From Humidesulfovibrio sp. (GTDB lineage Bacteria; Desulfobacterota; Desulfovibrionia; Desulfovibrionales; Desulfovibrionaceae), in the NCBI RefSeq assembly GCF_030689645.1, contig NZ_JAUYFU010000086.1, forward strand, positions 1-64,000: 64,000 bases of DNA, written 5' to 3'. This document shows positions 1-64,000 of the stretch, piece after piece. The first letter of the stretch is position 1; every line of letters starts with the position of its first letter. A program made the position numbers and the translations under genes. Below the pieces are notes generated by a model. That model searched no databases and had not been told where the DNA came from. It worked only from the letters and a program-made list of their open reading frames with translations.

Positions 1-277
1 GGCGTTCCTGCACAATGGTGATGCCCATGACCACGAAGACGAAGCCTAGGAGCATGAGCGCGTCAGATAGCTCTCCCTTGAGCAGGTAGAGGCTGCCACA
101 GGCCACCAGCAACAGGAACATGGGCTCGCGCATGACCTCAAAAGCGATGGTGAGCACCCCGCGCTTGGAGCCTTGGGGGATCTCGTTGAAGCCCTCGGCC
201 TGCTGGCGTTGGATGGCTTCGGCCTCGCTGAGGCCCGAGGTTTGCGTGGGATGGTATGGCTGCGGCATCATGGACAT
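1..277 (-). CDS. cation-transporting P-type ATPase, N-terminal part (truncated by window edge)
   Basis: Reverse-strand translation MSMMPQPYHPTQTSGLSEAEAIQRQQAEGFNEIPQGSKRG... resembles the P-type ATPase N-terminal domain followed by TM segments; open at window start. Confidence 0.75.
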   Translation of the reverse strand, partial: MSMMPQPYHPTQTSGLSEAEAIQRQQAEGFNEIPQGSKRGVLTIAFEVMREPMFLLLVACGSLYLLKGELSDALMLLGFVFVVMGITIVQER

Positions 278-354
278 CCTGTCGCCGGGGGCGTTGTGTT
301 GCTGGTGGGACGAGGGGGGCAGCTCTCACCTGCTCCCCCCTGTTGCTCAAGGAG

Positions 355-657
355 CTAAAAGTCGAACAGCTCGCCGAGGATGGATTTCTTTTTGTGATAA
401 CCGCCGTGGTGGTGCTTGTCGTACCCGCTGTGCTGGTGGTGGACAGGGGGCTGCTGGTACACAGGCTGCTGCGGAGCATAGACCTGCTGAGGGGCAGGCT
501 GCGGAGCGGCTGCGGGGGCCACGGCTGCCGCCTTTTCAATAATTTTGTCGAGTTTTCCACGATCAAGCCAGACGCCGCGGCACTGGGGGCAGTAGTCGAT
601 CTCGACGCCGCTGCGTTCCGTCATCACGAGATTTACGTTGCAATGTGGGCAATTCAT
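355..657 (-). CDS. zinc-finger TFIIB-like domain protein with His-rich C-terminal tail
   Basis: MNCPHCNVNLVMTERSGVEIDYCPQCRGVWLDRGKLDKI is the zf-TFIIB signature (CPxC...CPxCxGxWLDxGEL); tail HHQHSGYDKHHHGGYHKKK. Start taken at the internal ATG, not the longer ORF start. Confidence 0.85.
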   Translation of the reverse strand: MNCPHCNVNLVMTERSGVEIDYCPQCRGVWLDRGKLDKIIEKAAAVAPAAAPQPAPQQVYAPQQPVYQQPPVHHQHSGYDKHHHGGYHKKKSILGELFDF

Positions 658-694
658 AAGAAGCCTCCTGGGGGTAATTAAGTTAAGGTTAAGC

Positions 695-1273
695 CTATTG
701 GGCCGGAATTCTGACTCTGTCGTCTTCAAAATCAAGGCTTCCCGCTCCGGGGTGGCAGGCGATGCAATTCGCCAATCCGCCCACGCCTTTTCTGGCGAAT
801 ACTTCCGGAGCGAGTTCGTGATGCTTTTTCTGAATGCAGGGAACCTCAACCACTCGGGACGGCGTGGCTCCGCGCAGACTGCGCATCACCTTTCGGCCAA
901 TTTCCGTGGCGGACACGTCCGCCGCATTGCTAAACAGATGGTTCGCCACAGCGCGTTTGTCCTGTTCTGAAAGCGTAACTTCGGCACCGAAGTGGTCGCC
1001 AAGGGATGCCAGCATGTTCTCCCAGGACTTCTTAGGGAGCAGTTGCGGGGCATAGGCCCAGTGGCAACTCCCGCAAAGGCCTTCATACACGCCATTGTTG
1101 GCTGCCAGCTCCCGTGGTGCTGCTTCGTGGCCCTCTTTGTTGTCGTGTCCATTTTGCTTTGCGTGATGCCGTTTTTCGCGGTGGTCAACGGCTTCATCCG
1201 CGATGCTGTGGGCCGCAATGGAGACGGAAGCGGCAACCAGTAACAGGATAAGAACCGCGTATCGTGTTTTCAT
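695..1273 (-). CDS. diheme cytochrome c-like exported protein
   Basis: Signal peptide plus two CxxCH motifs (CGSCH, CIACH). Confidence 0.8.
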   Translation of the reverse strand: MKTRYAVLILLLVAASVSIAAHSIADEAVDHREKRHHAKQNGHDNKEGHEAAPRELAANNGVYEGLCGSCHWAYAPQLLPKKSWENMLASLGDHFGAEVTLSEQDKRAVANHLFSNAADVSATEIGRKVMRSLRGATPSRVVEVPCIQKKHHELAPEVFARKGVGGLANCIACHPGAGSLDFEDDRVRIPAQ

Positions 1274-1388
1274 CTGTTCTCCTTTGATTGCGTCGACCGT
1301 TCATGGCGTTCGTCTCTCTCGGGGTTGGCGTGCAGGAAGCCTGTGCCTGGCCTCGCTGCGGAGCTTTGGCCCCTGTTCGCGAGGATCT

Positions 1389-1832
1389 CTAGCCGACCCA
1401 GTGAAGCGTGAGCCCAGCTACAACGAGATAACGAAACATTTTAGCAAAGGCGACAATTACGATGAATGAGACGAATGGTTCACGAAGAACGCCCGCCACC
1501 ACGGTCAGCGGGTCGCCGATGACCGGAACCCAGCTCATGAGCAACGTCCAGCGCCCATACTTCCGGTACCAGGTTTCGGTCTTCCGCAAGGTTTCAGCCT
1601 TTACAGGGAACCACCGGCGGTCCTGAAAGCGTTGACTATAGCGCCCCAGGAGCCAATTCAAAGCAGCCCCCAGGCTGTTTCCGGCGCAGGCCACGATTAT
1701 CAGGGTCCAGACGGGATGCTTCTCTGCGAACAGGAGCCCCGCAAGGACGAGCTCTGACTGCGCCGGCAATACCGTTGCGGAGATGAAGGCAGAGAAAAAC
1801 AGGCCGAGATAGACAGGCAGCTGCGAGTCCAT
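1389..1832 (-). CDS. YqaA/VTT-type small membrane protein
   Basis: MDSQLPVYLGLFFSAFISATVLPAQSELVLAGLL...GNSLGAALNWLLGRY; typical YqaA/DedA-like motifs. Confidence 0.7.
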   Translation of the reverse strand: MDSQLPVYLGLFFSAFISATVLPAQSELVLAGLLFAEKHPVWTLIIVACAGNSLGAALNWLLGRYSQRFQDRRWFPVKAETLRKTETWYRKYGRWTLLMSWVPVIGDPLTVVAGVLREPFVSFIVIVAFAKMFRYLVVAGLTLHWVG

Positions 1833-2082
1833 TGCTGTTATCCGCCCACGGGCATTGCGCGCAAAGGGCTGCCTGACTGCTTCTGGGTGTGTTCCCGGTC
1901 GCCAGCGGGGGCTCCATGAACGAAGGCGTCGAAACAGCGCGTCAGAAACCAGGGGCTCAGCATGGCTGAACACCGAATGCCCGCAGAGAACGCGCCAGCC
2001 CGGAACCCCCCGCTGAAAGCATGGGGAATGGACATGATAAAGCCTTTGGTTGAGAGAAGTTGCTAAACGCTAAGCGCCTTTG

Positions 2083-2409
2083 TTACGAGAAAGGCGGAGC
2101 GGATTCGGGTGGGCGTTCAAGAGGTAGCCCGTGGCGTGAGCGGATGCCAAAGGCATAACCGTCGGCAAGGGGGCGGGCGGCTTCTTGCCTGTTGGTGACG
2201 AAGAGGTTGGTATGCTCGAAGGTGCCGTCCTGATGCTCCAGGTGACTATGCGCAACGCTGCTGGTGTGGGTGTGCTCCGAGAAGAGGGGGGCGTAAACCT
2301 CACTCCGATCATGAGAAAAGCTCGCAAAAGACATCATCAGCACCACTGCGACAAGCAGTATGCAAATGACATTGCAGGATGAGTTTTCTCGCTGTGGCAT
2401 GGTGTCCAA
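2083..2409 (-). CDS. hypothetical exported or membrane-anchored His-rich protein
   Basis: Hydrophobic N-terminal segment followed by HTHTSSVAHSHLEHQDGTFEHTN. Confidence 0.5.
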   Translation of the reverse strand: MDTMPQRENSSCNVICILLVAVVLMMSFASFSHDRSEVYAPLFSEHTHTSSVAHSHLEHQDGTFEHTNLFVTNRQEAARPLADGYAFGIRSRHGLPLERPPESAPPFS

Positions 2410-2568
2410 TTACGTTGTTCCCTTGCCCCTGTCAATGAGCCCCCCAGTGGGTGCGCAAGGCGCTTTGCGTCGGCCAGCACCGTTGGTATCCCGATGGTGG
2501 CGAGGGGGGCGCTGGCCAGGCGAACACGTCACCGCCGCTTCCTGCTGGCCGCTGCGGCATCGGCTGGC

Positions 2569-3327
2569 TCAGCCTCGCTTCAAATACGCCAGATACTCCT
2601 GATTGCCCTTGGGGCCGAGGAGATCCGAGGGGACGACGCCCACGAGGCGCAGGCCGAGGCTGTCGCGGCAGAAGTCGAGCACGATGCTGAGCGCCTCCTG
2701 GCGGTCCGCATCATCGCGCACCACGCCCTTGTCAGTGCGTCCGGCAGGCAGCTCGAATTGCGGCTTGACCAGCAGCACCAACTCGCAGGTTGGTTTGAGG
2801 AGCGAAAGGCAGCCTGGCAGTATGGCCGTGAGCGAGATGAAGGACACATCAGCGGTAAGCACGTCAAAGGGCTCGGGAAAGGGGCCGCCGATCGCGACGG
2901 TCGGCGGAGTGCGCAGGTTCATGCGTTCAAGGACGATGACGCGCGGATCGCTCTGGAGCTTCCAGTGCAGCTGGCCGTAGCCGACGTCCGCAGCATACAC
3001 TCGGGCCGCGCCGTGCTGCAGCAGGCAGTCGGTGAAGCCGCCAGTGGAGGCCCCGGCGTCCAGGCAGACTTTGCCCGCGGGGTCGAAGCCGAGCTTTTCG
3101 ATGGCCGTGAGCAGCTTGTACCCGCCCCGGCTGGCGAAGCGGTCTTGGCCGCGCAGAGTGAATTCCGTGTCAATGGGCAGCTGCTGCCCGGGCGTTTCCA
3201 CGGGCAGCTTCGCGCCGTTCTTGAGGAAGTGCGCATCCCCGGCCATGATGAGCCGCATGGCCGCATCCTGGGACTCGGCCAGGCCTTGCTCGAACATGAG
3301 CCTGTCGGCTCTGTCTTTCTTGGCCAC
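2569..3327 (-). CDS. tlyA: TlyA-family rRNA (cytidine-2'-O)-methyltransferase
   Basis: S4-like N-terminus (RADRLMFEQGLAESQDAAMRLIMAGDAH) and VCLDAGASTGGFTDCLLQHGA methyltransferase motif. Confidence 0.9.
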   Translation of the reverse strand: MAKKDRADRLMFEQGLAESQDAAMRLIMAGDAHFLKNGAKLPVETPGQQLPIDTEFTLRGQDRFASRGGYKLLTAIEKLGFDPAGKVCLDAGASTGGFTDCLLQHGAARVYAADVGYGQLHWKLQSDPRVIVLERMNLRTPPTVAIGGPFPEPFDVLTADVSFISLTAILPGCLSLLKPTCELVLLVKPQFELPAGRTDKGVVRDDADRQEALSIVLDFCRDSLGLRLVGVVPSDLLGPKGNQEYLAYLKRG

Positions 3328-3340
3328 CGGAGCCGCCGCG

Positions 3341-4786
3341 CTATTTCTTGGCCAGGCCCAGGCGCGAAACCACGTTCTGCGCGGCCTTGACCACGTAGTC
3401 CTTCTCGGCCAAGGCGGTCTTTTCCGCCTGGGTGATGACGAGCTCCGGGCGGTTGGCCAGCTCCGGCTTCGGCGTCACGCCGAACTCGGCCGGGAAAGTG
3501 TTCTCGAAGTACATTTCCTGGAAGCCGATGAACTTCAGGTGGTGGGCCGTGGCGTCCAGCACCAGGATTTCCTCGGGGGAAACCAGGCCCAGCTCCTTGG
3601 CGCGCTTGGCCCCGGCCAGGCACTCGCCGCCCTGGGTGCAGGCAATGTGGCCGTGGCGGTTGGCTTCGATCATGGAGTCCATGATCTGCTGCTCCGTCAC
3701 CTGGATGACCTGGAAGGAGCCGGCGCCTCCGATGGCCTCGTATTTTTCGGCAAAGTGGCGCACGCGCGGGAAGGAGACCGGGTTGCCGATCATGGCCGCC
3801 TGGGCCACGCTGGGGGTGACGGCCACGGCCTTGAATTCGCGCTTGCCCGCATCGGCGGCGTAGTAGCGGTACACCGGATCCGCGTGGTGCGACTGCACGC
3901 CGAACACGCGCGGCAGGGTGGTGATGATGCCCAGGGCGTGCAGCTTCAAGAATCCGCCCATGATGGCCGTGATGTTGCCCGCGTTGCCGATGGGCACGAA
4001 CACGCTCTTGCCCGCCATGTCCCAGTCGTACCACTGGGCCACCTCGAAGGCGTAGGACTCCTGGCCCAGGATGCGCCAGGCGTTCTTGGAGTTGAGCAGG
4101 GCCACGCGGTAGTTGTCGGCCAGGTGCTCCACAACCTTCATGCAGTCGTCGAACACTCCGGGTACTTCCAGCACCACGGCGCCGCTGCCCAGGGGCTGGG
4201 CCAGCTGCTGGGGGGTCACCTTGCCTGCGGGCAGGATCACGGCGCTTTTCACCGCGCCGCCCACGTAGGAGGCGTACAGCGAGGCCGCAGCGGAAGTGTC
4301 GCCCGTGCTGGCGCAGATGGCCAGGACTTCGGTCCAGCCTTTGGTGCGGATGAGGGACTTCAGGAAGCTGAAGGCGCAGGCCATGCCCCGGTCCTTGAAG
4401 CTGGCGCTGGGGTTCTGCCCGTCGTTCTTGTAGGCGGTCTTGAGGCCCAGGATTTTGCGCAGGGCCGGGGGGGAGTCCACGATGGGCGTATTGCCCTCGC
4501 CCAGGTACAGGATGTCTTCTTCCTCAAGCACCGGGGCCATGAGCTCGTAGAAGCGGAAGACGCCGCGCAGAGCCGGGTTCTTGCTGGCCGCGCGAGCATC
4601 GAATATGGCCCGCCACTGCTCGGCGCTGGTCTTCTTCAGCTCATCGAAGCTGTTGTCGGTCAGGAGGAACACCCCGCCGCAAGACGGGCAGGTGTAGTGC
4701 AATTCCTCGATGTTGAAGCGCGCGCCGCAGCCCAGGCAAACGTACTCCATGTGGCCGCGATAGGAGGGGAAAGTGCTGGTGGACAT
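3341..4786 (-). CDS. thrC: threonine synthase
   Basis: YLGEGNTPIVDSPPALRKILGLKTAYKNDGQNPSASFKDRGMACAFS PLP-site motif; Zn-ribbon-like N-terminus. Confidence 0.93.
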   Translation of the reverse strand: MSTSTFPSYRGHMEYVCLGCGARFNIEELHYTCPSCGGVFLLTDNSFDELKKTSAEQWRAIFDARAASKNPALRGVFRFYELMAPVLEEEDILYLGEGNTPIVDSPPALRKILGLKTAYKNDGQNPSASFKDRGMACAFSFLKSLIRTKGWTEVLAICASTGDTSAAASLYASYVGGAVKSAVILPAGKVTPQQLAQPLGSGAVVLEVPGVFDDCMKVVEHLADNYRVALLNSKNAWRILGQESYAFEVAQWYDWDMAGKSVFVPIGNAGNITAIMGGFLKLHALGIITTLPRVFGVQSHHADPVYRYYAADAGKREFKAVAVTPSVAQAAMIGNPVSFPRVRHFAEKYEAIGGAGSFQVIQVTEQQIMDSMIEANRHGHIACTQGGECLAGAKRAKELGLVSPEEILVLDATAHHLKFIGFQEMYFENTFPAEFGVTPKPELANRPELVITQAEKTALAEKDYVVKAAQNVVSRLGLAKK

Positions 4787-4819
4787 GCGGAAGGCTCCTT
4801 CTGAAGGTCTTGTGGCGCG

Positions 4820-5332
4820 CTAGGCGGCCTGACTGATGACTTTGGTGACGCTCATGACGATGATGACGGCCCCGGTTGCGGCCTTGCCTACGAGGCCAAG
4901 GCTGCGGCCCCAGAAGGCTCCCCAGGCGGCCTCTGCAGCCTTTTGGTGCGATTCCTGGCGGATGCGCTCCACGATGAAGCAGCCGATCCAGGCGCCGAAA
5001 AGCGCCCCGATGATGCTGCCCAGGCCTAGTCCAAAGGGTGCGCCCAGAATGGCCCCGGCGATGGACCCCACAATGCCGCCGAAATTCCCGGACTTGCTGG
5101 CCCCGCCGCGTTTGCCGCCGATGATCTGGGCCATGAACTCGATGACCTCGCCCAAGAGCGCCAAAAGGCCCATGAGGCCCACGAACCCCCAGGTGAGGCC
5201 TCCCGCAGGCCCGAGCCAGACCACAAGGGCCAGGACGCCAAGCATGAGCCAGTTGCCCGGCAGGGAGAGCAGGTTGAGCCAGAGCAGGCAGAACAGGATC
5301 AGGCCGAGGCCGATCCCGAGAACCAGACTCAT
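4820..5332 (-). CDS. DUF456-type membrane protein
   Basis: Repeated Gly-rich TM segments (GGKRGGASKSGNFGGIVGSIAGAILGAPFGLGLGSIIGALFGAWIGCF). Confidence 0.75.
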   Translation of the reverse strand: MSLVLGIGLGLILFCLLWLNLLSLPGNWLMLGVLALVVWLGPAGGLTWGFVGLMGLLALLGEVIEFMAQIIGGKRGGASKSGNFGGIVGSIAGAILGAPFGLGLGSIIGALFGAWIGCFIVERIRQESHQKAAEAAWGAFWGRSLGLVGKAATGAVIIVMSVTKVISQAA

Positions 5333-6624
5333 TTCTTGTCGCGCAGATCAACCACGCGTACGGCCTTGCCTTCGCTCTTGGGTATGGAATCGTGCTGCAC
5401 CAGCTCTACGCGCGGAGTCACCAGGATTTCATCGCGCAGGCGGGCTGCTATCTTCTTCTGCAACGCGGTGAGGACACGCATGTCCTCGACGAAATAGTCG
5501 TCCTTGATCTCGACCTTCACGCGCAGCTGGTCCATTTCGCCCTCCTGGAAGAGCTCGATGAGGTAGTTCTGCGCCACCTCGGGCATGCTCATGAGCGCCT
5601 GCTCCACCTGCATGGGGTAGATGTTGCAGCCCTTGATGATGAGCATGTCGTCCGCGCGGCCGGTGATGCGGTCAAGTCTGCGGTGGGTGCGGCCGCAGGC
5701 GCATTCGCCGGGGATGAAGCGGGTCAGGTCGCGGGTGCGGTAGCGCAGGATCGGCATGCCGTCGCGGCACAGGGTGGTCATGACCAGCTCGCCAACTTCG
5801 CCGTCGGGCACGGGATCGCCTGTCTCGGGATTGATGATCTCGGCGATGTAGGCGTCTTCCCAGAGGTGCATGCCGCACTGCTTTTCGCACTCGAAGGCAA
5901 CGCCGGGACCGTTCATCTCGGAGAGGCCGTAGGAGTTGAAGGCCTTCAGCCCCAAGAGGTCCTGAATGCGCTGGCGGGCTTCCTCGGTGTGGGGTTCCGC
6001 GCCGATGAGCGCGAAGCGCCAGTTGAGACTCTTGGGATCCACTCCCTCCTGTTGCAGGAAGCTGGCGAAATGAAGCGCATAGGAGGGGATGATGTGCACG
6101 CCGTCCACGTGGAAATCTCGCAGAAGCTTGAGCTGACGCTTGGAGTTGCCCGCGCCCGCAGGCACGGTCAAGAGGCCCAGGCGCTCTGCTCCGTAATGGA
6201 TGCCCAGGCCGCCGGTGAACAGGCCGTAGCCGCTCATGTTCTGGAACACGTCGCCCTTGCGCAGGCCGACGGCGTACATGCAGCGCGCCACAAGCCCGGC
6301 CCAGGAGTCGATGTCGTTCTGGGTGTAGAAAATCGCCGTGGGCGTGCCAGTGGTGCCGCTGGACGCGTGCAGGCGCACGTATTGGTCCATGGGCTGGCAG
6401 AGGAGGCCGTAAGGGTAGTTCCCGCGCAGGTCTTCCTTGGTGGTGAAGGGGATCTTGCGGATGTCGTCCGGAGAATTGAAATCGTCCGGGGAAAGGCCAA
6501 GGGCGCCCAGGCGGCCGGAGTAGAACGGGGAGCGCAGGCAGGTGGTGATGGTGCGTTTCAGACGCTCGGTCTGCAAACGTTCCAGGGACTCGCGGGCAAG
6601 GGCCTCTGCGGCTTCGTAGTACAT
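5329..6624 (-). CDS. paaK: phenylacetate-CoA ligase family protein
   Basis: HASSGTTGTPTAIFYTQNDIDSWAGL AMP-binding motif and FNSYGLSEMNGPGVAFEC. Confidence 0.9.
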   Translation of the reverse strand: MYYEAAEALARESLERLQTERLKRTITTCLRSPFYSGRLGALGLSPDDFNSPDDIRKIPFTTKEDLRGNYPYGLLCQPMDQYVRLHASSGTTGTPTAIFYTQNDIDSWAGLVARCMYAVGLRKGDVFQNMSGYGLFTGGLGIHYGAERLGLLTVPAGAGNSKRQLKLLRDFHVDGVHIIPSYALHFASFLQQEGVDPKSLNWRFALIGAEPHTEEARQRIQDLLGLKAFNSYGLSEMNGPGVAFECEKQCGMHLWEDAYIAEIINPETGDPVPDGEVGELVMTTLCRDGMPILRYRTRDLTRFIPGECACGRTHRRLDRITGRADDMLIIKGCNIYPMQVEQALMSMPEVAQNYLIELFQEGEMDQLRVKVEIKDDYFVEDMRVLTALQKKIAARLRDEILVTPRVELVQHDSIPKSEGKAVRVVDLRDKK

Positions 6625-6679
6625 GTCTCCCCCTCGTGAAGCTATTTCATAGGTAAGCTGCGGCCGGTGTCGAGGCTGT

Positions 6680-8137
6680 CTAGCTCGACGTGAAGTACTC
6701 CGAAGGATATGCGATCTGGTTCAGATTTTCAAATCGGCTGTACTGCTTCTTGAAGAAGAGCTCCACCTCGCCAACGGGACCGTTGCGCTGCTTGCCGATG
6801 ATGATCTCGGCCACCCCGGCTTTGGGGTTGCCTTCCTTCTTGTTGTAAACATCGTCGCGGTAGATGAACATGATCACGTCGGCGTCCTGCTCGATGGCGC
6901 CCGATTCGCGCAAGTCGGAGAGCATGGGGCGCTTGTCGCTGCGCTCCTCCACCTTGCGGTTGAGCTGCGAGAGGGCGATGACCGGGATGTTCAGCTCCTT
7001 GGCCAGGGCCTTCAGGTTGCGCGAAATGTCGGAGATTTCCTGCTCGCGGGAGTCGATGTCGCGGCTGGCGCGCATGAGCTGAAGGTAGTCCACCACCACG
7101 AGGCCGAGGTTGTGCTCGCTTTTCAGGCGCCTGCAGCGGGCGCGCAGTTCCATGGTGGAAAGCGCCGCCGTGTCGTCCACGAAAATCGGGGCGGTGGAGA
7201 TGATGTTGGCCGCCTCGTAGAGTTTGGCCCAGTCCTGGTCGTCGATGCTGCCGCGCCTGAGGTTGGTCTGGTCCACCCGGCCCTGGCAGCACAGAAGGCG
7301 CATCATGATTTGATCCATGGACATTTCCAGCGAGAATATGGCCGTGGGCACCTGGGTTTCGCCCTTGGTGGCGGCGTTGAGCGCGAGGTTCAGCGCAAAC
7401 GCGGTTTTGCCCATGCTGGGGCGGGCCGCCACGATGATGAGGTCGGAATTCTGCATGCCCGCCGTCATCTCGTCGAGCTTCTCGTAGCCCGTGGTGATTC
7501 CCGTGACCATGGCCTGACGGCCTACGCGCTTCTCAAGCTCCTTGAACACGCGGTCCACCAGCTCTTTGCCGGTGTGTACCGTGGTCTTGGAGCGCACGTC
7601 GGAAATTTTGAAGATGGATTGCTCGCTCTGGTCGAGCAGCCCCTCAACGTCTTGCGAATCGTAGCAGTTGCCAATGATTTCGCTGGCTGCTTCGATGAGG
7701 CGGCGGGCAACGGCTTTGTCGCGCACGATGCTTGCGTGGTACAGGGCGTTGGCAGCGCTTACCGGCGAGCTGGCGAGTTCGGCCAGGTACACAGGCCCGC
7801 CGATGGAGTCCAGGGTCTGGCCCTGGCTCAGGTATTCGGTAACGGTGATGAGATCGATGGGCGCGTTGCGCGAGTAAAGGTCCTCAAAGGACCGGAAGAT
7901 GAGTCTGTGGGCTGGGGAGTAGAAATCGTCAGAGCGAATCACGTCCACAAGGGAGTGAAACAGCGTATTGCGCAGAAAAACCCCCCCGAGAACCGCCTGT
8001 TCGGCTTCCAGATTCTGGGGGGGTACATTCCGAGAGAGGGCGGCGGAGGCTCGTTCAAGAGCCTCCGCGCCATCGTCTCGAGCATCGCCGGGGCTACGCC
8101 TCGGGCTGCTGTTCGGGTTCTTTTTCCGGCTGGCCAT
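6680..8137 (-). CDS. dnaB: replicative DNA helicase DnaB
   Basis: PPQNLEAEQAVLGG..., Walker A ARPSMGKTAFALN, VVVDYLQLM. Confidence 0.97.
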   Translation of the reverse strand: MASRKKNPNSSPRRSPGDARDDGAEALERASAALSRNVPPQNLEAEQAVLGGVFLRNTLFHSLVDVIRSDDFYSPAHRLIFRSFEDLYSRNAPIDLITVTEYLSQGQTLDSIGGPVYLAELASSPVSAANALYHASIVRDKAVARRLIEAASEIIGNCYDSQDVEGLLDQSEQSIFKISDVRSKTTVHTGKELVDRVFKELEKRVGRQAMVTGITTGYEKLDEMTAGMQNSDLIIVAARPSMGKTAFALNLALNAATKGETQVPTAIFSLEMSMDQIMMRLLCCQGRVDQTNLRRGSIDDQDWAKLYEAANIISTAPIFVDDTAALSTMELRARCRRLKSEHNLGLVVVDYLQLMRASRDIDSREQEISDISRNLKALAKELNIPVIALSQLNRKVEERSDKRPMLSDLRESGAIEQDADVIMFIYRDDVYNKKEGNPKAGVAEIIIGKQRNGPVGEVELFFKKQYSRFENLNQIAYPSEYFTSS

Positions 8138-8582
8138 GCTTGATCACGCGGAGTTTGAGTTCGCCGGTGACATCGGGGTGCAGGTGGACAGCGACCTCGA
8201 ACTCGCCCAGGGCGCGGATGGCCTCAGGCAGCTCGATTTTGCGGCGGTCGACTTCGATCCCCTGCGCGGCCAGAGCGTCGGCAATGTTCTGGGCGGTAAC
8301 GGAGCCGTACATCTTGTCGCCTTCGCCCACGCGCACCGTGATGGCCACGCTGGCGGCGGCGATTTTGGAGGCAAGGTCGGTGGCGGCGGCGCGCAGGCCA
8401 TCGGCCTGGGCGGCCAGCTTTTTGCGCTCCAGCTCAAACTGTTTCAGGTTGGCGTCGGTGGCCTTCATGGCAAGGCCTTGAGGAATCAGGAAGTTACGCC
8501 CGAAGCCGGGCTTAACCGCGACGATGTCCCCGAGGCGGCCCAGGGTGTCAACGTCGGCGCGCAGGATGAGTTTCATGGTCAT
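8094..8582 (-). CDS. rplI: 50S ribosomal protein L9
   Basis: MKLILRADVDTLGRLGDIVAVKPGFGRNFLIPQGLA. Confidence 0.97.
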   Translation of the reverse strand: MTMKLILRADVDTLGRLGDIVAVKPGFGRNFLIPQGLAMKATDANLKQFELERKKLAAQADGLRAAATDLASKIAAASVAITVRVGEGDKMYGSVTAQNIADALAAQGIEVDRRKIELPEAIRALGEFEVAVHLHPDVTGELKLRVIKHGQPEKEPEQQPEA

Positions 8583-8590
8583 GCGCCCTC

Positions 8591-8851
8591 CTAGACCGTC
8601 TTCTTCTTGACGTCCGTGCTATGCACGGTGGTGTAGAACAACAAAGCCATCTGCCTGGCGCGCTTGATCTCAGTGGTCAGGCTGCGCTGATGCTTGGCGC
8701 AGGTGCCAGTGATGCGGCGGGCGATGATCTTGCCGCGCTCGGTGATGTAGTCGCGCAGGACGTCCGGGCGCTTGTAGTCGAGGGGAAGGTTCTTGTCCGC
8801 GCAGAAGCGGCAGAACTTCCTCTTGGGGGTGAATTTCTTGCGGAACGCCAT
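8591..8851 (-). CDS. rpsR: 30S ribosomal protein S18
   Basis: [62 protein letters not shown]. Confidence 0.98.
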
Positions 8852-8854
8852 GGG

Positions 8855-9178
8855 TTAGGCCTCCTCTGCGCTGGGCGCGGCGGCAGGCGCGTCGTCCAGG
8901 CGGACAGTGACGAACTTGAACAGGCCGTCGGTGATGCGGATGTTGCGCTCAAGCTCGGCCACCAGCGCGCCGGGGGCGACGTAGTCGAGGCGCACGTAGT
9001 GTCCGCGGGTCAGTTTGCGGACCGGGTAGGCCAGGGTGCGGATGCCCCAGTCGTCGACGAGGCCGATGGTGCCCCCGTCGCGCTCGATGATTCCGGTGAG
9101 GTTGGCGAGGATCTCCTTGCGGTTCTCCTCGGCAAGCTCCGGACTCATGAGCACAAGAGTCTCGTAGTGATTCAGCAT
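8855..9178 (-). CDS. rpsF: 30S ribosomal protein S6
   Basis: MLNHYETLVLMSPELAEENRKEILANLTGIIERDGG; start set at internal ATG preceded by AGGAG. Confidence 0.96.
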   Translation of the reverse strand: MLNHYETLVLMSPELAEENRKEILANLTGIIERDGGTIGLVDDWGIRTLAYPVRKLTRGHYVRLDYVAPGALVAELERNIRITDGLFKFVTVRLDDAPAAAPSAEEA

Positions 9179-9203
9179 GTGGTGCTCCTTTTGGTCATTG
9201 GCC

Positions 9204-9223
9204 CTTCCCGCACAGGGGAAGAG
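9204..9223 (-). promoter_or_regulatory. hairpin in rpsF leader, possible S6:S18-type autoregulatory element
   Basis: Leader transcript CTTCCC-CTGTGC-GGGAAG inverted repeat between promoter and rpsF start; covariance model not run. Confidence 0.3.
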
Positions 9224-9238
9224 CAAGGTAGAGGGGTG

Positions 9239-9267
9239 CTCTTACTTGCAAGAGCGCCCTCTGTCAA
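9239..9267 (-). promoter_or_regulatory. sigma-70-like promoter upstream of rpsF-rpsR-rplI
   Basis: Reverse strand TTGACA, 17-nt spacer, TAAGAG. Confidence 0.55.
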
Positions 9268-9428
9268 GCGTCGTCGATTTTCTTGCGCTTCTTGGACGTC
9301 TCGCGGATATCCGTCGGGCTGGGCATTCAGCCTCGCATACCGAATTATGGCAGGATGATCCGCAGATACGTTTAGCCCGCTGCCGGAATGGTGAACAAGA
9401 GTCCGATGTTTTCCCACATGGGACCATC

Positions 9429-9596
9429 CTATGAGGGCTTGTCCTCGGACTTTGTTCCGTTCTTGTCATCCTTGCCAGGGGTAGGCGGCGTCCAGCCGCA
9501 CTGTTTCTTGGGGCCTCAGCCCGCTCCGGGTACGAACCGGGAAAGAACCACCCAGCCCACCACCACCGCAAGAAGAATCCAGATGCTGCTGTCCAT
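9429..9596 (-). CDS. small membrane protein; candidate selenoprotein if in-frame UGA (9516-9518) is read as Sec (otherwise a 26-aa peptide, 9516-9596)
   Basis: RBS GGAGG-ACAGC-ATG; MDSSIWILLAVVVGWVVLSRFVPGAG[UGA]GPKKQCGWTPPTPGKDDKNGTKSEDKPS-TAG; hairpin GCGGC-UGGAC-GCCGC shortly after UGA. Confidence 0.5.
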
Positions 9597-9620
9597 GCTG
9601 TCCTCCGGCCTTGGGCCGAG

Positions 9621-10529
9621 TTACACGCCGAGGTCGCGCCCGGTGAGCAGGCGATAGGCCTCCAGGTACTTGGCGCGTGTTTGATCGATTATCTCCTGGG
9701 GAATCTTTGGCGCGGGCGGACGCTTGTCGAATTTTATCTCTTCCAGCCAGTCGCGCAGGAACTGCTTGTCGAAGCTCTGCTGGCCGCGGCCAGGGGCGTA
9801 GTCGCTCATGGGCCAGAAACGGGAGGAATCCGGGGTGAGCACTTCATCGATGAGGATGAGTTTTTCCTGGCCGCCTTCGTTCACCGTGCCGAATTCGAAC
9901 TTGGTGTCTGCGATGATGATGCCGCGCTTCTCTGCATATTCGCGGGCGGCGGAATAGATGCCGATGGTCAGGTCCTGCGCCTGGGTGGCCAGGGACTCGC
10001 CCGTGATGCGCATGGCCTCGGCCACGGAGATATTTTCGTCGTGCGCGCCCAGTTCGGCCTTGGTGGAGGGCGTGAACAGGGGCTTCTCAAGTTTGTCGCT
10101 CTCGCGCAGCCCTTCGGGCAGCTTATGGCCGCAGACGCTGCCGGTCTTCAGGTAGTCCTTCCAGCCGGAGCCGGTGATGTACCCGCGCACGATGCACTCG
10201 ATGGCCAGCGGCTTGGCGCGCTTCACCAGCACGCTGCGGCCTTCCAGCATGGATGCATGCGGAGCGAGAACCTTTGGGAAGTCCTTCACGTCGGTGGCGA
10301 GCAGGTGGTTGGGCACCAGATCCTTGAACATCTCCATCCAGAACAGGGTGATCTGGTTGAGCACCACGCCCTTGTGCGGGATGGGGTCGTCCATGATGAC
10401 GTCGAAGGCGGAGATGCGGTCCGTGGTGATGATGAGCAATGAATCAGGGCCGGCCTCGTAGATGTCGCGCACCTTGCCGCGCGAAAGAAGCGGAAGTTCC
10501 TTGATGTCCGTAGTGGTGACGCAGTCCAT
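9621..10529 (-). CDS. purC: phosphoribosylaminoimidazole-succinocarboxamide synthase
   Basis: [41 protein letters not shown]. Confidence 0.96.
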
Positions 10530-10550
10530 GATGTTCTCCGTAACTTGCGG

Positions 10551-11864
10551 TTATTTAGTGTTCTTTTCCAGACGGACTTCAACGCTCCTGGCATGGGCCT
10601 CCAGGCCCTCCAGCCGCGCCAGCCGGGCGATCTTGCCGCCATGGCGCGCGAGGTAGTCCGGGGAAGTGGCAATGATGCTGGACTTCTTGCAGAAGCTTTG
10701 CACCGAAAGGGCGGAGGAAAAGCGCGCTGTGCCCAGCGTGGGCAGCACATGGTTGGGGCCGGCAAAGTAGTCGCCAACGGGCTCCGGGCAGTGGTGGCCC
10801 AGGAAGATGGCGCCGGCGTTTCTGATCTTGCCCAGGAGCGTGAAGGGCTCGTTCACAGCCAGCTCCAGGTGCTCCGGCGCGATGCGGTTCACCAGATCGA
10901 TTCCCTGGTCAATGGTGTCCACCAGCAGCACGCCGCCCCAATCCTTGAGGGCGCGTGCGGCCAAGTCGCGGCGCGGCAGCTTTTCCAGTTGCCGGGCCAG
11001 GCTTTGGCGCAGCTTTTCAGCCAGGGAGGTCGAGGTTGTGATGCACAAAGAGGCGGCCAGCGGGTCGTGCTCGGCCTGGGAGAGCATATCTGCGGCGATG
11101 TAGTCTGCGTTGGCCGATTCGTCGGCCAGAATGGTGATCTCGCTCGGTCCGGCGATCATGTCGATGCCGACCTCGCCCACCAGGATGGCCTTGGCCGTGG
11201 CGACATAGATGTTGCCAGGACCAGCGATGACATCGCAGGGGCGGATGCTCTTGGTTCCATACGCCAGGGCCGCGATGCCCCAAGCGCTGCCTGCGCGGTG
11301 GACTTCGGTGAGGCCGAGCAGCGCTGCGGTGGCCAGAATATACGGATTGAGGGTCGAGTCCTTGCGCGGCGGGGAGATGACGGCGATGTCGATTACGCCA
11401 GCCACCTGGGCGGGCACGGCGTTCATGATGAGGCTTGAGATGAGCGGGGTTTCGCCGCCCTGTCCGCCGGGCACGTAGAGGCCAACGCGGTCAACCGGGC
11501 GAACCATCTGCCCCAGCACTGTGCCGTCGGGGCTGGTGGTCCACCAGGACTGTTCTACTTGGCGGGCGTGAAAGTCGCGCACGTGTTCTATCGCTTCGCG
11601 CAGAATTACCAGGTCGTCCTTTGGAACGCTGGACAAGGCAGCCTTGAGGTCGCGCACGGGCACCCGGAAGCGGTCGGGCAGGTCCGGGGCATCGAATTTG
11701 CGGGTGTAGGAGCGCAGGGCCTTGTCGCCGTCTTTCTTAACAGCGGCAAGGATTGCGCGCACGGTGGCGCTGATGTCGTTCCCGGGATCCTTGCGGCCGG
11801 AAAGCCAGGCGAGCAGGCCCTCGGCGGTGAGTTCTGCGGGAACGCGGACAATGCGGCAGGGCAT
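10551..11864 (-). CDS. hisD: histidinol dehydrogenase
   Basis: GPSEITILADESANADYIAADMLSQAEHD signature; start at MPCRIVRVPAELT. Confidence 0.95.
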   Translation of the reverse strand: MPCRIVRVPAELTAEGLLAWLSGRKDPGNDISATVRAILAAVKKDGDKALRSYTRKFDAPDLPDRFRVPVRDLKAALSSVPKDDLVILREAIEHVRDFHARQVEQSWWTTSPDGTVLGQMVRPVDRVGLYVPGGQGGETPLISSLIMNAVPAQVAGVIDIAVISPPRKDSTLNPYILATAALLGLTEVHRAGSAWGIAALAYGTKSIRPCDVIAGPGNIYVATAKAILVGEVGIDMIAGPSEITILADESANADYIAADMLSQAEHDPLAASLCITTSTSLAEKLRQSLARQLEKLPRRDLAARALKDWGGVLLVDTIDQGIDLVNRIAPEHLELAVNEPFTLLGKIRNAGAIFLGHHCPEPVGDYFAGPNHVLPTLGTARFSSALSVQSFCKKSSIIATSPDYLARHGGKIARLARLEGLEAHARSVEVRLEKNTK

Positions 11865-11984
11865 GGTGAACCTCAGGGCTGCGAGATGTATGGGGGTTGC
11901 TTGAACATGCTGAGAATAGCTGAACCACCATGAAAAGTCGAGGTGTGACACTGTGCGAAAAGGGCAGGAGTCTGAACGCAAAGG

Positions 11985-12018
11985 GGCCAGGGCGTAAACC
12001 CCGGCCCCCTGTGTCGCT
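11985..12018 (-). terminator. rho-independent terminator of first porin gene
   Basis: GC-rich inverted repeat ggggccaggg...ccccggcccc just past the stop codon. Confidence 0.6.
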
Positions 12019-12038
12019 ATTGGAGTTTGCCGAGAGGC

Positions 12039-13517
12039 CTAGAAGAAGTAGTTCAAGCCAAGGCCGACCTTTGCGGCGTCGCCGCTGCTGTGAGCGCGGC
12101 GGATGGCTTCGCCGTTCGTAACAGCGGAGGCGCCCCAGGAGTTGATATCAAAATTGGACTTGATGTAGCCCAGGTTCAGGTACGCGGTGAGCTCGTCGTA
12201 GATCTTGTAGCGGGTGTTGAAGTCCACCTCCCACAGGGAATCCTTGGTGGTGAGGAAGCCTGCGTAGTTCACTCCGCGGATGTTCACGCTATTGCGCAAG
12301 TATTCAGGGTCGTTGGTGCCACGCGCATACAACAGGTTGAAGTCATGGGACAGCCTGTCAAAGAAGGTCATGTTCTTGAGAGCGATTCCGCCCGCCCAGT
12401 AGCCCAGGGTGAACAGTGTGTAGCCGGCGGGGTTGTTTATGGATCCCGCAAGCTCATAGCGTTCGCCGAAGAACATGGAGCCGCTGCCGAGGGACCAGTT
12501 CTGCGGCACGCCGATGACGGGCATACGGTTGGATTTGTTTGTATTCTGACCTGTTTCGCCGGAGGAGTACACGAAGTAGGCTTCCGGCGTCATGTTGGAC
12601 AGGCCGGTGTAGTCAACGGCGATGTCGGCCATCCAGCCGGAACGGCCGCCATTGTTGGTATTGTTGAAGTAGTTGTTGTAAGTGGCCTTGCCGTAGTTGA
12701 AGTCGGCCATGATCTTGATGGGCAATGCCTCAGGACTCATGGTGAAGGCCGCACCGGTCCAGTAGCCGCGAATGCCCTCTGAAGTGGAGCTGTTGGGGCC
12801 GTTCAGGCCGAGGAGGGTGGCGGAGTTCAGATTGGAATTGGCGCCAGCGGACTGGGCTCCGGAGTACATGTACATGGCGAAGGGCGTGATGCTCATGGAT
12901 CCGGTCTTAATCGGCAGGGTTGCGAACACAAGGTCTGTTGAGGTCCCTGTGCCGTCAATCTGCGAGGTGGAGCCGAAGTTGTTGCTATCGGCTGGGCGGG
13001 CGTAACCCGCCACCAAGCTTACGCTGTCGGTGAGGGGGGCGCTGACCACTAGGCCTGCCGCCTGGTCGTCAAAGATAGGGCTGCCGCCGCCAAAGGCCGC
13101 AGGCAGAGACATGATCTGGAAGCCAGCTTTAATGTTCACCTGGGTCTGAGGCCATTTGTACTCGATGAAGCCCTGGCGCAGCATGATGTTGCCGTTGCCT
13201 GAGCCGTTCGCGCCGCCCTGGGTGGAGTTCGGGGTACGGCCGGAGCTGACCTGGTAGAGGCCATTGCCCCAGTTGTTGGTGCCGATCTGGGTGTCGAGGA
13301 CGCCGCGCAGGTTCTCGTTGGCCGTAAAGGTGAAGGCCGTGCGCAACTTTTGCTCAATGGAGAAGTGGTTGTCCTGCCCAGCATTGAAATTCCAGTTTGT
13401 GCGGCTTACGCCTTCCATCCACCAATAGCCACGGGCGGTTACCTCAGCGGCTTGGGCTGCTCCAGCCATGCTAACAACCAGCAGCGCGGCCATTGCCAAC
13501 AACTTTACTCGTGCCAT
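12039..13517 (-). CDS. outer membrane homotrimeric-type porin (paralogue 1)
   Basis: Signal peptide; LDTQIGTNNWGNGLYQVSSGRTPN...GSGNGNIMLRQGFIEYKWP...LPAAFGGGSPIFDDQ shared with next two genes; terminal NYFF. Confidence 0.85.
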   Translation of the reverse strand: MARVKLLAMAALLVVSMAGAAQAAEVTARGYWWMEGVSRTNWNFNAGQDNHFSIEQKLRTAFTFTANENLRGVLDTQIGTNNWGNGLYQVSSGRTPNSTQGGANGSGNGNIMLRQGFIEYKWPQTQVNIKAGFQIMSLPAAFGGGSPIFDDQAAGLVVSAPLTDSVSLVAGYARPADSNNFGSTSQIDGTGTSTDLVFATLPIKTGSMSITPFAMYMYSGAQSAGANSNLNSATLLGLNGPNSSTSEGIRGYWTGAAFTMSPEALPIKIMADFNYGKATYNNYFNNTNNGGRSGWMADIAVDYTGLSNMTPEAYFVYSSGETGQNTNKSNRMPVIGVPQNWSLGSGSMFFGERYELAGSINNPAGYTLFTLGYWAGGIALKNMTFFDRLSHDFNLLYARGTNDPEYLRNSVNIRGVNYAGFLTTKDSLWEVDFNTRYKIYDELTAYLNLGYIKSNFDINSWGASAVTNGEAIRRAHSSGDAAKVGLGLNYFF

Positions 13518-13634
13518 TAGTAAGCTCCTCTTCTCCCTGAATATTTAAAATACATATCGATGTAAGTGAACACTCCTATCTGGAATTTCACGGAAAATCA
13601 AGCAGGAGATTTTCCTGGCAGGTTTGTGCAATGC

Positions 13635-13671
13635 AAAGAAAAGGGGCCGAGGCATAAACCTCGGCCCCAGG
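13635..13671 (-). terminator. rho-independent terminator of second porin gene
   Basis: GGGGCCGAGG-CATAAA-CCTCGGCCCC perfect hairpin with T-run on minus strand. Confidence 0.75.
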
Positions 13672-13698
13672 AGAGCGTCAGGTGGTCAGATCAAAGTC

Positions 13699-15186
13699 TT
13701 AGAAGCTGTAAGAGAGGCCCATCGCAACGCGGTAGGCGTTCTTGACCAGCATTTCATCGTTGCCGTAGCTGGCGTTAACCGAACGCCAGGTGTCCTTGTC
13801 GATGTCGGCGTTGATGTAACCGAGGTCCAGCTGCAGGGACAGTTCGTCGTAGATCTTGTACTTGGTCTGCAGATCGACTTCAACCAGGCTGTCCTTGTCG
13901 GTCAGGAACACGCCGTAGCCGGTGGAGATGCCGTTGGCCCTTTTGGCGGAGTTGAGAACGGCGTCGGAGTCGTTGGTGCCCTTCGCGTACATGACGTTGA
14001 AGGTGTGGGTGAAGCCGTCGAGGACCTTGATGTCCTTCAGCGCAAAGCCGGTGGCCCAGAAGCCCATGCTGTTGCGGGTGCCGGCGCCGTTGGAGCCGCC
14101 AGTGCTGGCAGTGTTGAAGCCGGTGATCATGTTGCGATCGCCGAAGAAGAAGGAGTTGTTGATTGTCCAGCTCTGCGGGTTGCCAGCGATAGGCATGCGA
14201 CCGTCTTTGCTGGAATTGTTTCTGACGCCAGAGGTGTACACGTAGTACACTTCAGGGGTCATCATGGACAGGCCGGTGTAGTCAACGGCCAAGTCGAACA
14301 ACCAGCCCTGACGGCCGCCGTCAGAGGAGTCGGCCAGGGTGTAGTTGCTGTAGGTGGCGCGGCCGTAGTTGACGTCAGCCATGACCTTGAAGGGCTCGAA
14401 AGCGGTCATGGTGAAAGCGGCGCCAGCCCAGTAGCTGCGCACGCCGACGGAGTTGTTGGCGCCGGCGCTGCCGAAGCCGATCTGGCTGGTGGCGCCGGAG
14501 AAAGAGCCGGCAGCAGAGTTGCCAGCGTACATGAAGGCGCCGAAGGGCACGATGCTGAAGCCCTTGAAGTAGTCCACAGGCACGGCCACGAAGCCCATGT
14601 CAGCGGAGGTTCCGGTGTTATTGATGGAAGAGGTGGAGCCGAAGTTGTTACCGTCGTAAGGGCGGGCGTAACCGGCCAGCAGCTTGACGCCGTCAACGAT
14701 CGGGGTGCTCATCACAGCGGCGCCGACCTGGTCGTCCAGAATGGCGCTGCCGCCGCCGAAGGCCGCGGGCAGGCTCAGGGTCTGGAAGCCGACCTTGAAG
14801 TTCACCGGGGTGCTGGGCCATTTGAAGTCGATGTAGCCCTGGCGCAGCATGATGTTGCCGTTGCCAAGGCCGTTGGCGCCACGAGCAGTGTCGTTCGGGG
14901 TGCGGCCGGCGCTGATCTGGTACTGGCCATTGCCCCAGGTGTTGGAGCCGATCTGGGTGTCGAGGACGGCTTTCAGGTTCTCGTTGGCGATGAACTCGAA
15001 CTTGGTGCGGATCCGCTGTTCAATGCGGAAAGCCTGGTCCTTGTTCATGGACTCGAAATTCATGGAGTTGTTCCAGTAGGAATCAATCTGCCATTTGCCG
15101 GTGGCCTTGATGTCGGCGGCCTGAGCAACACTGGCGATGCCCAGGACGAGCAGGGCCAAGATGCTAAAGAAGCTCATCTTTTTCAT
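13699..15186 (-). CDS. outer membrane homotrimeric-type porin (paralogue 2)
   Basis: Same conserved blocks as paralogues 1 and 3; signal peptide; C-terminal SYSF. Confidence 0.88.
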   Translation of the reverse strand: MKKMSFFSILALLVLGIASVAQAADIKATGKWQIDSYWNNSMNFESMNKDQAFRIEQRIRTKFEFIANENLKAVLDTQIGSNTWGNGQYQISAGRTPNDTARGANGLGNGNIMLRQGYIDFKWPSTPVNFKVGFQTLSLPAAFGGGSAILDDQVGAAVMSTPIVDGVKLLAGYARPYDGNNFGSTSSINNTGTSADMGFVAVPVDYFKGFSIVPFGAFMYAGNSAAGSFSGATSQIGFGSAGANNSVGVRSYWAGAAFTMTAFEPFKVMADVNYGRATYSNYTLADSSDGGRQGWLFDLAVDYTGLSMMTPEVYYVYTSGVRNNSSKDGRMPIAGNPQSWTINNSFFFGDRNMITGFNTASTGGSNGAGTRNSMGFWATGFALKDIKVLDGFTHTFNVMYAKGTNDSDAVLNSAKRANGISTGYGVFLTDKDSLVEVDLQTKYKIYDELSLQLDLGYINADIDKDTWRSVNASYGNDEMLVKNAYRVAMGLSYSF

Positions 15187-15399
15187 GTTTTCCTTCCCTC
15201 TTTTGCGGTTGTTCTTACCACACTGACGCTTGCTTACGGCTTTTAATATCTGATTGTTTTGGCTACATGCAAGAGAAAAATTGACTCCAGTTCAATTTTT
15301 TTTATCGTGCATTTTTTTATACTTCTCACTGCGGGTCTCCAAGCCTGGCGGGATGGCTAATGACTCAGGGGTTCAAGGCTTTTAATGAGGAACCAAAAA

Positions 15400-15434
15400 G
15401 AAGGGCCAGCGCATTGCTGCGCTGGCCCTGAAGT
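15400..15434 (-). terminator. rho-independent terminator of third porin gene
   Basis: GGGCCAGCGC-ATTGCT-GCGCTGGCCC hairpin followed by T-rich tract on minus strand. Confidence 0.75.
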
Positions 15435-15457
15435 GGCTTAGGCTCGAAGAGGTGGTC

Positions 15458-16903
15458 TTAGAAGCTGTAGTTGAGCATGAAGACGGCCTTGTAGGCGTCC
15501 TTGCTCAGCTTGTCCTGCTGGCCAGCGGTGGCCCAAACGGTCTTGTCGAAGTCGGCGTTGATGTAGCCGAGGTCGAGGCCGAGGGACAGTTCTTCGTAGA
15601 TCTGGTACTTGCTGTTCAGGTCAACTTCAACCAGGGAGTCCTTGTTGGTCAGGAGGTTGCCGTAGTTCTTGGTCACGTCGCCCATGGTGGCGACTTCCTT
15701 GGCGTTGGTGCCCTTGAAGTAGATGACGTTGAAGGTGTGGCTCAGCTTGTCGATGAGCTTGATGTCCTTCAGGGAGAGGCCAACGGCCCAGAAGCCCAGG
15801 TTGCTCTGGGGGTTGCCCTGAGCAAGGGTGCTGCCGGGGGTGGTGTAGGAAGAATTCAGGGTGTCGCCGCCCTGCATCCAGAAGGAACCGTAGGCCCAGT
15901 TCTCAGCGGCCAGGGAAGGCATACGCTCAGACTTGGTGCCGTCCTTGTTCTCGCCGGAGCTGTACGCGAAGAACACCTGGGGGGTCATCATGGACAGGCC
16001 GGTGTAGTCAACGGCCAGGTCGAACAACCAGCCGCCGCGACCGGAGTCCTGAGCGCCAGCGGTGTCGTAGGTGGCCTTACCGTAGTTGAAGTCAGCCATG
16101 ACCTTGAAGGGATCAAAGGCGGTCATGGTGAAGGCGGCGCCGCCCCAGTAAGCGCGGGTGCCGTAGCCGGTGGCGGTGTTAGGAGCAGCCAAGCCGCCCA
16201 GCATGTTGCCGCCGACGCTGTTGCCGCCGGTGTTGCCACCAGCGTAGCCGTAAGCGAAGAAGGGCTTCACGTTGAAACCAGAGTAGTCGACGTTGGCGTA
16301 CAGGAACGCAGCGTCGGTCTGGGTGCCGTTGAAGTTGTTGGAAGAGGTGGAGCCGAAGTTGTTGGCGTCGTAGGGACGAACATAGCCGCCAACCAGGGAC
16401 AGGTTCTCGGTGACGGGCACGACGGCGGCGGCGCCGGCAACGTGTTCGTCAAGGATGGCGCTGCCGCCGCCGAAGGCGGAGGGCAGGGTCAGGCTCTGGT
16501 AGCCGACGAGGAAGTTGACCTTGGTGTTGGGCCATTTGAAGTCAATGTAGCCCTTGCGCAGGATCAGGTTGCCGTTGCCGGTGCCGTTGGCGCCGGTGGC
16601 GGTGGTGTTCGGGGTGCGGCCGGCGCTGATCTGGTACTGGCCATTGCCCCAGGAGTTGGTGCCGATCTGGGTCTCGAGCACGCCTTTCAGGTTCTCGTTG
16701 GCGATGAACTCGAACTTGGTGCGCATGCGCTGACCGATGGAGAACGTGTTGTCATCATTGGCGGTGCTGCCGTTGAAGTCGTTCTGGGAGCGCATGGCAG
16801 CGTCGATCTGCCAAGCGCCGGTGGCTTTGATGGTGGCCGCATTGGCGCTGGTGGCGCCCATGACGAGGCCTGCCAGCAGCATCAGAGATGCAATCTTTTT
16901 CAT
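15458..16903 (-). CDS. outer membrane homotrimeric-type porin (paralogue 3)
   Basis: Same conserved blocks; signal peptide; C-terminal NYSF. Confidence 0.88.
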   Translation of the reverse strand: MKKIASLMLLAGLVMGATSANAATIKATGAWQIDAAMRSQNDFNGSTANDDNTFSIGQRMRTKFEFIANENLKGVLETQIGTNSWGNGQYQISAGRTPNTTATGANGTGNGNLILRKGYIDFKWPNTKVNFLVGYQSLTLPSAFGGGSAILDEHVAGAAAVVPVTENLSLVGGYVRPYDANNFGSTSSNNFNGTQTDAAFLYANVDYSGFNVKPFFAYGYAGGNTGGNSVGGNMLGGLAAPNTATGYGTRAYWGGAAFTMTAFDPFKVMADFNYGKATYDTAGAQDSGRGGWLFDLAVDYTGLSMMTPQVFFAYSSGENKDGTKSERMPSLAAENWAYGSFWMQGGDTLNSSYTTPGSTLAQGNPQSNLGFWAVGLSLKDIKLIDKLSHTFNVIYFKGTNAKEVATMGDVTKNYGNLLTNKDSLVEVDLNSKYQIYEELSLGLDLGYINADFDKTVWATAGQQDKLSKDAYKAVFMLNYSF

Positions 16904-17151
16904 GGTTCCTTCCTTTGCTTAAACGTTGCGAGCGAGCCTTTTCCACTTCGTTCGGATATTTTTCTAGTCTCGTTTGGTGGCCATTGCAAGTGCTTTGGGG
17001 GTAGTTTTTGTTAGAAAGTTAAAAAAACTTTACCGTCCAGTTTTTTTTCTTTGCACCACGTCCAACCATTGAGTAGCCTGAGCAAGAGTCAACGCGTCAC
17101 TTCAGCGTCATCTTGGCGTCATCTTTGCGCGGTACATGTTTACGGAGCGCT

Positions 17152-18987
17152 ATGGAATTCTTGGCAAAAAACTTTCCTGATGCACCAGGCGTCTACCTCA
17201 TGAAAGATGCCTCCGGCAGGATCATCTATGTCGGCAAGGCGATCAGTCTGCGCAAGCGGCTGAGTTCATATTTTCGCGCCAGCGCCGACCACGGGCCCAA
17301 GACCAGAGCCCTGGTGGCGAAGATCAGCCACATCGATTTCCTCCTGGTATCCACTGAGAAGGAGGCCCTGCTCCTTGAGGAAAGTCTGATTAAGCAGCAC
17401 AGGCCGCGTTATAATATCGTGCTGCGTGACGACAAGCGCTCCTTGCTGTTCCGCTTGGATAAGGCGTCCGACTTCCCTCGGCTGACCATGACCCGCAACG
17501 TGGTGCGCGACGGCTCCGCGTATTTTGGTCCCTTTGCCTCGGCCACTGCGGCGCGGGCCACGCAAAAACTGGCTGGTCTCATCTTTCCCCTGCGGAAGTG
17601 TGCTGATCGAGTGTTCAGGAACCGCGTCAGGCCCTGCCTGTATCATCAGCTTGGTCAGTGTCTGGCTCCCTGCGTGCTCCCGGTTGATCGCGAGAGCTAC
17701 AGGCAGTTGGTGGCGCAGGTGGAGCAGTTTCTGTCGGGGCGCTCGCGCTCCCTGGTTCGATCCTTGCGCCGTAGAATGGACGAGGCGGCGCATGATCTGC
17801 GCTACGAGCAGGCCGCTCTGCTGCGCGATCAGGTCCGGGCCATCGAGTCCACGCTGGAAACTCAGGCCTCAGTGCTTCGCGACACCCTCGACCGGGATGT
17901 AATCGCCGTGGTCCAGCTTGCCGAGGACGGCCTTGGCGTTGGCGTTCTTTTCGTGCGCGGCGGAAAGTTGCTTGAGCAGAAGACCTATCACTGGCCCGGC
18001 CTTCGCATCGCCGAAGCCACGGATGCGCTGGAGAGCTTTTTGGCGCAGTTTTATGGCGCGCAACGGTACATCCCCGGACGCGTGGTGCTTTCGCATCCGC
18101 CTGAGACAGGATCCTTGGCGGAGGTTCTTGCCGAGCGCCGGGGCGGACAGTGCCGACTGGCCGCTCCGCGTGGGCCGGATGAGCGCAGGCTCATGGACAT
18201 GGCAGCCAACCTGGCGCGCACGGCCCACCGCAAGGACGGCGCGCAGGACGTGGCCTCGGCGTTGGAGCAGGCCCTTGATTTGCCAGGCCCGCCGCTGCGC
18301 ATCGAGTGCGTGGACATTTCGCACCTCTCCGGCCATGGCGTGCGCGCCGGGTTGGTGGTTTTCGAGAACGGCGAGGAGCGCAAGGAGGCCTATCGCGCCT
18401 ACGCTCTCCCGGCGGCGGAGGGAACCGGCGACGACTACGCGGCCCTTGCCCAGTGGGCGCAACGCCGGGTCGATTCCGGTCCGCCTTGGCCGGACCTGTT
18501 GCTCATCGACGGCGGACGCGGCCAGTTGGCCGCAGTGACAACGGCCCTTGCTCAGGCCCAGCACGATGCCGCCCAGGAACGCGCGTCAATTGAGTGTGCC
18601 TCTATCGCCAAAGGACCAAGCCGCCGCGCGGGCGAGCTGGAGGACCGTGTGTTTCGCCCAGGCCGACGCAATCCCGTGGCGCTCAAGCCCGGCAGTCCGG
18701 CCTTGCTGTTTTTGCAGCGCGTGCGCGATGCGGCCCACCGCTTCGTTATCGGTCGGGGCAGGGCGGCCACCCGCAAGCGCTCCCTGGCTGGAGAGCTTAT
18801 CTCCCTGCCGGGCGTGGGGCAGAAGACCGTGCGCCAGCTCTTTGATCATTTCGGCACCATCGCGGCCATCAAGGCTGCGGATGTTTCAGCGCTTTCCGCC
18901 GTGCCAGGCCTTGGGCTCAAGCGTGCGGAAAAGTTGCGCCAGGCGCTGGATGCCCTTGCCGCAACAGCGAAGCCTCGCGCGACTTGA
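17152..18987 (+). CDS. uvrC: excinuclease ABC subunit C
   Basis: FPDAPGVYLMKDASGRIIYVGKAISLRKRLSSYF (GIY-YIG) and C-terminal HhH. Confidence 0.96.
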   Translation: MEFLAKNFPDAPGVYLMKDASGRIIYVGKAISLRKRLSSYFRASADHGPKTRALVAKISHIDFLLVSTEKEALLLEESLIKQHRPRYNIVLRDDKRSLLFRLDKASDFPRLTMTRNVVRDGSAYFGPFASATAARATQKLAGLIFPLRKCADRVFRNRVRPCLYHQLGQCLAPCVLPVDRESYRQLVAQVEQFLSGRSRSLVRSLRRRMDEAAHDLRYEQAALLRDQVRAIESTLETQASVLRDTLDRDVIAVVQLAEDGLGVGVLFVRGGKLLEQKTYHWPGLRIAEATDALESFLAQFYGAQRYIPGRVVLSHPPETGSLAEVLAERRGGQCRLAAPRGPDERRLMDMAANLARTAHRKDGAQDVASALEQALDLPGPPLRIECVDISHLSGHGVRAGLVVFENGEERKEAYRAYALPAAEGTGDDYAALAQWAQRRVDSGPPWPDLLLIDGGRGQLAAVTTALAQAQHDAAQERASIECASIAKGPSRRAGELEDRVFRPGRRNPVALKPGSPALLFLQRVRDAAHRFVIGRGRAATRKRSLAGELISLPGVGQKTVRQLFDHFGTIAAIKAADVSALSAVPGLGLKRAEKLRQALDALAATAKPRAT

Positions 18988-19225
18988 TGCGCCTGCTGCT
19001 TCAGCCAGTTCGATCCGTAAGGTTCGGGCTTTGCACCGCTTCTGACGGTGCATCATGTCCACATGGAAGCCAGGGCTTGAATCTGGCCCAGCAAGAGCAT
19101 GCCACGCAACTTTCTGGCCTGGCCCCTATCATTATATATAGGAACTGTCTGAAAGCCTGGTTCACGACAACGTGGCCGGATTCAGGGCGCAGCGGGGCTG
19201 CATGCCGCGAAGCGCACTGGGGCGC

Positions 19226-19906
19226 TTATTCCACGTCGACGCTTTCGCCGGGCTGAATGCTCACGAGGTTGACTCCCGGCGCGTGCTCCTTGAGGGCCGT
19301 TGCAAAGGCTTCGGTATTTTGCGCAAGGACGGGAAAGGTGCCCCAGTGCATGGGCGCGACGTTTCGGCAGCCTAGGAACGAACAGGCTACTGCAGCCTCG
19401 GCTGCGTCCATGGTGAACCAGCCGCCGATGGGCAAAACGGCCAGGTCGATGTCGAAGAAGCGGCGGAACAGCTTCATGTCCGAGAACAGGGCTGTGTCGC
19501 CGGAATGATAGGCGCAGAATCCGCCGGGGAAGGTCATGATGTAGCCTGCGGGCGAGCCCGTTGGCGCGGAATGGATGGCCTGGACCATCTTCACATGCAC
19601 TCCGGCTGCCACCACTGTGCCGCCAATATTCATGCCCAGGATCTGCGCGCCGGGCACTCCCTGCTCCTGCATTTTCGCCGCAAGGTCGAAAATGCACACC
19701 AGCTTGGCGCCTGTGGCCTTGCAGATGACCACGGTCTGGCCGATGTGGTCGCCATGGTCGTGGGTCAGCAGCACCGCGTCGATCTTGCCCACGGCCTGCC
19801 AGTCCGAAGGGGCCTTTGGGTTGCCCTCAAAGAACGGGTCGATGAGCACCCGCACGCCGTCCGCTTCAAACAGGAAATTGGAATGGCCGAACCAGGTAAG
19901 CTTCAT
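19226..19906 (-). CDS. UPF0173-type metal-dependent hydrolase (MBL fold)
   Basis: MKLTWFGHSNFLFEADGVRVLIDPFFEGNPKAP, LTHDHGDHIG. Confidence 0.88.
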   Translation of the reverse strand: MKLTWFGHSNFLFEADGVRVLIDPFFEGNPKAPSDWQAVGKIDAVLLTHDHGDHIGQTVVICKATGAKLVCIFDLAAKMQEQGVPGAQILGMNIGGTVVAAGVHVKMVQAIHSAPTGSPAGYIMTFPGGFCAYHSGDTALFSDMKLFRRFFDIDLAVLPIGGWFTMDAAEAAVACSFLGCRNVAPMHWGTFPVLAQNTEAFATALKEHAPGVNLVSIQPGESVDVE

Positions 19907-19919
19907 GGCCGTGTCCCCC

Positions 19920-20486
19920 TTATTCTCCCCAGCGCTTGAACAGATCGTGGCCGATGTCCATCTGGTCGAGCACGCGCCCGGCCAGTTGGTTCACCATGTC
20001 CTCAATGGTCTTGGGCTTATGGTAGAAGCCGGGGCTGGCTGGCACGATGTCCGCGCCGGCCTCTTTGGCCGCGAGCATGTTCTTGATGTGGATGAGGCTT
20101 AAGGGGGTCTCGCGTGTGACCAGGATCAGGCGCTTGCCTTCCTTAAGCGTCACGTCCGCTGCGCGGTGGATGAGGTTGGTGCCGAAGCCCTGGGCGATGG
20201 CCGCTAGGCTCGCCATGGAGCAGGGGCAGACGATCATGCCTGCATGACGCCAGGAGCCGCTGGCCGGACCAGCCGCGATGTCTTTCTCAGAGTACGACGT
20301 GTGCGCTAAGGCCGTCAGATCCTCAGGCCGGAAGTCCGACTCCAGAGCGATGACTTTTTTCGCTGCTTCCGAAAGGATCAGGTGCAGTTCGACGTCCGGG
20401 CTCGCACTCAGGGCGCGGGCGATGGCCATGGCGTACTGCGGGCCGCTGGCTCCGGTCACAGCGAGGAGAATGCGTCGTGTGGTCAT
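19920..20486 (-). CDS. ubiX: UbiX-family flavin prenyltransferase
   Basis: RRILLAVTGASGPQYAMAIARAL and PCSMASLAAIAQGFGTNLIHRAADVTLKEGKRLILVTRETPLS. Confidence 0.93.
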   Translation of the reverse strand: MTTRRILLAVTGASGPQYAMAIARALSASPDVELHLILSEAAKKVIALESDFRPEDLTALAHTSYSEKDIAAGPASGSWRHAGMIVCPCSMASLAAIAQGFGTNLIHRAADVTLKEGKRLILVTRETPLSLIHIKNMLAAKEAGADIVPASPGFYHKPKTIEDMVNQLAGRVLDQMDIGHDLFKRWGE

Positions 20487-20610
20487 GGTTCCCTTTCGCC
20501 GGTCTTTCATTTTCCGGCAATTTACAGAGTAAGAAAACTCTGCGTGATTTGCAATGCGTGGCGGCGATTGAGGTACGGTGATTCGGTGTGTTTCCGGCGC
20601 AGCGTGGCTG

Positions 20611-21438
20611 TTATTGCCAGAGCCCGGCCTGCTCGCACTTCTGCTTGACCATGGGATTCTCGTTGCTCTGCAAGGCTTCGATGCGTTTGGCGCGGGTGCA
20701 TTCCCACTGGTCCACGGGGTGCATCCGGTCCCAGGCGTCCATCAACTGCTCTTGCTGGCGGCTCATCTCAAATCGCGGGTAGGCCCAGGCCATGTACTTT
20801 ACGCTGCGGGCGATTGTGCCCCGTGCGTGCTCTGGTGGTTCGACCTTGTTCCCTTCGATCTTCACCGCGCAAGAACCGAAGGTGTTCGGCGTTCCGGGAA
20901 GCATCGCATAGTTGAAGTTGCTGCGCATGGCGTTCACCGCGCCGATGGCCGGGTAGAGATTGTACATGTCCGCCTGCATCAGCCGGTATTCCTTGCTGAC
21001 CCTCTCCGCGCATTTTCTGCCCTTGAACGGGCCGCGCTTGTCTTGACATTCTGGGGCGCCATCGCGCCATTCCGAAAACGTGCGGCCAAAGTTTTCCGCT
21101 GGAACCACGTGCTCCCACTCGATCCGGGAGGCCCGGGCCTTGTGCTTTGCCGCGGTGAACCCAGGCGGAAGGCTTACGGCGCCGTCCGCATCAAAGGAAG
21201 CCTGGCAATACAGGGTGGTGCGGTGGTCGTGGTAAACGAGGCGCTCAAGCTTCCGCTTGGCGTCTTGGAAAGAGTCCTCGCGCGTGTTGCCCCTGGGCTG
21301 GGCGATCTCCTGAGGCTTCTGCTTGGCTTTGCGCTCCTTGTCCGTGTCGCCGCAGGACAACAGGGCGAGGGCCGCCAGCAGGCACGCCAGCAGCGTGGCG
21401 AGGCGTCTCGCGGCTTGGGCGGCTGCGTTTGGCGTCAT
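20611..21438 (-). CDS. endonuclease I family protein, predicted lipoprotein
   Basis: RIEWEHVVPAENFGRTF...YNLYPAIGAVNAMRSNFNYAMLPG; lipobox-like LLSC in signal segment. Confidence 0.85.
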   Translation of the reverse strand: MTPNAAAQAARRLATLLACLLAALALLSCGDTDKERKAKQKPQEIAQPRGNTREDSFQDAKRKLERLVYHDHRTTLYCQASFDADGAVSLPPGFTAAKHKARASRIEWEHVVPAENFGRTFSEWRDGAPECQDKRGPFKGRKCAERVSKEYRLMQADMYNLYPAIGAVNAMRSNFNYAMLPGTPNTFGSCAVKIEGNKVEPPEHARGTIARSVKYMAWAYPRFEMSRQQEQLMDAWDRMHPVDQWECTRAKRIEALQSNENPMVKQKCEQAGLWQ

Positions 21439-21490
21439 CTGGGGCTCCGGCTGGTGAGTGGGTTGGGGAGGAGGGGATGCCTCCGGCGGC

Positions 21491-21644
21491 CAGGGGGCAT
21501 GCGCCCCCTGGACCCGCAGGCCATCGTTCCGGGGCAAGGCCCCGGAACGATGGGACAGGTCAGGTCATGGCGGCAGGGGGTGATGCCGTGTTTAAATGGG
21601 CACGCCCCCCCCTAATGGGATCCCAAAGGGCGAATGCCCTTTGG
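21491..21644. repeat. cluster of three REP-like palindromes
   Basis: CCAGGGGGC-ATGC-GCCCCCTGG (21491-21512); ATCGTTCCGGG-n-CCCGGAACGAT (21524-21551); CCAAAGGGC-GAAT-GCCCTTTGG (21623-21644). Confidence 0.75.
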
Positions 21645-21673
21645 CCCCCGGAGGGTATTCTCTTCTCTTCCCG

Positions 21674-23119
21674 TTACAGCCCCAGATCCTTCCACAGCGC
21701 GTCGATGCGGGACTTGACGCCCTCGTCCATGTGCAGGGTGTCCGGCCACTCGCGGTGGTGTCCGTCCTCCGGGCCTTTCTTGGTGGCGTCGATGCCCATC
21801 TTTCCGCCGTAGAAGGCCAGGGGAGAAGCATGGTCCAGGGCGTCCAGCGGGCCGTCGAGGATGGCGATGTCGCGCCTGGGGTCCACGTTGTTGCCGATGC
21901 GCCAGAGCACCTCGGACACGTTCTGCACGTTGATGTTCTTGTCCACCACCACGATGATCTTGGTGAACATCATCTGGCCCATGCCCCACAGGGCGTACAT
22001 GACCTTGCGGGCTTGGCCGGGGTAGCGCTTGTCGATGGAGACGAAGCAGAGGTTGTGGAACACGCCCTCCAGGGGCAGGTTCATGTCCACGATTTCCGGC
22101 AGCTGCTTCTTGATGAGCGGCAGGAACAGGCGCTCCGTGGCCTTGCCCATGAAGCAGTCCTCCATGGGCGGGGGGCCGACGAGGGTGGCCGGGTAGATGG
22201 CGTCGTGCCTGTGGGTCAGGGCGGTGACGTGGAACACCGGGTAGTTGTCGGCCAGGGAGTAGTAGCCCGTGTGGTCACCGAAGGGGCCTTCGCGGCGGCG
22301 CTCGCCCGGATCAACGTAGCCTTCCAGCACGAACTGGCTGGTGGCGGGCACTTCGAGGTCCACGGTCTTGCACTTCACCAGCTCCACCGGCTGGTTGCGC
22401 AGGAACCCGGCGAAGAGCATCTCGTCGATCTCGTCGGGGATGGGCGCGGTTGCTGCGTAGGTCACTGCCGGATCCGGGCCGATGGCCACGGCGACCTCAA
22501 GGCGTTTGCCAGCCTTCTCGGCCAAGTGGTAGTGATAGGCCCCGCCCTTGTGGCGGTGCCAGTGCATTCCGGTTGTGTTTTTGTCGAACACCTGCATGCG
22601 GTACATGCCTGCGTTGCGCACCCCGGTTTCCGGATTCTTTGTGAACACCACGGGCAGGGTGATGAACGGGCCGGCATCGCCCGGCCAGGTGGTCAGCACG
22701 GGCATGATGGACAGGTCCACCTGGTCGCCGGTGTAGACGACATCCTGGCAGCAGCCCTTCTTCACGTGGTCTGGGAAGATGTTCGTGAGCTTGGAGAGCT
22801 TGGGGATCATCTGCAGCTTTTTGATGATGCCGTCAGGCCGCTCGATCTCCAGGTACTCGTGGATTCGTTCACCCAGGGCGTCCAGATTCTCGGAATCCAG
22901 CGCCATGTTCATGCGCACATAGGAGCCGTACATGTTGGTAAGAACCGGAAATTTCGAACCCTTCGCCTTTTCGAACAGCAGGGCCGGGCCGAATTTCTTG
23001 CTTACGCGGTCTGTCACCTCAGCTATCTCGAGGTTGGGGTCCAGCTCGGCATCGATGCGCTTCAGTTCGCCTTTGCGGTCAAGATGCTTGAGAAATTCCT
23101 GTAAATCCTTGTAGGGCAT
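21674..23119 (-). CDS. ubiD: UbiD-family (prenylated-FMN) decarboxylase
   Basis: MPYKDLQEFLKHLDRKGELKRIDAELDPNLEIAEVTDRV; GMYRMQVFDKNTTGMHWHRHKGGA. Confidence 0.93.
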   Translation of the reverse strand: MPYKDLQEFLKHLDRKGELKRIDAELDPNLEIAEVTDRVSKKFGPALLFEKAKGSKFPVLTNMYGSYVRMNMALDSENLDALGERIHEYLEIERPDGIIKKLQMIPKLSKLTNIFPDHVKKGCCQDVVYTGDQVDLSIMPVLTTWPGDAGPFITLPVVFTKNPETGVRNAGMYRMQVFDKNTTGMHWHRHKGGAYHYHLAEKAGKRLEVAVAIGPDPAVTYAATAPIPDEIDEMLFAGFLRNQPVELVKCKTVDLEVPATSQFVLEGYVDPGERRREGPFGDHTGYYSLADNYPVFHVTALTHRHDAIYPATLVGPPPMEDCFMGKATERLFLPLIKKQLPEIVDMNLPLEGVFHNLCFVSIDKRYPGQARKVMYALWGMGQMMFTKIIVVVDKNINVQNVSEVLWRIGNNVDPRRDIAILDGPLDALDHASPLAFYGGKMGIDATKKGPEDGHHREWPDTLHMDEGVKSRIDALWKDLGL

Positions 23120-23292
23120 GGAGTCCTCGTAGGTTTATGTTTCTCGCACACTATCAAAGGCGAACCCAGTCTGACAAGGGAGCAGGCTGCAACCGAGATG
23201 CCCCTTGACAGTGTAAAAACAAAAATTTAAACAATGTTTAACGGGTGTGTGATCCCTTAACGGCCCTTTTTATGCCAAAGATGGAGAACGCC

Positions 23293-23931
23293 ATGACCAT
23301 GCAGTCTGATTCTGGAACCAAGGCGCGGCTGCTTGCGGCCGCTCGGGTGCAGTTCGCCCTGCACGGCGGCAAGGAGGCCACGGTGCGTGACATCTGCGCC
23401 CAGGCCGGGGCCAATGTCGCCGCTGTAAATTACCACTTCGGCGGCAAGGAAAAGCTGTTCATGGCGGTGCTCATGGCCTTTCTGGACGAAGCCCAGGCCA
23501 AGTACCCGGTGCATATGGGGCTTGGGCCGGATGCTTCGCCCCAGGAGCGCCTCAAGGCCTACATCCGCTCCTTGCTGTACCGCCTCATGGGCGATGGCGA
23601 TCCGGTGAACGAGAGGCTGGGGCAGCTTTTGAGCGCGGAATTCATCGAGCCCTCTGAACATTTTGAGATTGTCACCGAGCGCCACGTAGCCCCCCATCAT
23701 GAGGCCCTTCTCGGCATTCTGCGCGAACTCTTGCCTGATGCGGAGGGGCGCACCATTCATCTGTGCGCAGCCGGGGTGGTGGGGCATTGCCTGCTTTTTG
23801 ACAACGCTAAGCAGGTCATACGCACCCTGTACCCCGAAATTGCGCTGGAGAAGCTTGGCGTTGAACTGGTGGCGGACTTCGTGTTTCGCTATGCCCAGGC
23901 AGGCATCTCCCGTATGGGCGAACCCACCTAA
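23293..23931 (+). CDS. TetR/AcrR-family transcriptional regulator with CerR-type C-terminal domain
   Basis: TKARLLAAARVQFALHGGKEATVRDICAQAGANVAAVNYHFGGKEKLF HTH; start codon ambiguous (ORF opens at 23245). Confidence 0.87.
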   Translation: MTMQSDSGTKARLLAAARVQFALHGGKEATVRDICAQAGANVAAVNYHFGGKEKLFMAVLMAFLDEAQAKYPVHMGLGPDASPQERLKAYIRSLLYRLMGDGDPVNERLGQLLSAEFIEPSEHFEIVTERHVAPHHEALLGILRELLPDAEGRTIHLCAAGVVGHCLLFDNAKQVIRTLYPEIALEKLGVELVADFVFRYAQAGISRMGEPT

Positions 23932-23963
23932 AAAACATGCGTGTTGAATGTTTCGCAAAAGCG

Positions 23964-23996
23964 ACCCCCCTGCCTGGGCGTTTCAGGCAGGGGGGT
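23964..23996 (+). terminator. rho-independent terminator
   Basis: ACCCCCCTGCCTG-GGCGTTT-CAGGCAGGGGGGT. Confidence 0.75.
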
Positions 23997-24064
23997 CTTG
24001 AGTTTGGGCGGGCGTGCAGGTCCCTCTTCCCGGACGCCCGCGCCGCAAGGGAGGGGAGAGTTTT

Positions 24065-25995
<1,931 letters not shown>

Positions 25996-26041
25996 GCTGC
26001 CTCCGATGAGATTGGATTGAAACGGCCTTTGCATGTCTAGG

Positions 26042-26056
26042 GCAAGAACTGAGCCA
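26042..26056 (-). promoter_or_regulatory. sigma-54 (-24/-12) promoter for amtB-glnK
   Basis: Reverse strand TGGCTC-AGTTC-TTGC; GG and GC separated by 10 nt. Confidence 0.7.
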
Positions 26057-26925
26057 ATGATGTAATTATGAGAAATCATAGGTTATGTTTGATAATTTGG
26101 AAAACTCTCCTGTCACAAAAAATTACATTATTGTTGTTTTTTGTACTTTTCTGTAGATATGTTCTTGCTCACTATGTTTGGTGTCACGCTTAACAGACAA
26201 AGATAATGCACTTATATAGTTCGATTTTATGTTCTAGTTATTAATTGTGCACACTAAGAGTAGTACGCTGGTTCAAGGTTTCTCTCCTTTTTTTGGTATA
26301 TTTTGATGTTGGGCTGCTTTTCCTGCTTCCGAATGGTGTGTGTCGGTTAATGTCCATAATTAAAAGGAATATTGAGAGCCTGCCTTGTGGATTGTCTCGA
26401 ATATGCAGGGGTGATTTTCCTGTTGATATTTTTTGTGACTATTACGTAAATGTGTAATGTGCGAGATCTGTTGCTTTGAATACCTCGAAATCTGTCTTTT
26501 GTCTGATTCGTGTTGTCTGCGCTCGTCGTCATCGTTTAAGCGTGTGGCGACATTTGTCTGTTCCGTTCGAACGGTAAGGAGTGCGCCTGCCGCAATGCCC
26601 CGATTTTTGTTCCCTCGCCGCGAGATCTAGGCTATCAGCCCTGAAAGCGGGGCGCGGGCTTGACTTCTGCGCCCTGAGCATCATTTTCCCATAGAGATGC
26701 AGCAACTCTGTGCCGCCAGGGGCATGGTGTGCTTTGATTGTGGGCCTCGCCGGATTGTTACGGGTATCGAATTGCTGAGATTTGTTTTTCGATATTCTTT
26801 GACGCGCTGAGCGTCGCGCTGGTTGGATGTGTCTCACGTATTTTGCGCTAGCCTGTTTCTTGGGGTTTTACAAAACCCTTTGGGTAGGATATTTAAAAAG
26901 TCAGCCAAACCCTCTGGAGGACATC

Positions 26926-27216
26926 ATGCTTGGCGAACTCTTTCAGCCCATGCATCTGCTTTTGATCCTGGTCATCGCCTTGTTGCTGTTCGGTCCCGGC
27001 AAGCTGCCGCAGATCGCCGCCAATATGGGCAAAAGCATTCGTGAGTTCAAATCCGCGCTTTCAGCGCCCGATGAAGTGAAGGTTGCGGCTCCGCCTCAGC
27101 AGGCAGAGGCCCAGCCTCAAGCGGCACAGCCTGCGCAGGCTGCTGCTCAGCCCGTGCAGCCCCCTCAGGCAGCTGCACAGGCAGAGGCTCCGAAGCAGGA
27201 GCAGAAGAGCGCGTAA
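26926..27216 (+). CDS. tatA: Sec-independent translocase TatA/E
   Basis: MLGELFQPMHLLLILVIALLLFGPGKLPQIAANMGKSIREFKSAL. Confidence 0.92.
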   Translation: MLGELFQPMHLLLILVIALLLFGPGKLPQIAANMGKSIREFKSALSAPDEVKVAAPPQQAEAQPQAAQPAQAAAQPVQPPQAAAQAEAPKQEQKSA

Positions 27217-27259
27217 GTGGCTTACGACCTTTCGAGTTTATGGGTTCCCGTAGGAAAAA

Positions 27260-27298
27260 ACCCGGGCCAGACAACCGTGAGTCACGGCTGGCCCGGGT
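27260..27298 (-). terminator. strong compound hairpin with T-run on the minus strand
   Basis: ACCCGGGCCAG...CTGGCCCGGGT with nested CCGTGA-G-TCACGG; A-tract precedes it on plus strand. Confidence 0.6.
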
Positions 27299-27305
27299 CA
27301 CTTGA

Positions 27306-27902
27306 TTGCAACGTCTGTTTCTTAAAGCCTGGAGCCGCCGCGTGGATCTGACATCTCTGCTTTCCACCTACGGTTACCTGGCCCTGTTCATCGGCACATT
27401 TCTCGAAGGTGAGACCATACTCATTATTGCGGGGTTCGCTGCCTATAACGGGCACATGTCGTTGCCCCTGGCTATTCTGGTGGCGTTTGTCGGCAGCTTT
27501 GCGGGTGACCAGACGGCCTTCTACGTGGGGCGCTACAATAAAAAGTTCCTGGAGACGCGGCTCAAGAAATGGGAATGCCGCATTGAAAAGGTGCACCGGC
27601 TGCTGGAAAAGCACCAGGTGCTGGTACTGATTTCATTCCGTTTCTTCTACGGCTTCCGAAATGTCACGCCCTTTGCCGTGGGCACCAGCAATATTTCGCC
27701 GCTGCGCTTCTTTTGTTTGAATGGCATTGGCGCGGCTATCTGGGCCGTGTCCTTCGGCGTTGGCGGCTACTATCTTGGCGACGTGCTGGAACGCTTTCTT
27801 CAAGATGCGAAGTGGTATGTCGCGGGCGGTCTGCTCGGAATTCTGGCAGCTTTCTGGATTATTAAGACCGTAAGAAGCCGGTTGCGCAAGTCTCGTTGCT
27901 AG
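27306..27902 (+). CDS. DedA-family membrane protein
   Basis: GYLALFIGTFLEGETILIIAGFAAYNG, GDQTAFYVGRY, FRFFYGFRNVTPFAVG; true start may be internal (around 27342). Confidence 0.88.
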   Translation: MQRLFLKAWSRRVDLTSLLSTYGYLALFIGTFLEGETILIIAGFAAYNGHMSLPLAILVAFVGSFAGDQTAFYVGRYNKKFLETRLKKWECRIEKVHRLLEKHQVLVLISFRFFYGFRNVTPFAVGTSNISPLRFFCLNGIGAAIWAVSFGVGGYYLGDVLERFLQDAKWYVAGGLLGILAAFWIIKTVRSRLRKSRC

Positions 27903-27909
27903 CAGGCGT

Positions 27910-28680
27910 TCAGGGCTTGTCCGAGCGGCCTGGGCCGATGCTGCCGCCGCCCTTGTGGGCCGGGGCCTCCGGAACCACGCCGAGGGCCGCCCACAGGGAG
28001 AACGTCTCCAGGCTTGGCGCGCTTATTCCTTTCATTATCTCTTCTACGCTTCCCGACGCCGCGCCGTGATACGACTGCGTGAGGCTCCTGTTTGTCGTCA
28101 GAACGCCTCCGCGTAACGCCACACCAGCCATAAGCCCGACTCCATCGGTAAAAGCCATGACGGGCCGCTCCTCGGTGAGCGATCCCCGACTGGTCTCTTC
28201 GCGCACGCCAAGAATGTCGTATTTGGCCGAGGCATCGAAATTCAGCCCGCTGTCCAGCAGGCGCTCCAGCATCTCGTCCTCCATTATGGTCAGCACCAGC
28301 CGAGACTTTTCGAGTCCGGCCTGGAAGCCATAGCCCGCTCCTCCAACGGTTACGAATACCGGCGCTCCCCAGCCTCCGTCCGCTCTGCGGGCAACCAGCA
28401 CGCCATTGCCGCCATGCACGGAATAGACGAATCCGGCCTGATACAGGTTCGGCAACACGATGATGGCGCGCGCGCCATCTATTGCTGCGTCGAGCATCTT
28501 GTCGTTCGTGCTCTGGCGAAGCTCGCGCAGTGCTTGTGCAGAGTTTTCCAAGATTGAGGCCGCTTGCGAGATGTGGGCAGGGGGTGTTTGCGAAGAGGAA
28601 GAGGGAGGCGCCTGGCGTTGGACTGCACATGCGGAAAGAGCGGCAAATCCGCAGAGGGCCAGGGGCAGCAGGCTGCGCAC
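27910..28680 (-). CDS. SYLF-domain (lipid-binding/YSC84-like) lipoprotein
   Basis: AIIVLPNLYQAGFVYSVHGGNGVLVARR...GVALRGGVLTTNR; signal with FAALSAC. Confidence 0.82.
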   Translation of the reverse strand: MRSLLPLALCGFAALSACAVQRQAPPSSSSQTPPAHISQAASILENSAQALRELRQSTNDKMLDAAIDGARAIIVLPNLYQAGFVYSVHGGNGVLVARRADGGWGAPVFVTVGGAGYGFQAGLEKSRLVLTIMEDEMLERLLDSGLNFDASAKYDILGVREETSRGSLTEERPVMAFTDGVGLMAGVALRGGVLTTNRSLTQSYHGAASGSVEEIMKGISAPSLETFSLWAALGVVPEAPAHKGGGSIGPGRSDKP

Positions 28681-28698
28681 GGCGGTTCTCCTCCTGGG

Positions 28699-29082
28699 TT
28701 ACGTCGTAAGGTTGGCCAGGGCGGTCAAGCGGTGGTCGGCTTCAATGTTTCTTGCGGATTGCGGGGCTTCCAGGATTTCCCGCAGCAGATCCACCCCGTC
28801 CAGCAGGCTCTGGCAGACCTCCGGTTCGGCGGACAAGCGGCCAGACCGCAACATGTCCAGCACATTTTCGAGCCGGTGCGCGGCGGTCTCCACCTGGCGC
28901 AGCCCAAGCAGGTTTGCCCCGGCCTTCACGGAGTGGGCGTCGCGGAACACTGCGTTCAGCAAATTTGTGGAAGGGGTGGCCGGTTCGCGCTCCAGCTCCA
29001 GCAGCCCCTTTTCCAGGGAGCTGATGCGCACCGCGCTTTCCTCGGCAAAGGCGGCCAGCACTTCCGGGTCGTGGTCAAACAT
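28699..29082 (-). CDS. Hpt-domain phosphotransfer protein
   Basis: LNAVFRDAHSVKAGANLLGLRQVETAAHRLENVLDMLR. Confidence 0.85.
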   Translation of the reverse strand: MFDHDPEVLAAFAEESAVRISSLEKGLLELEREPATPSTNLLNAVFRDAHSVKAGANLLGLRQVETAAHRLENVLDMLRSGRLSAEPEVCQSLLDGVDLLREILEAPQSARNIEADHRLTALANLTT

Positions 29083-30040
29083 TGTTCAGGCCCCGTTTGG
29101 CTTCGCGGGCAGCAACCAACTGCATTGCCATTTCCGGCAGGCGCTCCAGGTCTGGCTTGGCCACCTGCATGTCCGCGCCCACGCTGTCGCCCTTGTGGCG
29201 AAGCTCGTCGGTGATGATGGAAGAATAGAGGATCACGGGCACATCGCGCAGTATCGGATCGCGTTTGAGGAACTTGGTGAGGCTGAAGCCGTCCATGAGG
29301 GGCATCTCGATGTCCGAGATGAGGATGTCCAGAAAGTCCGAGACTGGCCGGTTCTCTGCCTGGGCGCGGGCGGCCAGTTCACGCAGGGAGGTTTGGGCTT
29401 CTTGGCCGTTGCCCACCACTGTGGGCGTGATGCCGGAGCGCTCCAATGTTTTTTTGAGCATCAGGCGGATGGTGGCGGAGTCATCTGCCACCAGGGCCTT
29501 GAGTTCGCGCGGGGCCATGAACTCCGCCGGCGCGGTGAAGTCGATGTCGTCGGGTGAAAGGTCGGCGATGATGGTTTCAAGGTCGAGGAGCTGTATGAAG
29601 TGCCCCTCGCGCTCCACGAGGCCGATGATGGCTTGGGTGCAGGCCTGGGGCATGTAGCCGCTCGGCGGGATTACTTCCGGCCAGCCAACGCGGTGAATGC
29701 CAGTGACTCCGGAGACCACGAAGCCTGTGACGGTCTTGCTGAACTCGGTGACGATGATGTTGTCGCGTGGGGCTGCAGCCTTCTTGATGCCGAGCCATAC
29801 AGAGAGGTCGATGACGGGCAGTATGTGGCTGCGCAACGGGATGAGGCCCCGGAAGCTGGGATGTGAGGCTCCTGGCTGGGGCTCCAGGTGCGGGCTCTCG
29901 ATGACCTCCATGACCTTGGCGACGTTGACGCCGAAGGAGTGGCGTTGCTCGCCGTTGTTTTGGCCGGAATCGCCATCGATATGGAACTCAAGGATTTCCA
30001 GCTCGTTGGTGCCGGTTTCCAGCAGGATTCCGGTGTCCAT
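29075..30040 (-). CDS. cheV: CheV-type chemotaxis protein (CheW domain + receiver)
   Basis: CheW-like N-terminus (RGLIPLRSHILPVIDLSVWLG) and receiver (LVADDSATIRLMLKKTL...LISDIEMPLMDGFSLT). Confidence 0.9.
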   Translation of the reverse strand: MDTGILLETGTNELEILEFHIDGDSGQNNGEQRHSFGVNVAKVMEVIESPHLEPQPGASHPSFRGLIPLRSHILPVIDLSVWLGIKKAAAPRDNIIVTEFSKTVTGFVVSGVTGIHRVGWPEVIPPSGYMPQACTQAIIGLVEREGHFIQLLDLETIIADLSPDDIDFTAPAEFMAPRELKALVADDSATIRLMLKKTLERSGITPTVVGNGQEAQTSLRELAARAQAENRPVSDFLDILISDIEMPLMDGFSLTKFLKRDPILRDVPVILYSSIITDELRHKGDSVGADMQVAKPDLERLPEMAMQLVAAREAKRGLNNV

Positions 30041-30581
30041 GGTGGGCTCCCGTGTTGGGGTCATGAAGGTTGATCTTGCAACTTTGTACGCTGCCCCAAC
30101 GCAGCTGTAAAGCATCACGTCTGTCGCATAGGGGCACGTCCGCAGGCCTAACCAGACAGACAAGCAACCGGTGAGAAGGGCTTCGGAAGGGATGCCCAGG
30201 ATCAACCTTGTTTCTGCGCTTGGCGGGTTCCGAAGCGCAGTGCCGATCATAGGCGCTGCGCAAGCTCGGCAGGCAGCGCGTTGGTTGGTGGGAGTATTTC
30301 AACTTTAGGTTCTCAATGTAATCTAGGCTGTGCGCTGCCTCGTCATGTTGAAAGTCAGGCTCTGGTATTTGCGCATGCAGTGGTTCTGCTACTTCTGTCT
30401 TTTTCCGCTAGAAAATATGCGATACCTGTATTGCTATTGTTTGTTTGTCGGTATACCTTGGCTTAACGCTCTGCCCTCCGGCTGGGTACGTGTCGCCAGC
30501 CCAGAGTCTTGGCGCCATGCTGGCGCTGGAACAGGGGATGTCACCACAGCATTGCATAACTTCAGAAAGGAGGAACAGGAT

Positions 30582-31229
30582 ATGCCAGGCGATCTTGTGA
30601 ACATGTCGGATCAATTCAAAGGCTTGCCCATGGGGGAGCTCATTGGGGGCCCCCTTAACGCAGCCTGTGAAGCTCAGGTCAAGCTGGCTCAGGCTACGGC
30701 AGACTTCATCAAAGTTATAGGCTTTCTGCCACCGGCGGACAAAGGCTCCACCGATCCCTACAGCGGCGGCACGAGGACCGCGACTTTCAGGTTCAAGAGA
30801 CCTGTGGACAATCCGGCAGTCAAGCCTGGGGAGCCTGGATCAACAATGGAAGAGGAGGTCGAACTCTGCGTGCCTCTTCTCGCCATCGTCAAGGTGCCCA
30901 ATTTAAGCATCACGATGGTGGACGTGACCTTTGACATGGAGGTCAAATCCTCCTTCGCCTCAAAGGAATCCACAGATACCGAAGCCTCGCTTGACGCCGA
31001 AATGTCCGTCGGATGGGGCTGCTTCAAAGCCACTGCGAAGATCCACGGATCCGTGGCGAGCCACAAGGAGAACACCCGGTCCTCGGACAACTCGGCCAAG
31101 TATCACGTTTCTGTTCACGCCGAGGACAAGGGAATGCCTGAAGGCCTTGCCAGGGTGATGGACATTCTGCAGACCGCGTGTGCCCCCAGGGCCATCGGCG
31201 CGGCGAAGCCGGTTGCGGCGCTGGCGTAG
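30582..31229 (+). CDS. DUF2589-like protein A
   Basis: LPMGELIGGPLNAACEAQVKLAQATADFIKVIGF...VPLLAIVKVPNLSITMVDVTFDMEVKSS; RBS AGGAGG upstream. Confidence 0.8.
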   Translation: MPGDLVNMSDQFKGLPMGELIGGPLNAACEAQVKLAQATADFIKVIGFLPPADKGSTDPYSGGTRTATFRFKRPVDNPAVKPGEPGSTMEEEVELCVPLLAIVKVPNLSITMVDVTFDMEVKSSFASKESTDTEASLDAEMSVGWGCFKATAKIHGSVASHKENTRSSDNSAKYHVSVHAEDKGMPEGLARVMDILQTACAPRAIGAAKPVAALA

Positions 31230-31338
31230 AGCCAGGGTATTGCGCTGATGAGTGGAGCCAGAGGCACCTGACAACCCGAACGAGACACGGCCCGGGGGCG
31301 CTTTAAGGCGCACCCGGCGCCGTTGCAATAGAGGCGAA

Positions 31339-31596
31339 ATGTTCGACCTGACGGAAGTCAAATACGTTAAGCGCATCAAAGTGGGGAGTGATAACCCCGC
31401 GCGTATGTGCACGCCTGAAGAGATCGACGCCGCCACTGCGTTGCTCAACAGGTGTTTGAACGACACGCCAAAAGGGCACATCCTCGCCACCGAGAAGAGC
31501 TTCGCCGTATTGCAGATGGGGGAGCACCAGGTAGTGCTTCAGTGGATCGTCTACCATGTCGGGTTCCCGCGCAAGCCAATCTGGCTTGATGACTGA
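31339..31596 (+). CDS. small uncharacterised protein (85 aa)
   Basis: ORF MFDLTEVKYVKRIKVGSDNPARMCTPEEIDAATALLNRCL... in same orientation within the cluster. Confidence 0.6.
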   Translation: MFDLTEVKYVKRIKVGSDNPARMCTPEEIDAATALLNRCLNDTPKGHILATEKSFAVLQMGEHQVVLQWIVYHVGFPRKPIWLDD

Positions 31597-31612
31597 TTCT
31601 GCAGGAGGGCGC

Positions 31613-32260
31613 ATGGACAATAGGGCAACCTTTGACGACCTGCTTCAGGCGCTTCAGTCGTCTCTTGTCGCTGCACAGAGCACGCTTCGCAGGCGGCATG
31701 AGGAGGCGCTGCGCAACCTGAAGGGAGCTTCAGGGGTCGATGATTCGCTGGCACCTGTCTTTACCTTCTCCATCCCGCAGATGGGTGGCGATGCAAACAA
31801 GTATGATCAGTTTACATTGCCGGTTTCGAGTTTTCACCAGCCTTGCCGTCCAAATATCTCAAGATTGACGCTGTCGTTTGGATGCGAGCTTCAGGAACAT
31901 AGTCTTTTTGGGTCAAAACAAGGCTGCTCTCTGGTCATAGTGGATAAACCCGACGGAGCGTGGGGGCGCATGCAGCCGCAGAGAATGCAGATTGTCTTTT
32001 ACGGAACCGAGGATCCTGTCGGCCAAGTGATGGTCAACGGTGAGCTGTTTGTCGATATCCCCAGCTTGAAGACGGCATTGGTTCGCCCTGCCAGCATTGA
32101 ACAGAAGTGGCTTGTGTTTTCGTGGCTGCTTCGCTTGTTGCGCTGTCTTTGGCCATCACGCGGTTTCACCATGACCCCGGAGCAGTCCAGGCGGATCAAG
32201 GAAATTATGAAGCAGGACAGGGCCGAATCGTTCCTTGAAGATGAACTTGCGGTATTGTAG
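31613..32260 (+). CDS. DUF2589-like protein B (divergent)
   Basis: RBS GGAGG; segment LPVSSFHQPCRPNISRLTLSFGCELQE aligns by eye with PLLAIVKVPNLSITMVDVTFDMEV of protein A. Confidence 0.6.
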   Translation: MDNRATFDDLLQALQSSLVAAQSTLRRRHEEALRNLKGASGVDDSLAPVFTFSIPQMGGDANKYDQFTLPVSSFHQPCRPNISRLTLSFGCELQEHSLFGSKQGCSLVIVDKPDGAWGRMQPQRMQIVFYGTEDPVGQVMVNGELFVDIPSLKTALVRPASIEQKWLVFSWLLRLLRCLWPSRGFTMTPEQSRRIKEIMKQDRAESFLEDELAVL

Positions 32261-32294
32261 CCAGCAAACCAACCATACCATATGGAGGAGCTTC

Positions 32295-32738
32295 ATGAAG
32301 AGGCATAGTATCCTTTTGGGCTTGATTACTGTTCTCGCCGCCATCACGATCATTGCGTCCTCGGCTTCGATTGGATCAAAGTGTTACGCGGGCGTGGGGA
32401 ACTCCAAAGAATCAAGCAGCAGCTTCGAGGGTGTCTGGTCTGGCGTGACTGCTGGCGAAACGGGGTCGGCCATCACGCTGACGCTTCAGCCCGCAACGCA
32501 AACGTTGCGCTATGGAAGTCCGCGGGGCTGCGTGCTGACGCTGAACGATCCGGTCGACGTAGGCCAAGGCGTGCTGCGCTATTCCATCACCAAGTCAACA
32601 GGCGGGTACTGCAACAAGTACGACCAGGGCAAGCTTGTGTTGAAGACTGGTGGAGTTCCTGATGCATTGCGCTACGAAGTGATTGGCACGGACAAGAAGA
32701 ACGCGGAGCAGGGGGATTTGAAGCGGAGTGGAAGATAG
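32295..32738 (+). CDS. small exported protein of unknown function
   Basis: N-terminal signal-like MKRHSILLGLITVLAAITIIASSASIG; ESSSSFEGVWSGVTAGETGSAITLTLQPATQTLRYGSPRGC. Confidence 0.65.
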   Translation: MKRHSILLGLITVLAAITIIASSASIGSKCYAGVGNSKESSSSFEGVWSGVTAGETGSAITLTLQPATQTLRYGSPRGCVLTLNDPVDVGQGVLRYSITKSTGGYCNKYDQGKLVLKTGGVPDALRYEVIGTDKKNAEQGDLKRSGR

Positions 32739-32819
32739 CCCGGAGCGCCAGGGCCGGGCGATCAGATTGATCCAGACGAAGCTTCCAGGTCGGGGTCCAA
32801 CGAAAAGACAGGAGAAGGC

Positions 32820-33329
32820 ATGGCCAGCAACATACAACTGAACGATCTGATCGAGGCGTTGGCCGGAGCGGTCATAGAAGCCCAAGATAGCATTGAGCAG
32901 CATCAGATCTCTAATTTGCTGGGATATTTCGATGAAAACAATCGGCCCAAAAGCTTGGTTGTGAGGCTGCCGTCGATCCACCCCCAGGCCGAGGAGGGGT
33001 CGGAGGACTTGTACCGTGCACCGCTGCTGCCTCTTGTGTCTTCAAATATGCTGAAAATAAAAGATGTTGAGATAACTTTCGATGTGGACCTCGGTCAGTT
33101 CACCGAAGAGCCAGCCCCAGACCCCAAGCGGGTTGACTCGGGCGGTCAGGATGATGAGGCCTCGCGGAAAGGCATCTTCGTCGATATTGCTGGCAGCAAG
33201 CAGAGCAAGTCCGGCAGCATCCACGTCGTTTTGCGCGTGGAAAGCACGGAGCCGACGGACGGCGCCTCCAGGCTCATGAATCATTTGTCGCAAACCCAGG
33301 GCGTTTACAAAACGTTCAAGGCGGATTGA
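32820..33329 (+). CDS. DUF2589-like protein C
   Basis: APLLPLVSSNMLKIKDVEITFDVDL matches the core block of protein A. Confidence 0.75.
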   Translation: MASNIQLNDLIEALAGAVIEAQDSIEQHQISNLLGYFDENNRPKSLVVRLPSIHPQAEEGSEDLYRAPLLPLVSSNMLKIKDVEITFDVDLGQFTEEPAPDPKRVDSGGQDDEASRKGIFVDIAGSKQSKSGSIHVVLRVESTEPTDGASRLMNHLSQTQGVYKTFKAD

Positions 33330-33398
33330 GGCAATAACGGCAGCGTTCGGCAGATTTGAAACGTGCAACAAAACTCATGAAATGAAGGCGGCAAACCT

Positions 33399-34358
33399 AT
33401 GGCTGTGTTTGCGGTTGGCTCGAATGGCAACGAGGTTGGACTGATACAGCGGGCGCTCAAGGACGCGGGGCTTTTCGCCGGCTCGGTGGACGGGTTGTTT
33501 GGGCCTCAGACTGAATCGGCGGTGAAGGTCTTTCAAGCACAGGTGGGCTTGCAGGCGGACGGCAAGGTCGGACCTGCCACCTGGGCGAAGTTGTTTCCTA
33601 CGTCCACAGCGCAACCACAGGTGCCTTCGGGCGATCTTACCACGCGCTGCTTGGCGCTTACCGGATCATTCGAGACGAGCCGCCTTGCCCCGGACTGCTT
33701 TGCAGGGTTGACCGGCAACTTTGACGGTCAGGGCCTGAGCTTCGGGGCGCTCCAGTGGAACTTCGGGCAAGGGACGCTCCAGCCGTTGCTCAAAGAGATG
33801 CTCTCTGATCACCCGGAGGTTGCGTCTTCGATTTTTGGAAGCAACCTTGCTGCTTTGCAGGGGGCGATAAACGGGAGCAAGGACGCTGCGGTCGCCTTCG
33901 CCGTTTCAATCCAGGATCCGGCCAAGAAGGTAATCGCCAATCCTTGGAGGCAGATGTTTCAGACTCTTGGGCTCACGCCGGAGTTTCAAGCCATAGAGGT
34001 CAAGGGGGCTGCGGACTACTACGGCAGGGGCCTTCGGCTCTGCCAAGCGTACGGGCTCTGGAGCGAAAGGGGCAGGGCGCTGATGTTCGACATCAGCGTG
34101 CAGAACGGGAGCATTTCCGACAGCACCAAAGGGTTGATCTTGGCGGACTTCGGAAAACTTGATCCTTCGCTTTCGCCGGAGCAGGCCGAGCTTGCGAAAA
34201 TGCGGATTGTGGCGAACCGACGGGCCGAGGCCGCAAATCCTAAGTTTGTGGAGGACGTGCGGACCCGCAAACTTTGCATCGCCGAAGGCAAGGGGACTGT
34301 TCATGGCCTGGTTTACGATCTTGAAGCACAGTTCGGACTGGCGCTGCGCAAAGCCTAA
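33399..34358 (+). CDS. peptidoglycan-binding protein with putative lysozyme-like C-terminal domain
   Basis: PG_binding_1 repeat (GSNGNEVGLIQRALKDAGLFAGSVDGLFGPQTESAVKVFQAQVGLQADGKVGPATWAKLF) plus GSFETS...FAGLTGNFDGQGLSFGALQWNFGQGTLQPLL. Confidence 0.8.
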   Translation: MAVFAVGSNGNEVGLIQRALKDAGLFAGSVDGLFGPQTESAVKVFQAQVGLQADGKVGPATWAKLFPTSTAQPQVPSGDLTTRCLALTGSFETSRLAPDCFAGLTGNFDGQGLSFGALQWNFGQGTLQPLLKEMLSDHPEVASSIFGSNLAALQGAINGSKDAAVAFAVSIQDPAKKVIANPWRQMFQTLGLTPEFQAIEVKGAADYYGRGLRLCQAYGLWSERGRALMFDISVQNGSISDSTKGLILADFGKLDPSLSPEQAELAKMRIVANRRAEAANPKFVEDVRTRKLCIAEGKGTVHGLVYDLEAQFGLALRKA

Positions 34359-34461
34359 TGTCCTGGTTTTGCACGTTTGCCTTTCACTGCTCAAGCAGTC
34401 GGACCATTCATATTGCTGCCGCCTCTGACAGTGGCGCGGCTAAACCGTGAGGAGCTGCAAA

Positions 34462-35136
34462 ATGCCGAATTACAGAGCCAAGCAATCGTACACAGTGGGC
34501 AAGTTCCAGATGGATTTGTACCCATACGTCGCTGAACCGGAGAACCGTTTCGAACAAGGGAGCGCGCTTCAGTATGGGGCGGACTTCAAGGTGCGCTTCA
34601 GCAGACTGGGAACGCATTCCGACAAGCTCGGTCTGGTGCAGCTTATTTTTCCACAAACGCAAATCTTTCCAGCAACCGTCGTGGGTGCCTGGAACGTCGA
34701 CAAGCATGCCCTGGCCGTGGCCCCCATTACGATGGGGCAGTGTCTCTACGGCGATGATGAGCATCTTGTCGGTGTACACTCCGCCTACTACAATGGCGAG
34801 CACATGCGCAGCGTCGCGGAGAACGAATGCTGGCTCATCGACACGCCGCGTGAAATCAACGCCCGCTTCGCCGCAGGCGTTTTCTCCGGCGTAACCAACA
34901 CCAAATTCGCCAATTATGTGGTGGAGCTGAGCAACAAGGACGGCGTCATCTTCAATCAGGGCGTGGTTTGGGGTTATTCGGTCGTTCAGAACGCAATCAA
35001 CCCAGCCGTTTTCGACTTCCTTGTACAGGAACCTCGGGAGGTTCTGTTGCTGAAGACAGCGGAACATCGGACGGCAATGGCGACCTTCCTTGGCATCACG
35101 GAAACGGCCCTCAAAGGCTTCATCTCCGGGGGCTGA
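34462..35136 (+). CDS. uncharacterised protein (224 aa)
   Basis: Intact ORF MPNYRAKQSYTVGKFQMDLYPYVAEPENRFEQGSALQYGADFKVRFS...; RBS GGAG; family not recognised. Confidence 0.65.
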   Translation: MPNYRAKQSYTVGKFQMDLYPYVAEPENRFEQGSALQYGADFKVRFSRLGTHSDKLGLVQLIFPQTQIFPATVVGAWNVDKHALAVAPITMGQCLYGDDEHLVGVHSAYYNGEHMRSVAENECWLIDTPREINARFAAGVFSGVTNTKFANYVVELSNKDGVIFNQGVVWGYSVVQNAINPAVFDFLVQEPREVLLLKTAEHRTAMATFLGITETALKGFISGG

Positions 35137-35261
35137 GTCGTCCAGCGTCAACGTTGGTGTCGGCATGTGCTGGCGGCAGTGCGATTGCTCCTGAGCCGGT
35201 CCATTGCGAGCGGCGCCCCTTCTAGAGCAATTAGCCCAGGCGGTCAGTTGCGCGAAAAAGC

Positions 35262-35290
35262 AAAGCCCCGGTATGACGCCGGGGCCTTGC
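35262..35290 (+). terminator. rho-independent-like terminator closing the DUF2589 cluster
   Basis: GCCCCGG-TATGACG-CCGGGGC followed by cttgctcttgc. Confidence 0.6.
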
Positions 35291-35432
35291 TCTTGCTATT
35301 CACATTGCCGTAGCGGGGCTTTGGTCATCACATTCCCCGGAGAGCGGCGCTCTTCAGGGGGACTGGCGGAAGCGTCAACACTGCCGAGGCGAGGGAGGGC
35401 ATCCGTCTTTGCGTGCGCTGCCGCATGACTGG

Positions 35433-36065
35433 CTATTTGTTCTTCAGCTTGATTGCCCCGAGGCCGTTCACTCCCGTGGCGATGTCTTGGGCCAGCTTCC
35501 CGACCAGCATGCTCTGCGCTTCCACCAGCGACTCGTAGGTGGAGCCTGCGCTTTGCCGGTAATCGGCCCGGCCTCGGTTCAAGGTCCGGCTCTCGTGGTC
35601 GCGGATGTTCCACCAGGCCACCAGAACCGCCTCGCCGCCCAAGGCGCCGTCAAAGCGCACAACATCCACAATCACCCGCGCATCGGCGTCCTCTTCAGCC
35701 CGTCCGGGGACCACCATGGCTGAACCTGCGGCAAGACGGGCAACGTCCTCGGCGAGGATTCTGGTCAAGCTCTGGTCCAGCGGTTCGGCCCAGCGGTCGA
35801 ACTCGGCCAGGGAGACGCGCACGCCTTTGCTGCGGCTCACGATTTGGGGCCGGTCCAAATACTGGGCCACGTAGACTGGCCCCATTGCGATCACCGGTTT
35901 TTTGCCGCCGTCCGCCTTGGCGGAGGGAGCCGGGCGCGCTTCCTGCGACGGGGCCAACACATAGAAGGATGAGGACGCGCTATTGCCGGCGATGCACCCG
36001 GTCAGCCCCAGCGAGAGCGCCGTCAGGGCAAGCAGTCCAAAGGCGCGAAGCAAAGTGGCGTTCAT
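35433..36065 (-). CDS. ABC-type transport auxiliary lipoprotein (PqiC/DUF330-like)
   Basis: Lipobox LGLTGC; SSSFYVLAP...VAQYLDRPQIVSRSKGVRVSLAEFDRWAEPLDQSLTRILAEDVARL. Confidence 0.87.
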   Translation of the reverse strand: MNATLLRAFGLLALTALSLGLTGCIAGNSASSSFYVLAPSQEARPAPSAKADGGKKPVIAMGPVYVAQYLDRPQIVSRSKGVRVSLAEFDRWAEPLDQSLTRILAEDVARLAAGSAMVVPGRAEEDADARVIVDVVRFDGALGGEAVLVAWWNIRDHESRTLNRGRADYRQSAGSTYESLVEAQSMLVGKLAQDIATGVNGLGAIKLKNK

Positions 36066-36967
36066 TAGCGGTATTCTCCTTTCCCCTTGATCAGGGCCTC
36101 GGGGTGGCGCTCCATGTAATCGGCCATGATGCGCAGGGCGCGGGCCGCATTGCTCAACTCGTTGATGGCTTTTCTCAGGTCCGTCATGGTCTGGGAGTCC
36201 GGGGCCACTACGTTGTCCGCGTGCTTGAGAACGCGCTCCGCGCTGGCGGCAGCTCCTGAGATGGAGGTCATCGCCTTTTCCAGCGAGTTCCCAACCGGGG
36301 TCACCTGGGTGTTGATGCCGCGCGCCAGCACTTGCAGCTCGCGCAGGGTACCGTTGAGTTCGGTGGCCGTATTGGCCAGAACCGGCGAGTTGATGACCTT
36401 GTTCAGGCCTTCCACCGCTTGCAGCACCTGCCCCATGATCTGTTCAATCGGGATATTTTGGAGTGTTCTTGAAAGCTTGTCCATCGGAGAGGCCAGGGTG
36501 GGGATCTCGCGTTCATGGCTCTTGCCCCGCATGCGAAGCTCGGAGCCCGGGTGCAGGTCCAGTTCGATCATGAGCTGGCCGGTGACGAAGCTTTGCAGGC
36601 CAAGCTGGGCGCGCAGGCCGTTTTCGATCAGCTTGCTCACCATCTCCCCTCTGTTCACCGATTTGCGCCATTCCTCGGGCACCAGGATCTTGCTGCGGTC
36701 GATTTCCACCTCCACCGGGATGATGAAGCTCAGCGTTCTGGGATCGCCAATGAGCGTTATCTTGGTCACCGAGCCCACCTCCACGCCGCGGAAAACGACA
36801 GGCGCGCCAAGGTTGAGCCCCTTCACCGAGCCGTCGAAGTAGAGCACGTATGCATCCGGGGTTCGGAAGAGCCGGCCGGAGCCAAGCAGCAGAATGGCTC
36901 CCACCAGCAGGCCCAGCGCCCCCAGTACGAAGGCGCCCACCACTGTTTTGTTTGCCTGAATGCTCAT
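36065..36967 (-). CDS. mlaD: MlaD/MCE-family substrate-binding protein
   Basis: N-terminal TM then APVVFRGVEVGSVTKITLIGD; LRAQLGLQSFVTGQLMIELDLHPG. Confidence 0.9.
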   Translation of the reverse strand: MSIQANKTVVGAFVLGALGLLVGAILLLGSGRLFRTPDAYVLYFDGSVKGLNLGAPVVFRGVEVGSVTKITLIGDPRTLSFIIPVEVEIDRSKILVPEEWRKSVNRGEMVSKLIENGLRAQLGLQSFVTGQLMIELDLHPGSELRMRGKSHEREIPTLASPMDKLSRTLQNIPIEQIMGQVLQAVEGLNKVINSPVLANTATELNGTLRELQVLARGINTQVTPVGNSLEKAMTSISGAAASAERVLKHADNVVAPDSQTMTDLRKAINELSNAARALRIMADYMERHPEALIKGKGEYR

Positions 36968-37764
36968 ATCCTCTCCCCTTTAAGGCCGTCGGGTTGGTCA
37001 GAGCCGCCTCGGGTGAGGAAACGGACCACCTTGGGATCGGTCGAGCTTTTGAGGAGCTCGTTGGGGTTCCCCTTGGCGGTCATGGTGCGCGTTTCCACAT
37101 CGAGATAAATGGAATTGGTGCCAATGGCGAAGATGCTTGCGAGTTCGTGCGTTACGATGACGATGGTTGTGCCCAGATTCTGGCTCAGCTCGATGATGAG
37201 GTCGTCCAAGAGTTTTGCGCTCACCGGATCAAGGCCTGCCGATGGTTCGTCGAAAAACACGATCTCGGGGTCCAGGGCCATGGCGCGGGCAAGGCCCGCC
37301 CGTTTGCGCATGCCGCCGCTGATCTCCGACGGGTAGAAGTCTTCGAACCCCGCCAGACCCACGAGGGCCATTTTGTAGGCCACCATGTCGCGGATCTCCG
37401 CTGGCTTGAGTTTGGTGTACTGCTCAAGGGGCAGGGCCACGTTTTCGGCTAGGGTCATGGAGCTCCAGAGCGCTCCGCTCTGGTAGAGGATGCCCGCCCT
37501 GCGCATGACCTTGTCGCGCTCCTCGGGCGAGACGTCCCAGAAGCTCACCGGGCCGTACAGCACCTGCCCGGCGGAGGGGCGCTTCAAGCCCACCAGCACT
37601 TTGAGCAGGGTGCTCTTGCCGCACCCGCTGCCGCCCATGATGATGAACACTTCGCCGCGGCCGATGGTGAAATTCAAGTCCCGCATGAGCACGAAGGAGC
37701 CATACGAGACGGTGAGCCCGCGTACTTCGATGTGCGGCTGGGAACCTGTGACTTGCACGCTCAT
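36964..37764 (-). CDS. mlaF: MlaF-type ABC transporter ATP-binding protein
   Basis: Walker A GGSGCGKSTLLKVL, SEISGGMRKRAGLARAMALDPEIVFFDEPSAGLDP. Confidence 0.93.
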   Translation of the reverse strand: MSVQVTGSQPHIEVRGLTVSYGSFVLMRDLNFTIGRGEVFIIMGGSGCGKSTLLKVLVGLKRPSAGQVLYGPVSFWDVSPEERDKVMRRAGILYQSGALWSSMTLAENVALPLEQYTKLKPAEIRDMVAYKMALVGLAGFEDFYPSEISGGMRKRAGLARAMALDPEIVFFDEPSAGLDPVSAKLLDDLIIELSQNLGTTIVIVTHELASIFAIGTNSIYLDVETRTMTAKGNPNELLKSSTDPKVVRFLTRGGSDQPDGLKGERI

Positions 37765-38891
37765 ACGCCGATGACCTCGCACATCACGGTGATGAGGGCG
37801 GTGACCACGATGATTCCGATGATGCCGCTGACCACGGCAGAGGTGGTGGCGTCGCCCACGGCGGAGGAGCTGCGGCCGCAGCGCATGCCGAAAAAGCAGC
37901 CGGACAGGGCGATGACCACGCCGAAAACCACGCTGTGGATGAGGCCAATCCATACGTTGGCGAGACTGAGCGCCGCCTTGGTGGCCATGAGGTACTCCAT
38001 GGGGTTCAGGCCGAGCACTGTGACCCCAACGATATAGCCGCCAGCGATACCCATGACGTTGGCATAGATGGTAAGCAGAGGCATCATGAGCACCAGGGCC
38101 AGTGTGCGCGGCAGCACCAGGAAATCCATGGGCGAAACGCCAAGGGTGACGAGGGCGTCCACCTCCTCGTTCACCTGCATGGTGCCGAGCACCGCAGCGT
38201 AGGAAGCCCCTGTCCGGCCGGCCATGGCGATGCCGGTCATCACCGCGCCCATGACGCGCACCATGGCGATGCCCACCAGGCTGGCCACATAAATCTGTGC
38301 GCCAAACACGCGCAACTGCACCGCGCCGACAAAGGCGAGGATGAGACCGAGCAGCAGGCTTATGAGGGTGACGATGGGCAGGGCCGAGGCGCCGGTCTGC
38401 TGCATCATCAGCAGCAGGTCCCGCCAGCGGAAGTTGGCCCGGCCACGCAGAAAGCGGCTGAGGGAGATGGTGGCCTCGCCCAGGAACTCCAGAATATCGC
38501 CGAGCTTACGAGGAATGCTCAAGGAGGCCTCGCCCACGCGTTCCAGCAAGGAGGCGCGGATGGCGTTGCGAGCTGCGCCCTCGCGCTCGGGAACGGCGAA
38601 GGCCAGGGCGATGAGACGGTTCAGGCCGGCAGGCAGGCCGGACTGGTCCACTTCCATATTGCTTTGCCGCGCACGACGGATGACTCCCAGCAGAAAGATG
38701 ACAAGACTGCTGTCCCATTCATCGAGCGCCTCCGCCGAGAAATCCAGGGCGGAGCACCCTGCGGAGAGGGCCGCGTGGGCCTTGGCCGTGTCTGGGCTTG
38801 CCCCAAGGCTCCAGCGTCCGCCAACTGTGATGCGCATGCGATCGGGGGTGGGCTGGTCCAAGGATATGCTTGGAGGAGAGTGCGAATTCAT
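37761..38891 (-). CDS. mlaE: MlaE-type ABC permease with N-terminal STAS-like domain
   Basis: MlaE motifs (AGRTGASYAAVLGTMQVNEEVDALVTLGVSPMDFLVLPRTLAL) after an SPDTAKAHAALSAGCSALDFSAEALDEWDSSLVIFLL STAS-like segment. Confidence 0.9.
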   Translation of the reverse strand: MNSHSPPSISLDQPTPDRMRITVGGRWSLGASPDTAKAHAALSAGCSALDFSAEALDEWDSSLVIFLLGVIRRARQSNMEVDQSGLPAGLNRLIALAFAVPEREGAARNAIRASLLERVGEASLSIPRKLGDILEFLGEATISLSRFLRGRANFRWRDLLLMMQQTGASALPIVTLISLLLGLILAFVGAVQLRVFGAQIYVASLVGIAMVRVMGAVMTGIAMAGRTGASYAAVLGTMQVNEEVDALVTLGVSPMDFLVLPRTLALVLMMPLLTIYANVMGIAGGYIVGVTVLGLNPMEYLMATKAALSLANVWIGLIHSVVFGVVIALSGCFFGMRCGRSSSAVGDATTSAVVSGIIGIIVVTALITVMCEVIGV

Positions 38892-39678
38892 AGGGCCGTT
38901 CTCCCGGCAGGCCCGGCGGTGAGGGCCGGGCAGGGGGGGGCAGTGATCAAGGAGTGCGGGATGGAACTCTGCCAGTACGTTGCAGCGGCGGCGTTCGATG
39001 GCAAACCCGTGGCGAACGGTTTATTCATCACGGGCTCCTTTTCGTCGTATGGAAAGCGGCTGGAGCATTCATGAGACAGTGTGGGCAGTGTCTGGCCGTG
39101 ACTGAAAAGATGATGCTACTATGCGTACAGAGTTTACGTCAGCGCAAAGGTTATTGTCTATTATTATTTGTCGCTGCGGAATGTTCTGGTATAAAAAAAA
39201 CAGCGCCCTGTGGTCCAGCCAAGCCGATGAGCCCGGCATCCGTTGGTATTCTGCATCCATGCCGCGTCTGGGCGCTGATACGGTGGTGCGAAGCCGTTCA
39301 CAGCATTGGCAGTGGCGAGCGCACCTGTTCCCGCCGTGGTGCGCAGAGCCGAGGGCGTTACCGCTTCCCTGCAAGGTAACAATATCGGCAACGGTACGGG
39401 CAGGACCGTTGACGCGCCAACAGCGTAGGGATACGAGCGGCAGATGCTTTTGTGGCGCGGGCAGCTTTGTCTGCGGCCCTGAGAGCTCAAGCTGGTCTAC
39501 GGGCCGGATGACGACGACCCTTTCGGGCCGTTGGCGAGTCATCAAGCTTCACCGACGACACGCATCGGGACGGCAAAAATAAAGGCCCCCAGAGGTTTTC
39601 CGAGAGCCTTCAATGGTGAGGATTCCCTCACGAAACAAGTAGAGTGCTATCAAGAAGCCTGCAACAGGCCGATATTAT

Positions 39679-39755
39679 TGGTGCGCCAGGAAGGATTCGA
39701 ACCCTCGGCCAACGGCTTAGAAGGCCGTTGCTCTATCCACCTGAGCTACTGGCGC
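39679..39755 (-). tRNA. tRNA-Arg (anticodon UCU), CCA encoded
   Basis: GCGCCAGTAGCTCAGGTGGATAGAGCAACGGCCTTCTAAGCCGTTGGCCGAGGGTTCGAATCCTTCCTGGCGCACCA; loop CTTCTAA. Confidence 0.95.
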
Positions 39756-39822
39756 GCATTAGGGATCCCTTCAGTAATCAAGCTCAAGGGCGTGGTCAAG
39801 TGGCCGCGTCAATAAGGCCGCA

Positions 39823-41172
39823 GTGACGAACATCTTTTCATACTCCGATTTTCTTGCCCGGCTGGAAGGCCTGGGCCTGTTTCACATGGACCTGACCCTG
39901 GACCGCATGGCCGCTTTCGTGGCCCGGCACGGCCAGCCGCGCTTCCCGGTGCTGCACGTTGTGGGCACCAACGGCAAGGGCTCCACGGCCACGGTCCTGG
40001 CCGAATTGCTGCGCGCTCACGGCCTGCGCGTGGGCCTCTGTGTCAGCCCGCATTTCATCACCCCCCGCGAGCGTATTCTGGTGGACGGGGCCATGCTGCC
40101 CGAGGAGACCTGGGCCCGACTCGGCTCCAGGGTCTTCGAGGAGGCGGACGGCCTGGAACTGACGTATTTCGAGGTGCTTACCGCCCTGTCGGTGCTGGCC
40201 TTTGAGGACGCGGGCGTGGACGTGGCGGTGATGGAGGCGGGCCTGGGCGGCCGCTATGACGCCACAAATGTTCTGAATCCTGCGCTTACCGTGTTTACGC
40301 CCATCGGCATGGACCACATGCATGTGCTGGGCGACAGCCTGGAGCTTATCGCCATGGACAAGGCCGGGGCCTTGCGGCAGGGGGGCGTGGCCGTTGCCGC
40401 TCCCCAGGAAGCCGAGGCGTGGCGGGTGTTGCGCGGCAGGGCCCGGGAAGTGGGGGCGGATCTCATCGCCGCCGCCGAGGTGCTGTTCTATTCACGCGCC
40501 AATGGCCGCGTGCAGCCCGGCCCCCTGGCGACCCGGGGAAAGAAGCGCTTCGTGCGGCCCATGACCGGCATGTGGCTCTCGCTGCCGGGCGCGCACCAGG
40601 AACTGAACGCCCGCGTGGCCCTGGCCGCGTTCCATGTCTGGGCTACATCCCTTCGCCTGCCCATCATTGAGGACGCCTGCCGCGAGGCCTTTGCGCGGGC
40701 CTTTATCCCTGGCCGCATGCAGATCATTGCCGATGCGCCGGGCCTGCCTCCGCAGTTGATCCTGGATGGCGGACACAACGCTCACGGCTTGGCGGCTCTC
40801 AAAGCAGCGCTGGAGGCCGACGGCATCCGCCCTGCCGCCGTTGTTTTCGGCTGCCTGCGCGACAAGCCTCTGGACAAAATGCTTCCGCTTGTGCGCGAAA
40901 TCGCCGGGGACGCCCCGGTCTACGCCGTGGGCATTCCGTCCTGCCCGCGCGCCTGCGAGCCGGGCGAGCTGGCCGAGCTGCTGGGGCCGGACGTGCTCCC
41001 GGCTGCGGACGTGCACGCGGCTCTGAATCTGCTGGGCGGCGCGGCAGACCCTGTGCTGGTCTGTGGTTCCTTGTATTTGCTGGGCGAGTTTTATACAAAG
41101 CACCCTCGGCTGCTGGAACGCCCTGAACGCCCTGAGCGCGAGGAACGCGGCGGCAGCCCCCGGAGGTCATAG
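39823..41172 (+). CDS. folC: bifunctional folylpolyglutamate/dihydrofolate synthase
   Basis: VVGTNGKGSTATVLAELLRAHGLRVGLCVSPHFITPRERI; MEAGLGGRYDATNVL. Confidence 0.94.
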   Translation: MTNIFSYSDFLARLEGLGLFHMDLTLDRMAAFVARHGQPRFPVLHVVGTNGKGSTATVLAELLRAHGLRVGLCVSPHFITPRERILVDGAMLPEETWARLGSRVFEEADGLELTYFEVLTALSVLAFEDAGVDVAVMEAGLGGRYDATNVLNPALTVFTPIGMDHMHVLGDSLELIAMDKAGALRQGGVAVAAPQEAEAWRVLRGRAREVGADLIAAAEVLFYSRANGRVQPGPLATRGKKRFVRPMTGMWLSLPGAHQELNARVALAAFHVWATSLRLPIIEDACREAFARAFIPGRMQIIADAPGLPPQLILDGGHNAHGLAALKAALEADGIRPAAVVFGCLRDKPLDKMLPLVREIAGDAPVYAVGIPSCPRACEPGELAELLGPDVLPAADVHAALNLLGGAADPVLVCGSLYLLGEFYTKHPRLLERPERPEREERGGSPRRS

Positions 41173-41175
41173 CCC

Positions 41176-42591
41176 GTGAGCACGCTTTTTCGTCACATTC
41201 CTGCCGTGGATCAGGTTCTGGCCGCCTTGACCGCCGACCAGAGCGGCGCAGGCGGGGCCTTTCGCGCCGCGCCGCGCCCGCTTATAAAAGATCTCGTGAA
41301 CGCCTTTCTGGACCTCCTGCGTGAGGAAATCCGCGCCGGAGCCTTCACGGACGCCGAACAGTTGACCCTGCCCGCCCTGACGCCGCGCCTGACCGCCTAT
41401 GTGCGCCAGGGACTGCGCCCGCGCTTCCGTAGGGTGCTCAACGCCACGGGCGTGGTCATCCACACCAATATGGGCCGGTCGCTTTTGGCCCCTGAGGCGG
41501 TTGCGGCGGTTGCGAGCGCCGCAGCGCACTATTCCAACCTGGAGTTTGATCTGGCCACGGGCGAGCGCGGCAGCCGCTATGCGCACGTGGAGGGTCTGCT
41601 CTGCCGCCTCACCGGGGCCGAGGCCGCGCTGGTGGTGAACAACAACGCCGCCGCAGTGCTCATCGTGCTGGATACGCTCTGCAAGGGCCGCGACGTCATC
41701 GTGTCGCGCGGGCAATTGGTGGAGATCGGCGGAAGTTTCCGCATCCCCGAGGTCATGGCCAAGAGCGGGGCGGTCTAGCGCGAGGTGGGGGCCACCAATC
41801 GCACGCACCTGCGCGATTATGAAGCCGCCATCACCTCGGACACCGCGGCCATCATGAAGGTGCACACCAGCAATTACCGCATGACCGGCTTTGTGAAGGA
41901 AGTGCCGCTCTGCGAGCTCAAAACCCTGGCCGGGAGCTACGGCCTGCCGGTCATTGAGGACTTGGGAAGCGGCAGTCTGCTGCGCTTCGAGGCCGACGGC
42001 CTGCCCGGCGAGCCCACGGCCCAGGAGTCCGTAGCCGAGGGCGCGGACATAGTAACCTTTTCCGGCGACAAGGTCCTGGGCGGCCCGCAGGCGGGAATCA
42101 TCGTGGGGCGGCGCGAGATCATCGAGCGCATCAAGAAGAACCAGCTGAACCGCGCCCTGCGCATCGACAAGCTGACCCTGGCCGCCCTTGAGGCCACCCT
42201 GCGCCTGTACCTGGACCCGGACCTGGCGCGCGAACGCGTGCCCACCCTGGCCATGATGACCAGGAGCCTCGTGTCCCTGCGCGCCCAAGCGTCGCGCCTG
42301 GCTGGGCTCTTGCGCAAGCATCTTTCCGGGTCACTGGAGGTCGGCGTGCGCGCTGGTTCCTCCCGCGTGGGCGGCGGGGCTTTTCCCGAGGCCGACCTGC
42401 CCACGGCCCTCGTGTGTCTTAAGCCCACGGCGTTGAGCGTGGATGCGCTTCGCGTGGCGCTCCTGTCCACGGACCCGCCGCTCGTTGGCCGGGTTGAGGA
42501 CGACGCCCTGTGCCTGGACCCGCGCACCCTGGACGCCAGCGAGCACCCCCTTGTCCTTTCCGCCTTGCGCCAGGCTCTTGGCGGCATCTGA
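41176..42591 (+). pseudogene. selA: L-seryl-tRNA(Sec) selenium transferase, interrupted by in-frame TAG at 41776-41778
   Basis: N-part ...LNATGVVIHTNMGRSLLAPEAV...IPEVMAKSGAV*; C-part in the same frame REVGATNRTHLRDYEAAI...FSGDKVLGGPQAGIIVGRR; 41776 and 41785 are in phase. Pseudogene, sequence error or readthrough cannot be separated here. Confidence 0.85.
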
Positions 42592-42627
42592 ATCCCAACG
42601 ACCCCTTGAACCCCATTGGAGTTCCCT

Positions 42628-44022
42628 GTGAGCAAAAAAAATATCGAGCTTGAGCATCAGTCCCGCAACTGCTGGGATGTTTATTCCAGCGCCTCGGACA
42701 AGAAGGCCGTCGAGGCCTGCGCCAAGGGCTACATGGATTTCATCACCCGCTGCAAGACCGAGCGCGAGACCGTGGACTTCGTGCTGGCCGCGGCCAAGGC
42801 CGCAGGCTTCAGCGAGACCCTGAACGCCAAGACCAAGGCCTACGTTCACGCCCAGCGCGGCAAGACCGTGCTGCTGGCCCGGCGCGGCAAAAAGCCGCTG
42901 AGCGAGGGCTTTCGCCTCATCGGCGCCCACGCCGACACCCCGCGCATCGACCTGAAGCAGCACCCGTTGTACGAGGACTCCGACCTGGGTCTCATGAAGA
43001 CCCACTACTATGGCGGCATCCGCAAGTACCAGTGGCTGGCGCGGGCTCTGGCCCTGCACGGGGTGGTGGTCAAGAAGGACGGCACCATGGTCAAGGTTCT
43101 TGTGGGCGAGGACCCGAGCGACCCCGTGCTGACCATTACCGACCTTTTGCCGCACCTGGCCTACAAGCAGGTGGAGCAGAAGGTGTCCGACGCCTTCGAG
43201 GCCGAGAAATTGAATGCGGTTGTGGGGCATGAGCCCGCTGGCCGCGGCGACGAGAAGAAGGCCAAGGACAAGGACCGCGTAAAGCGCCATGTGCTTGAGA
43301 TTCTGCACGCCCGCTACGGCATCACGGAGTCCGACCTGTTCAGCGCCGAGCTTCAGCTTGTGCCCGCCGGCCCAGCCCGCAGCGTGGGGCTCGACAGCTC
43401 CATGATCGGCGGCTACGGCCACGATGACCGTTCCTGCGTGTTCGCGGCCTTTGAGGCCCTGCTGGCCGAGAAGACCCCGGAGCACACGCAGCTGGTGCTG
43501 TTTTGGGATAAGGAGGAGATTGGGTCAGAGGGCGCCACGGGCGCGCAGTCCCTCTTCTTCGAGTACGCCCTGCAGGATCTGGTGGACGCCTGGTCGCCGG
43601 GCCTGCGCCTCTCCCGTGTGTTCGAGCGCGGCATGGCCATCAGCGCCGACGTGAACGCCGCCGTGGACCCGGACCACCTGGACGTGTTCGAGAAGCTGAA
43701 CGCGGCCTACATGGGCTATGGGCCCTGCTTCAACAAGTTCACCGGCCACAGAGGCAAGGTGGGGGCCAACGACGCCCACCCTGAATTCGTGGCCTATCTG
43801 CGCAATCTTTTGGACAAGGCGAACGTGCCCTGGCAGATGGCCGAGCTGGGCAAGGTGGACCTGGGCGGCGGCGGCACCGTGGCCAAGTTCTTGGCCGTGT
43901 ACGGCATGGACGTCATCGACATGGGCCCGGCAGTGCTGTCCATGCACAGCCCCTTCGAGGTGCTGGGCAAGTCCGACCTCTACGCCACGGTCCAGGCCTT
44001 CCGCGCCTTCCTCAAGAGCTAG
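42628..44022 (+). CDS. apeB: M18-family aminopeptidase
   Basis: LIGAHADTPRIDLKQHPLYEDSDLGLMKTHYYGG; SSMIGGYGHDDRSCVFAAFEALL; WDKEEIGSEGATGAQS. GTG start at 42628 preferred (GGAG upstream); ORF track opens at TTG 42616. Confidence 0.9.
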   Translation: MSKKNIELEHQSRNCWDVYSSASDKKAVEACAKGYMDFITRCKTERETVDFVLAAAKAAGFSETLNAKTKAYVHAQRGKTVLLARRGKKPLSEGFRLIGAHADTPRIDLKQHPLYEDSDLGLMKTHYYGGIRKYQWLARALALHGVVVKKDGTMVKVLVGEDPSDPVLTITDLLPHLAYKQVEQKVSDAFEAEKLNAVVGHEPAGRGDEKKAKDKDRVKRHVLEILHARYGITESDLFSAELQLVPAGPARSVGLDSSMIGGYGHDDRSCVFAAFEALLAEKTPEHTQLVLFWDKEEIGSEGATGAQSLFFEYALQDLVDAWSPGLRLSRVFERGMAISADVNAAVDPDHLDVFEKLNAAYMGYGPCFNKFTGHRGKVGANDAHPEFVAYLRNLLDKANVPWQMAELGKVDLGGGGTVAKFLAVYGMDVIDMGPAVLSMHSPFEVLGKSDLYATVQAFRAFLKS

Positions 44023-44032
44023 GGAGCAGCGC

Positions 44033-45958
44033 ATGCCGGTCATTATGGGCACAGCCGGTCACATCGACCACGGCAAGACCACGCTGGTGAAGGCCCTCAC
44101 CGGCATCGACTGCGACCGCCTGGCCGAGGAGAAGAAACGCGGCATCACCATCGAGCTGGGCTTCGCCTTCATGGACCTGCCCCCGGCCAAGGGGGGCAAG
44201 GGGGGGCCGCGAAGGCTCGGCGTGGTGGACGTTCCAGGCCATGAGCGCTTTGTGAAGAACATGGTGGCGGGCGCTGCGGGCATCGATTTCGTGGTTCTGG
44301 TCATCGCCGCGGACGAGGGCATCATGCCCCAGACGCGTGAGCACTTGGAAATTTGCTCGCTGCTGGGCATCAAGACTGGCGTGGTGGCCCTGACGAAAGT
44401 TGACATGGTTGAGCCGGACTGGCTGGCCATGGTGAAGGAGGAAGTGGCGGGCTACCTTCAGGGCAGTTTCCTGGAGGGCGCGCCAATGGTTCCCGTTTCC
44501 GCCCACACCGGGGCCGGGCTTCCCGAACTCAAAGACGAGCTGGCCAAGCTGGCGGACGCCTTTCAGCCGCACCGGCGCACGGACCTGTTCCGCCTGCCAG
44601 TGGATCGCGTGTTCACCATGAAGGGCTACGGCACCGTTGTCACCGGCACCCTGGTGTCCGGCAAGGTCAAGGTGGGCGACGATATCACCGTATATCCTGG
44701 CGGCTTGCCCTCAAAGGTGCGCACCCTGCAATCCCACGGGGCCCAGGTTGAGGATGTTCACGCGGGCAGTCGCACGGCGGTGAACCTCACGGGCCTCGAA
44801 GTGGAGCAGCTCTCCCGCGGCGATGTGCTGGCCCGGCCCGGCACGCTTTTCCCCAGCCTGTTCTGGGACGTGGAGCTTACCTGCCTCAAGAGTTCGCCGC
44901 GCTCCATCAAGCACCGCAAGGAGGTGCACTTCCACCATGGCGCGCGCGAGGTCATGGCCCGCGTGTACATGCTAGAGGGCGAAGCCCTGGAGCCCGGGCA
45001 GACCGCCATGTGCCGCATCCGCTTCACGGAACCCCTGGCTGGAGTTTATGGAGACCGCGTGGTGGCGCGCTCGTTTTCGCCATTGCGCACCATCGCCGGC
45101 GGGCGGCTGTTGAACCCCCTGCCGCACAGGGTGAAGCGCTTCAGCCCTGCAGTGGAGACACTGCGCAGCCTGGGCCAGAGCGCGCCAGAGGGCATCGTGC
45201 TGGGCCAGCTCAGCCTGGCTGGGACAGCGGGCCTGACCTTTGCGGAGCTGTTGGTGGCCACGAGCATGGAGTCCAAGGCTCTGGACAAGGCCTTGCAGCT
45301 CATGGGGGGGCGCCAGGAGGCCTATCTCGTTGATCGTGAGGCCCGGGCTTATGTTTCTGGCCAGGTGGCGCAGCAGCTGTCTGACGGCCTTCTGGCGCAT
45401 CTGGCCGACTATCACGTCCGCGAGCCCATGAAGCCCGGCGTGGCGCGCGGCGGACTGGCCTCAACCTGGGGCCGCAAGCTCTCGCCCAAGCTTTTCCATC
45501 TGGTGCTGGAGAGCCTGCTTCGCAAGGGGGCCATCGCCGCCGAGGCTGAGATCCTGCGCCTGCCCGGACACAAGGTGTCCCTGGCGGGAGATGCCGCGTC
45601 CTTGCGCCAGAAGCTTTTGGACGCTTACGAGGCGGGCGGCGAGACTCCGCCGAATCTCAAGGACGTGCTTGAGCCGCTGAATCTGACCTTCAAGGAGGCT
45701 GCGCCTGTGTTCAAGGTGCTGCTCGACGAGGGGCGGCTGGTGAAGGTGAAGGAAGAGATGTATTTCGCCAAGGCGGCCCTCGACGCGGTCATCGAGCGCA
45801 CGCGGGCGTTCTTTGTCGACCATGAGGAGATGACGCCCCAGGACTTCCGCGAGGTGTCCAAGCTTTCGCGCAAGTACGCCATTCCGCTTTTGGAGCACTT
45901 CGACAAAGAGAAGCTCACCGTGCGCGTGGGCGATAATCGCCGCTGGCGCAAGCGGTAG
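44033..45958 (+). CDS. selB: selenocysteine-specific translation elongation factor
   Basis: [47 protein letters not shown]-terminal winged-helix repeats. Confidence 0.95.
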
Positions 45959-46069
45959 GAATCAATGAATATTAATCTTAGTTGCTTTTCGGTGCGGACT
46001 TGCGCAGAGTGCCGCGCGAACGCGGTATCTGCGCTTTTGCCGGGGCTGCATCCGTTGGGGTTGGCGGGC

Positions 46070-46108
46070 AAAAGAAAAAGGCCCCGCGCATGCGCAGGGC
46101 CTCTGACT
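46070..46108 (-). terminator. terminator downstream of tRNA-His
   Basis: AGGCCCTGCGCATGCGCGGGGCCTTTTTC on minus strand. Confidence 0.65.
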
Positions 46109-46114
46109 ACTCGG

Positions 46115-46191
46115 TGGGGTGAATGAAGGGGCTTGAACCCTCGGCCCCCAGGGCCACAACCTGGTGCTCTGCCAACTGAGCTACATTCACC
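46115..46191 (-). tRNA. tRNA-His (anticodon GUG), with G-1 and encoded CCA
   Basis: GGTGAATGTAGCTCAGTTGGCAGAGCACCAGGTTGTGGCCCTGGGGGCCGAGGGTTCAAGCCCCTTCATTCACCCCA; loop TTGTGGC. Confidence 0.95.
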
Positions 46192-46299
46192 GCAAGAGGA
46201 AGAATCGTTTATATGAAGGCTGGCCCGGCGGTCAAGAACTAAATCCAGAATATTACGGACAGGGGCAAAAAACTCTGGCCGAAGCCCAAAGGAAACACC

Positions 46300-47553
46300 A
46301 TGGACAAGCTCATCATCGAAGGCGGCGTGCCCCTGAAAGGCACCATCCAGGTCAGCGGCTCAAAAAATGCGGCTCTGCCCATCCTCACCGCCTGCCTGCT
46401 GGCCAAGGGGCCGGTGCGGCTCACCAACGTGCCGCGGCTGCGCGACATCAACACCACCTTGAAGCTCCTGAATATCCTTGGTTGCGAGACCACCTTCGAG
46501 GACAACGTGGTGACCGCCCATGTGCGCGAGCTGAAGCCCGAGGCCCCCTATGAACTGGTGAAGACCATGCGCGCCTCTGTGCTGTGCCTGGGGCCGCTTC
46601 TGGGCCTGCTGGGAGAGGCCAAGGTGGCCCTGCCCGGCGGCTGCGCCATTGGCGCGCGTCCCGTCGACCTGCACTTGAAGGCGCTGGAGCGCATGGGCGC
46701 CAAGTTCATCCTTGATTCCGGATATATCCACGGCATTTGCGGCGGGCTCATCGGCGCGCGCATTATGTTCGACTTTCCCACCGTGGGCGGCACCGAGAAC
46801 CTGCTCATGGCCGCCAGCGTGGCCAAGGGCTGCACCATTCTGGAAAACTGCGCCCGCGAGCCCGAAGTGGTCGATCTGGCGAATTTCCTCATCGCCATGG
46901 GCGCGAAGATCAAGGGCGCTGGCACCAGCGTCATCGAGGTCGAAGGCGTGCGCGAACTGAAGGGCTGCGAGTATCGGGTCATGCCCGACCGTATCGAGGC
47001 GGGCACCTATCTGGTGGCCGGGGCCATCACCGACGGCGAGCTCAAGCTCATCGACTGCCCTACCGCCGACCTGGACGCCCTCATCGCCAAGCTGCGCGAA
47101 ATGAATGTGTCCGTGGAGGACCAGACCGACGGCAGCGTGTTGGTGCGGCGCAACGGCCCGCTCATGGGCGTGGATGTCGTCACCCAGCCGCACCCCGGCT
47201 TTCCCACGGACATGCAGGCCCAGGTCATGGCCCTCATGTGCGTGGCCGAGGGCGCAGGCTCCATTCAGGAGAAGATCTTCGAGAACCGCTTCATGCACGT
47301 GTCCGAGCTGGGCCGCATGGGCGCGCGCATCACCCTGAAGGACCGCACGGCCATGGTGCGAGGCGTGGAGCAGCTGGAAGGCGCTCCGGTCATGGCCTCC
47401 GACCTGCGCGCCAGCGCCTCCCTGGTGCTCGCCGGGCTGGTGGCCAAGGGCACCACGGAAATTCAGCGCATCTATCACCTGGATCGTGGTTACGAGCGCA
47501 TGGAGGAGAAGCTCTCCGCCGTGGGCGCGCGCATCCGCCGGGAAAAGGAATAA
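46300..47553 (+). CDS. murA: UDP-N-acetylglucosamine 1-carboxyvinyltransferase
   Basis: [50 protein letters not shown]. Confidence 0.96.
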
Positions 47554-47588
47554 TCCGCCAGGTCTGAACCCAGCCAGCCGGATATTCA

Positions 47589-50108
47589 GTGCGGGCCAGC
47601 CAGCTACAGAACGCCGGTGTGGGGGGAGCAGGTGCGACCCCGCCCGGCCTGCTGGCCTGGCAGATTTACTTTTTGGCCTATGTGGCGGGCATCTGGGCGC
47701 TCAGGCACCCGGAGCCCGCCTTGGCCGCCACAGCCTTCTTGTGGCTCGGCCTCATGCTTTTCCGTAGGCCGGGCATTCTGCCCGGCCTCGTTTCGCTGAC
47801 CTTTGCCGCCGCCTGCTTCGTCGGCGGCCACGCCCACGCCCGCCTTGTCCTGCCAGATGTCCCCGCCTCTGTGCCCTCCCAGGTCGGCGAGGCTGCAAAG
47901 GTGCGGCTCTCCGGGCGTGTGGCTGCCGTGGCGGACAAGGCTTATGGCCGCATCGAGGTGCTGCTGGAGGACGCCAGCGCAACCGTTATCCCAAAACCTG
48001 AGCGCGGCGCGGACGAGGATACTCCGGCGGTTGTTCAGCCAATGGCGCAGCCCCTGGCCGTGCCGGGGCGCGTCGCCTGGGACTGGGACGAGCCGACTTA
48101 CCGGCCCGCGCCAGGGCAAACGGTGGACGCCGTGCTGCGGCTGCGGCCCGTGCACGGCTTCGCCAACGCGGGTGGGCCGGATTTCGAATGGCAGCAGCGC
48201 TTGCGCGGGGTTTTCTTCCGCGCCTACACGCGCGGCCCGGAGGTGGAGGCCGCATGGGGGCCGCGCCCTGCGAGTTTCTGGTGGGACCTGCGCGAGGGCC
48301 TGCGGGACCGGCTCCTTTCGCATCTGCCGGACACCCAGGGCTCGGCCATAGTGCTGGGTCTGCTGCTGGGCGACCGCTCGCGCATCAACCAGGGCGTTAC
48401 CGAGGAATTGCGCACTGCCGGGCTCTCGCACACTCTGGCCTTGTCCGGCCTGAACGTGGTCTACGTGGCTGTGCTGGGCCTGGGGTTGGCATGGGCTCTT
48501 GGGTTGGCCTGGCCCGGACTTTTCCTGCGCATCCCGCGCCAGAAGCTGGCGATCCTTTTGTCTTTTCCGCTTGTGGCGGCCTACGTGTGGCTGGGACAGG
48601 GCAGCCCGTCCCTGGTGCGTTCGGCCTGGATGTTCGGCTTTTGGGGTCTGCTTCTGCTGCTGGACCGGGGCCGCGCTTTGGTGGATGGGCTGTTTCTGGC
48701 TCTGGTGCTCATCGTGGTCTGGGATCCCCTTTCCGTGTATGACGTGAGCCTGCAGATGTCCGCCGTGGCCGTGGCCGGGCTGGCGTTTCTGTATCCCTGG
48801 CTGAACGGCTTTGTGCCTCATGCGCACGGGGCTTTGGCGCGCTGCCTTCGCCTGGCGTGGGACGCCTTTGCCTTGACCCTTTCAGCCAATCTGGCGCTCC
48901 TGCCGGTCAGCATCTGGTACTTCGGCTCCTATCCGCCAAACTTCCTGCTTAATCTGCCCTGGCTGCCAGTGCAGGGGCTGGTGGTGCAGGTGCTGGCCAT
49001 GGCGGGCCTGGGGCTTGCGCCCGTGCCGGGCCTGGATGGCGTGGCCGGGTGGCTGCTTACGGCTGCTTCTGGTGTGCAGGACTGGATGCTGGCGGTCTTG
49101 CACGCATTGATCGTGGACGGCTGGTTCCCTACTTGGGCGCTTTTGCGGCCCCTGTGGCCGGAGCTTCTGGGCGCTTCGGCGGTGCTGGCCTTGGCCCCGT
49201 TCTGCTGGCCCAGGCAGCGTACCTTGCCCCTGGCCTTGCTGCTGGGCGGGCTTCTGCTCATGGCTTGGCCGCACGCGGCTTTGCTGTTTGATGACGCTCG
49301 CGACGAGGTGCGCCTGACCGTGCTCGACGTGGGCCAGTCCCAGGCTGTGCTGGTGACAGCGCCGGGCGGACGCCGGGTGCTGGTGGACGGAGGCGGGGCC
49401 ATGAGCCGCACCTTTGACATTGGGCGCTCCGTGGTCGGACCCGCGCTGGCCTGGGGAAGGGCTCCCAGGCTCGACGCCGTTGTCATGAGCCACCCGGACG
49501 CGGACCACGCGCAAGGGCTGGCCTGGATTCTGCGGCAATTTTCCGTGCAGCGTTTTTTGACCAACGGGCGGTGGCCCGGAGGCCAGTTGGCTGAGGCTAT
49601 GGACGCAGCGCTGGTTGAAGGGGTTTCTGGCGGTGCGCTGAAGGCCGAGGTCATGTCTGCGGGCGACAGGCTTGATCTTGGTTCTGGCGTGGTGCTGGAG
49701 GCCCTGCACCCTGCTCTGGGATACGAGGGCAGGGGCGCCAACGACAATTCACTGGTTTTGCGCCTGGTCTGGCGCGGCGTGCCCCTTGCGTTGTTGCCGG
49801 GCGATGTCCAGCGCGATGGCATTGAGGACATGCTTGCGCGGGGAAGCAACATGCGCGCAGGCGTGCTGCTGCTGCCGCACCATGGCTCGAAGTCCAGTCT
49901 GTCGGGTCTGCTCTACGAGGCCGTCGGCCCGGATAGGGCGCTGGTGAGCTGCGGATTTCAGAACCAGCACCGCTTCCCCAACAAAGATGTGGTGGAGGAG
50001 CTGGCAGGGCGCGGCGTCGAAGTATCTGGAACGCCGGAGAACGGCATGATGGAGCTGGTCTGGCGGGCGCCTGGACGGGATTTCAACTTGCGGGCAGTTC
50101 GCCCTTGA
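47589..50108 (+). CDS. comEC: DNA internalization-related competence protein ComEC/Rec2
   Basis: AIVLGLLLGDRSRINQGVTEELRTAGLSHTLALSGLNV and C-terminal MBL-like domain (LDVGQSQAVLVTAPGGRRVLVDGG, SHPDADHAQG). Confidence 0.92.
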   Translation: MRASQLQNAGVGGAGATPPGLLAWQIYFLAYVAGIWALRHPEPALAATAFLWLGLMLFRRPGILPGLVSLTFAAACFVGGHAHARLVLPDVPASVPSQVGEAAKVRLSGRVAAVADKAYGRIEVLLEDASATVIPKPERGADEDTPAVVQPMAQPLAVPGRVAWDWDEPTYRPAPGQTVDAVLRLRPVHGFANAGGPDFEWQQRLRGVFFRAYTRGPEVEAAWGPRPASFWWDLREGLRDRLLSHLPDTQGSAIVLGLLLGDRSRINQGVTEELRTAGLSHTLALSGLNVVYVAVLGLGLAWALGLAWPGLFLRIPRQKLAILLSFPLVAAYVWLGQGSPSLVRSAWMFGFWGLLLLLDRGRALVDGLFLALVLIVVWDPLSVYDVSLQMSAVAVAGLAFLYPWLNGFVPHAHGALARCLRLAWDAFALTLSANLALLPVSIWYFGSYPPNFLLNLPWLPVQGLVVQVLAMAGLGLAPVPGLDGVAGWLLTAASGVQDWMLAVLHALIVDGWFPTWALLRPLWPELLGASAVLALAPFCWPRQRTLPLALLLGGLLLMAWPHAALLFDDARDEVRLTVLDVGQSQAVLVTAPGGRRVLVDGGGAMSRTFDIGRSVVGPALAWGRAPRLDAVVMSHPDADHAQGLAWILRQFSVQRFLTNGRWPGGQLAEAMDAALVEGVSGGALKAEVMSAGDRLDLGSGVVLEALHPALGYEGRGANDNSLVLRLVWRGVPLALLPGDVQRDGIEDMLARGSNMRAGVLLLPHHGSKSSLSGLLYEAVGPDRALVSCGFQNQHRFPNKDVVEELAGRGVEVSGTPENGMMELVWRAPGRDFNLRAVRP

Positions 50109-52677
50109 GGCGTGGCTCTGCCGGAGTCTGGGCGCTGCTGACCAGGTATTCCCAGGCTTGCTGCGCGGGCAGTGGCTTGGAATACAGGTAGCCCTGGGCA
50201 AATTCGCAGTGCAGGCTGCGCAGCAGTTCGCTCTGGCCCACGCGCTCCACGCCCTCGGCGATGACCTGAAGTTGGAGGGAGTGGGCCAGGCTGATGATGG
50301 CCTTGACTATCTCCAGCCCTTCCGGGCCGAGTTCGATGCGCTTGATGAAGGACAGGTCGATCTTGAGGGTGTCGAGGGGGAATTGCTGCAGGCTGCTCAT
50401 GGACGAATAGCCCGTGCCGAAGTCGTCCAGGGACAGGGCGATGCCCAGGGCCTTGAGTCTGCGAAGCTTGTCCACCGCGCTGGCGGCGTTGTCCATAATG
50501 GCCGATTCCGTGATTTCGAGCTTCAGGGCGTTGGGCGGCAGGCCGGTTTCGGCCAGCACGGTTTTTACTGTCTCAACCAGGGTCGGGTCCGAGAACTGCC
50601 GGGGCGAAAGGTTGACGCTCATGACCAGATTGCGGGCTTGTGGCAAGTTCTCGCGCCATTCATGAAGGGTCTGGCTGGCCTCACGCAACACCATCATGCC
50701 GATGTCCACGATGAGGCCGGTGTCCTCTGCAACGGGGATGAACTCTGCGGGCGAGATCAGCCCCTTGAGCGGGTGGTTCCAGCGGATCAACGCCTCAAAG
50801 CCCTGCAAGGTTGCCTTGCCGTTCATCTGCACAATGGGCTGGTAGACAAGGAAAAATTCGCCACGACCAATGGCCCGGCGCAGGTCTGTCTCCAGAACAA
50901 GAAGTCTGCTGGCGCGGTCCAGCATGCCCTGGGTGAATGCCTTGAAGCGGTTTCGCCCTGCCTTTTTTGCCTGGTGCATGGCCACGTTGGCGTTGCGCAA
51001 GAGGTCTGCGGGTGTTTCCGCGCCCTGCATGCCCAGTGTTATGCCCAGGCTGGCGGTGAGCTGGATCTCGTGTCCGCCCAGCATGAAGGGCTGGCGGAGG
51101 GTCTGGCGGATGCGCTGCACGGCCTGGATGGTCTCGCGCGGGGAGGCAAGCTCCTCCAGGATGATGACGAACTCATCGCCGCCGAAACGCGACACTGTGT
51201 CAAAGGAGCGAATGCTGCTGCGCAGCATATCGGCCACGGCGATGAGCACCTGGTCGCCGAAGGCATGGCCCAGGCTGTCATTCAGCACCTTGAAGCGGTC
51301 CAGGTCGAGGAAGATGACGGAGAAACAGGATGGTTTGCGGCGACGGCTGCGCTCCATGGCCTGCTGGATGCGGTCCAGGCACAGGGTGCGGTTGGCGAGT
51401 CCTGTGAGAGGGTCGTGCAGGGCCAGGTGGCGCAGCTGGATCTCCATCTCTTTTCGGTCGGTGATGTCGCGCAGGGAAATGCGGCTGCCGAGGGATCCGC
51501 CGTTGCCTCCCATGACCTCGCGCTTCACCTCGTTTACCCAGCGCAGGGAGCCGTTCTTGTGGTGGATGCGGTAGTCCAGGGATTCGTCGTCGATGCTGAG
51601 GGCGTGGAACTGCCGCCAGGATGTCAGGTCGGCCTCATGGACCAGTTCTTCAAGGCCCAGCGGCCTGGACAGGAAATAGTCGCGCGGGTAGCCGGTGATG
51701 CGCTCGCACGAGGGACTTACGTAGAGCATCGCCCCCGTGGGGCTGATCCAGCACTCCATGCCGTGGGTGTACTCGGCCACGATGCGGTGGCGGTCCTCGC
51801 TCTCATGCAGGGCCAGTTCGGTCTGCACCTGGCGGGTTATGTCAACGGCGATGCCGCCCACCGCGAAGGGCTTGCCGTTTTCCATGAGCGGGAACTTTGT
51901 GGTTTGAAAATGGATGGTTTCGCCATGTCCATGGTGGGCCGTCTCCAGTGTCAGGAGTGGTTGTCCCTCCCTGAGAACATAACTGTCATTTTCGTTCAGC
52001 GAATTCGCCACCTTTTCTGGCCACAGCTCCCAGTCGGTCTTGCCAACGATCTCCGAGATGGGGCGGTTAAGGACTCGGGCGAAGGCGGGGTTGCAGAACA
52101 GGAAACGGCCCTGCGCATCCTTGGCGAAGGTTAGGGCGGGCGAATTGTCTATAAACATGGTGAAAAGTTGGCGGCTTTTGTTCAGTTCCGCTTCGATCAT
52201 CAGCCGCACGGTTACGTCGCGGGCGATGACCACGGCATAACCCTTGCCCGCAAAGGAGTGCAGGGTGACCGTGATTTCGATGGGCACGCTGCGGCCTGCA
52301 CCGCCGGAAAGGGCAGTGATGATGTGCCCGTTGCGGAACTGCACCTGCCCTGTGGCTACGCCTTCAGTTTCCAACGCCCCGGCGTAGCGCGCGGCGATCT
52401 CCTGCGGAAAGAAGCGCGAAATGCCCTCGCCCAGCACTTGGTCCCGTGAAAGGCCCAGCATCATGAGCGCGGTTTCGTTGACGTCGGCCACGGTCCAATC
52501 GTCGGTGAGAAACATGAAGATGGCGTCGTTGGCGTGGTCAACCACAGCGCGGAAACGCTCCAGCTCATCCAGTTTGCGGCGCAGCTCCGGGTAATAGCTC
52601 TTGGCCATGGAGCGCTCGCCCAGGCCGATGAGCCTGTCGCGCAGGGAGTGCCCGTTCTTCTGGTTCTCAGAGGGCAT
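50083..52677 (-). CDS. PAS-PAS-PAS-GGDEF-EAL cyclic-di-GMP signalling protein
   Basis: SRFGGDEFVIIL (GGDEF) and GFEALIRWNHPLKGLISPAEFIPVAEDTGLI (EAL-type); multiple PAS segments. Confidence 0.93.
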   Translation of the reverse strand: MPSENQKNGHSLRDRLIGLGERSMAKSYYPELRRKLDELERFRAVVDHANDAIFMFLTDDWTVADVNETALMMLGLSRDQVLGEGISRFFPQEIAARYAGALETEGVATGQVQFRNGHIITALSGGAGRSVPIEITVTLHSFAGKGYAVVIARDVTVRLMIEAELNKSRQLFTMFIDNSPALTFAKDAQGRFLFCNPAFARVLNRPISEIVGKTDWELWPEKVANSLNENDSYVLREGQPLLTLETAHHGHGETIHFQTTKFPLMENGKPFAVGGIAVDITRQVQTELALHESEDRHRIVAEYTHGMECWISPTGAMLYVSPSCERITGYPRDYFLSRPLGLEELVHEADLTSWRQFHALSIDDESLDYRIHHKNGSLRWVNEVKREVMGGNGGSLGSRISLRDITDRKEMEIQLRHLALHDPLTGLANRTLCLDRIQQAMERSRRRKPSCFSVIFLDLDRFKVLNDSLGHAFGDQVLIAVADMLRSSIRSFDTVSRFGGDEFVIILEELASPRETIQAVQRIRQTLRQPFMLGGHEIQLTASLGITLGMQGAETPADLLRNANVAMHQAKKAGRNRFKAFTQGMLDRASRLLVLETDLRRAIGRGEFFLVYQPIVQMNGKATLQGFEALIRWNHPLKGLISPAEFIPVAEDTGLIVDIGMMVLREASQTLHEWRENLPQARNLVMSVNLSPRQFSDPTLVETVKTVLAETGLPPNALKLEITESAIMDNAASAVDKLRRLKALGIALSLDDFGTGYSSMSSLQQFPLDTLKIDLSFIKRIELGPEGLEIVKAIISLAHSLQLQVIAEGVERVGQSELLRSLHCEFAQGYLYSKPLPAQQAWEYLVSSAQTPAEPRLKGELPAS

Positions 52678-53836
52678 TTTGGTACACGGCGCGTATGTCT
52701 CCCGCCGTGGGGGCCTTGGGGTTGGTAACCATGCAGGGGTCGTTCATGGCAAATGCCGTGAGCCCATCCAGGTGGGCCGGGGTGACGCCCAGGGAGGCCA
52801 GGCCTTCGGTGGTGCCGACGGCGGCCTTGAGGGCGCGCACCTGGGCCAGCACGGCCTGAAGTTTGTCGTCGTGGCTGGCCGAGGGTGATAGTCGCGCGCC
52901 CATGGCCTGGGCGATGTCTGCGTACCGGTCCGGCGCGGAGTCGAAGTTGTAGGCGATGACGTGGTCAAGCAGCATGGCGTTGCACTGGCCGTGGGGCAGG
53001 TCCATGAGTCCGCCCAGACTATGGGCCATGGCGTGCACAGCGCCCAGGATGGCGTTTGAGAACGCCAGGCCAGCGTACATGCTCCCGAGCATCATGCCCG
53101 CGCGGGCCTCGGCGTCTTCTGGCCGGGTGATCGCCCGCGGCAGGTGCCGCGCAATGCGCTTTACGGCCTCCAGGGCGAAGAGGTCGGTGGTGGGGCCGTG
53201 GGCGTTGGACACGTAGGCTTCTATGGCGTGTGTCAGCGCGTCCACGCCGGTATGGGCCGTAAGATTCGGCGGCATGCTCAGGGTCAGCAGGGGGTCGATG
53301 AGCGCAACATCCGGCACCATGGCCTTGCTGACGATGGCGATTTTAACCTTGCGCGTGGTGTCGTTGATGATGGCGAATTGAGATACATCGGCGGAGCTGC
53401 CCGCCGTTGTGGGGACGCAGATGAGGGGGGGGCCGGGGTTTGCCACATTGTCAACACCCTCAAACTCCAGCACATTACAATCGTTGGACACCACGATGCC
53501 GATGCCCTTGGCGCAGTCCATGGGGCTGCCGCCGCCCACGGCCACGATGGAGTCGCAGGCCTTGGCCCGGAACATCTCCGCTCCGTGCATGACCTCGAAG
53601 TCGCGCGGGTTGGCGTGCACGTCCGAGAACAGCTCCAATTTGACGCCCGCAGTGTGGATGCTGTCCAAGACGCCGGGAAACCAGGGCAGTTCTAGGATGC
53701 CTGGGTCTGTGACGAGCAGCACCCTGCGCGCGCCAAGGTTTTGCACGTACCTGCCCGCAAGGGAGGCGGCGCCAGCGCCAAATACTGATTCCGGAGCAAG
53801 AAACTTGCGCAGTTCAAGCAGTGACGCTGTATGCAT
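52667..53836 (-). CDS. iron-containing alcohol dehydrogenase
   Basis: VGGGSPMDCAKGIGIVVSN, TAHTGVDALTHAIEAYVS, GAVHAMAHSLGGLMDLPHGQCNAMLL. Confidence 0.93.
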   Translation of the reverse strand: MHTASLLELRKFLAPESVFGAGAASLAGRYVQNLGARRVLLVTDPGILELPWFPGVLDSIHTAGVKLELFSDVHANPRDFEVMHGAEMFRAKACDSIVAVGGGSPMDCAKGIGIVVSNDCNVLEFEGVDNVANPGPPLICVPTTAGSSADVSQFAIINDTTRKVKIAIVSKAMVPDVALIDPLLTLSMPPNLTAHTGVDALTHAIEAYVSNAHGPTTDLFALEAVKRIARHLPRAITRPEDAEARAGMMLGSMYAGLAFSNAILGAVHAMAHSLGGLMDLPHGQCNAMLLDHVIAYNFDSAPDRYADIAQAMGARLSPSASHDDKLQAVLAQVRALKAAVGTTEGLASLGVTPAHLDGLTAFAMNDPCMVTNPKAPTAGDIRAVYQNAL

Positions 53837-53946
53837 GGCGCTCCTCCGTCCGGAAGTTCTGTACGTATCATGTGCTGAGTTTACATCACCTTCTACTCCA
53901 GCATTATGACGAATGGAAGAGGGTTTGGATAATTCTCGCAAAGTGA

Positions 53947-54762
53947 TTAGTAGCGCCAGGTTTGACCAGCGCAGAGATTATGCACGCAGCGCCCAGGCAG
54001 AAGGCTTCGAAGCGCTTCAACGCGGTCTGGGCCAGTGCAATGCCCAGCTATGAGGTTATTGACTGCGTATTGCGTAAGAGCCTGGGCGGTTTCCGCCACT
54101 GCCTCCGGTGCGGCCTTGTACAGGTGCAATCCGCCCAGCACCGCGTGGAACGACCGGCTACCCAGGCGCTCTGCCGCGCAGGCCAGGGAGTTGGCCAGCC
54201 CGCTGTGGCAGCAGCCAAGAATCACCACAGGGCCTTTGTCCGTTTCCAGTACAAGGAAGGAATCATCAGGCACTGTGTCGGGCTGGCTGCCGGCAGGGTC
54301 GAGGGAGAAGCCCTGCACGGCCTGGAAGCGACCGGGCTCGCGTGGGATGTCCGTGATGAGCGTCAGGCCGGGCGCAAGTTGTGTAACTGGCCCTGCGGGG
54401 ACGAAGGCAGGCAAGGGTGCGGGCGGGCCGATATGCCGGGCTTTGCCTTTTTCCTTGGCATACCGCGCGCTGGCGCAGGCGGGGTGGGCGTGGACGGCGC
54501 CGGTGAAGCCTGCGGACATGAGTGCTTCGAGCCCGCCAGTGTGGTCGAAGTGCCCGTGGCTCAAAGCCAAGCCGCGCGCCGAGGTCGCATCGACGCCCAG
54601 GGCGGCGGCGTTCTGCAGGAACAAGGCGGTCTGGCCGGTGTCCCAGAGCCACAGGCCGTCGCTATCGCCCAGATCAATGGCGAGAGAAAGACCCCACTCG
54701 CAGCCGCAAGCGGGGTCTGATGTTTCGTTGTCGCACAGGACGACGACGCGCCGGGCGGGCAT
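53947..54762 (-). CDS. MBL-fold metallo-hydrolase (COG1237-like)
   Basis: LALSHGHFDHTGGLEALMSAG; VILGCCHSGLANSL. Confidence 0.85.
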   Translation of the reverse strand: MPARRVVVLCDNETSDPACGCEWGLSLAIDLGDSDGLWLWDTGQTALFLQNAAALGVDATSARGLALSHGHFDHTGGLEALMSAGFTGAVHAHPACASARYAKEKGKARHIGPPAPLPAFVPAGPVTQLAPGLTLITDIPREPGRFQAVQGFSLDPAGSQPDTVPDDSFLVLETDKGPVVILGCCHSGLANSLACAAERLGSRSFHAVLGGLHLYKAAPEAVAETAQALTQYAVNNLIAGHCTGPDRVEALRSLLPGRCVHNLCAGQTWRY

Positions 54763-54767
54763 TGGTT

Positions 54768-56402
54768 CTATTTGGCCGCCGGGGCGTCGTGCTTGCCGCC
54801 GGGCTTGGGCCACTTCTGCGGGTCGTCCTTGAAGAGCTTGTAGTTGATGGAATCAACCAGAGCCTGCCAACTGGCCTCGATGATGTTGTGCGAGACGCCA
54901 ACGGTGGTCCAGCGGTCCAGCTTGTCGCCGGACTCGATGAGCACGCGTACGTAGGAGGCCGTGCCGCCGCCGTTCTTGTCCACCAGGGACATGACGCGCA
55001 CCTTGAAGTCAAGGAGGCGCATCTGCGCCAGGTTGGGGTAGGAGGGCTCCAGGGCGCGGCGCAGGGCCATGTCCAGCGCGTTCACCGGGCCTCGGCCCGT
55101 GGCCGCCGTGTGGGCCACCTCGCCGCGCACCTGCAACATCACCGTGGCCTCGGAGAACGGCTCCGCGTCCACGCTCATGGCGTCCAGCACGCGGAAGTTC
55201 ACCAGCTGGAAGTAGCGTTTGCTCCAGCCCATCATGCGGAAGAACAGGATCTCGTAGCTGGCCTCGGCCACGGAATAGTCGTAGCCCGTGGATTCCCGGC
55301 GCTTGAGTTCGGCCAGGAGGTCCAGCACCGCTGGATCGTCCTTGTCCAGGTCGTAGCCGTACTGCCGGGCCTTGAACAGGATGTTGCTGCGGCCCGCAAG
55401 GTCGGAAAGCAGCACGCGGCTCGCATTGCCTACATGGGCCGGGTCGATGTGCTCGTAGGTTTGCGGGTTCTTCACAACTGCGCTCACGTGGATGCCGCCC
55501 TTGTGGGCGAAGGCCGAGCCGCCCACGTAGGGCTGGCGCGGGAAAGGCCGCTGGTTGGCGGTCTCCGCCACGTAGTTGGCCACCCGGGCGAGCTTCTTCA
55601 TGTTCTCCGGCCCGATGGTGCGCACGCCGAGCTTCAGCTCCAGGTTGGGGATGATGGAGCAGAGGTTGGCGTTGCCGCAGCGTTCGCCATAGCCGTTCAT
55701 GGTGCCCTGCACCTGCACCGCGCCCAGGCGCACCGCCTCAATGCTGTTGGCCACGGCCAGTTCTGCGTCGTTGTGGGTGTGGATGCCCAGGGCCGCGCCG
55801 GGAAGCGCCGCTTGGACCTTCTGGATGATCTCCGAGACCTCCATGGGCATTGTTCCGCCGTTGGTGTCGCAGAGCACCAGCACGTCGGTCCCGGCCTCGC
55901 GCGCGGCTTTGAGGCAGGCGATGGCATACTCAGGGTTGGCCTTGAAACCGTCGAAGAAGTGCTCCGCGTCGAAGAACAGCTCCTTCAGGCTTGGCCGCAA
56001 AAAGGCCAGGCTGCCGGAGATGAGCTCCAGGTTGCGCGGCAGGCTCACGCGCAGGGCGTGGGTCACGTGGAAGTCCCAGGTCTTGCCGAAGATGGCGGCA
56101 GCCGTGACCTGGGCCTCGATGATGGCCTTGAGGTTCGGATCGCTCTCGGGCGATGTCTTGGCGCTGTGGGTGCTGCCAAAGGCCGAGATTACGGCGTTCT
56201 TCATTTCGTAATTCGTGATTTCCTTGAAGAACTGCCTGTCCGTCGGGTTTGATCCGGGCCAGCCGCCCTCAATGTAGTGCACGCCTAGCTCGTCCAGTTT
56301 GTGCGCAATGCGGATCTTGTCCTCGGTGGTGAGGTGTAGTTCTTCCGCCTGTGTGCCGTCCCGGAGAGTGGTGTCGTAGATGCTGGCCTGGCGCATGGTC
56401 AT
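54768..56402 (-). CDS. cimA: citramalate synthase
   Basis: IYDTTLRDGTQAEELHLTTEDKIRIAHKLDELGVHYIEGGWPGSNPTD; GIHTHNDAELAVANSIEAVRLGAVQVQGTMNGYGERCGN. Confidence 0.93.
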   Translation of the reverse strand: MTMRQASIYDTTLRDGTQAEELHLTTEDKIRIAHKLDELGVHYIEGGWPGSNPTDRQFFKEITNYEMKNAVISAFGSTHSAKTSPESDPNLKAIIEAQVTAAAIFGKTWDFHVTHALRVSLPRNLELISGSLAFLRPSLKELFFDAEHFFDGFKANPEYAIACLKAAREAGTDVLVLCDTNGGTMPMEVSEIIQKVQAALPGAALGIHTHNDAELAVANSIEAVRLGAVQVQGTMNGYGERCGNANLCSIIPNLELKLGVRTIGPENMKKLARVANYVAETANQRPFPRQPYVGGSAFAHKGGIHVSAVVKNPQTYEHIDPAHVGNASRVLLSDLAGRSNILFKARQYGYDLDKDDPAVLDLLAELKRRESTGYDYSVAEASYEILFFRMMGWSKRYFQLVNFRVLDAMSVDAEPFSEATVMLQVRGEVAHTAATGRGPVNALDMALRRALEPSYPNLAQMRLLDFKVRVMSLVDKNGGGTASYVRVLIESGDKLDRWTTVGVSHNIIEASWQALVDSINYKLFKDDPQKWPKPGGKHDAPAAK

Positions 56403-56417
56403 CCTTGTGCTATGGAG

Positions 56418-57629
56418 TTAGCCGACAAAAACCTGGTGCAGGGTTCGCACCGCGAGTTCCGTGTATTTGTCCTCGATGAGGCAGGAGAGCTTGATTTCTG
56501 AGGTGCTGATCATCAGAATGTTGATGTTCTCGTCGCGCATGGCGCGGAAGGCCTGGGCCGCAACGCCGGAATGGTTGCGCATGCCCACGCCGATGACCGA
56601 GACCTTGGCCACGTTCTTGTCGGACAAAAGGGCCTTGTAGCCGATCTCGCCCTTGAGGCCCTCAAGGAGCTTCAGGGTGGCATCCAGGTCGGCGCGGGTG
56701 ACGGTGAAGGTGATGTCCGTGCGGCCCTCGCGGCTGGGGTTCTGCACGATCATGTCCACCAGGATCTTCTTCTCCGCGATGGGCGTGAAGATGGAGGCGC
56801 AGACGCCGGGTTCGTCGATGACGCCCACCAGCGTGACCTGGGCCTGGTCCTTGTCGTAGGCGACTCCCGAAACCTGCACTGCTTCCATTATCTTATCCTC
56901 CTGGGTGACGATGGTGCCGGGCTCGTCGCTGAAGGTCGAGCGCACATGCACCGCAACGTTGTATTTCTTGGCGAATTCCACAGAGCGGATCTGGAGCACT
57001 TTCGCGCCCATGCTGGCCATCTCGAGCATCTCTTCGTAGGAGATGCGCTCGAGCTTCTTCGCGTCCGCGCAAATATTGGGGTCGGTGGTGAACACGCCGG
57101 GCACGTCGGTGTAGATCTCGCACATCTCGGCCTTGAGCGCCGCAGCAACGGCTACAGCCGAGGTGTCGGACCCGCCGCGGCCCAGGGTGGTGATGCGTCC
57201 GTGGGCGTCCACGCCTTGGAAACCCGCCACCACGAGAACGTCGTAGTCCTCCAGCATCCCAACCAGCTTCTGGTCGTCTATGCTCTCGATTCTGGCGCGT
57301 CCGTAGGAGTCGTCGCTGATGATGGGGATCTGGAAGCCGAGCACGGAGCGGCAGTTGATGCCCTCGTCCTTGGCCATCATGGCGAACAGCGCCACGGAAA
57401 TCTGCTCTCCAGTGGAGACGAGGCTGTCCATCTCCGCCGGGTCCGGGGTTTGGGACCACTGCTTCGACAGGGCGATGAGACGGTTGGTCTCTCCCGCCAT
57501 GGCCGAAAGCACCACGATGACTTTGTCGCCGTTGGCCAGCGGGCGGCGAACATTGTTCAGCACCTGCTTCATGCACTCCAGATTGCGTACGGAGGTGCCG
57601 CCGAATTTCTGCACCACGATGTTCTTCAT
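56418..57629 (-). CDS. lysC: aspartate kinase
   Basis: IVVQKFGGTSVRNLECMKQV; TTLGRGGSDTSAVAVAAAL; ACT domains. Confidence 0.96.
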   Translation of the reverse strand: MKNIVVQKFGGTSVRNLECMKQVLNNVRRPLANGDKVIVVLSAMAGETNRLIALSKQWSQTPDPAEMDSLVSTGEQISVALFAMMAKDEGINCRSVLGFQIPIISDDSYGRARIESIDDQKLVGMLEDYDVLVVAGFQGVDAHGRITTLGRGGSDTSAVAVAAALKAEMCEIYTDVPGVFTTDPNICADAKKLERISYEEMLEMASMGAKVLQIRSVEFAKKYNVAVHVRSTFSDEPGTIVTQEDKIMEAVQVSGVAYDKDQAQVTLVGVIDEPGVCASIFTPIAEKKILVDMIVQNPSREGRTDITFTVTRADLDATLKLLEGLKGEIGYKALLSDKNVAKVSVIGVGMRNHSGVAAQAFRAMRDENINILMISTSEIKLSCLIEDKYTELAVRTLHQVFVG

Positions 57630-58132
57630 CTTGAGAAATCCTTCTGCCATTGGTTAAGCGTGGGAGCCAGGGCCTCAAGCAGGCCGTCGGCCGCCTTTCC
57701 CCATGCCCTGATTTCGAGCGCCCGTCCAGAGGCAACCGGCGACCAAAGAAGGTGCAAGGCCTCTTCGGGCCAATCCCGGCGGGGCAGGTTCTCTATCCAT
57801 TCGGCCACCACCAGAACATCCTTCGCATCCAGGGCGTCCAGGAATTCTTCGGGCGCGGCCCCGATGACGCGATACAAGTCGAAGTGGGCGACCTGCGGCC
57901 TGGTGGGGTACATGTTCACGATGTTGAAGCTGGGGCTAGAGACCTCGGCCTCGTGCGCGCCGGGCAGGGCGGCCACCAGCCCCCGCACCAGGGTGGTCTT
58001 TCCGGCGCCCAGCGGTCCAGAGAGCAGCAGCGGCAAAGGCCCGCCAACTGCGCTCCTGGCGCGGGTCAAGGCCTGGCCAAGCGCAGCGCCAAGGGCCAGC
58101 GTGCTCTCTGCGTCGTTAAGATGAAGCTGCAC
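57626..58132 (-). CDS. tsaE: tRNA t6A biosynthesis ATPase TsaE
   Basis: LLLSGPLGAGKTTLVRGLVAALPG; SPSFNIVNMYPTRPQVAHFDLYR. Confidence 0.92.
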   Translation of the reverse strand: MQLHLNDAESTLALGAALGQALTRARSAVGGPLPLLLSGPLGAGKTTLVRGLVAALPGAHEAEVSSPSFNIVNMYPTRPQVAHFDLYRVIGAAPEEFLDALDAKDVLVVAEWIENLPRRDWPEEALHLLWSPVASGRALEIRAWGKAADGLLEALAPTLNQWQKDFSR

Positions 58133-58140
58133 GGGTTGGC

Positions 58141-58599
58141 CTACTTGTGGTGCTCCAGAAGGGTGCGCAGGATGTCTTCCTTGCCTACCACGCCAACCAG
58201 CTTGCCTCCGTCCATCACGGGCAGGGTGTAGAGCTTCTCGTTCACCATGACCGTGGCGATCTCGTCGATGGCCGTCTGCGGAGTGACGAACTTCGGGTGC
58301 GGTGTCATGGCCTGGGAGACAGTGCTGGCTGCTATCTTCTGGATTTCGCGCTCGAAGTCCTCGCGGCTTGAGAGGGCGATGAACCCGTCAAGCATGGAGA
58401 ACAACGAGGGCATTGTGACCTGCTTCTGCTGGGCCACGAGGTCGCTCTGGCAGAGCACGCCCACCAGCTTGCCGCTGGCGTCCAGCACGGGCGCGCCGTT
58501 GATCTTGCGGTCGATGAGCAGGGCCACGGCGGTGCGGATGTCGGTGTCGGGCGAAAGGGTCACGGGTTCCGGGGTCATTATGTCGATGGCCTTCAGCAT
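58141..58599 (-). CDS. CBS-domain pair protein
   Basis: IMTPEPVTLSPDTDIRTAVALLIDRKINGAPVLDASGKLVGVLCQSDL and second CBS repeat. Confidence 0.9.
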   Translation of the reverse strand: MLKAIDIMTPEPVTLSPDTDIRTAVALLIDRKINGAPVLDASGKLVGVLCQSDLVAQQKQVTMPSLFSMLDGFIALSSREDFEREIQKIAASTVSQAMTPHPKFVTPQTAIDEIATVMVNEKLYTLPVMDGGKLVGVVGKEDILRTLLEHHK

Positions 58600-60185
58600 T
58601 GTGTACGCTCCTTCAAAACGAGTGGGAGGGTGTGGGCGATTTCAGTCGGAAGGTTGCCACGTCCGGGAAAGTCGCGGGCCAGGATCGCGCCGCATAGGGC
58701 ATGCCAATAGACGCCAAGGCAGGCGGCCATAAGGGGCGGAATGCCGCGCGCCAGGCAGGCGGCCATGACGCCCGCGAGCACGTCGCCCGAGCCGCCCACG
58801 GCCAGATTCGGCGCGGCGATGGGGCAGAGGTGCAGCAGGCCGTTCTGGCCCACAAGGGTTCCTGCGCCTTTGAGGGTAAGCACCTGCGGGTGCGCCTGGG
58901 TGAAGCGCCGCGCCGCTCCCGGCCGGTCGGCCTGGAGTTCGCCCATGCCCATGCCCAGGATGCGCGCCATTTCACCGGGATGCGGGGTGAGCACCGCATC
59001 CTTCGGCAGGTCGGCCATGAGTTTAGGCGACTGGGCCAGATGGAACAGGGCGTCGGCGTCGAAGATGCACGGAGGAGCCCAGGCCTTGCCCATGTCCACG
59101 CTGAAGTGCTGGGTGAAAGCCTGGGCGAAGCTGGCCAGAAAGGCTGCTGCGCCGACATCGCGCCCAAGGCCCGGCCCCAGGACGATGGCGTCGAAGCGGC
59201 TCAGGTGCGGCAGAAGCTCCGCCAGGCACTCGGGAGACCACTGCGCCGAGTCGGAGGGGCCAAGGGGCAAGGCCATGAGATCCGCCATGCCTGCCTTGAT
59301 TTCTGAAAGCACGCCACGCGGGCAGGCCAGGGTGACCAGCCCGGCTCCGGCGCGCAAGGCGCCAAGACCGCAGAGCTGCGCCGCGCCGGTGAGGCCTTCG
59401 CTGCCGCCGATGACGAGCACATGCCCGGCCTTGCCCTTGTGAAGATCAAGGACAGGAGCTTTCAGAAGGTCCAGAATATCGTCGCCTATGGCTTGCTGGC
59501 CAGCGGGCGCGGCCAGGGTGACGGCGCGCGGGATGCCGATGTGCCGGGGCGTGAGAATGCCGACATAAGGCGCGGCGTGGGGCAGGGCGGTGCCGATCTT
59601 GCCAGCATGAAAAGCCACGGTGGTGTCCGCGTGCACGGCCACTGGCTTGGGCAGCCCTGTTGTGCCGCACAGGCCGGAAGGGATGTCCAGGGCCAGCACA
59701 AAAGATTCCGCGCCAAGGGCGTTCATGGCTGTGACCAGCTGCGCGCCTTCTGGGGAAAGCGCCCCGTTGAATCCGGTGCCCAGGAAGCCGTCTACCAGGA
59801 TGTCCGGGCGGTCCAGCGCGCCCAGGATCTGTCCGGCGCGCTCCAGGGGCAGGTGCCGGAACTCCACGCCCGCGCGACGGGCAAGGTCCAGGTGATACTT
59901 GGCCTCGGCGCGGTAGGCGCTTCTCGGCTTGGTATGCAGAACGAGGGGGATGGCCCCTTCGTCCAGCAGCCTGCGGGCCAGCACAAAGGCGTCTCCGCCA
60001 TTGTTGCCTCCCCCGGCGATGAGCACGGCGCTGGCTCCGGCGAGGGGGCCGAAATCCTGCTCAAGCACGGTCAGGGCCTCGGCCCCGGCGTTTTCCATGA
60101 GCAGTTCGGCCTTCAGGCCGTAGTCCTTGATGGCTGCCTGATCCCAGGCGGCCATTTCGGCAGGGGTTGGCAAGGGTTGAAACAT
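58593..60185 (-). CDS. nnr: bifunctional NAD(P)H-hydrate epimerase/dehydratase
   Basis: GGGNNGGDAFVLARRLLDEG; LTPHPGEMARILGM; NLAVGGSGDVLAGVMAACLARG. Confidence 0.93.
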   Translation of the reverse strand: MFQPLPTPAEMAAWDQAAIKDYGLKAELLMENAGAEALTVLEQDFGPLAGASAVLIAGGGNNGGDAFVLARRLLDEGAIPLVLHTKPRSAYRAEAKYHLDLARRAGVEFRHLPLERAGQILGALDRPDILVDGFLGTGFNGALSPEGAQLVTAMNALGAESFVLALDIPSGLCGTTGLPKPVAVHADTTVAFHAGKIGTALPHAAPYVGILTPRHIGIPRAVTLAAPAGQQAIGDDILDLLKAPVLDLHKGKAGHVLVIGGSEGLTGAAQLCGLGALRAGAGLVTLACPRGVLSEIKAGMADLMALPLGPSDSAQWSPECLAELLPHLSRFDAIVLGPGLGRDVGAAAFLASFAQAFTQHFSVDMGKAWAPPCIFDADALFHLAQSPKLMADLPKDAVLTPHPGEMARILGMGMGELQADRPGAARRFTQAHPQVLTLKGAGTLVGQNGLLHLCPIAAPNLAVGGSGDVLAGVMAACLARGIPPLMAACLGVYWHALCGAILARDFPGRGNLPTEIAHTLPLVLKERTQC

Positions 60186-60220
60186 GTATCCTCCTGGGAA
60201 ACGGTGCGGAACAGCGGACC

Positions 60221-60604
60221 TTACAGGGGAGCGCCCTCCAGAATGACGACTGCGGCGGCAACGTCGCGACCATGGGTCAGGGAAAGGTGCAGCCGCTCGG
60301 CCCCCATGGCGTTTGCCAGCTCTTGCGCCCTGCCAGAGAGCAGCAGGGTGGGCGCGCCCGAAGGCAGGGAGCGCACCTCGATGCTCTTCATGGTGACGCC
60401 GTTGGCGAATCCGGTGCCCAGGGCCTTGGCGCAGGCCTCCTTGGCGGCGAAGCGCGCGGCGACAAAGGGAGCCGGATCGTTTTCGGGCATGGCGGCGGTT
60501 TCCCCTGGGGTGAGCACGCGGGACGTGAAGCGCGCGCCGAAGCGCGACAAGCTGTCGCGAATGCGGCTGATTTCAGCCACGTCAAGTCCCACGCCCAGGA
60601 TCAT
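60221..60604 (-). CDS. acpS: holo-[acyl-carrier-protein] synthase
   Basis: MILGVGLDVAEISRIRDSLSRFGARF; RFAAKEACAKALGTG; LSLTHGRDVAAAVVIL. Confidence 0.93.
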   Translation of the reverse strand: MILGVGLDVAEISRIRDSLSRFGARFTSRVLTPGETAAMPENDPAPFVAARFAAKEACAKALGTGFANGVTMKSIEVRSLPSGAPTLLLSGRAQELANAMGAERLHLSLTHGRDVAAAVVILEGAPL

Positions 60605-60614
60605 AGGCCGCTCC

Positions 60615-61340
60615 CTAGTCCGCGAACCCGCGCAGGATATCCACCATGTCGCGGGTGGCTTGGCGCAGGCCGGTGTAAATGGCCCGGGCCATGATGCTGT
60701 GGCCGATGGAGTACTCGTGGATGCCGGGCACGCGCGCAAAGGGCAGCACGTTGACGTAGTTGAGGCCGTGCCCCAGATTCACCTTGAGACCCAGACCTTG
60801 CGCATGTCGGATGCCTGCAAGGATCTTGTCCAGCTCGGCCTGGCGCTCAGCCGGGGTGCGCGCATCGGCGTAGTGGCCGGTGTGCAGCTCGATGAACTGC
60901 GCCCCGGTCTGGCTGGCTGCGTCGATCTGGTCAAGGTCGGCGTCGATGAACAGGCTGGCCTGGATCTCGCGCTCAAGCAGCGGCGCCAGGAAGGCCGAGA
61001 GCTCGCCCTCGCGGCCCAGGCAGTTGAGCCCGCCCTCGGTTGTGAGCTCCTGGCGTTTCTCGGGCACCAGGCACACTGTGTCCGGGCCGACGGCCAGGGC
61101 GATCTGCTGCATTTCCCGCGTGGCGGCCATTTCCAGGTTCAACCTTGTGTTCACTGTGCGCCGCAAAATTTCCACGTCGCGGTCCTGAATGTGCCTTCTG
61201 TCCTCGCGCAGGTGCACGATGATGCCCGAGGCGCCGCCAAGCTCCGCCTCATGTGCGCCCAGCACGGGATCGGGCTCCTGGCCCAGGCGGGCTTGGCGCA
61301 GAGTGGCGACGTGATCGACGTTGACGGAGAGAAGGGGCAT
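60615..61340 (-). CDS. pdxJ: pyridoxine 5'-phosphate synthase
   Basis: [55 protein letters not shown]. Confidence 0.96.
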
Positions 61341-61560
61341 AGGTACCTCCAATTTGGGGGGGCGTTCACTTTTTTTGTACGCTTTCCCAGGGGCAAAGGC
61401 AACAGCGCCAGTTCCTTGGCGCACATGGACCGGGTGCTGCTCTTCGCTGGTTGCGCTGTGGCTGCGAGCTGGCCCGCGCGTTGACATCACCTCCCCGGGA
61501 AGGTACCCCTACGCACTCAAAGAGCAACCACAACGCACGTTTCACGTCAGGAGCCAGTTC

Positions 61561-62898
61561 ATGAATGTCTGCATCGTCGGCACCGGATATGTCGGCCTGG
61601 TCACTGCGGCCTGCCTCTCGGAAATGGGCAACCACGTGCGCTGCGTGGACAAGAGCGCGCAGGTGGTGGAAACCCTCCGCGCCGGTCGCATCCATATATT
61701 CGAGCCCGGACTTGAGGAACTGGTGCGTCGCAACACCGCCGAGGGCCGCCTGACCTTCACAACAAGCCTGGACGATGGACTCTCCTTTGACGGCGACGGG
61801 GCGGAGTTCGCCTTCATCTGCGTTGGTACGCCCTCCGGCGAGGACGGCGTGTGTGATCTTTGCTTCGTGGATGCCGTGGCCGAGGAGATCGGCCGCACGG
61901 TGAGCCGCCCGCTCATCGTGGTGAACAAATCCACTGTGCCCGTGGGCACGGCTGACCGCGTGCGCGGCATACTGGACCGCGAGCTGGCTGCGCGCGGTCT
62001 GACCCTTGACGTGGACGTGGTGTCCAACCCGGAATTTCTCAAAGAAGGCGACGCGGTGAAGGACTTCATGAAGCCTGATCGCGTCATCGTGGGCACGGAG
62101 AACCAGAAGAGCGCGGAGATGCTCAAGGCGCTTTACGCCCCCTTCGCCCGCAGCCGCGAAAAGCTCATCATCATGGGCGTGCGCAGCGCGGAGATGACCA
62201 AGTATGCGGCCAACTGCATGCTGGCCACCAAGATTTCCTTCATCAACGAGGTGGCCAACATCTGCGAGCGCGTGGGGGCCGACGTTTCCGAGGTGCGCCT
62301 CGGGATAGGCAGCGACCACCGCATCGGCTACGACTTCATCTACCCCGGCGTGGGCTACGGCGGCTCGTGCTTCCCCAAGGACGTGAAGGCTTTTCTGGGC
62401 ACTGCGCGTGAGGCCGGGTACGAGGCTGCGCTCATCGACGCCGTGGACCAGGTGAACACCCGCCAGAAACAGGTGCTGGCCGAAAAGGTGATCAAGCATT
62501 TCGAGCCGCTTGGCGGCGTGGCGGGCAAGACGCTGGCTGTTTGGGGCCTGGCTTTCAAGGCCAATACGGACGACATCCGCGAGGCCCCGGCCTTGGCCAT
62601 CATCAATGAACTGTCCGCGCGCGGCATGCGCGTGCGCGCCTTTGATCCGGTGGCCCGAGAACGCGCTGCAGGCGAGCTTTCTGGCAATGCCCTGGTCGAG
62701 CTGGTCGCCAACCAGTATGAAGCTCTGGATGGAGCCGACGCACTGGCTGTGGTGACGGATTGGAATCAGTTTCGCAACCCGGACTTCGCTGGTATGGCCC
62801 GCAAGCTGGCCGGGCGTGTGATCTTCGATGGCCGCAACCTCTACCAGCCGGAGCTGCTTGCCCGGTTCGGCCTCAAACATTACGGCATCGGCCGTTAA
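61561..62898 (+). CDS. ugd: UDP-glucose/GDP-mannose dehydrogenase family protein (UDP-glucose 6-dehydrogenase)
   Basis: MNVCIVGTGYVGLVTAACLSEMGNHVRCVDKS; GVGYGGSCFPKDVKAF. Confidence 0.94.
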   Translation: MNVCIVGTGYVGLVTAACLSEMGNHVRCVDKSAQVVETLRAGRIHIFEPGLEELVRRNTAEGRLTFTTSLDDGLSFDGDGAEFAFICVGTPSGEDGVCDLCFVDAVAEEIGRTVSRPLIVVNKSTVPVGTADRVRGILDRELAARGLTLDVDVVSNPEFLKEGDAVKDFMKPDRVIVGTENQKSAEMLKALYAPFARSREKLIIMGVRSAEMTKYAANCMLATKISFINEVANICERVGADVSEVRLGIGSDHRIGYDFIYPGVGYGGSCFPKDVKAFLGTAREAGYEAALIDAVDQVNTRQKQVLAEKVIKHFEPLGGVAGKTLAVWGLAFKANTDDIREAPALAIINELSARGMRVRAFDPVARERAAGELSGNALVELVANQYEALDGADALAVVTDWNQFRNPDFAGMARKLAGRVIFDGRNLYQPELLARFGLKHYGIGR

Positions 62899-62964
62899 CG
62901 GCGCCGGGGTTCTGCACCCCGTGCTCCTGCGGTTACGGCCCGAACGGAATGCACCGGGAGGACC

Positions 62965-64000
62965 ATGCGCATCAAGAAACAGGCTCCGATTGAGATAATC
63001 CTCAGTCCCTTCAACCGTTTTTTCAAAACCAGCGCTGCGGGCGGCCTGCTTCTTATGGCCTGCACCGCCGCAGCCATGATCTGGGCCAACTCGCCCTTTG
63101 GCGACTCCTACGCCCGGCTGCAGGATGTCCACCTCACTGTTGGCGCGGGTAAGTCTGAGCTTTCCCTGTCGTTGCTGCACTGGGTGAACGACGGGCTCAT
63201 GGCGGTGTTCTTCTTCGTCGTGGGGCTGGAGATCAAGCGCGAGATCCTGGCGGGCGAGCTTTCCAGCGCCCGCAAGGCGCTCTTGCCCATCGCCGCCGCC
63301 GTGGGCGGCATGGTGGTGCCTGCTGCGGTGTATCTGGCCTTCACCTGGGGCACGGGCAACGAGCGCGGTTGGGGCGTCCCCATGGCCACGGACATCGCCT
63401 TCACCCTGGGCGTGCTGTCGCTTTTGGGCAGGCGCATCCCGGCCAGCCTCAAGGTCTTTCTTACGGCTCTGGCCATTGCCGACGACATCGGCGCGGTGCT
63501 GATCATCGCGCTGTTCTATGGCGGGCAGCTCAATCTTCCCGCCTTGGCGCTGGGTTTGGCGCTGCTGGCGGGCATGGCCGGGGCCAACGCGCTGGGCGTG
63601 CGCAGAACCGTGGTTTATTTCCTTCTTGGCGCTGCGGCTTGGCTGTGCTTCTACAACTCCGGCGTTCACGCCACCGTGGCCGGGGTGCTGGCGGCCATGA
63701 CCATTCCCGCGCGGTCGCGCATGGGCGTGGGGGAAATGCTTGAGAAGAGCCGCCGCCTGCTGGATCAGTTGAAGAACGAGCACCATGGCGGCAACATGCT
63801 GGGCAGCGACCGGCTGCACAAGATCGTTTTGACCCTGCGCAAAGCCTGCCAAGACGCCGAGACTCCGTTGCAGCGACTCGACGCCCGGCTGCATCCCTGG
63901 GTGGCCTTCGCCATCATGCCCGTCTTCGCTCTGGCCAATGGCGGGGTGGCGCTTTCAGGCGATGTGCTCTCTGCTTTGTCCAGCCCCTTGTCGTTGGGAG
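62965..64000 (+). CDS. nhaA: Na+/H+ antiporter NhaA (truncated by window edge; not in supplied ORF track)
   Basis: Manual translation MRIKKQAPIEIILSPFNRFFKTSAAGGLLLMACTAAAMIWANSPFGDSY...GVPMATDIAFTLGVLSLLG...ALAIADDIGAVLIIALFY; open at window end. Confidence 0.93.
   Translation, partial: MRIKKQAPIEIILSPFNRFFKTSAAGGLLLMACTAAAMIWANSPFGDSYARLQDVHLTVGAGKSELSLSLLHWVNDGLMAVFFFVVGLEIKREILAGELSSARKALLPIAAAVGGMVVPAAVYLAFTWGTGNERGWGVPMATDIAFTLGVLSLLGRRIPASLKVFLTALAIADDIGAVLIIALFYGGQLNLPALALGLALLAGMAGANALGVRRTVVYFLLGAAAWLCFYNSGVHATVAGVLAAMTIPARSRMGVGEMLEKSRRLLDQLKNEHHGGNMLGSDRLHKIVLTLRKACQDAETPLQRLDARLHPWVAFAIMPVFALANGGVALSGDVLSALSSPLSLG

Follow-up and report, generated by a model that had tools for sequence, protein, structure and literature searches.

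Outside phages, holin-endolysin-spanin sets are known as type 10 secretion systems (T10SS) or bacterial lysis cassettes (PMC10847048, PMC9527704), and the lytic release of cytoplasmic assemblies by T10SS has been described (PMC10847048). The DUF2589 family (PF11655) has no assigned function, and in the papers searched we found a single passing mention, of the lactate-induced AF0414-AF0417 of Archaeoglobus fulgidus (PMC3949148). Here we describe a cluster that combines DUF2589 proteins with an endolysin-type enzyme, located in a stretch of 64,000 nucleotides from Humidesulfovibrio sp. (hereafter the window).

A sequence-only reading had placed seven co-oriented genes at 30582-35136, between ordinary genes of the opposite strand. 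All seven open reading frames are present there on the plus strand (Table 1). They are flanked by minus-strand cheV and Hpt genes upstream and PqiC/MlaD/MlaF/MlaE-like genes downstream, names obtained by reading the translations, from which the surroundings are chemotaxis, lipid-transport and housekeeping genes. The cluster forms a low-GC island, with cheV on one side and folC on the other, and is missing from one genome of the same genus. Compared with the nearest relative, locus L034, dN/dS ranges from 0.03 to 0.52 across all seven genes, with A the most strongly constrained; this indicates purifying selection and hence that the seven genes are genuine. The GC hairpin thought to close the cluster does exist, but it has a weak T tail, and such matches are no commoner than in shuffled sequences.

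Table 1. Features of the DUF2589 cluster in the window
Feature	Position	Strand	Description
A	30582..31229	+	DUF2589 protein, 215 aa; PF11655 E=1.6e-50; dN/dS 0.03
S85	31339..31596	+	85-aa core protein with no assigned family; motif GEHQxVxQxxxYHxGFxRKP
B	31613..32260	+	Diverged DUF2589-superfamily protein; hhalign to C, probability 97.8
X	32295..32738	+	Small exported protein; signal-like N terminus; two invariant cysteines across the family
C	32820..33329	+	DUF2589 protein, 169 aa; PF11655 E=4.7e-32
PG	33399..34358	+	Endolysin-type, without signal peptide; PF01471 (PG_binding_1) and phrog_30036-like C-terminal domain
O	34462..35136	+	224-aa lineage-specific orphan; dN/dS 0.29; homologue only in L034 among fetched loci
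Possible terminator	35265..35285	+	GC-rich hairpin; count of such matches not above chance

PG had been read as a peptidoglycan-binding, lysozyme-like enzyme. Its wall-acting type was borne out (PG_binding_1, E=9.6e-20), while the rest of the description had to be modified to a phage-endolysin type whose family depends on the clade. The C-terminal domain resembles phrog_30036 (1e-28) and is common to Thermus phages, at about 35% identity, and the PG alignment contains invariant Glu and Asp residues, with a Glu as candidate catalytic residue. Against the PDB, the PG profile matched significantly with its peptidoglycan-binding part only; a chitosanase was rejected as a relative of the C-terminal domain, the match being at chance level (E=0.44). 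As the N terminus is not hydrophobic, no signal peptide was recognised, and PG is predicted to be a signal-less endolysin or peptidoglycan hydrolase of the kind found in T10SS. No small multi-TM open reading frame and no match to a holin profile were found in the window cluster, and PHROG searches with its seven proteins returned no spanin profile; for want of a holin or spanin, the cluster does not qualify as a T10SS. For none of the seven proteins was there a significant PADLOC match to anti-phage defence (best E=0.035), and Rfam gave nothing significant.

Neighbourhood conservation, chosen beforehand as the test on which the grouping could fall, proved strong, the same core operon being found in many genomes. 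Loci were counted by profile searches of stop-to-stop open reading frames, because simple gene calls were wrong antisense in GC-rich genomes; short frames overlapping S85, picked up by a B profile that had drifted, were set aside as shadow frames. One scan yielded 245 relatives of A, and A occurs together with S85 at 81 distinct loci in Desulfobacterota, Xanthomonadaceae, Burkholderiales, Pseudomonas, Azospirillum and others, most commonly in the order C-A-S85-B-X; Xanthomonas, Luteibacter, Massilia and Paraburkholderia are among the carriers, as is Pseudomonas. A co-oriented peptidoglycan hydrolase lies -2.3 to +3.1 kb from A in 64 of the 81 loci, an enrichment over the flanks that is partly by construction, since the enzyme profiles were built from genes near A. 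Such an enzyme was also present in 3/4 A+S85 genomes of a separately drawn sample. In the other 17 loci, all four enzyme types for which profiles were made are missing, although a GH24 enzyme is present in one and two are truncated by contig ends. The gene set is thus a conserved operon, widespread but unstudied, which many genomes carry without an assigned function.

The hydrolase belongs, according to the clade, to GH108, to GH19, to the PF11860 muramidases or, as in the window, to the type joining PG_binding_1 with a phrog_30036-type domain; GH24 and Amidase_3 enzymes were found at one locus each, and about six changes of enzyme type fall on the tree of A. A signal peptide was recognised in none of 69 enzymes. 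The operon enzymes share with phage endolysins (GH108, GH19, PF11860, GH24 and phrog_30036 type) both their families and the lack of a signal peptide, but they sit among conserved non-phage core genes and beside regulators of bacterial type. All these enzyme families, Amidase_3 included, cut glycan or amide bonds, so that the common denominator is the opening of the wall and not one product; because the family differs by clade, the constant theme is a breach of peptidoglycan rather than a particular enzyme. The pairing of a constant core with clade-specific, non-homologous lysins suggests that wall breaching is part of the operon's purpose, a link that we consider well supported, and gives DUF2589 a directly testable role. 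The multi-gene DUF2589 system proposed from the window sequence thus stands with its paralogues, exported factor and wall-acting enzyme; the further proposals, that the DUF2589 proteins may be structural subunits of a secreted assembly and that it may act antagonistically, stay conjectural.

Compared with T10SS, the DUF2589 operon is likewise a regulated chromosomal operon with a signal-less phage-type endolysin, and its Luteibacter-type loci, 12 in number, have a phage-type holin. It differs in its constant core of A/B/C and S85, with an enzyme family that varies by clade, and in that the window and most other loci show no holin, while no spanin was recognised.

Regarding the DUF2589 proteins, A and C score 171.9 and 111.9 bits against PF11655, for a Pfam gathering cut-off of 23, as their earlier label would lead one to expect. 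B has no Pfam match and is linked to DUF2589 by profile-profile comparison only; its profile matches that of C (E=8.7e-13), so the label "DUF2589-like" is right for B too. Judged by these profiles, A, B and C all belong to a single superfamily and have diverged within it, A and C being clear members and B a distant relative. In many loci a small tail-anchored TM protein is encoded between B and X, and in four it is fused to B. The C-terminal motif FTMTPEQSRRIKEIM of B resembles this protein in the alignment; of the tail-anchored subunit seen elsewhere, the B protein of the window retains no more than this motif and a segment of weak hydrophobicity. The AlphaFold model of C is moderate (pLDDT 73, pTM 0.55); a fold search with it retrieved nothing from the PDB at E<0.001 but did match two viral models (5e-5 and 4e-4), presumably DUF2589 homologues. 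The model of A is unreliable (pLDDT 56, pTM 0.40); PDB sequence and profile searches with A gave nothing significant. By eye, residues 123-172 of the low-confidence A model form a long Ser/Thr-rich amphipathic beta-hairpin recalling pore-forming stems, a resemblance that does not count as evidence.

S85 is present in 86 of 97 loci and has no PDB relative in sequence and profile searches. X, found in about 58 loci, has the N-terminal signal-like segment expected of the small exported protein noted earlier; it appears soluble and exported, with no strict lipobox by eye, evolves fast (dN/dS against L034) and has G50, C79 and C106 as the invariant residues of its family. PDB sequence and profile searches with X returned nothing significant, a match to a pyocin tube being discarded as chance (E=0.19). 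O was rightly called an orphan: its L034 homologue is 57% identical, none was found in 296 other genomes or in the plasmids and phages searched, and its membership in the system is uncertain.

Based on these data, we tentatively favour, at less than even confidence, a horizontally spread bacterial module that breaches the cell envelope from inside and depends on an endolysin, with DUF2589 proteins replacing or assisting a holin; we infer complex formation, membrane gating, enzyme activity, and lysis or release. A, C, B and S85 would form a cytoplasmic complex, tethered at the inner membrane by the tail-anchored subunit, whether separate, as in many lineages, or fused to B, as in some. Once the regulated operon is switched on, the complex would pass the signal-less endolysin to the periplasm, where the enzyme would cut peptidoglycan and X would also work, and the outcome may be controlled lysis or a local opening that lets cytoplasmic contents out. 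The co-oriented hydrolases, the holin of Luteibacter-type loci, the tail-anchored protein and, on tailed-phage contigs, a C-A DUF2589 pair that adjoins a weakly holin-like gene speak for this reading; the window cluster with neither holin nor spanin and the loci lacking a profiled enzyme speak against it. A DUF2589 core with differing, unrelated phage-type lysins suggests a novel means by which bacteria open their own wall. With greater reserve, we consider it possible that DUF2589 proteins, S85 and the tail-anchored subunit constitute an undescribed non-holin membrane gate, bringing folded signal-less endolysins of unrelated families to the periplasm for controlled release in Proteobacteria and Desulfobacterota; the A and C models give no support to a pore fold. 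Such a gate would offer folded proteins a non-holin route across the inner membrane and would represent a novel type of programmed lysis or release.

Tailocins and Tc toxins are released through lysis of the producer, and the DUF2589 proteins could themselves be cargo, a cytoplasmic particle or polymer freed as the endolysin, alone or together with a holin, breaks the cell open. The presence within one operon of three paralogues that have diverged inside a single beta-rich superfamily, the lack of signal peptides on A and C, and the holin of some loci agree with this reading, for which the T10SS offers a precedent (PMC10847048). The endolysin beside possible structural subunits recalls tailocins and other lysis-released particles, but sheath, tube, baseplate and fibre genes are lacking: PHROG and Pfam scans and a PDB fold search with C found no tube, sheath or baseplate homologues of a tailocin or contractile injection system. 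We consider cargo unlikely, since a released particle would not need the membrane-anchored subunit and exported X that many loci keep, the loci share no constant gene for receptor binding or a toxin, and no holin is seen in most of them.

Flagella and type III, IV and VI secretion systems use dedicated lytic enzymes to make local gaps in the sacculus. The operon enzyme might similarly open a gap for a lasting envelope-spanning DUF2589 structure or channel, with no lysis, which would suit the tail-anchored subunit and a periplasmic X. DUF2589 is also present in Archaeoglobus, which lacks murein, and in Bacteroidota loci without the lysin types found elsewhere; endolysin gating thus cannot be the domain's whole role, and a wall cutter as a mere aid would fit. 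However, the lytic enzymes of such machines are usually exported, whereas those of the operon are phage-endolysin types without signal peptides; with no conserved outer-membrane component and holins in Luteibacter loci, we think this quite unlikely.

An antagonism module, with the endolysin as weapon or suicide toxin and X as a periplasmic inhibitor shielding the producer, would account for an exported, small, fast-evolving X with two invariant cysteines, but is improbable: X is one family facing enzymes of unrelated families, which is unexpected of a specific inhibitor, profile searches did not find it in Burkholderiales loci carrying GH19, and it matches no known inhibitor. A decayed prophage lysis cassette, which the phage-type enzymes, low GC and variable insertion site might recall, is most improbable given the operon's conservation, the same core being joined to different enzymes in several classes and phyla. 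All its genes are under purifying selection, and the adjacent regulators are of bacterial type. In line with the sequence-only reading, neither structural nor integration genes of a phage were seen next to the cluster in the window, and the seven proteins gave no PHROG structural match, except for an endolysin profile that PHROG classes with head and packaging.

Analysis of the ORFs in the window sequence revealed all seven plus-strand genes of the cluster (30582-35136) as the sequence-only reading had described them. Its designation of A, B and C as DUF2589-like also proved correct, by Pfam for A and C and by profile-profile comparison for B, which groups with C in one superfamily (probability 97.8, E=8.7e-13), as does A (probability 98.0). 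No significant match to Pfam, NCBIfam or PADLOC was obtained for B, the 85-aa protein S85, the small exported protein X or the orphan O.

Genes of the cluster with a match in Pfam
Gene	Match	Position	Strand	Support
A	DUF2589	30582-31229	+	well above Pfam cut-off
C	DUF2589	32820-33329	+	well above Pfam cut-off
PG	PG_binding_1 domain at N terminus	33399-34358	+	Pfam match

Relative to the closest relative, a Humidesulfovibrio locus (L034), dN/dS was 0.03 for A, 0.07 for both S85 and C, 0.17 for PG, 0.27 for B, 0.29 for O and 0.52 for X, thus below 1 for all seven genes. These values indicate a very strongly constrained A/C/S85 core, fast-evolving B and X, and a genuine but lineage-specific O.

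A scan using one genome per species returned 245 relatives of A, 80 of whose loci were fetched and combined with genome, plasmid and viral loci into a set of 97. Neighbourhood conservation, proposed earlier as a check, was borne out: A, S85, C, B and X recur together across this set, with S85 in 86 loci, a C-type gene adjoining A in most, X in 57-58 and B-like genes in many. The commonest gene order is C-A-S85-B-X, while the window and its relatives display A-S85-B-X-C-PG and many Burkholderiales loci C-S85-B-A. That the DUF2589 operon constitutes one functional unit is well supported. It is an accessory rather than a housekeeping system, the domain being rare in whole genomes sampled from the phyla of the window (10/345), of a Cyclobacterium genome (19/297) and of a Luteibacter genome (9/399). 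Two Luteibacter strains each carry two diverged operon copies (L041/L094 and L042/L095), every copy accompanied by a GH108 enzyme and a holin of its own. The C gene of Xanthomonas phaseoli (L051:7384-7995) matches as two pieces in different frames, possibly through a frameshift or a sequencing error.

Clustering of all neighbours revealed that the recurring non-core gene encodes peptidoglycan hydrolases that differ between lineages: GH108 with PG_binding_3 in Xanthomonas, Luteibacter and Roseateles, GH19 in Burkholderiales, Pseudomonas and Azospirillum, a PF11860 N-acetylmuramidase in Desulfovibrio cuneatus and on a plasmid of bacterium Smac51, and PG_binding_1 with phrog_30036 in the window and related Deltaproteobacteria. 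Of 81 distinct loci with A and S85, 64 contained an enzyme detected by profiles of these four types, always on the strand of A and within -2.3 to +3.1 kb of it. The resulting contrast (69 enzyme ORFs in 596 kb around A, none in 838 kb of flank) holds for these four subfamilies and not for all lysins, since the profiles were built from neighbours of A. Further classes were GH24 phage lysozyme (L105, and L176 by eye) and Amidase_3 (L160). Of the four genomes with A and S85 in another, separately drawn sample, three harbored an enzyme (GH19 in L175, GH24 in L176, Amidase_3 in L160); the fourth, L174, had no such enzyme, and its S85 sequence is that of L112, already among the loci. A signal-less phage-type lysin is a well-supported recurrent part of the operon in wall-bearing bacteria. 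On the tree of A, the enzyme types require six changes, whereas six labels could not be placed with fewer than five, so the DUF2589-lysin association seems to have arisen several times over.

Regarding the enzyme of the window, PG matches phrog_30036 over its C-terminal 240 residues (E=1e-28). Across this whole domain it shares about 35% identity with proteins encoded by the Thermus phages MN1, phiYS40 and TMA (best E=1e-31), some of whose records annotate a peptidoglycan-binding protein. The Glu of an SFE motif and the Asp of FDGQ, invariant between bacterial and phage sequences, are candidate catalytic residues. A PDB search found no solved structure for this domain.

A simple hydropathy test on inferred starts found a hydrophobic N-terminal core in 0/69 enzymes, which would therefore require help in reaching the wall. 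Many X members show a signal-like N terminus, and X has two invariant cysteines. Between S85 and X, 40 loci carry a TM-bearing ORF. In most of them it codes for a small protein that has a TM helix at its C terminus and an LxLSxxExxxLRxI-like motif; in L055, L084, L085 and L105 the C-terminal TM lies on B itself. The window B ends in FTMTPEQSRRIKEIM, akin to this motif, and has no strong TM helix. Twelve Luteibacter-type loci also possess a holin (phrog_2359, 5.9e-12). Neighbouring regulators vary by lineage (LuxR-type response regulators, AraC-like by eye, OmpR-type winged helix). The DUF2589 proteins, S85 and a membrane-anchored subunit could gate or trigger enzyme passage. Holin/endolysin/spanin clusters that occur outside phages are termed type 10 secretion systems (PMC10847048); the window cluster shares the endolysin but lacks holin and spanin and is for this reason not classed among them, though it may work like one.

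A second DUF2589 layout, found in Bacteroidota and others (L028-L031, L146-L154, L157, L161, L177), comprises A, a 225-390-aa protein (F41) and often a 190-aa protein (N2), with none of the four profiled lysins. Murein is absent from Archaeoglobus. The occurrence of DUF2589 in the archaeon Archaeoglobus fulgidus (PMC3949148), together with the Bacteroidota loci in which none of these enzymes was found, argues for a core role that is independent of the enzyme and is exerted either at membranes or by an assembly. A membrane gate, a released particle and an envelope machine would each be compatible with such a role, with no firm choice among them. A literature search excluding preprints and most subscription journals returned only that paper's passing mention of DUF2589.

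In two metagenomic viral contigs (L114, L115), a C-A DUF2589 pair is flanked on one side by a tail-fibre-like gene and on the other by the gene for a 79-aa protein of weak holin likeness (phrog_1296, E=1e-3). In a 4-kb record of faecal origin ('Bacteriophage sp.'), a muramidase with PG_binding_1 comes after A-F41-A. The Vibrio plasmids pFP31 and pVDT1 (L020, L021) carry a DUF2589 pair with S85 and none of the profiled enzymes; their neighbours include an ABC exporter and annotated secreted metallopeptidase or glycosyltransferase toxin domains. DUF2235-type lipases are secreted effectors, and a 599-aa protein resembling them by eye lies downstream of A-S85-C and Amidase_3 (L160:8576-11314), possibly as cargo.

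The GC content of the cluster (56.8%) is lower than that of the remaining window (62.6%) and slightly undercuts even the minimum among the other 4.5-kb stretches sampled in the window (56.9%). In the window, the cheV-folC interval (30250-39823) holds the cluster and an Mla/Pqi-type lipid-transport operon; among genomes of the same genus, folC directly follows cheV in G040 (0.27 kb junction), whose genome lacks DUF2589, and about 3.5 kb of other DNA fills the space in G297. The junction is thus a variable site, and its comparison, with the GC content, fits horizontal gain of the cluster. Elsewhere in the window, an AT-rich stretch upstream of the ammonium transporter gene (26080-26550, mean down to 45% GC) contains no convincing gene and is followed by a TatA-like ORF (26827-27216).
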